A stretch of 39,044 nucleotides of DNA. Source: Propionispora vibrioides. Lineage in GTDB: Bacteria; Bacillota; Negativicutes; Propionisporales; Propionisporaceae. Both the position numbers and the translations under genes were made by a program. This document shows, one piece after another, positions 1 to 39,044 of this stretch. The stretch spans positions 1 to 39,044 of the forward strand of contig NZ_FODY01000032.1 of assembly GCF_900110485.1 (NCBI RefSeq), written 5' to 3'. The notes below the pieces were generated by a model. The model was not told where the DNA came from and ran no database searches. It saw only the letters and a program-made list of their open reading frames with translations. Positions within the stretch are counted from its first letter, which is position 1. Each line of letters opens with the position of its first letter.

Positions 1-1
1 G

Positions 2-226
2 ACCTATTCCCATATGGAGAAACGCGGTTCCCGTTATTTGCGGTATGCTCTTTTCAATGCCGCTAAATTTGTCTGCAACTGGGATCCCTCTTTTGCCGCC
101 TATCTTGAAAAAAAGCGTGCTGAAGGAAAACATTACAATGTCGCTATTTCTCATGCTGCTAAGAAGCTTGTGCGGCTCATTTATGCCTTAGTCAAATCCC
201 AATCGCCTTACAATCCTGCCGCCTGA
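2..226 (+). CDS. IS110-family transposase, C-terminal fragment (cut by window edge)
   Basis: The reading frame is open to the left edge and ends in TGA at 226, so only the last ~74 residues are seen. The stretch KRGSRYLRYALFNAA followed by KKRAEGKHYNVAISHAAKK is the characteristic end of the transposase_20 (IS116/IS110/IS902) domain of IS110-family transposases, which carry a DEDD catalytic domain at the N-terminus and a serine-recombinase-like C-terminal part. The first ATG at 14 lies inside the domain and is not a true start. Whether the full element is intact cannot be judged from here. A hairpin with a T-tract follows 26 bases after the stop. Confidence 0.88.
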   Translation, partial: TYSHMEKRGSRYLRYALFNAAKFVCNWDPSFAAYLEKKRAEGKHYNVAISHAAKKLVRLIYALVKSQSPYNPAA

Positions 227-251
227 CTCTTCCTGACTCTACACTTTTTTT

Positions 252-274
252 GAGCGCCGCAAGACGCTCTTTTT
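252..274 (+). terminator. Intrinsic terminator after the IS110 transposase
   Basis: GAGCG (252-256) pairs with CGCTC (265-269) around an 8-base loop and runs directly into five to six T residues. The stem is short but well placed behind the transposase stop. The rest of 275-554 shows no gene and no promoter I can defend; it is AT-rich spacer leading to the cupin gene. Confidence 0.6.
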
Positions 275-554
275 GCTATGCCCTTTTGTCTTCTTTGCCT
301 ATTCGTAACTCTTTTGGCTTTTCACCCTTGACTTTTTATAGTTAGTCTTTCTTACTCTTTATTATATCATGCTTTTCTGTTTTAAATCGGCCTGCAATTA
401 AAGGAAACAACTGCTTCCTAGCCCCTCGCCTAACCACCGCTCTCCATTTGCATAAAAAACTCTTATTCCGTCTGGTGCAACTCCGCAATTTTTTCCTATA
501 AATCCACGGACTCATTCCTTACACTAAAAGCAAATGATAAAAGGAGTGTTTAAT

Positions 555-938
555 ATGAATTTGTTTGACAAATTTGAAACCGGCAGTCTGGTGCTGCCAT
601 CCGGTCAGGTTGATTTTGCAGCCGTGGCCTGGTCGCCGCATCCAACATTTGAAGGCGTAGCGTTAAAGCATCTGATTACCGCCGAAAATACCGGCGGAGC
701 CTTCAGCTATCATCTGGTTCGCCTAGGACCGGGCAAAAAAATCGGTCTGCACATCCACCATCCCCAATTGGAAACCCATGAAGTCGTCGCCGGTGGCGGT
801 GTATGCGTCAATGCAGGACAGGAACTGCCCTATGAGCCGGGAACTATTTCTATCTTTCCGGCCGGCATCAAGCATGAAGTTATGGCCGGGCCGGACGGGC
901 TCTGCCTGTTCGCCAAGTTCATCCCCGCATTATGTTAA
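555..938 (+). CDS. Small cupin-domain protein
   Basis: 127 residues forming one cupin barrel, a fold that binds a metal or small ligand. Motif 1 is visible as GLHIHHPQLETHE (an HxH pair plus Glu/His) and motif 2 as PAGIKHEV with its single His, so a metal site is plausible. There is no signal peptide, so it should be cytoplasmic. An upstream in-frame ATG exists at 534, but AAAGGAG at 540-546 sits 8 bases before the ATG at 555, which decides the start. It converges on the AraC-type gene with only 5 bases between the stops. A sugar- or metabolite-binding or isomerase role is possible; the substrate is not predictable. Confidence 0.8.
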   Translation: MNLFDKFETGSLVLPSGQVDFAAVAWSPHPTFEGVALKHLITAENTGGAFSYHLVRLGPGKKIGLHIHHPQLETHEVVAGGGVCVNAGQELPYEPGTISIFPAGIKHEVMAGPDGLCLFAKFIPALC

Positions 939-943
939 GTAAG

Positions 944-1663
944 TTAAGGTAACCGGCTAACCGCTTGCCTATATATGGCAGGGGTCAGGCCAATGATCTG
1001 TTTAAAACATTTAATAAAATGACTTTGATCGTAAAAGCCCAGGTCAGCGGCAATCTCGGTCAACGGCTTACCGTTTTCCAGCATCCGCTGCGCCTTGCGA
1101 ACCTTATTTTGTAGCTGAAATTGATGCGGAGTCATCCCCAGCTTCTGCTTAAACCGTTTAATGTAATGATATTTGCTGAAATACATACTGTCGGCCATGT
1201 TTTGTATGCTGCTGTTGTTTTCAGGGTTTTGCCGCAAATGCTTGACATCTGCCAGCATATCACCGACCAATTCCCGGACTGGCTCACCTTGATAAAGCGC
1301 GCCGGTTGCCGCTTCCAGACATGTATTGTCAATGGACAGGGCTAAGCAAGTAATATCCTGAGAAAGTATTTCCCGCAGACTGTTGGCGTTATGTCGTTCC
1401 ACAAGCTCCCTAGGCAGACAGACCGCTATCATATTATAAATAGAAGGTAATAGCAGCGCATGCATCTGATAAGGCTTAATGATAAAAAATTGGCCGGGCT
1501 GAACGGTAACGGCCTGCTCTTCACAGATAAGAGTAACAGCTCCCGCCAGGACAAAGCCGACCGTATATATCGATACATGATTATGCTCGTGGTAGGTTAT
1601 CTGCCAGTCTTTAAGATGTATTATTTCCAATTGCTGCGAACGGTAATAAGCGGACTTACCCAT
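944..1663 (-). CDS. AraC-family transcriptional regulator with N-terminal cupin
   Basis: 239 residues. Residues ~20-80 form an AraC-type ligand-binding cupin half (HEHNHVSIYTVGFVLAG, then QPGQFFIIKPYQMHAL). Residues ~145-235 hold the two helix-turn-helix motifs of the AraC/XylS DNA-binding domain: MADSMYFSKYHYIKRFKQ is the first and EIAADLGFYDQSHFIKCFK the second, followed by the family's usual GLTPAIYR ending. AGGTGA precedes the ATG. The gene converges with the cupin protein, so a link between the two is only suggested by proximity. The effector is unknown. Confidence 0.88.
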   Translation of the reverse strand: MGKSAYYRSQQLEIIHLKDWQITYHEHNHVSIYTVGFVLAGAVTLICEEQAVTVQPGQFFIIKPYQMHALLLPSIYNMIAVCLPRELVERHNANSLREILSQDITCLALSIDNTCLEAATGALYQGEPVRELVGDMLADVKHLRQNPENNSSIQNMADSMYFSKYHYIKRFKQKLGMTPHQFQLQNKVRKAQRMLENGKPLTEIAADLGFYDQSHFIKCFKQIIGLTPAIYRQAVSRLP

Positions 1664-1683
1664 AAAATCACCTGCCTAGCCTA

Positions 1684-1713
1684 ATTATAATATAAATGAA
1701 AAAATAAGGTAAA
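1684..1713 (-). promoter_or_regulatory. Probable sigma-70/SigA promoter of the AraC-type gene
   Basis: On the minus strand TTTACC (1713-1708) and a perfect TATAAT (1689-1684) are separated by 18 bp, ending about 20 bases before the start codon. The -10 is perfect and the -35 matches four of six positions. Confidence 0.45.
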
Positions 1714-1800
1714 CCCAACTCTTCAGTTTGCTCGCTCGGATAGCCTACAGCAATTACCCACAGGCCTGTCGCCGGGCAGACAGCCAAGCCATCAAGCTGA

Positions 1801-1830
1801 CAAGAACCCGCGAAGCTTCGCGGGTTCTTG
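1801..1830 (-). terminator. Perfect 30-bp palindrome, probable bidirectional terminator
   Basis: CAAGAACCCGCGAAG (1801-1815) is followed at once by its exact reverse complement (1816-1830). The GC-rich core flanked by GGGTTCTTG on both strands fits a terminator for the HD-domain gene, whose stop lies 25 bases upstream on the minus strand. The T-tract is interrupted, so termination may be incomplete. Confidence 0.6.
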
Positions 1831-1854
1831 TCCTACAGCCGGCAGGCTTTTATT

Positions 1855-2352
1855 CTATTTTTGCATAAACCGTTCTAGTGCCAAGGCCTTGCCTGTGGCG
1901 GTCTTGAACTGCTCCTCAATGTACTGCCGAAGCTGCTCTTTGTCGTTTCTAATATCCATGTACGCAAGGTTGGCTAATAGGTCGGCCTCCCATTGTATCT
2001 GAAAATCCAAGCCGTCAATCTTAGCCGGTGTATGATGAAATGAAATAATAAAGCAGACCCGCTCAATAAACCGGGAGTCATAGTGAAGCTCTTCCAATAT
2101 ACGCCTGGCGATAGGCGGTCCCTCTTTTTCCTGATACATGGCCTCCATCGACCCATACTTGCGTTGCGCTTCCACGGCCCCTATATCATGCAGAATGGCA
2201 ACAACCGAAATCAGCTCTCGCTCAGCCGCCTCAATACCTTCCCCTTCCATAATGAGCGCCGCATCCTGCAACACATTAAGTGTGTGGTCGATTCCATAAG
2301 GCACTTCCCGGAAAATTTCTTTCATTTTTGCAATCACTTTATCCCTGGACAT
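1855..2352 (-). CDS. HD-domain phosphohydrolase-like protein
   Basis: 165 residues of the HD superfamily, metal-dependent phosphohydrolases acting on nucleotides and related phosphoesters. The ligand set H...HD...H...D is visible: His23 (GIDHTLNV), His55-Asp56 (AILHDIGA), His106/107 (SFHHTP) and Asp124 (WEADLL). The protein is a single domain with no GGDEF, PAS or membrane part, so it is not an HD-GYP receptor. GAGGAGGAG lies just before the ATG. It has its own spacing from the PTS regulator upstream (139 bases) and is followed by the 30-bp palindrome. The substrate is unknown. Confidence 0.82.
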   Translation of the reverse strand: MSRDKVIAKMKEIFREVPYGIDHTLNVLQDAALIMEGEGIEAAERELISVVAILHDIGAVEAQRKYGSMEAMYQEKEGPPIARRILEELHYDSRFIERVCFIISFHHTPAKIDGLDFQIQWEADLLANLAYMDIRNDKEQLRQYIEEQFKTATGKALALERFMQK

Positions 2353-2491
2353 GGCTCCTCCTCATGACGAATGACCTCAGAGAGTTTTCAGTAACAATGA
2401 TAGGCCACTGGAATTAACGGAACCGGTCCGTCGGCTAAGACTTTCCCTGGTTGAACTGCGGCGAAGGCCGGCGTTATTCCCGTAAGATTCA

Positions 2492-5290
2492 TTACTGCTT
2501 TTGCCCAGCCTTAAGATTGGTATTTTTCCCGCCGGGAAAGCTGCTTAAAAAGTAACATACCTCACCCACCGAAACCTCCAGTGACAATTGAGCAGCACTT
2601 TCTTGTATGATTTTTTCCAGACATTTAAAATCCTGCTCCCGCTCGGTTTGTATCTCCCTGCTCCATTGCGGCTCTAATAACGCCTCCTGGGCATAAGCCC
2701 GGTCAAACATACACGCTGCATGTAAATAAGTCCGGATAATTACATCTTGTTCCATAGCACCCTGAAAGAACGCACCCGAAATTTTTTCCACCAGTTCCTT
2801 GCATACATCCGCTACCTTATACAAAGGCAGTCTTTTAATAAACTTGCCAAGCTGCTCTTCCAACAGTTTGTAAATGCTTTTAGCTGCCTGACTTTCACTC
2901 GCCAGTTCATACCTTGCCGGCTGACTGCTTTGCAAAATACTCTTTATTTTCTTTATACCGTCATGACTAAAAAGTTCCCCGGCCGGTACAAAAGGAATAT
3001 CCGGAATACCCGGATTAAAGCTGCCGATAATTAAATTTACTTTTAGTTCGGTTGTCTGAAGCATTGCTTGAATATCTTCCGCTGCACTGGCCATCTTAAA
3101 TTGCAGGTTGCTCACTTCCGGAATTTCGGCTACTAAAATTTCCTGCATCTTCTTGGCCACGCCCTGCCCGGTGGCGCAAACCAGCAGTACCACCTTGGGT
3201 TCGACTTTTTCCACATTGGCAAGCTTACCATATTGATGACGCTGCCTGATCGTCATGGTATAGTCATCGTAAGCATCATAAATAGCTTTTACTGCATCGT
3301 CTAAATTATTTACATTGGTGGTAAATAAGCGTCTTCCCGCTTCGAGAAGCAAGGCAGTCGTCAAGTTGGGGATCACCCGTACTTGTACGCCTGTTTCCTG
3401 ACATAAGGTGTCTTCCATCGTCACGAGAAATCCCATGTCTACAATCAAAACGACGCCCAGTCCTTCATCTATCTTCTTGATAATCGTGCGGAGGTCCTCC
3501 ACCGTTTGCATGTTACTGCGGTTCAGGGGAATCTCGTAGTATTTTATTCGATCCATACCCAACAGATTATTAGCCAGTTCCGCCATATGCTGGGCAACAC
3601 CCCGGCCATGGGCAACAACAACAATACCGGCATGAGCCTGCCCATAATCTTCTCCCCCGTGAATTAAGAACATAGTTAAAAAGCCAAGTTCATCCTCGGG
3701 TATTATCGTACCTAGCTTCTTTTCCATACTCTCTTTGTGTTTTTCGGCAATCTTAAACGCCGGACTGTGCTTTTGTTTTATATTTGTTAAATCAGGATTA
3801 TAAATGGACCGTCCCGAGGCGGACCGTTCTTTAAATTGCTGCAAATGCCAGGCCAGTGCCACAAGCGTGTTTTTACTATAGCTACGAACAAGGCATTCCG
3901 CCGCATCATTCACCAGCGCATTGGCAATTTCCCAGACAGGGGCTTCAATAATACTGGCCGGCATATCCACAGAATTGGTTTTACGTAAAATTTGATCGAT
4001 GGAGCTAAAATACTTTTCCAGATCCTGCCGGGCCTTGATAGTGATCTCTTCGGCCGATATTCCGAGTTGCCGGTAATATTCCATCTTGCGGTCAATGTAT
4101 TTATAAAAATCAATATGAAAATCATGGACATTGTCCTGCTCAGACTGCAGCAACAGACTGTCTGCTTTAATGAGAATGCCCTCTTTGAACAGCTTATTAA
4201 CCGCAGTATCCAACACCGATTGTCTTGTCACTAATGAAAAAATGCGCTGGGGAATATTTTTTTCTCTTAATTGCAGATACTGTTCCGAAGCTGTGGAATA
4301 CTCCAGGTAACTTTTTGCGCAACACAATAAGACATCGTTGCGCAATTCACCGATATTGGCGGGACAATGGTAATTCGCAAAAATCTCCAGGACCTTGCCC
4401 TCAATAAATATCGATATACCTAACCGTCTGGCCTCCTGCCGGACAAAATGCACAATGATATTCACCCGCTCGCGGATCGGCCGCTCACTGATGCGCGGCA
4501 GGCTGATTTGCACCGGAATCCGCCGGCGAAAAGTCATTAATAAAGAGCTGGATACGTCTTCTGAGGTTGCACCGATAATCATCAGTTGCCCTTTGCGCCG
4601 CTCCTGGGTTTCCCCCAACCGCCGGTAAATGCCTTTATCAATTAACATAAATAAAAGTTCCTGGCCTGTCGGCGGCAACCGGTGAATCTCATCAAGAAAT
4701 AAAATCCCTCCCTGCGCCCGCTCGACAATTCCGTTCCGATCCTCCTCGGCACCGGTAAAAGCGCCTTTCACATAACCGAATAGCTGCGCCAATAAAAGTT
4801 GTTCATTGGCGGCATAATCGGCACAGCAAAACTGTACAAAGGGAATCTCATTCTTTTCTTCCTTCTTCCAGCATTGATTAGCATAAGCCCACATTTCCTC
4901 AGCCAGAAGATTTTTCCCGACCCCGCTCTCGCCTAAAATCAATGTATGCAGTCCATAAGGCGGATAAATAATCGCCGCTTTGGCAAGTTCAATCTGGGCT
5001 TTTATACTGCCGTCGTAGCCAATAATTTCGGCAAAGGGAGTTTTCCCGTTTTTGTTATTACAGGCCTGCGTTTTAGTATTTATTTCTTCTATATTTTCTT
5101 TGATTTGATATAGTACCGGCCGCGTACCTGTCTTGGTCACCACGCCTTCTTTAAACAAACGATTTAGCTCCAGAGAAGCGTCGCATCTTTGTATAGCTAA
5201 TTCCAAGGCAAGTTTTTGAGCACTAATTCCGGGTTTGTTAGTTTTTTTATATTCTTTTAGAAACTGTATAATTTTATCTATCCGTGCCAT
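2492..5290 (-). CDS. LevR-type sigma-54-dependent activator with PRD and EII-like domains
   Basis: 932 residues. Order: winged-helix DNA-binding region (1-60); AAA+ sigma-54 activator domain with Walker A GESGVGKN (120-127), the sigma-54-contacting loop GAFTGA (176-181) and Walker B ILFLDE (196-201); PRD1 (~445-548, His483 and His544); EIIA-Man-like domain with the phosphorylatable His561 in VVVAHGRGV; EIIB-like segment with Cys705 (VLLVCATGQG); PRD2 (~815-920, His857). This is the LevR/ManR layout, in which PTS phosphorylation sets activity according to substrate and carbon state. Its target should be the mannose-family PTS operon next to it, which carries a matching -24/-12 promoter and an upstream palindrome. 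It is probably transcribed as the last gene of that operon (71 bases after the amidohydrolase) or from a nearby promoter. Confidence 0.93.
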   Translation of the reverse strand: MARIDKIIQFLKEYKKTNKPGISAQKLALELAIQRCDASLELNRLFKEGVVTKTGTRPVLYQIKENIEEINTKTQACNNKNGKTPFAEIIGYDGSIKAQIELAKAAIIYPPYGLHTLILGESGVGKNLLAEEMWAYANQCWKKEEKNEIPFVQFCCADYAANEQLLLAQLFGYVKGAFTGAEEDRNGIVERAQGGILFLDEIHRLPPTGQELLFMLIDKGIYRRLGETQERRKGQLMIIGATSEDVSSSLLMTFRRRIPVQISLPRISERPIRERVNIIVHFVRQEARRLGISIFIEGKVLEIFANYHCPANIGELRNDVLLCCAKSYLEYSTASEQYLQLREKNIPQRIFSLVTRQSVLDTAVNKLFKEGILIKADSLLLQSEQDNVHDFHIDFYKYIDRKMEYYRQLGISAEEITIKARQDLEKYFSSIDQILRKTNSVDMPASIIEAPVWEIANALVNDAAECLVRSYSKNTLVALAWHLQQFKERSASGRSIYNPDLTNIKQKHSPAFKIAEKHKESMEKKLGTIIPEDELGFLTMFLIHGGEDYGQAHAGIVVVAHGRGVAQHMAELANNLLGMDRIKYYEIPLNRSNMQTVEDLRTIIKKIDEGLGVVLIVDMGFLVTMEDTLCQETGVQVRVIPNLTTALLLEAGRRLFTTNVNNLDDAVKAIYDAYDDYTMTIRQRHQYGKLANVEKVEPKVVLLVCATGQGVAKKMQEILVAEIPEVSNLQFKMASAAEDIQAMLQTTELKVNLIIGSFNPGIPDIPFVPAGELFSHDGIKKIKSILQSSQPARYELASESQAAKSIYKLLEEQLGKFIKRLPLYKVADVCKELVEKISGAFFQGAMEQDVIIRTYLHAACMFDRAYAQEALLEPQWSREIQTEREQDFKCLEKIIQESAAQLSLEVSVGEVCYFLSSFPGGKNTNLKAGQKQ

Positions 5291-5361
5291 ACCGATTACC
5301 TCTCATCAAACATCTATCCGGCATCTACTTTTAGCCGTAATTTCTAAATTTTCACATAAAT

Positions 5362-6522
5362 TCATCTATAGCGAAACATAGTTTCCATATGCCGATAGAC
5401 AATTTTTCCCTCCAGGATGGTCATCAGCGGAACAAGAACCTGGTTTCCATTATAACAGTCTCCATTCTTATTTTCAAAAACGACAGCAACATCTTGTTTT
5501 AATTCAAACATGGCAATATCGGCAATTGCGCCCGCTTCCAGTGTGCCGAGCCGGTTTTCCAGCCCCAGGATACGGGCAGGCTTTTCCGTACAGGCCCGGA
5601 TAACTTCCAGCAGCGGCAGCCCCAGATTTAAGTATTTCGACAGCAATAACGGCAGTCCGTATATTTGCGGATGAAATAATGATGATAACGTTAAGTCCGT
5701 ACTGATTATATCCGGCACAAACCCTTCTTTTAGTGCAGGAATCAGCACCTGATAATCATAGTTTCCCTTCGCATCGGCACTGTCAAACAGCACGCCACGC
5801 GTTCTCGCTGCCTGTATACTGCTTTTGATACCGCCACTTTGCTCCAGTATTGTGCTGTTCAGTCCCTGATAGCAGTGGCAGAGAATATCCCCGGCCCCTA
5901 GCTGTGCAGTAATAGCCTCCAGCGGCATCGGTGGATTCTTGCCATGAACAACCAGCCGGGTATCCAGTTCCCTGGCAATAGCAAGGGTTTTCTGAAGTGG
6001 GACATGGCCCCAGTCATCAATGATCGCTTTATCGCAGCGAAGCTTCAACCCGCATATTTCCGGAAATTTATCAATCATGCTTCTGATACGGGGAAGATCA
6101 TAGTATTGAGGATTGATTTGTTCAGGAAAGTTCCCGCCCAGCTGGCCCATGGAGGATATATTAAGGTAGGCAAACAACTTCATCTTGCTGCGGAGTATGA
6201 CATTTTGCCTAAAGCTTTCATAGTTGGCGGCCCCGGCACTGCCTGCATCAACGGCTGCCGTAACCCCCATCGGCAATAATGCGGAATCCGGAAAAAAGCC
6301 ATATTCCGAGCCGCCGTCAAAAATATGCACATGATGATCAATGAGACCAGGCGTAATCAGATAGCCCCTGGCATTGATCACTTGTTCAGCCTGCAGGTCA
6401 CAAGCCTGCTGCAACGGGAGGATTTTTCCGTCCCGAATTGCCAGATCCTGCTGCTCCATAAGATTATTCTTAGGATCAACGATGGTTCCACCGGAAATCA
6501 AAATATCCACTTTTTCTTTCAT
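5362..6522 (-). CDS. EF_0837/AHA_3915-type amidohydrolase/deacetylase
   Basis: 386 residues of the amidohydrolase superfamily (TIM-barrel metal hydrolase). The N-terminal metal motif is HHVHIF after the small beta-domain typical of dihydroorotase-like enzymes. Further ligand candidates are GLKLRC (Lys), VVHGKNP (His), LCHCYQGL (His) and ISTDLT (Asp), and the C-terminal RILGLENRLGTLEAGAIAD is usual. The family occurs in sugar-acid PTS operons of the D-glucosaminate type, where hydrolysis of an acyl or cyclic amide bond is assumed. An ATG at 6528 sits directly on the Shine-Dalgarno; GGAGG (6533-6529) is 6 bases from the ATG at 6522, so I take the latter. It lies between EIID and the LevR-type gene. 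The substrate is unproven. Confidence 0.85.
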   Translation of the reverse strand: MKEKVDILISGGTIVDPKNNLMEQQDLAIRDGKILPLQQACDLQAEQVINARGYLITPGLIDHHVHIFDGGSEYGFFPDSALLPMGVTAAVDAGSAGAANYESFRQNVILRSKMKLFAYLNISSMGQLGGNFPEQINPQYYDLPRIRSMIDKFPEICGLKLRCDKAIIDDWGHVPLQKTLAIARELDTRLVVHGKNPPMPLEAITAQLGAGDILCHCYQGLNSTILEQSGGIKSSIQAARTRGVLFDSADAKGNYDYQVLIPALKEGFVPDIISTDLTLSSLFHPQIYGLPLLLSKYLNLGLPLLEVIRACTEKPARILGLENRLGTLEAGAIADIAMFELKQDVAVVFENKNGDCYNGNQVLVPLMTILEGKIVYRHMETMFRYR

Positions 6523-6558
6523 AGTCATCCTCCCGCCCCCGTCAGAAAAAATAAAGGA

Positions 6559-6600
6559 ATTTAGCTCTACAATGTCCGTCTTAACATAGTAGAGCTAAAT
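6559..6600 (-). terminator. Intercistronic hairpin between EIID and amidohydrolase
   Basis: ATTTAGCTCTAC (6559-6570) and its exact complement (6589-6600) form a 12-bp stem with an 18-base loop. On the minus strand it runs into AAATTCC and then a T-rich stretch. It may act as a partial terminator, or as an mRNA-stabilising end that lowers expression of the amidohydrolase and activator relative to the PTS genes. Confidence 0.5.
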
Positions 6601-6626
6601 GCACCATTTAATTCACAAATAATTAT

Positions 6627-7469
6627 TTAAAAGATGCCCAGCACGCCGCCGGCAATGGCAATAAGCACTAAAATCAGCATGGATTTGGTCGCCGATATTC
6701 TTTTCTTTTTTAACATCCAGTAAGTGCCTAAAACCAATAATAACGGTAATACATGTGGCATCAAGGTATCAAAAATTTTCTCCTGAATATTGATCTGGGA
6801 CTGACCGATATTCAAGACAACCGGTGTAGATAGCTTGACAAAATTGGCTGACAAAGCACCCAGCGTGATAGCTCCCATCGCCGAAGCCGCCACCAAGATC
6901 CGGTTTAACAGGTTGCTTTCCATGAGCTGTTTAATCCCTACCTTGCCCATAGTATAACCCCGCATGAACATAAAATAGCCCAGTCCCCACAGGCAGAGTA
7001 ACATTAAGACCGCGTAAAGCACCGGCCCCATCATGTTCCCGGTGCTGGCCAGGGTAACGCCAAAGGCAATAAAGATCGGGTTAAGCGTCCCCTGCCAGAT
7101 GGTATCACCCACACCGGCAAAGGGCCCCATTAAGCCGGTTTTAATGCTATTAATCATATCGCCGCTAATCGGCGCTCCATTGGCCTTGTCTTCTTCCATG
7201 GCTATAACCATACCATTGATAACACCGCCAAAATACGGTTCCGTATTAAAAAACTGCATATGCCTTTTAATGCAGGCTTTGTATTCTTCCGGATCATCGC
7301 CATATAACTTTTTTATAATAGGTGCCATATGCTGAACAAATCCGGTTGCCTGTAACCGTTCATAGTTGTAATTAGAATGAGAAAAAAAGTTCCACATCCA
7401 ATAAGCGCGTACCAGATCCATCTTTGATAATTGTTTCTTCTTCTCCATGACCGTTTCCGCATCCTTCAT
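6627..7469 (-). CDS. PTS mannose/fructose/sorbose-family EIID
   Basis: 280 residues, the usual EIID length. It forms, with EIIC, the membrane channel of a mannose-family PTS permease. The conserved start (KMDLVRAYWMWNFFSHSNYNYERLQATGF), the NTEPYFGGVINGMVIAMEE segment and GPFAGVGDTIWQGTL are EIID hallmarks, and the C-terminal half is hydrophobic. AAGGAGG sits inside the end of EIIC and the ATG follows the EIIC stop by one base, so the two are translationally coupled. Confidence 0.95.
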   Translation of the reverse strand: MKDAETVMEKKKQLSKMDLVRAYWMWNFFSHSNYNYERLQATGFVQHMAPIIKKLYGDDPEEYKACIKRHMQFFNTEPYFGGVINGMVIAMEEDKANGAPISGDMINSIKTGLMGPFAGVGDTIWQGTLNPIFIAFGVTLASTGNMMGPVLYAVLMLLCLWGLGYFMFMRGYTMGKVGIKQLMESNLLNRILVAASAMGAITLGALSANFVKLSTPVVLNIGQSQINIQEKIFDTLMPHVLPLLLVLGTYWMLKKKRISATKSMLILVLIAIAGGVLGIF

Positions 7470-7470
7470 C

Positions 7471-8223
7471 TTACTGTACCTCCTTCATATTCATGGCATG
7501 AAAGTATGAAATAATGGTGGCAAAAATAGCAACCGCAATAATGCCCAAATTGAAATATACGCTCATGGCAAAACCCAGAATAAAGAATAACAGTGTGCCT
7601 TTACGTCCCATGGCGCTCATATTCATGGCAATCCCCAGAGCCGGCAGCATGCCGCCGATAATACTCATTACGTGTAAAGGCGTTCCCTGCAATAAATTGA
7701 TAATGGATTTAATAATATCTCCGCCATAATAGGCTCCCAGGGTTACGGGTATTACGCAAATAATGAACATAAAAATCTGCGGCGGGATAATATGCAGGAA
7801 GCAAATCTTATCCAAATTCCCTTCCTCAGCCGCTTTATCCGCCATATGGACAAAGGTAACATCCACGGTCATATGGGTTACCCAAATAATCGTGCCCAAT
7901 AGACCAATCGGTACGGCAATCGCAATCGCAACCGACGGCTCAAGGCCACTTGCCAGCGCAACCGCTGTCCCCAGCGTGCCCGCCAAACCGGCATCGGAGG
8001 GCAAAGCCCCGCCGGCAGTAATAAAGGCAATATACGGTAAATTAATGGCAGCTCCAATAATACAACCTTGCACAGGATCGCCCAGAATCAAGCCAACCAG
8101 GGTCCCTCCCACGATAGGCTGGCGAATAATATAACTCCCCAGAACGGTGGGCCAGGGATTCCCGTTGGTGCCCATATAGTATACAATACCAATTAATATA
8201 GCCTGAATAATCGATATTTCCAC
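7471..8223 (-). CDS. PTS mannose/sorbose-family EIIC
   Basis: 250 residues of very hydrophobic sequence with about seven membrane spans, the substrate-translocating subunit of a mannose-family permease. The N-terminus IQAILIGIVYYMGTNGNPWPT, the VGLILGDPVQGCIIGAAINL segment and GGALPSDAGLAGTLGTA are diagnostic of EIIC-Man/Sor. The start is GTG behind TAGGAGG. It sits 11 bases after EIIB and one base before EIID. Confidence 0.95.
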   Translation of the reverse strand: MEISIIQAILIGIVYYMGTNGNPWPTVLGSYIIRQPIVGGTLVGLILGDPVQGCIIGAAINLPYIAFITAGGALPSDAGLAGTLGTAVALASGLEPSVAIAIAVPIGLLGTIIWVTHMTVDVTFVHMADKAAEEGNLDKICFLHIIPPQIFMFIICVIPVTLGAYYGGDIIKSIINLLQGTPLHVMSIIGGMLPALGIAMNMSAMGRKGTLLFFILGFAMSVYFNLGIIAVAIFATIISYFHAMNMKEVQ

Positions 8224-8234
8224 AATAACGCCTC

Positions 8235-8705
8235 CTATAAAAGATCTTCAATATTTATTTTTTTGTCTTGCGGGATCACCTGTATGGAGATGGACAGTCC
8301 CTTTTCCAGCAATTTTTTCACGCAGTCTTTCTCCGCTTCCGACATCGATATATTCTTATAAAATTTACTCCGCTCCGCATTGCCGCCCATGCCGCCGACA
8401 TTTAATTCCTTAATATCAATACCGGCCTCCGCCAAGGCTAAAATAACAGCCGGGGTTTTAACCAGCAAAAAGACTTTATCATCAGGCAATGCAGTAAAAG
8501 TCGCTATCATATCCGCAATGGACAACACGGTCATTTTATATCCCGGCGGCACAGCTCCTTTTAAAATCATCTTTACAAAATCATCCTGGGCGGTTAAATC
8601 ATCAACAATAATAATGTGATTAGCGCCGCTATAATTCAACCAACTGGTTACAACCTGACCATGGATAAGACGGTCATCTACCCGTGAAAACACGATTTGC
8701 GCCAT
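8235..8705 (-). CDS. PTS mannose/sorbose-family EIIB
   Basis: 156 residues, a cytoplasmic EIIB that passes phosphate from EIIA to the sugar during uptake. The active-site motif VDDRLIHGQV is intact, with the phosphorylated His at residue 15. The length and the SRVDDRLIHGQVVTSW opening match the family. GGAGGG lies upstream of the ATG. It is preceded by EIIA after 12 bases, giving the gene order A-B-C-D on separate polypeptides. Confidence 0.95.
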   Translation of the reverse strand: MAQIVFSRVDDRLIHGQVVTSWLNYSGANHIIIVDDLTAQDDFVKMILKGAVPPGYKMTVLSIADMIATFTALPDDKVFLLVKTPAVILALAEAGIDIKELNVGGMGGNAERSKFYKNISMSEAEKDCVKKLLEKGLSISIQVIPQDKKINIEDLL

Positions 8706-8717
8706 GCCTTTTCCCTC

Positions 8718-9143
8718 CTACGACTCTGCAGCTTGCTGCATTTTTTTTATCATATCACGATTTAACAGGGTAATGCTTTCTTTAGCGGCCTGCAGGCATT
8801 CACAGGCCAGCACAGCCTCATTCAGAGAACTTTCCCGCTTAGTCAAAACATGCAACAACATGGGTAAATTCACGCCGGTAAGTAATTGAAAATTGTATGT
8901 TTGCAATAGGGAAAATGCAACGTTATAAGGGCTTCCTCCCAGCATATCCACTAACACAACCACGCCTTCACAAGTTTGAAGGGAAATAATCTCTTTTTCC
9001 ATTTGTTCTCTGAACGCTTGAATAGAATCACCGACATGCAATGTAAGGACCTTTACATTATCCTGCTTTCCCAATAAAACCTCTGAAGTTTTTACCACCC
9101 CTTCGCTTAACTCCGAATGGGTAGCTATAATGACACCTACCAC
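8718..9143 (-). CDS. PTS mannose-family EIIA
   Basis: 141 residues, a single EIIA-Man domain that takes phosphate from HPr. The start MVGVIIATHSELSEGV places the phosphorylatable His at residue 9, and VVVLVDMLGGSPYNVA is the conserved mid-domain motif. The start codon is GTG with AAAGGAG 8 bases upstream; no ATG is available nearby. It follows the aldolase gene by 21 bases, in the same operon. Confidence 0.94.
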   Translation of the reverse strand: MVGVIIATHSELSEGVVKTSEVLLGKQDNVKVLTLHVGDSIQAFREQMEKEIISLQTCEGVVVLVDMLGGSPYNVAFSLLQTYNFQLLTGVNLPMLLHVLTKRESSLNEAVLACECLQAAKESITLLNRDMIKKMQQAAES

Positions 9144-9164
9144 GTTTAAAACTCCTTTGCACCG

Positions 9165-9812
9165 TTATGATCTTGCTTGTTTGATCGCTGCCGCAAATTC
9201 TCTGGCGGCAGCAGTAACTTTTCCATAATCACCGTCCTTTTTATGCGCTTTCGATATATAGCTGCCTACGCCTAAGGCACTGCTGCCCGCAGCAAACCAT
9301 TCCTGCACATTTTCAGGATTTACTCCGCCGGTCGGCACAACGGCAGCCTGCGGCAACGGCGCTTTAATCGTTTTAATATATTGGGGTCCCAAGAACTCAG
9401 CCGGGAATATTTTTACAAAGTCCGCGCCGCTTTGTACGGTATTGAGCACCTCCGTCGGCGTCATTGCGCCTGATATGGTCACCGCCTGATAACGGTTGGC
9501 CTGTTCGATCATAGCCGGATTCAGATTGGGACTAACCAGCAACCTGGCACCGGCAAGCATGGCGGCATTAGCGGTTTCCGCATCCAGAATCGTTCCCGCG
9601 CCAACTACAATATCCTGACCTTTGTATTTATCAGCCAGATAGGCAATCACCCCCAGGGCATTAGCGCAGCTCATCGTGATTTCAAGCGCTTTGACGCCGC
9701 CCGCTACCGCCGCTTCGGCAACTTTTTTTGCTTCGTCCTCCTGATCCGTCCTAATAATCAACACCATACCGCTATCTACAATTGTTTTTACTATTTCATA
9801 TTTGGTCTGCAC
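9165..9812 (-). CDS. eda: KDPG/KHG aldolase (2-dehydro-3-deoxy-phosphogluconate aldolase)
   Basis: 215 residues, a class I aldolase cleaving 2-keto-3-deoxy-6-phosphogluconate (or 4-hydroxy-2-oxoglutarate) to pyruvate and an aldehyde. The Schiff-base Lys is in DFVKIFPAE (Lys134) and the catalytic Glu in LEITMS (Glu45), close to Lys133 and Glu45 of E. coli Eda. That numbering supports the GTG start at 9812, which has AAGGAGG at 9830-9824. An in-frame ATG at 9845 overlaps the dehydrogenase stop (TAATG) but has no ribosome site. The enzyme belongs to the Eda family and not the DgaF family of D-glucosaminate operons. It makes this operon one for a compound that becomes a 2-keto-3-deoxy acid phosphate. 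Confidence 0.92.
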   Translation of the reverse strand: MQTKYEIVKTIVDSGMVLIIRTDQEDEAKKVAEAAVAGGVKALEITMSCANALGVIAYLADKYKGQDIVVGAGTILDAETANAAMLAGARLLVSPNLNPAMIEQANRYQAVTISGAMTPTEVLNTVQSGADFVKIFPAEFLGPQYIKTIKAPLPQAAVVPTGGVNPENVQEWFAAGSSALGVGSYISKAHKKDGDYGKVTAAAREFAAAIKQARS

Positions 9813-9844
9813 GATTGGAATTGCCTCCTTCTGTTTAAAAATCA

Positions 9845-10801
9845 TTAGTTTGTAACGGCAAAGCGCGGTTCTTGCCCCGCTAAGACACGAATAATCTCTT
9901 CGGCGGCAATGACACCGGCATTTACAATGGCTTCTTCCGTATAGGCCCCGGCATGGGCCGTAAACGTAGCATTACCTAACCCGGACAGCAAAGAATGCTT
10001 GGGCGGCTCTTCACAGAAAACATCCAAAGCCGCACCGGCAATTTTGTTGTGCCGCAACGCCTCGTATAAATCGTCTTCCACCACCAGCTCGCCACGGGAC
10101 GTATTAATGAGAAAAGCAGTGCTTTTCATTCTGCTAAGCCGCTGCGAGTTCACCATCCCCACCGTTGAGACAAGGGCCGGCGCATGCAAAGAAACGAAAT
10201 CGGCCGTTGCAAAAAGTTCATCCAGTTCCACATAACGAATAGCATATTGATCGACAAGCTCCTGCCGGGGACAGGTATCGTAGGCAATAAGGCTCATGCC
10301 AAAAGCAACCGCCCGTTTAGCTACCTCCTGCCCAATATGCCCTGTGCCAACAATGCCTAACACTCTACTATTCAGTTCAACCCCCGTATGACGATACCAT
10401 TCGCCTTTTCGAATGGCCCGATCCATACCTGCGATATTTCTTGCTGCAGCAAGGATAAGACCCATTGTCAAATCAGCCACTGATTTACTGTTGGCCCCCG
10501 GTGTAATCGTCACCGCAATACCAATCTGTTTAGCCGTTTCTACATCAATGGTATTATAGCCTACCCCCTGCTTGGCAACAATTTTCAAGCTGGGGCTTCC
10601 TGCCTCCAGAACACGTTTGGTTACCACATCACTGCCGGCAACCATCGCGCTAGCCCCCTGTATCCGCTCCACTAACTCCGCCTCGGTCAGCGTCCTGTCA
10701 AAAGGGTTCAGGATTAATTCGTAGCCCGCTTCTTCCAATAGTTTGGTCATTTTGGCAGCGCGCGAACGTGCCCGGGAGCCAATTAGTATTTTTTTCTTCA
10801 T
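9845..10801 (-). CDS. D-2-hydroxyacid dehydrogenase (phosphoglycerate dehydrogenase-like)
   Basis: 318 residues, an NAD-dependent dehydrogenase interconverting a D-2-hydroxy acid and a 2-keto acid. The Rossmann motif GTGHIG is at residues 152-157. The catalytic Arg is in NTSRGELV (Arg236), the Glu in LDVFCEEPP, and the His in FTAHAGAYTEE (His283). An in-frame ATG at 10831 exists, but AAGGAG sits upstream of the ATG at 10801 with proper spacing, and the start at 10831 would fall about at the predicted transcription start. As first gene of the operon, directly upstream of the aldolase, it may oxidise the imported phosphorylated acid at C2 so that the aldolase can cleave it. That order of reactions is inference. 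Confidence 0.88.
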   Translation of the reverse strand: MKKKILIGSRARSRAAKMTKLLEEAGYELILNPFDRTLTEAELVERIQGASAMVAGSDVVTKRVLEAGSPSLKIVAKQGVGYNTIDVETAKQIGIAVTITPGANSKSVADLTMGLILAAARNIAGMDRAIRKGEWYRHTGVELNSRVLGIVGTGHIGQEVAKRAVAFGMSLIAYDTCPRQELVDQYAIRYVELDELFATADFVSLHAPALVSTVGMVNSQRLSRMKSTAFLINTSRGELVVEDDLYEALRHNKIAGAALDVFCEEPPKHSLLSGLGNATFTAHAGAYTEEAIVNAGVIAAEEIIRVLAGQEPRFAVTN

Positions 10802-10843
10802 TTCCCTCTCCTTAAAGATTGTTGTGGCCACATGAATCTATAG

Positions 10844-10859
10844 TGCAAATGTCATGCCA
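10844..10859 (-). promoter_or_regulatory. Sigma-54 (-24/-12) promoter of the sugar-acid PTS operon
   Basis: The minus strand reads TGGCATGACATTTGCA, matching the sigma-54 consensus TGGCAC-N5-TTGCW at all but one position, with the invariant GG and GC at the required 10-bp separation. Transcription should start near 10833, leaving a ~30-base leader that carries the AAGGAG of the dehydrogenase gene. The operon's own LevR-type activator carries the GAFTGA loop needed for this sigma factor. Confidence 0.85.
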
Positions 10860-10892
10860 CCACACATAACCCTTGAATTCTCAAAGCTAAAA

Positions 10893-10933
10893 AGCGGCGT
10901 TGCAACACAAGCCCTTAGTGTTGCAACGCCGCT
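10893..10933 (-). promoter_or_regulatory. 41-bp palindrome, probable activator-binding (enhancer) site
   Basis: AGCGGCGTTGCAACAC (10893-10908) and its exact complement (10918-10933) flank a 9-base spacer. Each arm contains GTTGCAAC, itself an 8-bp palindrome, so two symmetric half-sites lie 25 bp apart. The centre is about 80 bp upstream of the predicted sigma-54 start, a normal place for an enhancer-binding protein. A terminator reading is less likely because neither strand has a T-tract after it and no gene ends here. Confidence 0.7.
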
Positions 10934-11041
10934 CAAATCATATAACAGACCGAATGCAAATTCTTTAGTAAAATACCGGGACAGCCTATTCAGAAAGGCG
11001 ACAGGCATTGAATCAGAAGTACCGTCCCCTTGTTGCTTTAT

Positions 11042-11098
11042 AAAAAATAAGGATGCCGTAAAACGCTTTAAAGCGGAATGCAGCATCCCTTATTTTTA
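11042..11098 (-). terminator. Terminator of the first chemoreceptor gene
   Basis: AAAAATAAGGATGC (11043-11056) pairs with GCATCC-C-TTATTTTT (11083-11097), giving an A-rich start and T-rich end on both strands. An inner GCTTTAAAGC palindrome adds a second stem. It lies ~160 bases past the chemoreceptor stop and insulates the sigma-54 operon. Positions 10934-11041 and 11099-11254 hold no gene that I can support. Confidence 0.7.
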
Positions 11099-11254
11099 TT
11101 TATACGATTTCGGTTTTTGAGAGTACCTCTTAAACATTCATGACAGTTACGGAGAGTCCCAATTATAATACTGTTAATTCAACCTAATCCTACAAAACGA
11201 TTTAACAGATTTTCTGTGTCCTTCCGGGAAGACTTGAGGGGTTTATTTTACTTG

Positions 11255-12976
11255 TTAGATTTTAAATTTTCCGATAGCAACTTGTAATTCTTCCGCCATT
11301 TTTGCCAAATTCCTACTGGACGATGCAATTTCTTCAACTGAGGCGGATTGTTCTTCCGTTGCCGCAGAGATAGTCTGAGTTTGCTCAGCGGCTTTCCGGC
11401 TTTCATCATCAATCTCTTGTACAGAATTAACCACATCTTGAGTACCGCTTGTAATTTCCTCGATAGCACCGGAGATTTCGTGTATTTGACTGGTTATATC
11501 TTTTACCATAGTCCAAATTTCACTAAAGCTTTGACCGGCAACAGTTACAACCCTAGCCCCTTTATCTACTTCGTTCTTACCATCATTCATATAGGTTACT
11601 GCACTATCGGTCTTTGCTTGCACTTCGCTAATCAACTGGGTAATTTGTTTTGCCGCATCCTGGGACTGTTCGGCTAATTTCCTGACTTCTTCGGCTACTA
11701 CAGCGAACCCTCTTCCTGCCTCACCAGCCCTGGCCGCTTCAATTGCCGCGTTTAAAGCTAATAAATTGGTTTGCCCTGAAATGCTGGAAATAACATCGAC
11801 AATTTGCCCAATCTGCTTTGATTTATCTTCTAATTCTGTAATTACATTAGCCGTAGCGTTGGTTTTTTCTTCAATAATTTGCATCTGACTTACCGCTTGT
11901 CTAATCGCTTCTTCTCCGTTGTTAGCCGTCATAGCCGTCTTTTCGGCAGAACTGGAGACGGTTTCCGTATTTGACGCAACCTGAGTAATTGCGTTAGAAA
12001 TTTGAAGGACTACGCTGCTTGCATTATGAGCTAGCTGTAGTTGTTTCTCTGCACCTTGAGCTACCTCGGTTACTGATCCTGCTACCTGATTAGAGGCTTG
12101 AGCTGATTGCTCTGCACTTGCGGTCAGTTCCTCAGAAGAGGCTGCCAGTTGTTCGGAAGTATTAGCTAACTGTCTAATTAAATCTTTTACATTCTTATTC
12201 ATTGTAGCAACGGCTCTGGATACAGTACCAAATTCACTTTTGTCATTTAAATTCTGCTGAGAGACTTCTCTTGTAAAGTCACCTTTGGCTACCGTATCCA
12301 TAAATATGGCAACATCATTTAAGCGTTTTGTAATTCTTTTGGTAATCAATACCCCAAGTAAAATTCCAAGTAAAATAGCTGAAAGAATAACAATAACAAA
12401 CATAGTATTCGCATATACAAAATCTTTATGATTTTGTATATTCATTTCTTCCACAGATTTTTTTGTCTCTTCGCCTACTACGACCAGCTTTTTCATAAAC
12501 CCATCCGCTAAAGGCTTCGCGTCCTGAGTATATAAAGCATATGCTTCCGTATTTTTATTTTGTGAGGCAAGAGAAATAACTTTACTTCTTACTTCTCTAT
12601 ACTTTCCTAATATTTCCCGCATTTCTTTGACATCTGCCTTGCTTTGGTCATCTATTGGCATTTGTTCAAATTTAGTCAAGTTGGCATCAAATAGTTTAGC
12701 ATTCTCACTAATAGAATCCATCAATGCTTTATTCTCAGTTTCATTGGTCGTCAACATTAACGAAAACAAATTGCCTTCAATTCTTCTGGCATACACACGG
12801 TTTTCATTAATAAGCTCAAGTTCAGTAATTTTTTCATTATACATTCTATCCATCGCCTGATTGGTTTTAGCTAAAAAATAATACCCTACACCACCAACAG
12901 ATACTAAGGCAATTACAAATACAACAATTAATAGAGCGAGTTTGCGTGCTACTTTTAAATTATTTAACCAGTTCAT
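11255..12976 (-). CDS. Methyl-accepting chemotaxis protein (4HB sensor type)
   Basis: 573 residues. Layout: membrane helix ~11-33, extracytoplasmic four-helix-bundle sensor (~35-185), second membrane helix ~188-212, HAMP linker ([17 protein letters not shown] onward), long signalling coiled coil. The hairpin tip [34 protein letters not shown], split here by no gap, is the CheA/CheW contact. The C-terminus ends [10 protein letters not shown] without a CheR-tether pentapeptide. A GAGGAG site precedes the ATG. Codon use is more AT-rich than in the next two receptors. The ligand is not predictable from a 4HB sensor. Confidence 0.94.
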
Positions 12977-13032
12977 TAATTAATCTCCTCTTTAATTAGA
13001 AATAATTATTGCTTAACATTGATTCGAATTAA

Positions 13033-13063
13033 CTCCGACATATTTCTACAAATTTCTACAAAA
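13033..13063 (-). promoter_or_regulatory. Three tandem 10-bp repeats resembling Spo0A boxes
   Basis: On the minus strand TTTGTAGAAA, TTTGTAGAAA and TATGTCGGAG follow each other at exact 10-bp spacing. Each core (TGTAGAA, TGTAGAA, TGTCGGA) differs by one base from the Spo0A box TGTCGAA. One-turn spacing puts them on one DNA face. They lie 57-87 bases upstream of the chemoreceptor start, downstream of its likely promoter. The identity of the binding protein is inference. Confidence 0.35.
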
Positions 13064-13107
13064 TTCCTTCTATTTTTTTCAGATATAAACCCTTTTACAT
13101 AATATAA

Positions 13108-13135
13108 TTTATAGAATAACCTCGTTTTTTCGCAA
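13108..13135 (-). promoter_or_regulatory. Candidate promoter of the first chemoreceptor gene
   Basis: The minus strand has TTGCGA (13135-13130), a 16-bp spacer and TATAAA (13113-13108). Neither box is perfect. No flagellar sigma-D type motif (TAAA-N15-GCCGATAA) was found here. The remainder of 13136-13280 shows no gene. Confidence 0.3.
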
Positions 13136-13280
13136 CGCCACTTTACTCCATTCACTCACTCTGTCCGTCCAACATTGGTAATATCTCCTCAGAAGCTGGC
13201 CCAAGATAAGTAAATTCCAAACCTTTATTTAAAATTATATACAACAGGCATACCTGCATCAATTACCCTAAAAGATAGAA

Positions 13281-13337
13281 AAAAACGCTATTGTAGATTA
13301 TTACTATCCTCTGGGGATAGCCCTACAATATTTAGCG
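13281..13337 (-). terminator. Second of two tandem terminators behind the second chemoreceptor
   Basis: On the minus strand CGCTA and ATTGTAG pair with CTACAAT and AGCG in a long stem with a small internal loop, enclosing an inner CTATCC/GGATAG hairpin, and the structure ends in seven T residues. It lies ~25 bases beyond the first terminator. The nested shape could also be the 3' end of a small RNA. Confidence 0.7.
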
Positions 13338-13362
13338 TACAAAATCGGCAAGAGGAAACAGC

Positions 13363-13396
13363 AAAAAAAGGAGACTGTTGTAGTCCAACAGCCCCC
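13363..13396 (-). terminator. First terminator behind the second chemoreceptor
   Basis: On the minus strand a C/G-rich stem with core CTGTTG/CAACAG (13386-13391 with 13375-13380) and a 5-base loop is followed by seven T residues (13369-13363). It sits ~50 bases past the chemoreceptor stop. Confidence 0.65.
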
Positions 13397-13443
13397 CCCT
13401 TTGCATTTCACCAATAGCCTTTAAACCTGTATACTTCAGCCTA

Positions 13444-15153
13444 TTACACCTTAAATTTGTGAACCGCGCCTTGCAATTTCTCAGCCATAATAGACAGTTC
13501 CTGGCTAGAAGACGAGATTTCCTCTATAGAAGCGGAATGTTCCTCTATGGCCGACGAAACTGTTTGCGTCCGGTTTGCCGACTTTTTGCCTATATCATCA
13601 ATGTTGCGCATGGCCGTCACAATTTGCTGACTGCCGGCCGATAACTGCTGTATGGCCGAAGAAATTTCCATCACTTGCGACGATACGTCATCAATAAGCG
13701 AGACGATTTCTTTAAAGCCCTTCCCGGCGTTAACCACTACCTCCGCCCCGGTTTTTACCTGCTGGCTGCCCTCGTTCATGGCTGTAACCGCCCGGCTGGT
13801 TTCGGCCTGTACTTCACCAATCATACCAGCAATCTGACTCGCTGCCTCCTGAGACTGTTCCGCCAGTTTACGCACTTCCTCGGCGACCACGGCAAAGCCT
13901 CGTCCCTGTTCTCCCGCACGGGCCGCCTCAATGGCTGCGTTGAGTGCCAATAGGTTGGTCTGGCTGGCAATGCCGGAAATCGTATCGACAATCTGCCCTA
14001 TTTCTTTTGAGCGTTCGCCAAGCTTTTCTACGGCCTGCGCTGAAGCTCCCACCGTTTCTTCAATACTTTCCATTTGAGCCGATACCAAATCTGCCGATTG
14101 GGAACCTGCCGTCGCAGCTTCAGCGGTTTTCGAGGCCGCTCCGCTTACCGTATTGGCATTGCCGGCTATTTGCTCAATAGCCGTCGACATCTGCATGACA
14201 ATGTTAGTAGCTTCCTCAATGGCATTTGACTGTTCTTGCGCTCCTTGCGCAACTTCCGCAATAGTAACTGTGACATCTTCCGTTGCCTGAGCAGCCTGAT
14301 CGGTGCCAGCCGTCAATTCTTCCGAAGCTGCCGCCAACTGCTCGGCAGTCTGCGTAATATTAACTACCAAATTACGCAAGTGCCCTGCCATAACATTGAC
14401 TTCCTTGCTAAGCTGACCGACTTCATCTTCATAGACTGCCGTTGCCTGCCTATCGGCAAGATTTCCGGCCGCCAGCTGCTTCACCTGTGAAACCATCTGG
14501 TTTAACGGGACAGCAATCAAACGGGAAATCAGCCAACCCATTCCCAAAGCCAGGAGAACCGTCACTAACGTTGCAGCCAGGCCAAGACGGTCGTTGTACA
14601 CCGCAAGAGCATTATTGGCCGTTTTTTCCTCTGCTGCGATCTTCGAGTTATGTTCAACCAGTTCATCCAGCAACTTATTTAAGCTCTCCAAGTGGCCTGC
14701 GGCGTTTTGCGTAAAATACGCATAACCTTCCGCCTGTCTTCCTGCCATTGCCAGATCCAGCGCCTTTTGCCATTCACCCCGGTAGGCTTTCATTTCCTCC
14801 ATTACCTGAGGCAACGCCTGGGCCTCATAAGAGTCCAGCTTTGCCTGGGAATAATCGCCAAGCAGGCTTTCGACTTTGGCCTTATGCTCACCGATCTCCT
14901 TTAACAGCACCGCTTGCTTGGATTTATCCTGACTGAGGAAAATCGCTAAGGTGAGATTTTCATTAATTCTGCTTTCTGCTCGCACCGAGTTTAGCCACTG
15001 AATCGGCAGCAAGCGATTGTTATACATATCATTAAGGCTGGCGGCCATGTTCGTTGTTGCATAATGACCTAAGTAGCCGACAATAAGCAAAGAAAGTGTC
15101 ATGAGAATAATTAAACTAAGAATTTTTACAGATGTTTTAAGATTTCGTAACAT
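13444..15153 (-). CDS. Methyl-accepting chemotaxis protein co-transcribed with a TetR regulator
   Basis: 569 residues. Membrane helix ~12-32, four-helix-bundle sensor (~33-185), second helix ~190-212 ([19 protein letters not shown]), HAMP ([17 protein letters not shown]), then the cytoplasmic signalling coil with [16 protein letters not shown] and [18 protein letters not shown]. It ends [11 protein letters not shown], without a CheR-tether peptide. GGGGAGAG lies before the ATG. The TetR gene ends 29 bases upstream with no terminator between, so both probably share the TetR-controlled promoter at 15872-15900, and receptor level would then depend on the TetR ligand. Confidence 0.94.
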
Positions 15154-15182
15154 CTTAATCTCTCCCCTGCTATAAGCAATGT

Positions 15183-15782
15183 TTATGTTGCCTTGATTGA
15201 CTTAATGATCAACTCCATCATGGCTTGGGCACCTTCGACGATGTCTTCAATTGCTTTTTCAAGCGTAAGAAACGGGACCAAATACTCGGTAAATGCTTCT
15301 CTCACCAGCCTGGCGGTCAAGGGAATATCGTCAATCTCAAATGTACCATCCTGGACCCCTTGCGTAAGAATCTCTTCAATAACGGCAATCACCTTTAATT
15401 TTACCGTCTTTCCCAAATCTGTCGGCTTAAATCCTATGTGTCGGAAATTTTTTATTTCCTTAACAAATTCAGTAAACGCCCGGTCTCTCTGCATTTTCAG
15501 ATTGACCGCCCGTACGAACCCGATCATGAATCGGCGGAGCCGCATTTCCGGAGGCGCCTGGCAAGACACAGATAACTCTTTCAATAGCTGGTCCATCTCT
15601 TGCTGGGCCCGCTCAAGCAAGGCGTCAATTAAGGCTTCTTTGTTGGCGAACTCATTATAAATTGTTCCCACACTACACCCTACTTCGCGTGCAATATCGC
15701 GCATAGTTGTTCTATTTATGCCGTGATCTGCAACAATCCGCATGAAAGCATCCAAAATCTGATCCCGTCTCTGACCAGTCAC
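15183..15782 (-). CDS. TetR/AcrR-family repressor
   Basis: 199 residues. The N-terminal TetR helix-turn-helix spans ~5-55: [17 protein letters not shown], then [21 protein letters not shown] with the usual [10 protein letters not shown] after it. The rest is an all-helical ligand-binding and dimer domain with no family-specific motif that I recognise. Translation starts at GTG behind GGGGGA. A palindromic operator overlaps its own transcription start, so autorepression is likely, with the downstream chemoreceptor as co-regulated gene. Confidence 0.9.
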
Positions 15783-15845
15783 TTTTCGTCCCCCTTTTAT
15801 TATAGACAGGAAGCACCAGATGACTGTCTATATCCGTTTTAAACA

Positions 15846-15872
15846 TTTGAACGTTTTGTTTATTCGTTCAAA
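15846..15872 (-). promoter_or_regulatory. Palindromic operator for the TetR-type repressor
   Basis: TTTGAACG (15846-15853) and CGTTCAAA (15865-15872) are exact inverted repeats separated by 11 bp. The dyad starts at the -10 box and covers the expected transcription start, the classic position for repression by a TetR dimer. Confidence 0.7.
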
Positions 15873-15900
15873 TTATACTGCAATTTCTTTTGTTATGCAA
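15872..15900 (-). promoter_or_regulatory. Promoter of the TetR-chemoreceptor operon
   Basis: On the minus strand TTGCAT (15900-15895), exactly 17 bp, then a perfect TATAAT (15877-15872). The last base of the -10 box is shared with the operator dyad. Confidence 0.7.
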
Positions 15901-15947
15901 TATTTTCCATGTAGATTTTTATTTATAGTCCTATCATATTTACTATT

Positions 15948-15991
15948 GAAAAAACACTCCATCCAAGGCACCAGCCTCAGATGAAGTGTTT
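15948..15991 (-). terminator. Terminator of the third chemoreceptor gene
   Basis: On the minus strand AAACACT-CATC-GAGGC pairs, with three small mismatches, with GCCT-GATG-AGTGTTTTTT, ending in a six-T run. It begins ~50 bases past the chemoreceptor stop. Confidence 0.7.
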
Positions 15992-16039
15992 ATAGTTTAT
16001 ATTAGAGGAAGCCTGATCAGCAAACTGATCTCGATTGCT

Positions 16040-17767
16040 TTATACCCGGAAAACATTAATTGCGGCTTGAAGTTCCTCAGCCATTTTAGAAAGACTCCGG
16101 CTGGTTGCGGCAATTTCCTGCATGGATGCCGTTTGTTCTTCTGTCGCTGCCGAAACATTGTGCGTTTGGGAAGCAGTCTCCTGCGTTATTTCCTCAATGC
16201 CTTTAACGGCCGTGACAATATCCCGGCTGGCACCGGAAATTTGATTAGCGGCAGAAGAAATTTCTTCAACCTGGGCAGTAACCACCTCGACCATTTGGAC
16301 AATATGATTGAAAGCGCCACCAGCCTCATTGACGATTTTCACGCCGCTTCTGACTTCATCCGTACCAGCCGTCATGGCGGTTACCGCATATTCGGTTTCC
16401 TGCTGTATTTCGGTAATCAAGGTGCCAATCTGTTGGGCCGCCTGATCAGATTGCTCTGCCAAGTGACGTACTTCGTCCGCCACCACAGCAAACCCCCGCC
16501 CCTGCTCACCGGCCCGTGCCGCTTCAATGGCAGCATTCAAGGCTAACAGATTGGTCTGACCGGCAATGCCGGAAATCGTTCCGACAATTTGCCCGATTTC
16601 CTGAGAACGCTCGCCCAGTCTGCTGATAACTTGAGCCAAATTGTTAATCGTAGTTTCCACACTGGTCATCTGCGTTTCAGCCGAATGAATGAACTTGCCG
16701 CCTGCATCGGCCGCAGTAGCTGTCTTGACTGAGGTACTGGCCACCAATTGGGCATTTTGAGCTACGGCATCGGCTTCGGCTGCGGATTGCTCTACCACAG
16801 CTAACGTATTTTGCACGGAGGCCGTCTGTCTCTCTGTACCGGCGGCTACATCCACAATAGACTTTGCTACCTGCGTTGCAGTCTGGGTAGACTCCTCAGA
16901 ACTTGCACTTAATTGTTCCGAAGCTGCCGAAAGCTGCTCCGCCTTGGATTGTACATCAACGATAAGATTCTTTAGATTCTCCTTCATACGAAGCAGCGCT
17001 TTCGCCAGAAAACCAAACTCATCGGAACGCACGGTAAGATTGGCAACCCAATTTCCAGCAAAGTCTCCTTTGGCCATAGTCGTCAGTTCATTAACTACTA
17101 ATTTAATCGGAGCGGTAATCTGTCTGGTAAGGAAAATACTCAGACTAATCCCCACAATGAGGGCAATAACCCCGATTACCGTAGCGATGATGAGATTGCG
17201 GGACAAACTTCCGTTTGCCTCTTCAACATTTTTCTGGGCTAACTGGGAATTTTCCTCTACTGCGGTATGCAGTGATTTTTGGATAGACTGGGCAAAAGGC
17301 GTCAACTCTTTAGTTACATCCCCGGCTATTTTCCCTTTGGCATTAGCCAGCTCCACATTACCCGCCTGCTTAGCCTGATACTGTTCCCTAAGTGCCGGAA
17401 TCAACTGCCCAACCACGCCGCTTTTGTATTTTTCAGTATCATTGATTAACTGCTCGACGTCTTTTACCTGATCTCCTGTTGTTAGTGCCTGTAATTCTTT
17501 TTCCAGCTTGTCCACTGCTGTCAATTTATCCTCAAAGTTCTTGCTGTACTGTTCGTTTCCATCAGCAATATACCGCCTGATTTCTAAAACAGCACCTGTA
17601 TATTCATTTTCCGCTTTGGCGGCAATAATAGCCCGGGCATTACTAGTTTGGATTTGATGGACATTATTTTTACTTTCGTTGGAGGACCAGAAGAAGTATA
17701 CATTTACCGCCAGCATTAATAATAAAATCGCCGTGAGTGATGAGATAACTTTTTGCTTGATTGTCAT
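16040..17767 (-). CDS. Methyl-accepting chemotaxis protein, third of the cluster
   Basis: 575 residues from the ATG at 17767, which has AGGGGGAA six bases upstream; the longer frame from 17830 lacks a ribosome site. Membrane helix ~7-30 ([21 protein letters not shown]), four-helix-bundle sensor, second helix ~185-208 ([22 protein letters not shown]), HAMP, then the signalling coil with [20 protein letters not shown] and a [14 protein letters not shown] variant of the usual segment. C-terminus [10 protein letters not shown]. It stands alone, with a terminator behind it and no regulator gene beside it. Confidence 0.93.
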
Positions 17768-17992
17768 AACTTTCCCCCTGTTTGTTCGTTTATGCGAAAC
17801 CGGCTCTATATGTCTTACACCCGTAGCCAACCCATAAAGCTGACTTTACCTGATAATCGAGTGCCTTCTTATAGAGCAAGGTCACCACAGATTATTTAGG
17901 GGCATCTCGTATTACGACAAAATATTATAAAATCCTCCAAAAAAGCGCATTTCTCTCATTTTTACTCCTGTTTTGCATTCTTCAGCAAATAG

Positions 17993-18013
17993 AAAAAGAG
18001 CCTTTCGGCTCTT
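17993..18013 (-). terminator. Terminator of the bacteriohemerythrin gene
   Basis: On the minus strand AAGAGCC, a 4-base GAAA loop, GGCTCTT and a T5 run. It lies 18 bases past the stop. The rest of 17768-18030 contains a TATAAT near 17925-17930 but no convincing paired -35 box. Confidence 0.75.
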
Positions 18014-18030
18014 GTAAAGCTATAAAAAGA

Positions 18031-18429
18031 TTACATTTCAGCTAGTAATTTGTCCTCTTTTAGGATATGGGTTATAAGCCAATCACACACAAAATACAAT
18101 ATCTCGTTAAGATATTTGTTTTGTTCATTATCAATCTTGGAATAATCAACTGCGTTAATCTTTTCTATAAAATCCTGATGCATCACTTTATGAGAAAAAA
18201 ACTTTTTATAACCGTTCTTCAGCATGTAGTCTTCTTCCATCTTGAAATGGTAAATCGTATATTCTTTTAATTCCGTTATTATTGCCACGATACCATCATA
18301 CTTGTCGGTAATAAATTCGTCACACAGTAATTCTTGTATGCGATTCACAATTTCAAATAACTTCATATGTTGTTTATCGACCTCAGGAATACCAATACTG
18401 TATTCGTCTTTCCACTTTGCAATTGCCAT
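18031..18429 (-). CDS. Bacteriohemerythrin
   Basis: 132 residues, a single-domain hemerythrin that binds O2 at a non-heme di-iron site. All seven ligands are seen: His21 (DKQH), His61, Glu65 (YHFKMEED), His80 and His84 (SHKVMHQDF), His121 and Asp126 (THILKED). The conserved opening W-x-EYSIGIPEVDKQH is present. AAAGGAGGAG lies 8 bases before the ATG at 18429; the ATG at 18456 is upstream of that site and is rejected. In anaerobes and microaerophiles such proteins store, deliver or sense oxygen; three neighbouring chemoreceptors make a redox-taxis link conceivable but unproven. Positions 18430-18690 show no gene. Confidence 0.93.
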   Translation of the reverse strand: MAIAKWKDEYSIGIPEVDKQHMKLFEIVNRIQELLCDEFITDKYDGIVAIITELKEYTIYHFKMEEDYMLKNGYKKFFSHKVMHQDFIEKINAVDYSKIDNEQNKYLNEILYFVCDWLITHILKEDKLLAEM

Positions 18430-18690
18430 AACCGCCACTCCTCCTTTTTTCAACATTTCGCGACAAATTCCACATATCCTTCTTGATAAAAAGCAACGTT
18501 TACCAATACTTACAGAATTATTCCATACAGGTTTCTTTCATCGTTACGCTGCTATTTATCACGACGCCACATCTTACAAACTATATATCAGTTTGATGAC
18601 CCTCCCCGCAAGAAAACCTTTTTTCCTGCCGTTACTGTGACTGTGATTTCCGGGCTTCTTGCAGCTTAGATCTATCACCCATTCAAGGCA

Positions 18691-18727
18691 ATAAAAAAGA
18701 AAGCTTTTACCCGACAGGTAAAAGCTC
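18691..18727 (-). terminator. Terminator of the galactitol-type PTS operon
   Basis: AGCTTTTACC (18702-18711) and GGTAAAAGCT (18717-18726) form a perfect 10-bp stem with a 5-base loop. On the minus strand it is followed by TTCTTTTTTATT. It lies 15 bases past the stop of the last operon gene. Confidence 0.85.
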
Positions 18728-18741
18728 TTTGCCTAGCTACA

Positions 18742-19371
18742 TTAATCTTCCATTAGTTTACGAATTCTTCCGGCTTCTTCCATAGGATTTTCAGATTTCA
18801 AGATTCCGCCTCCAACAATTAAAATATCCGGCTGCCGGGCTATATACTGGCCAACCGTTTTGCTATTGATACCACCGGCCACCGCAACCTGACAAGACTT
18901 CACATGTTTTTGGATTTCAATCAAATCATCCAGCGGAGTCCTTCCCATGGCCTGTTGATCCACCCCGGTGTGTACAGCAATGACATCTACGCCCAGCGCT
19001 TCTATAACCGGAACCCGTGCAGCCAAATCGGGGATGCAAATCATATCCACCATGACCTTTTTTCCATATTTTTTTGCTTCATTCACACACTCTTTTATTG
19101 TTAAATCATCCGTGACGCCTAAAACCGTTACATATTCCGCACCAACCTCATAGGCCAATCGCGCCTCATAAGCCCCTGCATCCATGATTTTTGCATCGCA
19201 TAGAATTTTCAGTTCAGGAAATTTTTTGTGAATCTGTCTGATGGCATCCCTTCCGGCGTCTATAAGAAGCGGGGTCCCCACTTCAACAATGTCAACATAA
19301 GGAGCTAACGTCTCCAGTGCTGTTAGCGCTTCTTCCACATTAAGCTCATCGATAGCCAATTGTAACTTCAT
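18742..19371 (-). CDS. hxlA: 3-hexulose-6-phosphate synthase (OMPDC superfamily)
   Basis: 209 residues, the full length of HPS, which condenses formaldehyde with ribulose 5-phosphate to D-arabino-3-hexulose 6-phosphate or does the reverse. The Asp-Lys-Asp active-site motif is DAKIMDAGAYEA; also conserved are the QLAIDELN start, VEVGTP, VDMICI, VHTGVDQQ and VAGGIN. This pattern is closer to HPS than to the related 3-keto-L-gulonate-6-phosphate decarboxylase (UlaD). GAGGGGA precedes the ATG. It is the last gene of a PTS polyol operon, and no 6-phospho-3-hexuloisomerase (HxlB) lies beside it, which is unusual. It may work in the cleavage direction or on a different ketose phosphate. Confidence 0.85.
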   Translation of the reverse strand: MKLQLAIDELNVEEALTALETLAPYVDIVEVGTPLLIDAGRDAIRQIHKKFPELKILCDAKIMDAGAYEARLAYEVGAEYVTVLGVTDDLTIKECVNEAKKYGKKVMVDMICIPDLAARVPVIEALGVDVIAVHTGVDQQAMGRTPLDDLIEIQKHVKSCQVAVAGGINSKTVGQYIARQPDILIVGGGILKSENPMEEAGRIRKLMED

Positions 19372-19416
19372 ATTCTTCCCCTCTCAAATAAATTTGTACG
19401 GTACTTTCCATTTCGA

Positions 19417-20463
19417 TTACGGATGAAGGATGACTTTGCCAAACAGTTCCTTTCTTTCCATCAACTTTTCAAAAACCTCCGGACCTTTGCTTAAAGGCAA
19501 CCGGTGCGTGATGATCTCCTCGGTGTTAATCTTTCCTTCGGCAAAAAAATGAACGCTATCAGACCATTCTTTACCGGGAAAGGGTGCCGAAACATTACTC
19601 CACGATCCCCAAACCGTTAATTCACTTCTTAATATTTTTTCAAAATAATATCGCTTCACCGTAACATCACCATAAGGAATACCTAAGAAAACAACGCCGC
19701 CACCCTTTTTAGCATAGGCAAATACCTGGGATGCCGTTATGGGAGATCCTGCGGCCTCAATGACGAGATCTGCTTTTAATCCTTCGGAATGCTGTAAAAT
19801 AACCGCTTCCGTATCTTCCTGTAAAGAATTGATAATTACATCTGCCCCAAGTCTTTTTGCTATCGCCAGTTTGGCATCGTCAATATCAATGGCTATTACT
19901 TTTTTAGCTCCAAAAACCTTAACCCATTGAATGGCAAGTAACCCTAACGATCCACCGGCTCCAACTACCGCAACGGTATCACCCACCGACAGGGAAGTTC
20001 TATATAATCCATGAAGAACTACAGTGGAAGGCTCCATCAAAGCTGCCGCATCAAACGAAAGGGTATCAGGAATCGGCACAAGGTTTTGCGAAGGCAGGCA
20101 GATATATTCCGCAAAGGCACCTGGACGTTTTGCACCAATAGCAGTATTAAAGTCGCTCCGGTTATATTCCCCTTTTTTATAATAGTAGTCTTCTCCGTCA
20201 AAGACAACCGGGCAACCGGCCACTCTGTCGCCCTTGGCAACGTTGGTAACTGCGATACCTGCCTCAACCACTTCTCCGGAAAATTCATGGCCCCAAATCA
20301 TTCCCGGAATATAAGGGCCTAACAGCTTATATCTGGATATATCCGAGCCGCATATCCCTGCTGCCTTAACTTTTACAATAACATCATTCGCACTCTGAAT
20401 GACCGGATTTTCAGCTTGTTCAAACCGGATATCCCGAACCCCGTACAGTTTTAAAGCATCCAT
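19417..20463 (-). CDS. Zinc-type polyol-phosphate dehydrogenase (GatD-like)
   Basis: 348 residues of the medium-chain dehydrogenase family, most like galactitol-1-phosphate 5-dehydrogenase. Catalytic zinc ligands are Cys38 (GICGSD), His59-Glu60 (GHEFSG) and probably Glu144 (MEPSTV). The NAD(P) motif GAGGSLG is at 168-174. The LTVWGSWSNVSAPFPGKEW segment near the C-terminus is shared with GatD. The structural-zinc lobe (about 82-103) keeps one Cys (Cys84) of the usual four, so that zinc should be absent. It probably oxidises the polyol phosphate delivered by the adjoining PTS to a ketose phosphate. GGGGTGA lies before the ATG, 11 bases after the epimerase. Confidence 0.87.
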   Translation of the reverse strand: MDALKLYGVRDIRFEQAENPVIQSANDVIVKVKAAGICGSDISRYKLLGPYIPGMIWGHEFSGEVVEAGIAVTNVAKGDRVAGCPVVFDGEDYYYKKGEYNRSDFNTAIGAKRPGAFAEYICLPSQNLVPIPDTLSFDAAALMEPSTVVLHGLYRTSLSVGDTVAVVGAGGSLGLLAIQWVKVFGAKKVIAIDIDDAKLAIAKRLGADVIINSLQEDTEAVILQHSEGLKADLVIEAAGSPITASQVFAYAKKGGGVVFLGIPYGDVTVKRYYFEKILRSELTVWGSWSNVSAPFPGKEWSDSVHFFAEGKINTEEIITHRLPLSKGPEVFEKLMERKELFGKVILHP

Positions 20464-20474
20464 AGTATCACCCC

Positions 20475-21125
20475 TTATAATCTGTTAAGTGCATCTTGCA
20501 ATGTGGACATATTTTTCTGCTTATCTCCTTCAAATAAATAGCTGCCCACCACGAACATAGACGCACCTGCATCAAATGCTTTTTTTATTCTTTGCGGATT
20601 CATCCGCCCGTCAATCTCAATGGCAATATTACGATCAGCAATAATATCGCTTGTTTCTTTGATTTTCTGATAAATAGTATTAATAAACTCCTGATTCCAA
20701 TGTCCCGGATTAATCGACATAAGCAAAACGAAATCTATCTCTTCAACCAGGTATTTTAAAACTTCAGGCGAAGTTCCCGGATTAAGGGCAATGCCGGCTT
20801 TAACTCCCCGTTTTCTGATACTTTTCACCACTTCATGAATATGCTGTGTTGCTTCATAATGAACGGAAATTAAGTCTGCTCCGGCATCTATCACCCTGTC
20901 AATGATCCGTTCCGGTTTATTAACCATCAGATGAACGTCCAGGCTCAGGGAAGTATTCTTTTTGATTTTTGCAATTTGATCAGGGCCAAATGCGATATTC
21001 GGCACATAATTTCCGTCCATCATATCCACATGTAAAACTTCTATATGATTATTTTCTAAAAAGGTTATATCGCCAATCAGATTTACTATATCCGCATTAA
21101 AAATAGAAGGAATTATCTTTGCCAT
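20475..21125 (-). CDS. Ribulose-phosphate 3-epimerase-like enzyme
   Basis: 216 residues, a TIM-barrel of the Rpe/AlsE family that inverts C3 of a ketose phosphate. Conserved: PSIFNAD near the N-terminus, VLHVDMMDGNYVPNIAFGP (metal ligands His and Asp, general acid/base Asp), DVHLMV (His) and EIDGRM (Asp). The phosphate loop, usually NPGFGGQ, reads NPGHWNQ, and the C-terminal FVVGSYLFEGD replaces the usual GSAIF. These differences suggest a substrate other than ribulose 5-phosphate, for example a ketohexose phosphate as in AlsE. GGAG lies before the ATG. An intercistronic region of 138 bases separates it from the EIIC gene. Confidence 0.82.
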   Translation of the reverse strand: MAKIIPSIFNADIVNLIGDITFLENNHIEVLHVDMMDGNYVPNIAFGPDQIAKIKKNTSLSLDVHLMVNKPERIIDRVIDAGADLISVHYEATQHIHEVVKSIRKRGVKAGIALNPGTSPEVLKYLVEEIDFVLLMSINPGHWNQEFINTIYQKIKETSDIIADRNIAIEIDGRMNPQRIKKAFDAGASMFVVGSYLFEGDKQKNMSTLQDALNRL

Positions 21126-21151
21126 ATCCTTGTCTCCTGTTTAAATTTAAT

Positions 21152-21247
21152 CAGGTATGCATCTGCCTTGCTTATTAATTGAAAATATGAAATTTTCAAT
21201 TTTTACGGGTTGCATTTTTATAGTCGGCATACCTGTTTACGGTATGC
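21152..21247 (-). promoter_or_regulatory. Structured intercistronic RNA with alternative pairings between EIIC and epimerase genes
   Basis: In minus-strand order: A = GCATACC (21247-21241), B = CAGGTATGC (21235-21227), C = GCATACCTG (21160-21152). B can pair with A (7-bp stem, 7-base loop) or with C (9-bp stem), but not both. Inside the B:C loop lies a 10-bp hairpin AATTGAAAAT/ATTTTCAATT (21177-21201). C ends ~26 bases before the epimerase start. The layout resembles an attenuator or processing site; it matches no riboswitch class that I know. Confidence 0.45.
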
Positions 21248-21263
21248 ATTCAACCGGCTGCCA

Positions 21264-22520
21264 TCAATGAAGAACCGAACTAAACCAGTAGATAATTACA
21301 CCCCAAATAGGTGAACCCACCGATACATCTGTGCCCAATCCGGTAATACTTAACCCGGCCGCTTTCAACATCGCCGTAGCTCCGGGTGCGACATAGGCGC
21401 AGGTATACATGGAGATAACGCAATAGGTAAGTGTCGAAATGACCGATCTAACCAAATTACCATTGCTGGCAAGAGTACAAACCACGGCAAAGTAGCAAAC
21501 GGAGGTCAACATGCCTACCGGGAAAAACTGAACCCCCGGCAGAATCAGCGCAAACAAAATGACAAACGGTATCGTAATAACTGTTGTTGTAATGGTGGTA
21601 GGATCACCCAAACCAAGCGCCACGTCCATACCAATAGTTAATTCTTTTTCCTTATCCAGCTTTTTCTTCATAAAACTATTAGCTGCTTTGCCAACAGGAG
21701 ACAGGCCTTCCATCATGATGCTAACCATCTTGGGCATCAAAAGCATGACCCCGGCAACACCGATCCCCATGGTGACAACACCGGAAAAGCCCTGTTTTGT
21801 CAATACACCGAGTAAGCCGCCAACAAATAGTCCGATAATAATAGGATCACCGATAATTCCCAATCTTTTATTTACGTTCTCTATACTCAAGTCCACTTTA
21901 TTCAACCCTGGTATTAAATCAATAATCTTATTAATAAGCAAGGCTACCGGAAATGTCCACGCAATTAAATTAACGGTTGTGCAGGTAGTCCCTTCAAGTC
22001 CGAAATATCTTTGCCAGACAGGAGCTAATTTATCGCCCACAAACAACGCAATCACCGACATCAAAATAGTAACCAAAAAGCCCGCTATAGCACTATTAAA
22101 CAACACATAAGTTAAGAAGCCCGGAATCAGAAAGTGCATGTAGTTCCATATATCAATATTCATGGTTTTTACTGCCCCGAATTTAATAAGTGCCAAATTA
22201 ATAAACAGGCCCACCGGAATTGCCAGCGCAGCAAAAGGAGCCATCCAGGAAGCGGCACCGACTGCTGCCCAGCCGATATCAACAATGGTATACCCCGATC
22301 CCAGTTTCTGATAATACGCAACAGCCGGTTCTAACGTAGTCGTTAATAAAGTTACAATTAATCCTAACCCCAGGAACCCTAACCCAACCGTTAAACCTGA
22401 TTTAACTGCATCACTTAATTTCATTCTGAAAAACAGGCCTAATCCGCAGATGATAATTGGTAAAATAGCCTTAGCACCTAGCCCTAGAATTTGCTGAATA
22501 CCTGCCAATAGTGTCTCCAA
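21264..22520 (-). CDS. gatC: PTS galactitol-family EIIC
   Basis: 418 residues, an integral membrane PTS permease of the GatC type with ten or more hydrophobic spans. Diagnostic stretches are the N-terminal LGAKAILPIIICGLGLFFRMK, the GDPTTITTTVITIP loop and the DVSVGSPIWGVIIYW end. Translation starts at TTG with GGAGAGGG six bases upstream; no ATG is available there. EIIB lies 78 bases upstream on the same transcript. The family covers galactitol and several other polyols and pentitols, so the symbol states the family and not a proven substrate. Confidence 0.92.
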   Translation of the reverse strand: METLLAGIQQILGLGAKAILPIIICGLGLFFRMKLSDAVKSGLTVGLGFLGLGLIVTLLTTTLEPAVAYYQKLGSGYTIVDIGWAAVGAASWMAPFAALAIPVGLFINLALIKFGAVKTMNIDIWNYMHFLIPGFLTYVLFNSAIAGFLVTILMSVIALFVGDKLAPVWQRYFGLEGTTCTTVNLIAWTFPVALLINKIIDLIPGLNKVDLSIENVNKRLGIIGDPIIIGLFVGGLLGVLTKQGFSGVVTMGIGVAGVMLLMPKMVSIMMEGLSPVGKAANSFMKKKLDKEKELTIGMDVALGLGDPTTITTTVITIPFVILFALILPGVQFFPVGMLTSVCYFAVVCTLASNGNLVRSVISTLTYCVISMYTCAYVAPGATAMLKAAGLSITGLGTDVSVGSPIWGVIIYWFSSVLH

Positions 22521-22598
22521 AATAATCCCTCTCCTTTGTTTTATTTTTATATGATAAAAGTAAAGTAAGAATCCGGAAAATCGTATAGGCGCAAGTTT

Positions 22599-22898
22599 TT
22601 ACAACCGTTCATAAATATCCGAAATCATTTTCCCTACCTTTTCTCTCAAAGCATCCTCATTAATCCCTGTAATAAAACCAGTGAGACTCATATGGGGCAA
22701 TTCAGTTTTTCCCGTATAATTATTGGTTGTAAAAATAATATCCACACTTTTTTCGAAAGAAGCGATTTCGGTCATGCTGCACTTAACAATCTCATAGGCA
22801 ATCTTTAACTCCCGGCAGATCTCTTTTACTGCATCAGCCGCAATCGTGGATGTGGCAATCCCGCTGCCACAGGCAATCAAAATTTTAATTTTAGCCAT
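22599..22898 (-). CDS. gatB: PTS galactitol-family EIIB
   Basis: About 99 residues, a cytoplasmic EIIB-Gat domain. The phosphorylated Cys lies in ILIACGSGIATST, near residue 10, as in GatB and SgaB/UlaB proteins; TTNNYTG occupies the usual mid-domain loop. Four in-frame ATGs lie within 18 bases (22916, 22907, 22904, 22898). I favour 22898 because it begins at MAKIKILIACG, the normal family start, with AAAAGG upstream; 22916 is the alternative. It comes 26 bases after EIIA. Confidence 0.88.
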   Translation of the reverse strand: MAKIKILIACGSGIATSTIAADAVKEICRELKIAYEIVKCSMTEIASFEKSVDIIFTTNNYTGKTELPHMSLTGFITGINEDALREKVGKMISDIYERL

Positions 22899-22924
22899 TT
22901 TCATCATCCTTTTCATTATATTTT

Positions 22925-23404
22925 TTATTTGACATTCTCGGACAAAGGCTGAGTTTTTGTTAATAAACCGGCAATTTGATCAGGCGATGAAGTTTTTTTC
23001 ATTTCTAAAATCAAATGTTTATTTTGAATAATCGTAATCACTTCCTTTAAGACTTTTAAATGGTCCTGATCATTGTTCATTCCTAAAAAAAACACATATT
23101 CCACCGGTAACTCTATCTGAGGATCATCCATTTTATTCATCGTAACAGGCTTTTCCAGAACAACGACACTAATAAATTCCTTTCTTATATTCCCGCATTC
23201 ACTGTGAGGTATGGCTACGTAATAGTCTTCCATATCCAAACCTGTAGGAAATTTAATTTCCCGCGCGATGAGACTTTCATAATATGTCTCCGTAACAAAA
23301 TTCTTATTGTACAAACTTTGCGCTACTGTTTTAAATAGATCTTCTTTGTCTGCAAATGATTTATTTACCCAGATAAGCTCCGGATAAACATATCGATTAA
23401 TCAT
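22925..23404 (-). CDS. PTS fructose/galactitol-type EIIA
   Basis: 159 residues, a single EIIA domain of the PTS_EIIA_2 (fructose/mannitol/galactitol) family. The active His lies in VAIPHSECG, and EREI-like REIKFPTGL before it is the conserved substrate-proximal loop. AAGGAG lies well placed before the ATG. It is the first structural gene after the PRD activator and accepts phosphate from HPr for the EIIB/EIIC pair downstream. The 129-base gap upstream probably carries the operon promoter, although I could not fix -35/-10 boxes there. Confidence 0.9.
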   Translation of the reverse strand: MINRYVYPELIWVNKSFADKEDLFKTVAQSLYNKNFVTETYYESLIAREIKFPTGLDMEDYYVAIPHSECGNIRKEFISVVVLEKPVTMNKMDDPQIELPVEYVFFLGMNNDQDHLKVLKEVITIIQNKHLILEMKKTSSPDQIAGLLTKTQPLSENVK

Positions 23405-23533
23405 AATAGATGATCTCCTTTTTCTTTTGTAATTTATCTATAAGGTTTTCTAGTACTCTGTCATTGGATAAGGTTTGCAAGAATGTTTAAGTGCCTCAGC
23501 GTACTAGCCTCACAAGATTGCCAAAATACCTGT

Positions 23534-25453
23534 CTAAACCATGAATTTTTCAGCTAATTTTTTGGTGAAATGATAATAAGACGGATCTTTTAATATGGCT
23601 TGTACCCCGTTTTCCTTAACCAAAAATTTAACCAACTTAGGAAAGAATATATCCCATACTTCAAAGAATTCTTTTGCCACATTGATCAGCAATACGATCT
23701 GCACACGCTTTTCATTCCAAATAATCGGCTCTTTTAATATTAAAACCGGGATAATAGTTTTATTCAGATCATTATGCAAAGAATGAGGAATTGCCAGTAA
23801 ATTACTTAATTCCGTAGAACACAGTTGTTCCCGTTCTTTGACGGAAGCTTTTCCTATCTCATTCATCATTCCTTTTTGCACCATTTGATCGGTCATGAAT
23901 TCTAAAACGTCCCATTTATTGGTAAAATCCATTTGTGGATAAAAAAACTCTTTACGGAAAAGCTCCAGAATCAGATCATTATGAAAAGCTTCCCTGTCCA
24001 AGACCTTTTTCTCAATTAAAGCGATTTCATCCATGTTTAACAAAGATTTAAGGTTTATTATTTTGTCTGATTTTATTTGCGGAAAAGGAATTGTCGTTAA
24101 AACCAGATCCACAGAGTTTATTACAGCTTCCGTTAATTTATAACCCGGTATGGTATCTATCACTTGTATCCGGTCTTTAAAATACTCTTGAATTCGTGCT
24201 TTCACTAACACTGACGTGCCAATACCCGTTCCACAGACAAGAACTGCCTTTTTTGCAGCAACATAATGAGCATCCCCTCTTCGGCTAAGACCGGCGCCAA
24301 AATGTATGGCAATGTACCCAATTTCATTTTCATTGACTTTAATATTTCTTTCCTGTTCAATCACCTTTGCTGCGATAGCCGCAATTTGAAAAGCAAGGGG
24401 ATATTCTTTTTTTATTACATCCAACGCTTCATTACGAATATTCATGTGATTCTGCAAGCGTTTTATAGCAATATCAAGATGCAGGGAAAGCCAATGAATC
24501 AAGGTTTCATCCTGGGAAAAATTAATACCGCAGATTGTATTGACCGTATTCATTATTTTTTGAACCAACTGCTCCAAATTCATATCCAACTGAACAGTTT
24601 CAAGCTCAAAGTATTTTTTACTGGTAATAATATGTTGTGCCAGATAGCACGTTTCATTTAGGTCAATATGCACCTCAAAATGCCGGTTAATTTCCCGGAC
24701 AATATACTGCGCAACCTGAAACTCTTTAGTTGAAGCAATCTGCTTCAGTTGCTCTTCTTCATAATGAATCAGTTGTCCAGCCCCGGCACGTTTTATTAAA
24801 ATTGCAATATGGATTAATAAATTATCAATAGACAAATCTGTCAAGCCCAGCATATTGTGATCAAGCGCTTGCATTACAATATGCTTCATTCCGGCTATAT
24901 CGATATGAGTAAAGATAGTCTGATAATATTGCTGCAAGCCGTCTTTATATTTTGTAGAAATATATTCGGAAATGGCATAGCGAATTTGCTGTTCATTCCC
25001 ACAGATTTTCATGCCGCGATTTTTATAATTAACAATCTTCAACTGATATTTATATAAATACTTTTCCACATCTTTAAGATGGCTTTTTAAAGTAGAAAGA
25101 CTGATATACAGCTTCTCCGACAGTTCCATTTGCGAAATACAAGTGTCATGCAAACTGTTAAGGATGAGTTGTTCTAACATGTAAAATATAATTTGTTCGC
25201 TTTCGTTCTTTTGATCTAGTTGCTTTCTTATTACACCAAACTTTTTTTCATCTAACACTTCTAACGAATAGCCGTTTTTAACTGAGGAATGTAATATGCA
25301 GCCGTTAAGTTCCATATTGGCCTGAATATATTTAATATCCCGTCTGATTGTGCGTTCGGAAACACCAATGAGCTTTGCCAGTTCATTCCCTGACAACCCC
25401 TGATTATGTTCTAATAATAAGGATATAATCTGCGAGTCTCTTGCCTGTAACAT
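23534..25453 (-). CDS. PRD-containing transcriptional activator (MtlR/LicR type)
   Basis: 639 residues. An N-terminal DeoR-type helix-turn-helix (ELAKLIGVSERTIRRDIKYIQ) and a second HTH (~100-160) come first. Then PRD1 with His215 and His274, PRD2 with His325 and His384, an EIIB-Gat-like domain with Cys407 (VLVCGTGIGTS), and an EIIA domain with His557 (LLAIPHSLHND). This is the MtlR/LicR/ManR-type activator layout, in which HPr and the EII proteins phosphorylate several of these residues to tie activity to sugar flow. It is the obvious regulator of the galactitol-type operon 129 bases downstream. AGAGG lies 8 bases before the ATG at 25453; GTG at 25462 and ATG at 25459 lie too close to it. 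Confidence 0.92.
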   Translation of the reverse strand: MLQARDSQIISLLLEHNQGLSGNELAKLIGVSERTIRRDIKYIQANMELNGCILHSSVKNGYSLEVLDEKKFGVIRKQLDQKNESEQIIFYMLEQLILNSLHDTCISQMELSEKLYISLSTLKSHLKDVEKYLYKYQLKIVNYKNRGMKICGNEQQIRYAISEYISTKYKDGLQQYYQTIFTHIDIAGMKHIVMQALDHNMLGLTDLSIDNLLIHIAILIKRAGAGQLIHYEEEQLKQIASTKEFQVAQYIVREINRHFEVHIDLNETCYLAQHIITSKKYFELETVQLDMNLEQLVQKIMNTVNTICGINFSQDETLIHWLSLHLDIAIKRLQNHMNIRNEALDVIKKEYPLAFQIAAIAAKVIEQERNIKVNENEIGYIAIHFGAGLSRRGDAHYVAAKKAVLVCGTGIGTSVLVKARIQEYFKDRIQVIDTIPGYKLTEAVINSVDLVLTTIPFPQIKSDKIINLKSLLNMDEIALIEKKVLDREAFHNDLILELFRKEFFYPQMDFTNKWDVLEFMTDQMVQKGMMNEIGKASVKEREQLCSTELSNLLAIPHSLHNDLNKTIIPVLILKEPIIWNEKRVQIVLLINVAKEFFEVWDIFFPKLVKFLVKENGVQAILKDPSYYHFTKKLAEKFMV

Positions 25454-25502
25454 ATCCATCACCTCTAAATTAATTTAATTGTAGCAACAGAGTATTAAGC
25501 AG

Positions 25503-25546
25503 CATAGCCATAATATGTCCGGCAAAGCGGACATATTATGGCTATG
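25503..25546. repeat. 19-bp perfect inverted repeat upstream of the PRD activator
   Basis: CATAGCCATAATATGTCCG (25503-25521) and its exact complement (25528-25546) flank a 6-base GCAAAG. Neither strand has a T-tract after it. It lies 50 bases upstream of the activator start and 90 bases past the antiporter stop, so it may be an operator, a weak terminator or an mRNA end structure. Confidence 0.6.
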
Positions 25547-25636
25547 TGTTATTAACTCTTAAATTAGAATGGGTTAGTATTTCTGTAGATTTGCCGAAAA
25601 CCAATGCCGGGCCGCAAACCCGCGCATTCCCCCGGG

Positions 25637-27655
25637 TTACTCAACATATTCATACAGCACAACACTTTCGATATGATTGACAAATCTTCTTAGCTCTTTT
25701 GCCTGTTGCTTGGTAATCTCCCCATCCTCAAACATTTTGATGATTTCCGAGCGTTCTATGTCGATGACCATCATGCGAAGGTCTTCTTTTTGCTGTTTTT
25801 TCTCTTCGCTGTTTGGTCTAACCGGCTTCTCCAGTCGCTCAATCATTCGTCGATAATCCATCTTGACCGGATAAACCATATGGGCCCGGTCATGTTCCTG
25901 GGCATACCGCTCCAAAAAATCATACGTGGCCTGCAGCGCCTTTAGCTGGATATCATCGCTGATACGAACTTTAGCGGCAGCCAAAGCCCCGGCTTTTTTA
26001 CCGGAACCTCCCCTGTAACGCTTCCAGTTTCTGATCATCCTGCCAATGAGATACATGACTCCGGAGTTTACATTGGCCGAGAGAGCTTCTTCCCGGCGGT
26101 CAAGCGATTTTTCAAAAGACGCAAACACCGCTTCACTCATCTCACCCCTGGCCATGACAGCCTGTATATATTCCCTTTCTTTTTTTAGTGCCATCAGCCG
26201 TATTTCGGATATCTTTATGTCCTGCGGCATCGGTTCCGTCTGGAGATGCCGGAGCCTGATCTTATATTCATCAATCAGTTCATAAGCGGCAAACCGATTT
26301 TCCTCATTCATTTCCAGTCGAATCTGTTTAATCGCTTCCAGCAGAATTTTTCTTTTCGCTTCGTCTAACTCCATTTCCTCCCCTGCCTCCGTTGTACCGG
26401 CTTCTCTTTTGCTCAACACCGGCAAAAACAGGGTTGCCACGATTAAAGTGAACAAAATGACGCCGGCTGCGAGAAAAAGAATAAGCGACCGCTGCGGAAA
26501 TTGATCGCCATTCGCTAAAAAGTAGGGTATGGAAAGAACGCCTGCCATCGTAACGGCGCCCCGGACTCCGGTCAGACTGATCATCAGATTCGTCTGGAAA
26601 TCGGGCTTAACCACATCTTTCGTCTTACTGCCATAATAATAATCAACATAAAAAAAGAGGTAGGACCAGATAAAACGGATACCTAGGATAACCGCTCCGA
26701 TTACGGCAGCATAGCCGATGAGCAGGTAGTTGTTTATACTCGGATCTGCCACGGCTTCCGCCATGGAGGAAGGAATGTTTAATCCCAATAACAGGAATAC
26801 CACCCCATTTAGCACAAACAAAACGATGGACCAGATGTTTTCTGTCAGTATCTGCTCTTCGGCGATCATGGTTTCCGTCCGTTCTCTCACCAGGGCATGA
26901 ACAATCCCGGCTGCAACCACACCGATAACGCCGGAAGCGTGCAAAACATCTTCCGTAATAAGATAGACGGCAAATGGGGTCAGTATCTGCAGCAGCGAAT
27001 GAAAGGTTACGTCGGCAATGCCTTGTCGGCGCAGCGCAAACCGCAGCCAGGTTACCAGAAAACCCAGTATCAGACCGGCTATCGCCCCGGCCAGGAATTT
27101 ATAGGAGAAATCCATAATTGCCTCGTTCAGTAAAAAATAGCCTGTTACGACTGCCGTGATTGCGTAATTGAAGGCAACCAGGCCCGAGGCATCATTGATT
27201 AAAGATTCCCCCCGTACGAGTGACAATACTTTCTGGGGAATGTGAATCCTTTTGGCGATTCCGTTCACGGCCACAGGGTCTGTAGGTGATAAAATAGCCG
27301 CCAGGGCAAAGGCCGCCGTTAGCGGAAGACCGGGTATCATCCAGTGAATAAAATAGCCGCCGCCTAACGTTGTTACAATAACCAGAATAATAGCATTGCC
27401 CAGGATCGGCAGGCGCATTTCCCACAATTCCTCCCGGGGAAAACGACTTCCGTCATTGTACAACAGCGGCGCGACAAACAGCAGCAAAAACCATCCCGTT
27501 TCTATTTTAAATGAAATATCCTTAATGATAACGGCAAGCACGATGCCCATGGCGATTTGCGTAAGTGCTGTCGGCACCGACGGAACATAATGGCTGACGA
27601 CATTGGAAAATAGCAGACAGAAAAGCAGCAGCAATATGATGATTAATATATCCAT
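25637..27655 (-). CDS. CPA1-family Na+/H+ antiporter (NhaP/YjcE type)
   Basis: 672 residues. The first ~415 form a 12-span CPA1 membrane domain with the expected motifs: SPTDPVAVNGIAKRI, then the ion-binding RGESLINDASGLVAFN, and the late ISLTGVRGAVTMAG. The C-terminal ~250 residues are a charged, largely helical cytoplasmic tail, as in YjcE-like members. It exchanges Na+ (or K+) for H+ at the cell membrane. The ATG at 27655 has GGAG six bases upstream; the frame from 27718 adds a non-membrane stretch without a usable ribosome site. It is monocistronic by appearance. Confidence 0.92.
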   Translation of the reverse strand: MDILIIILLLLFCLLFSNVVSHYVPSVPTALTQIAMGIVLAVIIKDISFKIETGWFLLLFVAPLLYNDGSRFPREELWEMRLPILGNAIILVIVTTLGGGYFIHWMIPGLPLTAAFALAAILSPTDPVAVNGIAKRIHIPQKVLSLVRGESLINDASGLVAFNYAITAVVTGYFLLNEAIMDFSYKFLAGAIAGLILGFLVTWLRFALRRQGIADVTFHSLLQILTPFAVYLITEDVLHASGVIGVVAAGIVHALVRERTETMIAEEQILTENIWSIVLFVLNGVVFLLLGLNIPSSMAEAVADPSINNYLLIGYAAVIGAVILGIRFIWSYLFFYVDYYYGSKTKDVVKPDFQTNLMISLTGVRGAVTMAGVLSIPYFLANGDQFPQRSLILFLAAGVILFTLIVATLFLPVLSKREAGTTEAGEEMELDEAKRKILLEAIKQIRLEMNEENRFAAYELIDEYKIRLRHLQTEPMPQDIKISEIRLMALKKEREYIQAVMARGEMSEAVFASFEKSLDRREEALSANVNSGVMYLIGRMIRNWKRYRGGSGKKAGALAAAKVRISDDIQLKALQATYDFLERYAQEHDRAHMVYPVKMDYRRMIERLEKPVRPNSEEKKQQKEDLRMMVIDIERSEIIKMFEDGEITKQQAKELRRFVNHIESVVLYEYVE

Positions 27656-27878
27656 TTCATTCTCCATTCCTAATATACCGGGGACAGCCCAGCGGTCCGG
27701 GCCGTTCCATTGGCTCATCCCTTTTCAATAATGACCGGTTACCATTCTTTTATCTATTATAGCAAAATTCACCACTCCGTCATACATGTCAGATCAAGTC
27801 CTTCCTCCGTTGCATAGTACGCACACTGTTTATGAGATGTATGATAAGAATTAAAATGAAAGCAATATAGCAAAAAGT

Positions 27879-27917
27879 AAAACAGCTATTTAGCACTGAC
27901 GGCTAAATAGCTGTTTT
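27879..27917 (-). terminator. Terminator of the ddl gene (symmetrical)
   Basis: AAAACAGCTATTTAGC (27879-27894) and its exact complement (27902-27917) form a 16-bp stem with a 7-base loop; outer A/T pairs give a T-run on both strands. It lies 35 bases past the ddl stop. Nothing else is seen in 27656-27878 apart from the antiporter's upstream region. Confidence 0.8.
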
Positions 27918-27952
27918 GATTCTTTATAGACTTATCGTTTCATTTTCCATAT

Positions 27953-29050
27953 TTACACCCGGTCGGTCTTGAGTTCCTTTTCATTGGCATGGCGCTCCAG
28001 CGCCAACTGGATCAGGCGGTCGATTAAATCCGGATAGGCTATGCCGCTGATTTCCCACAGTTTGGGATACATGCTGATTTTGGTAAAGCCGGGGATGGTG
28101 TTGATCTCATTAATGACTGCCCGGTTATCTTTGGTCAGGAAAAAGTCCACGCGGGCCATCCCTTCACAGCAGAGAACCTTAAAGGCTTTTACGGCGACGG
28201 TTTGGATCTGCTTAATCACGTCTTCCGGCAGGTTAGCCGGGATTTCCAGAACCGCCCCATTTTCGTCAATGTATTTGGCCTCATACGAGTAGAATTCCTG
28301 CTGAGCTTTGATCTCGCCAACACGGGAAGCAATCGGCGCTTCATTGCCTAATACGGCGCATTCCACTTCCCGGCCTTCAATAAATTCTTCAATCAGTACC
28401 TTGGTGTCATACTGGAAGGCCGCAGCCAGTGCCGCCTGGAACTGTTCTTCGTTTCTTACCTTGCTTACGCCAACCGACGAACCGGCATTGGCCGGCTTGA
28501 TGAACAGCGGCAGGCCCAGTTCACCGCTCACCTGGCTGAATGTTAAGCCTTCCTGGTCCCATTTATGTACGACGATAAACTTGGCGATGGGAATTCCGGC
28601 ATCCCGCAATAGCCGTTTGGCAACATCCTTATCCATGCCGACAGCCGACCCTAAAACCCCGGCCCCAACAAAAGGAATACCGGCCAGCTTCAAAAGCCCC
28701 TGCATGGTGCCGTCTTCGCCGCAGGCTCCGTGCAGTACCGGAAACACAACGTCAATATGGCTTGCCGAACCGCCGCCCAGCGGACTGATGGCCTGCGCTC
28801 CTTCCGCACCGGGCACAAACATCATGTTTATGGACGACTTGTTAAGAGCAATTAGTTTGGGGTCATTTTCATTTAATAAAAAATGCGACCGGTCATTCAA
28901 ATACCAGCGTCCGCTCTTGTCAATGCCAATCAGGGTAACCTCATATTTTTGTTTGTCAATTGCATCAATCACGTTCTTGGCCGACTGCAATGAAACCTCA
29001 TGTTCGGTGGATTTGCCGCCGAATAAGATTCCCACATTAATCTTACGCAA
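27953..29050 (-). CDS. ddl: D-alanine--D-alanine ligase
   Basis: 365 residues, the ATP-grasp enzyme making the D-Ala-D-Ala dipeptide for peptidoglycan. Seen: GGKSTEHEVSLQSA at the N-terminus (active-site Glu and Ser), FPVLHGACGEDGTMQG, the ATP-grasp segment LPLFIKPANAGSSVGVSKV, and ARVDFFLTKDNRAVINEINTIPGFTKISMYP. The omega-loop reads EFYSYEAKY, with the Tyr typical of D-Ala-D-Ala and not D-Ala-D-Lac ligases, so no vancomycin-resistance function is indicated. Translation starts at TTG with AGGAGG seven bases upstream. It is transcribed alone, with a terminator behind it. Confidence 0.96.
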   Translation of the reverse strand: MRKINVGILFGGKSTEHEVSLQSAKNVIDAIDKQKYEVTLIGIDKSGRWYLNDRSHFLLNENDPKLIALNKSSINMMFVPGAEGAQAISPLGGGSASHIDVVFPVLHGACGEDGTMQGLLKLAGIPFVGAGVLGSAVGMDKDVAKRLLRDAGIPIAKFIVVHKWDQEGLTFSQVSGELGLPLFIKPANAGSSVGVSKVRNEEQFQAALAAAFQYDTKVLIEEFIEGREVECAVLGNEAPIASRVGEIKAQQEFYSYEAKYIDENGAVLEIPANLPEDVIKQIQTVAVKAFKVLCCEGMARVDFFLTKDNRAVINEINTIPGFTKISMYPKLWEISGIAYPDLIDRLIQLALERHANEKELKTDRV

Positions 29051-29394
29051 ACCCGCACCTCCTATTACGCAATATCTTTATATTGTACTCCCGTGCAGTA
29101 AAATTTATCCTGCCCGTTCTTTTAGTATATTCCTAAATTAACTGTCTTTGCTAGTCCTTTTATCGTCATTTTTCCCTAAAGCCATAAAGAATTAAGCCAT
29201 TAATTTTTTTAAGGTAAACGCCACAGGCAGCGATCTATGGTGGTTTTTCATGGCATAGGCCTTATACAGGTTTTTTATTTACAAATAATGGATATTGTGC
29301 TACATTAGCATTAATGGAATAATTTGTAAAATAAAATCCTTTCCTTACATCAGTAAATAGCCTGAATTTTAATATCTATGGTTGGAGGATTGAA

Positions 29395-29760
29395 ATGGTA
29401 GATAAAAAAGAGTACTGTCTGGCTATTACAAGCAAAGCGGAAAATAGTGAAGATATGATTGGGGGTATTAAAGAATTTAAAAAAAGATTGATAAAATCCA
29501 ATGAAGAGGAACAACAATTATTAACGTTAATGACAGAGTATCTTGCCGGTGGTGAAGAAATCATTCAACAGGCGCAAAAAGCGGGACAGAAAATAAGGGA
29601 GGACGCGGTACGAAGCCTTGAAGCCCAGCAACGGCGCTTGTTTGAATTGCAGCAAATGCGCGATGATGTGTATAAAAAGCTTGATAGCATCAAAATGGCA
29701 TTGCAGCAGGTGGCGGACTTTAATAATATAGACTTTTACAACTTCAAGGAGGAGGGATGA
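29395..29760 (+). CDS. Small coiled-coil protein of unknown function (first of a pair)
   Basis: 121 residues with no domain that I recognise. The N-terminal third is mixed; residues ~50-105 are strongly helical and charged (EIIQQAQKAGQKIREDA then LEAQQRRLFELQQMRDDVYKKL), a coiled coil with an A-x3-A/I spacing like DivIVA-type tails. No signal peptide or membrane segment. GGAGG lies 7 bases before the ATG. Its last codons carry the Shine-Dalgarno of the next gene and the stop overlaps that start (ATGA), so the two products are probably made in fixed ratio and may interact. The 344 bases before it contain a weak candidate -35/-10 (TTTACA at about 29279, TACATT about 17 bp on) and no other gene. 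Confidence 0.7.
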   Translation: MVDKKEYCLAITSKAENSEDMIGGIKEFKKRLIKSNEEEQQLLTLMTEYLAGGEEIIQQAQKAGQKIREDAVRSLEAQQRRLFELQQMRDDVYKKLDSIKMALQQVADFNNIDFYNFKEEG

Positions 29761-30197
29761 TGGAGCAATACGTAGGCGATAATAAAAACCTGGCCAGGTG
29801 GACAGGGATTGTGACTGAAACAGAGCCTCAGCAATATATGGGCCAAGTGCTTGCTATAATAAAACTGCATATGGAGGCAGCCACGCAGCGTCGAAAACTG
29901 CTGGAAAGAGTTTGCGACTATATTAATGATATTCCCGATTATCTTACAGGTCGGGCGGAGCAGGAGGCAGCAAGAATCATTAGCGAAGCCCAGGCCTTTG
30001 CTGAAAAAAAAGAACAAGAAAAAATTAAAGTGATGAAAAAAATCGAAGGCCTGGAGAAAGAGATGGCTGCTTTACAGGCTGAAACCCGGAGTCTTTTAGC
30101 AAAAGCGGCAGGTATTCATCAAGGAAAACGGAGTCGTACCGCTAAGGAAAATAGTAATATAGAAAAGTTAAGTTTTCTAAGGCATTTATGGAGTTAG
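29757..30197 (+). CDS. Small coiled-coil protein of unknown function (second of a pair)
   Basis: 146 residues, translationally coupled to the preceding gene by a 4-base overlap; ATGATG offers two adjacent starts behind GGAGGAGGG. No known domain. Residues ~60-115 form a charged coiled coil (AEQEAARIISEAQAFAEKKEQEK, then KKIEGLEKEMAALQAE). The segment EAARIISEAQAFAE resembles the tail of DivIVA/Wag31 and of b-type stalk proteins, but the membrane-binding head of DivIVA is absent. A strong terminator 37 bases later closes the two-gene unit. Cytoplasmic location is expected. Confidence 0.7.
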   Translation: MMEQYVGDNKNLARWTGIVTETEPQQYMGQVLAIIKLHMEAATQRRKLLERVCDYINDIPDYLTGRAEQEAARIISEAQAFAEKKEQEKIKVMKKIEGLEKEMAALQAETRSLLAKAAGIHQGKRSRTAKENSNIEKLSFLRHLWS

Positions 30198-30231
30198 ATC
30201 ATTGACCAATATCCAAAAAGAATAGCAAGAT

Positions 30232-30268
30232 AAAAAGCAAGGCTTTGAAGTATAAGCCTTGCTTTTTT
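30232..30268 (+). terminator. Terminator of the coiled-coil gene pair
   Basis: AAGCAAGGCTT (30235-30245) pairs with AAGCCTTGCTT (30254-30264), an 11-bp perfect stem with an 8-base loop, followed by a six-T run. Confidence 0.85.
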
Positions 30269-30366
30269 GTGGTTGAAGAGTCGACAGTATCCTCCCTATT
30301 TCACGGGCATTTATTATGCGCAAAAAACATAATGTCACATAGAATAATCATAGGGAGTGATGAATA

Positions 30367-30705
30367 ATGGAAAAATACGTGGTAGTACACCTGACTACCC
30401 ACCGTGCCTGTTATTTTGAAAATGACCAATTAATTAAAGAATATCGTGTAGGCAGCGGAAAATCGGAAACACCTACGCCGCCAGGCAGCTATAAAGTTGT
30501 CGAAAAGTTGGTTTTTAAAAACCAGGGTGATATAGATTTTGGTTCAAGAAGACTTGTTTTATCATCAGATAGAACCTGTCTCCACGGCTCCTGGAACGGC
30601 CCGGTAGAAGGGTATGTTTCGGGCGGCTGTGTGCGGATGTACAACCCAGATATCGAGGAACTTTTTGAAAAAGTGGATGTCGGAACTCCGGTCATTATGA
30701 TATAA
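30367..30705 (+). CDS. Minimal YkuD-type L,D-transpeptidase without signal peptide
   Basis: 112 residues made up almost entirely of a YkuD domain. The catalytic site is complete: His73 (CLHGSW) and SGGCVR with Cys88 and Arg90; PTPPGSYKV is the usual upstream strand. L,D-transpeptidases cross-link peptidoglycan or attach proteins outside the membrane, but this protein begins MEKYVVVHLTTHRA with no signal peptide, membrane anchor or LysM domain. It could have another export route or act as a cytoplasmic amidase/peptidase-like variant. GGGAGTG lies before the ATG. It is monocistronic with a terminator of its own. Confidence 0.85.
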   Translation: MEKYVVVHLTTHRACYFENDQLIKEYRVGSGKSETPTPPGSYKVVEKLVFKNQGDIDFGSRRLVLSSDRTCLHGSWNGPVEGYVSGGCVRMYNPDIEELFEKVDVGTPVIMI

Positions 30706-30759
30706 TATTGCTTGATTCCGATGATTGTCCCATCAACCACTAACAGCATATTTAAGAAT

Positions 30760-30793
30760 TTACTCCGCCTTTCTTACAAGCGGAGTTTTCTTT
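30760..30793 (+). terminator. Terminator of the YkuD gene
   Basis: ACTCCGC (30762-30768) and GCGGAGT (30780-30786) form the stem with an 11-base loop, followed by TTTTCTTTC. Confidence 0.75.
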
Positions 30794-30905
30794 CATTTAC
30801 TGTCCCACAGAGATTTCAGTAAAAGAGGTATACCCTGCTGAGCCCCCAATAAGACAAAGCACCCATACTAGAATCAAAATTACACCGAAAAGAGATGAAT
30901 ACCGC

Positions 30906-31793
30906 ATGAAAGATCAACTAAAATTTATAACTGCTATGCTTATTTTTGGCACTATCGGAGTGTTTGTTAAAAATATAAATCTGCCGTCTCTGGATATTGC
31001 CTTTTTACGAGCTGTCATTGGCTGTGTATTTTTAATATGTGCAGGCTTTATCATGGGACAAACATTTTCGCCTACGATCATAAAGAAAAATATACGGATA
31101 CTTTTACTTTCCGGTGCTGCCATCGGTTTTAACTGGATACTACTGTTTCAAGCTTATAAATACACAACAATAGCTAACGCAACACTGAGCTATTACTTCG
31201 CCCCTATGTTTGTCATGATACTGTCTCCCCTGATTCTAAAAGAACGCCTTACCATGATCAAAATAGTTTGTATTATTGCCGCTATCGTTGGGCTTTTTAT
31301 GATATTAAACGGCGACAGTACAGCCCCCCTCTCTAACACACACTTAGTAGGCATTGGTTACGGTCTGGCAGCAGCAGCCCTGTATGCCAGTGTAATACTT
31401 ATGAACAAGTTCATAAAAGGATTATCCGGTTTTGAAACAACGCTGATCCAGCTTTTTATGGCAGGTCTGGTATTGCTTCCCAGTCTTCTTTATAACCAGG
31501 GAATCCCATTAGCTTCACTGAATGGACAAGTTGTACTCCTGATCCTGGTTGTCGGCATCATACATACAGGCTTAGCCTACCTGATATACTTTTCATCCAT
31601 GAAAGAAATAAAAGGACAAACCATTGCCATTCTAAGTTATATTGATCCGGTTACCGCCGTATTCCTCTCCGCAGTGCTGCTAGGTGAAGCCATGACTTAT
31701 TCACAAATAATTGGTGGAATCCTGATCTTAGGCTCAACCTTCCTAAGCGAAACCGGTGAGGGCTTGATTCAAAAAATAACAAAATCAGCTTAA
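30906..31793 (+). CDS. EamA/DMT-family transporter
   Basis: 295 residues with ten predicted membrane helices in two EamA repeats (about 5-135 and 147-285). Seen: GTIGVFVKNINLPSLDIAFLRAVIGC at the start, NATLSYYFAPMFVMILSPLILKERLT closing repeat one, and ILSYIDPVTAVFLSAVLLGEAMTYSQIIGGILILG closing repeat two, all typical of RhaT/YdcZ-like drug/metabolite exporters. The substrate is unknown; amino acid or metabolite efflux is usual for the family. The ribosome site is weak (AAAGAGATG about 11 bases upstream). Confidence 0.9.
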   Translation: MKDQLKFITAMLIFGTIGVFVKNINLPSLDIAFLRAVIGCVFLICAGFIMGQTFSPTIIKKNIRILLLSGAAIGFNWILLFQAYKYTTIANATLSYYFAPMFVMILSPLILKERLTMIKIVCIIAAIVGLFMILNGDSTAPLSNTHLVGIGYGLAAAALYASVILMNKFIKGLSGFETTLIQLFMAGLVLLPSLLYNQGIPLASLNGQVVLLILVVGIIHTGLAYLIYFSSMKEIKGQTIAILSYIDPVTAVFLSAVLLGEAMTYSQIIGGILILGSTFLSETGEGLIQKITKSA

Positions 31794-32015
31794 ACACACG
31801 TGCTGTTGCTTAACCAATTGATCGTTTTACTTCTATATCGCCTATTGCTTCCGAAGCTCAAAGTTCCATCTATCTTACAATCAAGGAATGACATTGTAAT
31901 TGCCTCCATACTCTTAAGTCCACTACATTGCAAAAGCCGGCAATCCAGAGCCTACCTTACTCAAGTATTTTCCTCCCTAAATTCTTCGACGAAGAACTGT
32001 TTCTATATTATAACC

Positions 32016-32052
32016 AGAGCCTTAACTAGATTAGTATGATAGCTAAGGCTCT
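32016..32052. terminator. Weak hairpin between convergent genes
   Basis: AGAGCCTTA (32016-32024) and TAAGGCTCT (32044-32052) form a 9-bp stem with a 19-base loop but no good T-tract. It lies between the ends of the transporter and the membrane-protein gene and may serve both. The remaining 31794-32015 holds no supported gene; it contains an inverted repeat TTACAAT-N11-ATTGTAA near 31876-31900 and TTCTTCG-A-CGAAGAA at 31983-31997. Confidence 0.4.
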
Positions 32053-32067
32053 AATTCGATAACTTAC

Positions 32068-32751
32068 TTATTTTTCCTTTATAATCGGCATGGTAATGTT
32101 ACCCTTCTCATATTCGCGATGCCAGTATTTATGCGGAAACTGGATCGAAAAGGCAATCAGGATTATATCTAAAGGCCAACCAAGTATTGCCCGTATCGTA
32201 AATGCAAGGCCTATATCAAGCTCCGGCGCAACATACAGATAAAACAAGCCTTTTGCAATATATGTGATCCCCCATGCAGCCGTTACCAATCTCCAACAGT
32301 TTCGATAATACTTAGTCTCTTTAAATTCCTCCGTAAAATTGGTCGTTTTCGATTCTTCCACCATTATTTCGATAAAAGTTTTCTTGAAAGCCAAGGTTGC
32401 CATGACAAGAATTCCATAAATTTCACTCCGTATAGCTAAAGAAAGCCAGTACAAGCTACTTGAAACGTAAAACATGATAAACTCAACTACCGTAAAAACA
32501 ATGGTCATCAAAGCAAATATGGATACCTTTTTATGCCGGACACTTTCCCAAATCACTCTCATTATGCTCCATACTCCTGCGAAAAATATGCCGGCAAGAG
32601 GCTTTTCATAATTGGCTAAAACAGAATAGCACAGGATGGGAATGGCCATGTCAATAAGCAGCGTTCGCACAGGAAAATGCCGGAAAAGCACAATATACCA
32701 CGGTGATCCTGCGATGTTTTTATCTGTTGAAATAATAAATCTCCCCTTCAA
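32068..32751 (-). CDS. VC0807-like multi-pass membrane protein
   Basis: 227 residues with about six hydrophobic helices. The pattern VRTLLIDMAIPILCYSVL, then GIFFAGVWSIMRVIWESVRHKKVSIFAL and the late WRLVTAAWGITYIAKGLFYLYVA fits the VC0807 family of membrane proteins, whose function is unknown. The start is uncertain: the frame opens with TTG at 32751 behind AGAGGG (only 3 bases away), and no ATG occurs before residue 35. It follows the flavoprotein gene by 20 bases and is probably the last gene of the PadR-flavoprotein-membrane unit, which suggests a shared role with the reductase. Confidence 0.75.
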   Translation of the reverse strand: MKGRFIISTDKNIAGSPWYIVLFRHFPVRTLLIDMAIPILCYSVLANYEKPLAGIFFAGVWSIMRVIWESVRHKKVSIFALMTIVFTVVEFIMFYVSSSLYWLSLAIRSEIYGILVMATLAFKKTFIEIMVEESKTTNFTEEFKETKYYRNCWRLVTAAWGITYIAKGLFYLYVAPELDIGLAFTIRAILGWPLDIILIAFSIQFPHKYWHREYEKGNITMPIIKEK

Positions 32752-32771
32752 AATCCCTCTTTGCTTTTTAT

Positions 32772-33497
32772 TTATTTGTTATTCAAAACAGTGTCAAAAT
32801 AGCTATTTGCTTTTTGAATATATACTTCATCAGGAATAAAGTTCTGTTCCAATAACCGTTTGGTTTCTTCAGACACACTTTGGCCTAAAGCAATCGCCCG
32901 GCCCGCGTTTTCCAGGTTTCTTAGATAACCGGTAATAATCGGACGTAGTTCGTCAGTATTGATACTTAAAAGACCGCCCTGGGCGGCGTAGAATTCTCCG
33001 AGTACTTCTGTCTTCATGTTAAGCGCCGCTCTTTTGATCCAGTGGGATATCACCTGGAAATGGGATCTTTCCGAAAAACCGCAATTAGATATCATGACAA
33101 GCTTCGGTGAGGGTGCGTCTATTCTTTTCAAGTGCCGGCATTCTCCATTCGAACCCTTTTCAAAATGAGGATCACCTTTGACGATCATGCGATCCATAAA
33201 ATCTTTCAGCATACCGGAAATATTATCAAAATAAAGAGGAGTAGCCAGCACAAAAATGTCTACACCTTCGCAAAGAGCCAATATTTCAGCCATAGCATCC
33301 TTTATCACACATTGGCCAGGGGTGCTAAGCCAGCAGGAAAAGCAGCCTCTGCAGTGCTTTACATCCTTTTCCGCTAAAAAGACGTTTACCGTTTCGGCCC
33401 CTGCCGCTTGTGCTCCCTTTAAAAAAGCACCGACCATCACATTGGTATTGCTGGCCTTACCTTTGGGGCTGCCGTTGATAGCTACGATTTTATTCAC
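32772..33497 (-). CDS. Iron-sulfur flavoprotein-like NAD(P)H-dependent FMN reductase (first copy)
   Basis: 241 residues, flavodoxin-fold reductase. The FMN phosphate loop is NGSPKGKASNTNVM near the N-terminus, and ATPLYFDNISGMLKDFMDRM forms the second flavin contact. A cysteine cluster CRGCFSCW-STPGQC (C-x2-C-x2-C-x7-C) matches the compact motif that binds [4Fe-4S] in archaeal and bacterial iron-sulfur flavoproteins. Start: GTG at 33497 with GAGGGGG upstream; the longer frame to 33605 would overlap the PadR gene and has no ribosome site. It lies 53 bases after the PadR gene and is probably repressed by it. Quinone, nitro-compound or O2 reduction are possible activities. Confidence 0.86.
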   Translation of the reverse strand: MNKIVAINGSPKGKASNTNVMVGAFLKGAQAAGAETVNVFLAEKDVKHCRGCFSCWLSTPGQCVIKDAMAEILALCEGVDIFVLATPLYFDNISGMLKDFMDRMIVKGDPHFEKGSNGECRHLKRIDAPSPKLVMISNCGFSERSHFQVISHWIKRAALNMKTEVLGEFYAAQGGLLSINTDELRPIITGYLRNLENAGRAIALGQSVSEETKRLLEQNFIPDEVYIQKANSYFDTVLNNK

Positions 33498-33550
33498 TTG
33501 ACTTCCCCCTCGCCGTCTCAATTTTATTATTAAACCATAAACTAAAACCT

Positions 33551-34108
33551 CTATTCCTTGTTCCGCTTTATTTCCTCTACCAAATCCAGGCATTCCTGTG
33601 CCCACTCAATGGATGCTTCCGTTGTTTTTACGCCTCTTCTAAGTGTCATATACCAAAAAACAGCATCAGGATCGCCTTTTTTTCGTTGCTCCTTAATCCG
33701 GGCTTCCGTCTCTCTATACGAGTTAAGCTGATCTTGCCGTTTACGTATAAAGCGCCGGAGCTCATATGCCAAATCGGCTGGATCAATATGCGAGGCAAAA
33801 AAAATCCGCGCCAAAAAATCACTTCGTCCCGCTTCTTCCATGGTTTCGGGAAACTCCTGCAGCCAGCGCTTAAATACTTCCGTACCCTCCTGCGTAACGG
33901 AGTAGATTTTTTTATCAGGCTTACCTTCCTGCGGCTCGATGATGGAGGTTACCCAGCCTTTTTCCTCCATGGAACTAAGTTCACGATAAATCTGGCTCAT
34001 ATGGGCATTCCAAAAATGATTGATTGAGGATTCAAATAGTTGTTTGAGTTGGTACCCTGTCATAGGCTTAAAGGATAATAAGCCCAATAGGGTGTGATTT
34101 AAAGCCAT
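33551..34108 (-). CDS. PadR-family transcriptional regulator
   Basis: 185 residues. The winged-helix PadR domain spans ~1-90 (LLGLLSFKPMTGYQLKQLFESS, then MSQIYRELSSMEEKGWV and KIYSVTQEG), followed by a C-terminal helical Vir_act_alpha_C-type dimer domain with RKKGDPDAVFWYMTLRRG. PadR proteins usually repress a detoxification or efflux gene next to them and release DNA on binding a phenolic or drug. The natural target is the flavoprotein and membrane-protein pair downstream. GGAGG lies before the ATG, and a near-consensus promoter is present upstream. Confidence 0.9.
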   Translation of the reverse strand: MALNHTLLGLLSFKPMTGYQLKQLFESSINHFWNAHMSQIYRELSSMEEKGWVTSIIEPQEGKPDKKIYSVTQEGTEVFKRWLQEFPETMEEAGRSDFLARIFFASHIDPADLAYELRRFIRKRQDQLNSYRETEARIKEQRKKGDPDAVFWYMTLRRGVKTTEASIEWAQECLDLVEEIKRNKE

Positions 34109-34144
34109 ATCATGCCCTCCATAACTGGAATTAATTTCATTTTC

Positions 34145-34174
34145 ATATTAGCAAAGTTATATATAATTTGTCAA
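34145..34174 (-). promoter_or_regulatory. Promoter of the PadR operon
   Basis: Minus strand: perfect TTGACA (34174-34169), 18-bp AT-rich spacer, TAATAT (34150-34145), ending 36 bases before the ATG. Confidence 0.75.
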
Positions 34175-34264
34175 CTATATTTCACAGGACAAAGTATAAA
34201 AAATTATACGTTCAGGAACATGCGTAAAATATCCGCCAAACAGACGTCTCAAACTGAAAACAAG

Positions 34265-34312
34265 AAGAGAACAGTGGACCTTACACGAAAGCATAAGGTC
34301 CACTGTTCTCTT
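34265..34312 (-). terminator. 19-bp perfect inverted repeat, probable terminator
   Basis: AAGAGAACAGTGGACCTTA (34265-34283) and its complement (34294-34312) enclose a 10-base loop. On the minus strand it is followed by CTTGTTTTC. It lies ~170 bases past the amidohydrolase stop; 34313-34484 and 34175-34264 show no gene. Confidence 0.6.
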
Positions 34313-34484
34313 TAATCTGAATATCTATGCCATAAAACAAGCTGGTTCCAAGGATGTATTCTCAAAATCAGTGGAATGATCCATGACCATTAATTTTAGG
34401 CTAAACGAGGCAAAAATTCGAAGAAATAATGCCGTTAGTGAATGTTTCTGCTAAGCTAAAAACACGCCCTAGTGATTAATTTAT

Positions 34485-35270
34485 TTAAAGATTTAATAGC
34501 CGGGCAATATTTCCACCCAAAACCTCTTGTAAAACCTGCTTATCGGGAACAATCTGTTCTAATATGCTACGGGCGACAAGCGGTGAGGCGTAGGGAGCGT
34601 CTGAACTAAAGAGGGTACGCTCAGGATATTCCTGAATAGCAAAGGCTGGGGCCACGGTCGTAAAAGTTGCCGACAAATCAAGATAAACATTGGGCAGTTC
34701 CCGCACTGCTTTCAATGTATCCAACCAGTTTACTCCCCCTAAATGTCCCACTATCAAAGGTATTGCCGGATACTTAGCAGCTAAACCAAGAAGCACCTTG
34801 ATATCGGCAAAACTCAATGGGAAAAAGGTATGAACCCAAAGAGGAAGGTCACCGGCTTCATGGGATGCCTGAAACAGCGGTTCTAATTTTCCGGCTTGCC
34901 CGGTACCTGGCGCAAGTTCACCAATTCCCTTAAAATGATTCGCTAAAATATATCGTTCGATCCACTCCAAATTCTCGTCATAAGACAGTCCCAAAGGAAT
35001 GGGTCCAAAGCCAATATATTTCTCAGGGTTGTTCTTTACTATCTGCACCAGCTCCGTCGTTGACGCGATTCTTTCTTGAACCGGATTTTTCCTTCCGTTT
35101 AAAATATCATATAAATTTTTCAATTCAGTTGCAAACTCATCTATGTCTCTTGCCGTTTCCGGATGAATTGTCGTAGCAAACAAGATAGTGCGTTCTATGC
35201 CTGCCTGTTTCATCATTTCTATTTGCCTCTCCTGCGGCAGCATGACATGCGCATGACTATCAATAATCAT
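34485..35270 (-). CDS. Amidohydrolase_2-family metal-dependent hydrolase
   Basis: 261 residues, a compact TIM-barrel hydrolase or decarboxylase. Metal ligands: DSHAHV (HxH at residues 6 and 8), LWVHTFF (His), VGHLGG (His) and SSDAPYASP (Asp), in family order. The family includes aromatic-acid decarboxylases such as gamma-resorcylate and ACMS decarboxylase and lactone or amide hydrolases; this member cannot be assigned to one. It follows the MerR regulator by 15 bases and should be co-regulated with it. A GGGGG site lies 8 bases before the ATG. Confidence 0.85.
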   Translation of the reverse strand: MIIDSHAHVMLPQERQIEMMKQAGIERTILFATTIHPETARDIDEFATELKNLYDILNGRKNPVQERIASTTELVQIVKNNPEKYIGFGPIPLGLSYDENLEWIERYILANHFKGIGELAPGTGQAGKLEPLFQASHEAGDLPLWVHTFFPLSFADIKVLLGLAAKYPAIPLIVGHLGGVNWLDTLKAVRELPNVYLDLSATFTTVAPAFAIQEYPERTLFSSDAPYASPLVARSILEQIVPDKQVLQEVLGGNIARLLNL

Positions 35271-35285
35271 AAAAAGGCCCCCTTC

Positions 35286-35639
35286 TTAATTCTGTTCAAG
35301 TTCCTGAATGCGCTCCTCCAGTCGGAATTGTATCTGCTGCAACACGGCCATCTGTTTATTTACTTCTTCCAGCTTTGTTTTATAGAGCTGATAGGCTGCC
35401 TGGCATAACGGCCTGTTTGAAAACGAAGTTGGGCAGTCAATAATGCCGGCAATATCCTCTGTCGTTAGTCCCAGACTCAAATATAGCTGAATGGTTTTTA
35501 CCTTTTGAACCGATGTTTCATCATAATCACGATAACCATTGTCAAGTCTGTTCGCTTGAATCAAATGTTTAGTTTCATAATATCGCAATGACCTGATGCT
35601 TGCCCCTGTTTTTAAAGCCAACGCCTTGATAAGCATCAT
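35286..35639 (-). CDS. MerR-family transcriptional regulator
   Basis: About 117 residues. The winged helix-turn-helix is LIKALALKTGASIRSLRYYETKHLI followed by NGYRDYDE; a long dimerisation helix spans ~75-115 (LYKTKLEEVNKQMAVLQQIQFRLEERIQELE). There is no conserved metal-binding Cys pattern at the C-terminus, so a metal sensor is unlikely. Start: ATGATG at 35639/35636 with GGGGGTGG upstream. The longer frame from 35693 is excluded because it would lie upstream of its own promoter. It heads an operon with the amidohydrolase and has a MerR-type operator in its promoter spacer. Confidence 0.88.
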   Translation of the reverse strand: MMLIKALALKTGASIRSLRYYETKHLIQANRLDNGYRDYDETSVQKVKTIQLYLSLGLTTEDIAGIIDCPTSFSNRPLCQAAYQLYKTKLEEVNKQMAVLQQIQFRLEERIQELEQN

Positions 35640-35657
35640 TTGTCCACCCCCGCTTTT

Positions 35658-35689
35658 ATTATAAACTATGACATCCATGTTATAGTCAA
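35658..35689 (-). promoter_or_regulatory. MerR-type promoter: 20-bp spacer filled by a dyad operator
   Basis: Minus strand: TTGACT (35689-35684), 20-bp spacer, perfect TATAAT (35663-35658). The spacer is nearly filled by the dyad CTAT-x-ACAT-xx-ATGT-x-ATAG (35666-35685). An over-long spacer with the operator inside it is the signature of promoters that MerR proteins activate by twisting DNA. The transcript would start near 35651, leaving a leader of ~12 bases with the ribosome site. Confidence 0.8.
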
Positions 35690-35802
35690 TCAATAATTAA
35701 TCACTAAAACCCGTGCTTTACTAAAAAAACTACTCAATTTAAAACCCACCTGGATTGAGATTCAAAGAATCACCCTTTTACTGGTAAAGAAAAATAAAAG
35801 AA

Positions 35803-35833
35803 AAGAGTCAACGGGTAAAATCCGTTGGCTCTT
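35803..35833 (-). terminator. Terminator of the second flavoprotein gene
   Basis: On the minus strand AAGAGCCAACGG pairs with CCGTTGACTCTT (one G-T pair), a 12-bp stem with a 7-base loop, followed by TTCTTTTATTTTT. It starts 8 bases past the stop. Confidence 0.85.
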
Positions 35834-35840
35834 CTACAGT

Positions 35841-36518
35841 TTAAGCCAATCTTATATTCATCCTATCCACATATTCTTCAGGATGAATAAGCTCCATCTG
35901 GAGTTTCAGCTTGGTATCATCAGCTATTTTATTATTGTTTACAATTTCAAAGCCGGACTGCTTTACATAGCCTAAATATTCATCTACGACCGCTTTTAGT
36001 TCTGGGTTACTCGTTTTTAGCAGTTTACCACTATTTCTATAAATCTCCAATATGGGATTACACGGCTTGAATACTGCTTTTATCGTCTCAAAATTGTTTT
36101 CGCCAGGAAATCCACAATTCGCAATAACAACTGCATCGGGAAACTTGGTTCTGACTTCCATATCATAATGCTCTTCAGTTTGGGTCGCCACAGGACGTCT
36201 TAAAGGAATAAGGCGATCCACAAAATTTTTCAGAGCTGCCGTCATATTCCAAGTGTATACCGGTGTAGCATAACAAATTATATCGGATGACATATATTTT
36301 TCCAGCAGTTCTGCCATCCCATCGTTAAAAACACACTGTCCAGGCGTTTTAAACCAGCAAGAAAAACATCCGTTACAGTGATTAATATCCTTGTTTATTA
36401 AAAAAACATTGTCTACAGCAGCTCCCGCTAATTTAGCACCCTCCAGAAATTTTTGCACGATAATATTGGTGGTACTTTGCTCTGCGCGGGGACTGCCATT
36501 AAATACTGTTATTTTCAT
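35841..36518 (-). CDS. Iron-sulfur flavoprotein-like NAD(P)H-dependent FMN reductase (second copy)
   Basis: 225 residues, paralogous to the reductase at 32772-33497. It has the same FMN loop (NGSPRAEQSTTNI), the same CNGCFSCW-KTPGQC cysteine cluster (C-x2-C-x2-C-x7-C), ATPVYTWNMTAALKNFVDRL, and ANCGFPGE corresponding to SNCGFSER in the first copy. The C-terminus also aligns (LIHPEEYVDRMN against FIPDEVYIQKAN). Start: ATG at 36518, with AGAGGTG six bases upstream; the GTG at 36527 is part of that ribosome site. It has its own terminator and no regulator directly attached. The palindromic element at 36540 begins 22 bases upstream of the start, so its promoter must lie inside or beyond that element. 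Confidence 0.87.
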   Translation of the reverse strand: MKITVFNGSPRAEQSTTNIIVQKFLEGAKLAGAAVDNVFLINKDINHCNGCFSCWFKTPGQCVFNDGMAELLEKYMSSDIICYATPVYTWNMTAALKNFVDRLIPLRRPVATQTEEHYDMEVRTKFPDAVVIANCGFPGENNFETIKAVFKPCNPILEIYRNSGKLLKTSNPELKAVVDEYLGYVKQSGFEIVNNNKIADDTKLKLQMELIHPEEYVDRMNIRLA

Positions 36519-36539
36519 CGCTTTCACCTCTTCTTATTT

Positions 36540-36704
36540 CTAGTACCTCATCTGCATTAAAAACTCTGCTATTTTTGCGGTCTTTTTCCGCACTGCTTCG
36601 TTGTCGTCCCCTTACAGATTCTCGATCTGTGCGGCTCCTCCGCCTCGCATTGCAAAAAAATCCTCGCAAAAATAACTATCGTTTTAACGCAGATGAGGTA
36701 CTAG
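36540..36704. repeat. ~165-bp palindromic MITE-like element
   Basis: The ends are CTAGTACCTCATCTGC-x-TTAAAA (36540-36562) and its reverse complement (36682-36704), with one mismatch in 23 bases. A second pair of arms lies inside: TATTTTTGCG (about 36570-36579) and CGCAAAAATA (about 36665-36674). The centre carries further small hairpins such as GCGG-CCGC and ACAGAT-ATCTGT. There is no coding capacity. The layout fits a non-autonomous palindromic repeat; no target duplication could be fixed. Confidence 0.65.
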
Positions 36705-36814
36705 TAGTTATCGCCCTAAAGCTCGACTCTCTCCATCAAGTAAACAATCCAATCCTGCACAGATTTAGTTTAGAGTATATTGGCATTACTATCAATAAAC
36801 GAGCCGTAGAGTGC

Positions 36815-36868
36815 AAAAAACAAGGATAGTTTAACCAACTATCGCTGTTAAGCTATCCTTTTGTTTTT
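36815..36868. terminator. Orphan bidirectional terminator-like hairpin
   Basis: AAGGATAG-T-TTAAC (36822-36835) pairs with GTTAA-G-CTATCCTT (36847-36860), a 14-bp stem with one G-T pair and an 11-base loop, followed by TTGTTTTT on plus and preceded by a run that gives TTGTTTTTT on minus. No gene ends here on either strand. Apart from it, 36705-37140 is AT-rich with no supported gene. Confidence 0.6.
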
Positions 36869-37140
36869 CAATATAGATATCGCTCTAAAAAACATCCTCA
36901 GTATAACAACTCTCACTTTCCATATACAATCCTATAAAGATCGTATTTTTTTCGCTTTTTCGGTCAATATGGAAAATGCCTGCGCGCCAAACTATTTACT
37001 CATTCATATTCCGAAACCTGCCATTGAAACCGGCATGAAGCCCACAAACAATTATAATGAATATTTTATAAAAATAAGCAAGAAATGATATATACTTAAA
37101 GAAAAGGCTAACTTACTTCTATGAAAGGTATTTATTGCTT

Positions 37141-38655
37141 ATGAGAAAATGGTATGCCGATGAAGAGCTCATAAAAAATTCAGCAGAATGCGATGAAGCC
37201 TTCTGCCATCATGATAAAAACCAATTAGCTAAGTTAGTCAGTCTTTGCTGGGAAAAAGGCCATGATGAAAGCAGAGAACCTATCGTCCGGGCAAAATATC
37301 TTTACAATAGCTTTACCTGTTTAAATTACTGGATTTCTCTGTCGATTCAAACGGATATCGAATTAAAAACCTGCCCCACACATACCATGGGACTCAGAAA
37401 ATATGAAGCAGAATATGAAAAGTGTTTTTATCTTTTCCGTACATCCTATACCCTTTGCCAATCTACCTATACGAATATTTATGCCCATGATGACGAAACG
37501 GAAATTGCTTATTTTAAGGGATTCTACTATAGTCTGATCGTAAACTATTCTAACTTACTATCAGAAAGCGGTCGCCTGATAAGGGCCTTAGGAGTGTTGG
37601 ACGAGCTTTCATCAACGAATTTTTCGATGGCTCTCGGCAATTTAGGATTAAAAATTATTGACTATGCCGATTTAGATTATGACACCGGGCACAGGCCTAT
37701 TCTATATCAAAAAGCCCATGAGAAGCTCTCTGCCAGTTTGCAGTATAATAATCCATACCCGGAAGCGGCTGCTGCCTTCTCAAAGAAAAAAGAAGAATTG
37801 GAAACTTGGATTGGCCCGGATTATTTACAGCACCCCTATGATTTTCCTATGGATATAAATGATGCCGCTGAAAAAAATTATCGCAAGTGGTGTGCCCATT
37901 ATGTTCTCTCGCTAAATACGTTAAATGATGTCTATAAGGGAGTAGGCGCCGGTTATGATCCCATCCACTTGCCCAATATGGAAAAATCAACTATTCCCAC
38001 AATGCTGCCACGCTATCACGGATTGTTTAATCAAATAAAGCAGGAATATGTGGCTGCCCGGTTTTTAGCTTACGAGGGATTAACGATTCGGGAAGCTCAC
38101 TTTTCGGACAAGGATGTCTTTCTGGTGAATACCCCTGATTATCCGGTATATGGCCTTGGTATTGAGAAAATCAAAGCAGCTTATCGAAGCATGTATGCTA
38201 TTTTTGACAGAGTAACCTATTTCCTTAATCAATACTTCGATTTAGGAATTCCTGAAAAAGAAGTATCCTACAAACGAATTTTGCATCCAAATCAAAAAGA
38301 CCGAAACAGATTAGAGAATTTTGTGGAAGAAAACTATCCGCTTCTTGGATTATGGTGGATTTTTAAGGATATTAGCAATAGAACGATTTCAGGTATCAAC
38401 AAACATATCGACCCGGTTATGTCCAAAGTTAGCCAGGTGCGTAATGCCATAGAACACCGTTATTTTAAAATATTGGATTATCACCCGGATTCATCGTCAG
38501 ACAGTAGCTTAGACAATCTTGCCTACAAGATCAGCTTTCAGGAATTTGAGGCCTTGACCATAACCTTAATGAAAAACACCCGGGAAGTGATCATCCTCTT
38601 AGTCATGTCTATCTATGTCTCGGAGAAAAATCGCGAAAAGCTCACCGAACGCTAA
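37141..38655 (+). CDS. LA2681-family HEPN-domain protein (predicted RNase)
   Basis: 504 residues. The N-terminal ~230 are helical and TPR-like (RAKYLYNSFTCLNYWISLS, then NYSNLLSESGRLIRALGVLDEL). The middle carries family marks: NYRKWCAHYVLSLNTLNDV, HFSDKDVFLVNTPDYPVY and EKIKAAYRSMYAIFDRVTYF. The C-terminal HEPN has the metal-independent RNase motif R-x4-H as RNAIEHRYF (Arg434, His439). LA2681-like HEPN proteins are computationally predicted RNA-cleaving effectors of stress or phage defence; this is family knowledge, not shown here. A TTG at 37135 with AAAGG six bases upstream is an alternative start. It stands alone, with no antitoxin (MNT-type nucleotidyltransferase) beside it. It lies between a MITE-like element and a group II intron, in AT-rich sequence. 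Confidence 0.85.
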   Translation: MRKWYADEELIKNSAECDEAFCHHDKNQLAKLVSLCWEKGHDESREPIVRAKYLYNSFTCLNYWISLSIQTDIELKTCPTHTMGLRKYEAEYEKCFYLFRTSYTLCQSTYTNIYAHDDETEIAYFKGFYYSLIVNYSNLLSESGRLIRALGVLDELSSTNFSMALGNLGLKIIDYADLDYDTGHRPILYQKAHEKLSASLQYNNPYPEAAAAFSKKKEELETWIGPDYLQHPYDFPMDINDAAEKNYRKWCAHYVLSLNTLNDVYKGVGAGYDPIHLPNMEKSTIPTMLPRYHGLFNQIKQEYVAARFLAYEGLTIREAHFSDKDVFLVNTPDYPVYGLGIEKIKAAYRSMYAIFDRVTYFLNQYFDLGIPEKEVSYKRILHPNQKDRNRLENFVEENYPLLGLWWIFKDISNRTISGINKHIDPVMSKVSQVRNAIEHRYFKILDYHPDSSSDSSLDNLAYKISFQEFEALTITLMKNTREVIILLVMSIYVSEKNREKLTER

Positions 38656-38747
38656 CCGTGATTTTAGCAGCCCTGTTACCAATGTACCTTTAGCAAGGAG
38701 AGATGCAGTCGAGTAGAGGCGGAACTCACATTCCAGCCCCCCTCACG

Positions 38748-38780
38748 GAACCGGACTTGCCCTATTAAGGCATCCGGCTC
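38748..38780 (-). ncRNA. Group II intron domain V
   Basis: On the minus strand GAGCCGGATGCC and GGGCAAGTCCGGTTC form the ~33-base catalytic hairpin, with the AGC triad on the 5' side, the two-base bulge region before the distal stem and a TTAATA loop. It lies 23 bases past the maturase stop. Confidence 0.85.
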
Positions 38781-38803
38781 TTCATAGCAGCATTTACTTA
38801 CGT

Positions 38804-39043
38804 TTAGCCATAGATATTCACATAGATTCTCGCTTTTGCTAGCGGGAATCTATCTGTTAGTTTTGCAAATCCTTCCCACGTCAAGCTCTTCTTTTGGCTT
38901 CTGCGATTGAGTATTTCAAACAATTTACGCCGTACGCAGTATCCAAAGGTATGGATTCCATTGCTGTTGTCGGTTACCCCATAGTAGCGAAAGTGCCCAA
39001 CCAGCTTGGCATTTATCTGTTTGATCAAGGTTCCTAGCTCCGT
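38804..39043 (-). CDS. ltrA: Group II intron reverse transcriptase/maturase, C-terminal part (cut by window edge)
   Basis: Only the last ~79 residues are present; the frame is open to the right edge. LNRRSQKKSLTWEGFAKLTDRFPLAKARIYVNIYG is the conserved end of bacterial group II intron maturases (domain X side), preceded by LVGHFRYYGVTDN. There is no HNH endonuclease domain after it, which fits class C introns. The protein reverse-transcribes and helps splice its own intron. The TTG at 39028 is internal and not the real start. Whether the intron is intact cannot be told from this window. Confidence 0.9.
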   Translation of the reverse strand, partial: TELGTLIKQINAKLVGHFRYYGVTDNSNGIHTFGYCVRRKLFEILNRRSQKKSLTWEGFAKLTDRFPLAKARIYVNIYG

Positions 39044-39044
39044 G

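Follow-up and report, generated by a model that had tools for sequence, protein, structure and literature searches.

A polyol-type PTS operon of Propionispora vibrioides that ends in a 3-hexulose-6-phosphate synthase gene and contains no hxlB suggests one-carbon trimming of a sugar alcohol

A stretch of 39,044 nucleotides from Propionispora vibrioides (NZ_FODY01000032.1; hereafter the window) contains an operon in which PTS genes of the Gat family are combined with genes for an epimerase, a dehydrogenase and a 3-hexulose-6-phosphate synthase (HPS), but not with hxlB. The operon is kept across two bacterial families, which suggests an undescribed one-carbon trimming of a sugar alcohol with release of formaldehyde. 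Its seven intact ORFs lie on the minus strand from 25453 to 18742, and their family assignments were borne out by the ORF list and profile searches. In 5′ to 3′ gene order, with the flanking elements, the locus comprises:

25503..25546, no strand assigned, perfect inverted repeat with 19-bp arms and a 6-nt centre, about 50 bp upstream of the PRD gene start
23534..25453, minus strand, PRD-type transcriptional activator with HTH, Mga, two PRD, IIB-like and IIA-like domains
22925..23404, minus strand, PTS EIIA (PF00359)
22599..22898, minus strand, PTS EIIB of the Gat family (PF02302; the ORF reaches 22916)
21264..22520, minus strand, PTS EIIC of the Gat family (PF03611, 208 bits; TTG start)
20475..21125, minus strand, ribulose-phosphate-3-epimerase-like (Rpe-like) enzyme (TIGR01163, catalytic residues)
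19417..20463, minus strand, GatD-like zinc-family polyol-phosphate dehydrogenase (ADH_N and ADH_zinc_N)
18742..19371, minus strand, HPS of the HxlA type (TIGR03128, signature positions, tree)
18700..18728, minus strand, terminator-like hairpin (13-pair stem and T-run) 3′ of the HPS gene

Calculated from the listed ORF starts, the intergenic gaps in gene order are 129 (PRD gene to EIIA gene), 8, 78, 138, 11 and 45 bp. The initial annotation of a single minus-strand polyol-PTS unit under a PRD regulator was supported. Chance or decayed genes were ruled out by dN/dS values of 0.02–0.16 in comparison to the operon of a congener, with the HPS gene at 0.16. A search of the operon for RNA families gave no match.

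The PRD gene starts with an ATG at 25453 with AGAGGTGA just upstream, its ORF extends to a GTG at 25462, and the domains found were HTH_11, Mga, PRD, IIB and IIA. The inverted repeat upstream (fold z = -7.8) is probably the operator of the HPS operon, or alternatively an mRNA hairpin. All four genomes that carry the operon have a 19-bp palindrome upstream of the regulator gene, and between the window and one of them (G146) the arms differ at two positions, each matched by a change on the opposite arm. The palindrome core occurred once per genome in the four operon-bearing genomes and in none of the four other genomes searched, which ruled out a dispersed repeat.

The product of the terminal gene is, by sequence, a bona fide HPS, predicted to catalyse a reaction with ribulose 5-phosphate and formaldehyde. 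It scored 271.8 bits with TIGR03128 (NCBI cut-off 200) and has the complete HPS signature (A6, D8, E30, G32, T33, P34, D59, K61, D64, G85, D109, I111, H134, G136, A165, G187, and G188; positions from Table 1 of PMC5980557). Whereas KGPDC has E112, T169, R192, and R139, the window protein has D109, A165, G188, and a residue other than Arg at 137; at the KGPDC-specific Glu, Arg, Thr, and Arg positions it carries D, V, A, and G, as HPS does. Its scores with two KGPDC models were far below the cut-offs (85.5 of 294 and 110.9 of 250 bits), and in the HPS tree E. coli UlaD was a distant outgroup. Clustering with proven decarboxylases of the OMPDC superfamily, which the initial annotation had named as an outcome speaking against its proposal, was thus not found, and identity as such a decarboxylase was rejected on scores, active-site residues and tree. 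That the protein nevertheless functions as a decarboxylase or has another new activity of this superfamily appears very improbable, even though UlaD-type enzymes also occur in PTS operons and KGPDC and HPS are each promiscuous for the reaction of the other (PMC5980557, references 36 and 37 therein). No residue unique to the operon HPS that would hint at a new specificity was found in comparison to ordinary hxlB-paired HPS; Val137 was dropped as a hallmark since hxlB-paired HPS carry it too.

A comparative search for the gene set, as the initial annotation had proposed, was successful: the same seven genes without hxlB recur in one congener as well as in two genomes from a different family (G145 and G146). 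The six non-HPS genes of the window and of these two genomes are orthologous (68–87%), but their HPS belong to two different hxlB-paired clades, and monophyly of the four operon HPS was rejected in a tree test (p-AU 4e-109). The terminal HPS thus appears to have been exchanged for another within the operon. Replacement of this gene while the six others stayed orthologous implies that ordinary HPS activity would have been kept at the end of the pathway.

Two separate HPS lineages came into the operon without their hxlB. An hxlB gene adjoins all 39 other HPS genes with at least 40% identity and readable flanks, but is absent from the operon in all four genomes carrying it, i.e., the hxlA-hxlB pairing of the RuMP pathway was not found there. 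The absence of an HxlB partner noted in the initial annotation therefore holds for the operon but not for the genome, where five genes exceed the TIGR03127 cut-off. One of them adjoins a second HPS gene in a mannitol-PTS operon and the other four are located in other sugar operons. Since each hxlB sits in an operon of its own, no sign was seen of the co-regulated partner that the initial annotation had considered as a counter-indication. Each relative likewise carries at least one hxlB-type gene; in G146 the single gene above the cut-off belongs to a separate Mtl-type operon. Because of these genes, a partner could act in trans on the operon HPS.

The designation as galactitol-type was appropriate at the family level only. 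EIIC (297.8 of 542 bits), EIIB (63 of 95), EIIA (73 of 139), and the dehydrogenase, whose best NCBI model was GatD (227 of 550), all scored below the curated galactitol cut-offs, and no ORF for tagatose-6-phosphate kinase or tagatose-bisphosphate aldolase was found between 15000 and 30000. The operon thus shares the EIIC and dehydrogenase families with the E. coli gat system, but differs from it in missing all four cut-offs and in lacking a tagatose-bisphosphate aldolase gene. The window dehydrogenase is devoid of the four structural-zinc cysteines that its relatives carry. Members of its subfamily (>50% identity) occur in other Gat-PTS operons, where they adjoin hxlB-type isomerases, and further members adjoin genes of a pentose-phosphate kit (RpiB, Rpe, and split transketolase).

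The epimerase passed the TIGR01163 cut-off (224.1 of 212.6 bits) and missed that for D-allulose 6-phosphate 3-epimerase (AlsE; 169.5 of 271 bits). Its catalytic Ser, His, Asp, Met, Asp, His, and Asp are kept (residues present: S7, H32, D34, M36, D63, H65, M67, H89, E91, and D172), but its phosphate loops are altered in all four operon copies, with PGHWNQ for PGFGGQ and DGR for DGG. Since these loops differ from the standard ones in the Rpe encoded elsewhere in the same genome (C12) and in the Listeria Rpe adjoining a 65%-identical dehydrogenase, a substrate other than plain pentulose 5-phosphate is probable. The altered loops lie on the phosphate side, however, whereas the additional carbon of a longer substrate would be at the C1 side, and this counts against the trimming route.

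The initial annotation had proposed a route from polyol phosphate via a keto sugar phosphate and its epimer to HPS cleavage, and this is still the best single reading. Epimerisation at C3, as suggested there, had to be replaced by epimerisation at C4 on the basis of established HPS chemistry and our own inference: since HPS cleaves a 3-ketose, the dehydrogenase has to place the keto group at C3, and the subsequent epimerisation has to take place at C4. In the proposed route, the PRD activator would sense the PTS state and switch on EIIABC, which would import a hexitol as 6-phosphate. The GatD-like dehydrogenase would oxidise the carbon three positions away from that carrying the phosphate, as expected of its pentitol-phosphate relatives, yielding 3-keto-hexulose 6-phosphate. 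Its C4, which corresponds to C3 of xylulose or ribulose 5-phosphate, would be epimerised by the Rpe-like enzyme to D-arabino-3-hexulose 6-phosphate, and HPS would split the C1–C2 bond to form ribulose 5-phosphate and formaldehyde. HxlB would be dispensable because the 3-ketose is made directly. The gene set with its family assignments, the active site of HPS, the conservation and the hxlB-free operon are observed, whereas we infer the substrate, the sites of oxidation and epimerisation and the direction of the pathway. We regard this route as a tentative assignment somewhat short of an even chance, and propose with slightly more reserve that hexitol fermentation normally yields formaldehyde through a re-specified, C4-epimerising Rpe-like enzyme and HPS cleavage.

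The true HPS, the recurring hxlB-free gene set and the HPS activity presumably kept through replacement argue for trimming at the same tentative level. The dehydrogenase subfamily members beside hxlB-type isomerases also count for it, since D-arabino-3-hexulose 6-phosphate is, to our knowledge, the only ligand common to HPS and HxlB. Further points in its favour are the changed phosphate loops of the epimerase and the recurrence of HPS with hxlB in hexitol operons with MtlD (C13 of the same genome, Enterococcus pallens and Catenisphaera). Downstream of these genes E. pallens has an iron alcohol dehydrogenase whose closest relatives are Z. mobilis ADH2 and methanol dehydrogenases, which makes a formaldehyde–methanol step possible. 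The HPS equilibrium lies toward synthesis, so cleavage requires a formaldehyde sink (formaldehyde might be reduced to methanol or trapped on tetrahydrofolate), and the absence of a sink gene within the operon counts against trimming. So do the hxlB genes elsewhere in the genome that could act in trans and the nearest dehydrogenase relatives, which look like pentitol genes (Listeria, surrounded by Rpe, RpiB, and a GutQ-like isomerase). We know of no hexitol dehydrogenases yielding 3-ketoses.

As the main alternative, a pentitol might be imported and converted by the dehydrogenase and the epimerase to xylulose and ribulose 5-phosphate. HPS would use part of the ribulose 5-phosphate to fix formaldehyde, with an hxlB product in trans leading to fructose 6-phosphate. 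We consider this rather unlikely, but several observations are consistent with it, such as the downhill synthesis direction of HPS, the hxlB-type genes of the genome and the pentose-phosphate neighbours of the dehydrogenase subfamily. The closest dehydrogenase outside the class (65% identity) is from Listeria (NZ_CP095725.1), in what we take to be the kind of operon described as a second pentitol operon, and dehydrogenase and epimerase of the window are nearest to this type. Both operons have adjacent rpe and dehydrogenase genes, Gat-type EIIB and EIIC and a PRD regulator. Where the window has HPS, however, Listeria has RpiB, a second Rpe, a GutQ-like SIS isomerase resembling arabinose-5-phosphate isomerase, and a fructose-6-phosphate-aldolase-like gene; beside the window dehydrogenase only one Rpe-like gene and HPS were found. 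Moreover, the Listeria Rpe has standard loops, in contrast to the non-standard ones of the window, and the Listeria dehydrogenase retains the structural-zinc cysteines. Capture is further opposed by the lack of a formaldehyde source or HxlR-type control in the operon, whose regulator is a PTS-type PRD activator, by the loss of hxlB from all four copies although nearly all other HPS kept it, and by the Mtl-type location of the only such gene in G146.

An unlikely option is a shunt between fructose 6-phosphate and ribulose 5-phosphate, in which oxidation at C2 and epimerisation at C3 would give a ketohexose 6-phosphate and HPS would work with hxlB from elsewhere; the missing hxlB would then be a matter of gene placement only. 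HPS and hxlB do accompany MtlD in the operons of C13, E. pallens and Catenisphaera named above, and on a plasmid of Salmonella they are found with ptsG and a gene of the glucose-6-phosphate isomerase family. The hxlB-type genes of the genome and its relatives would suit such a shunt, but their placement in separate operons, also in G146, and the entry of two HPS lineages without hxlB speak against it. Still less probable is use of another aldehyde, e.g., cleavage of a heptitol-derived 4-keto-heptulose phosphate to glycolaldehyde and ribulose 5-phosphate. The same register from the phosphate would suit longer polyols and HPS enzymes are said to accept more aldehydes, but no residue separates the operon HPS from ordinary hxlB-paired ones.

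Compared to the HxlA-HxlB ribulose monophosphate module, the operon has the same HPS family and active site but lacks HxlB and is controlled by a PTS-type activator. The E. coli ula system (ascorbate PTS with KGPDC) is similar in removing one carbon (as CO2) by an OMPDC-superfamily enzyme to form a pentulose 5-phosphate, with an adjacent epimerase; its enzyme, however, is a decarboxylase of another clade acting on an acid rather than a polyol, and a dehydrogenase is lacking. In a literature search for HPS or HxlB with polyols or PTS, the only relevant match was the paper on the Bacillus methanolicus D-arabitol PTS operon atlABCD (PMC6685057). This operon likewise unites a regulator, Gat-type EIIA, EIIB, and EIIC, and zinc-family polyol-phosphate dehydrogenases, but its last genes are those for a second dehydrogenase and an MtnA-like protein, with neither an Rpe-like gene nor HPS among the operon genes in the paper (PMC6685057).

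If pentitol uptake with formaldehyde capture applied, polyol uptake would be tied to one-carbon metabolism, a link not described in the literature searched. HPS cleavage has so far been known mainly as a supply of ribulose 5-phosphate in archaea. If the trimming route is true, bacteria would use HPS specifically for cleavage, anaerobic bacteria would form formaldehyde as a catabolic product when degrading sugar alcohols, and a pathway could be assigned to a group of galactitol-type operons that are widely misannotated.

The initial annotation described a galactitol-type PTS operon ending in a gene for 3-hexulose-6-phosphate synthase (HPS), read as a minus-strand unit of seven genes. All seven (PRD regulator, EIIA, EIIB, EIIC, Rpe-like epimerase, GatD-like dehydrogenase and HPS) were found intact on the minus strand from 25462 to 18742. 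Gene families were assigned with NCBIfam and Pfam profiles. The Rpe-like protein passed TIGR01163 (224.1 bits, cut-off 212.6). EIIC, EIIB, EIIA and the dehydrogenase belong to the same families as the galactitol system, but all four missed the curated galactitol cut-offs by far (297.8 versus 542, 63 versus 95, 73 versus 139 and 227 versus 550, respectively), so galactitol is not assignable as substrate and "galactitol-type" is apt at the family level but otherwise too specific. The operon is accompanied by the following elements:

25503-25546: perfect inverted repeat, each arm 19 bp long, located roughly 50 bp upstream of the regulator ATG
18728-18700, minus strand: terminator-like hairpin, directly after the HPS gene

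The core of the inverted repeat occurs once per genome in all four operon-bearing genomes, always ahead of the regulator gene, and is absent from four other genomes searched. Compared with G146, a genome of another family, the arms show two differences, each matched in the opposite arm; the repeat is not followed by a T-run. The regulator-EIIA intergenic region is not conserved between the two families. Most simply, the repeat is a predicted operator for autoregulation; otherwise it may act as an mRNA hairpin. Elsewhere in the window, positions 38708-38782 score 42.6 bits against Rfam RF00029 (group II intron), for which the gathering score is 40.

The terminal gene product scored 271.8 bits on TIGR03128 (cut-off 200). 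Its best solved-structure match was the putative HPS 3F4W (219.7 bits), followed by the HPS structures 9LJ9 and 3AJX, and decarboxylase structures reached at most 74 bits. HPS-compatible residues are present at 24 of the 24 positions of the chemical signature of HPS (Table 1 of PMC5980557), and the KGPDC marker positions (UlaD E112, R139, T169, R192) are occupied by D, V, A and G. A tree rooted on E. coli UlaD nests the protein deep within HPS proteins paired with hxlB, the isomerase gene. The clustering with decarboxylases of the OMPDC superfamily that the initial annotation had named as refuting its proposal thus does not occur by tree, residues or structure scores, and judged by its sequence the protein is a real HPS. 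Comparison with the congener G002 gave a dN/dS of 0.16, i.e., purifying selection. Since no residue is common to the operon HPS proteins and rare in the hxlB-paired ones, ordinary HPS catalysis seems to have been retained.

An HPS of this kind (E < 1e-20) was found in 10 of 380 genomes of the class and, at E < 1e-30, in 19 of 398 genomes of a phylum-wide sample. Beyond the window's own genome, this sample yielded no Rpe-like protein matching that of the window at E < 1e-60. The full seven-gene operon is present in G002 (94-99% identity) and in G145 and G146 of the other family; the proposed comparative search for the same gene set thus recovered the seven genes, again without hxlB, in three further genomes. 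Six genes of G145 and G146 are 68-87% identical to those of the window, whereas their HPS shares about 51-52% identity with the window HPS and 62% with the type encoded at C13, another place in the window's genome. In the maximum-likelihood tree, the two operon HPS types fall into different clades, both otherwise hxlB-paired. A tree uniting all four operon HPS proteins, a group set by operon context and not taken from the tree, was rejected (log-likelihood 74 lower, p-AU 4e-109). As the HPS clades differ while the six other genes are this similar, the terminal HPS was apparently replaced in place by another HPS, with hxlB left behind each time. Outside the operon, hxlB lies within 1.5 kb of 39/39 HPS genes with at least 40% identity and readable flanks, which were gathered by similarity, in some cases several per genome, and are not independent events; the count for the operon copies is 0/4. 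Left out of this count was the HPS at the contig end of L029:244-5475 (a Deinococcales MAG), which is 42% identical to that of the window and follows a sugar-isomerase-like gene, with no hxlB up to the contig end. It could be another HPS within a sugar pathway.

As the initial annotation stated, the operon lacks hxlB, but the genome does not: a search revealed five genes above the TIGR03127 cut-off:

C13 (L031:5438-12870): adjoins a second HPS; the operon also encodes MtlD, an MtlR-like regulator and a mannitol-type PTS
C3 (L032): Gat-PTS operon with an RpiB-like gene and a dehydrogenase 54% identical to that of the window
C14 (L034): mannitol-type PTS operon with Rpe-like and MtlD-like genes
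C18 (L035): mannitol-type PTS operon with Rpe-like and MtlD-like genes
C19 (L033): with a glucose-family PTS gene and a split transketolase

All five lie in separate operons whose regulators differ from that of the window operon, so no sign of shared control is seen; they may nevertheless act in trans. Members of a separate Rpe-like subfamily, marked by DGR and ISPGYAG loops, always have a divergent hxlB-type gene directly after them (L034:6362-8851, L035:7224-10491, L012:13500-14754, L115:6264-7554).

About ten of the Gat-PTS operons in the class encode a member of the dehydrogenase subfamily (>50% mutual identity), accompanied by variable combinations of Rpe-like, RpiB-like, hxlB-type and split transketolase genes. 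The nearest relative found outside the class (65% identical) is from Listeria, with rpe directly before it and genes for RpiB, a GutQ-like isomerase and a fructose-6-phosphate-aldolase-like protein nearby; this is the second pentitol operon of Listeria, with a putative substrate. Compared with these relatives, three derived traits co-occur in all window-type copies examined: the terminal HPS, a dehydrogenase in which the four cysteines of the structural zinc site are missing, and an Rpe-like enzyme whose loops read PGHWNQ and DGR instead of the standard PGFGGQ and DGG. The latter enzyme retains every catalytic residue and, as a standard Rpe is encoded at C12, is probably not a spare copy. Two loci of the genome, C3:92599-93912 (L114) and C2:268194-269929 (L113), hold paired Rpe-like genes with two loop types (DGG, DGN), at C2 with an RpiB-like gene between them, and thus several epimerase specificities appear to coexist.

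HPS interconverts ribulose 5-phosphate plus formaldehyde and D-arabino-3-hexulose 6-phosphate. A dehydrogenase of the pentitol-phosphate type, which oxidises the third carbon inward from the phosphate-bearing carbon, would convert a hexitol 6-phosphate to a 3-ketohexose 6-phosphate; the Rpe-like enzyme, keeping to that register, would epimerise C4, and HPS would then release C1 as formaldehyde to leave ribulose 5-phosphate. The three operon enzymes would match this register one to one, and hxlB would be dispensable because dehydrogenase and epimerase supply the HPS substrate. A 3-ketohexose is the only ligand common to HPS and HxlB and hence the presumed shared product, which fits the dehydrogenase subfamily adjoining HPS in one lineage and hxlB-type isomerases in others. 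Judged by configuration at C2 of the HPS substrate, the candidate hexitols would be altritol (talitol), iditol and mannitol. The polyol-cleaving route of the initial annotation is thus supported in part: its anatomy and its HPS are correct, but its chemistry needs a one-carbon shift. HPS cleavage runs uphill without removal of formaldehyde, for which the operon encodes no sink; moreover, the relatives of the dehydrogenase suggest pentitols, the epimerase loop changes lie on the phosphate side, and hxlB genes exist elsewhere in the genome. For these reasons, hexitol cleavage, with oxidation site, C4 inversion and cleavage all inferred, is favored only tentatively. A pentitol pathway feeding ribulose 5-phosphate to formaldehyde capture, to which the dehydrogenase relatives would be suited, is unlikely, though to be taken seriously. 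That HPS merely depends on hxlB in trans would accord with the five genes elsewhere, but their separate regulation leaves this rather improbable. Formation of another aldehyde product is doubtful indeed, given the ordinary residues of the operon HPS, and a non-HPS function, against which signature and tree both speak, is highly improbable.

The cleavage direction is thinkable because HPS and hxlB recur in other sugar operons. In several lineages they occur within mannitol-type PTS operons with MtlD. Enterococcus pallens combines mannitol-type PTS, MtlD, HPS, hxlB and an iron alcohol dehydrogenase in one run (L012:4870-12432) and has a further HPS-hxlB pair after a mannose-type PTS. Among solved structures, this dehydrogenase is closest to Z. 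mobilis ADH2 and to NAD-dependent methanol dehydrogenases. Methanol formation from formaldehyde would provide an electron sink when reduced substrates such as hexitols are used, and the genes present are equally compatible with methanol use in the opposite direction; the run may thus serve as an electron sink of hexitol fermentation or in methanol co-use. In the window's genome, a homologue 47% identical to the E. pallens dehydrogenase is encoded at C14, unlinked to the window operon. The Salmonella plasmid pST1030-1B (L119), a conjugative multiresistance plasmid, carries ptsG, a glucose-6-phosphate isomerase family gene, hxlB and hxlA in a cluster flanked by insertion sequences.

The open-access full text searched contained no description of HPS or HxlB inside a polyol-PTS operon. 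The B. methanolicus arabitol operon (PMC6685057), which, unlike the window operon, has no HPS gene, was the sole close system there. The operon is real, rare and conserved, a variant among polyol-PTS operons, and this organism seems to employ HPS/PHI-type chemistry generally when it uses polyols.
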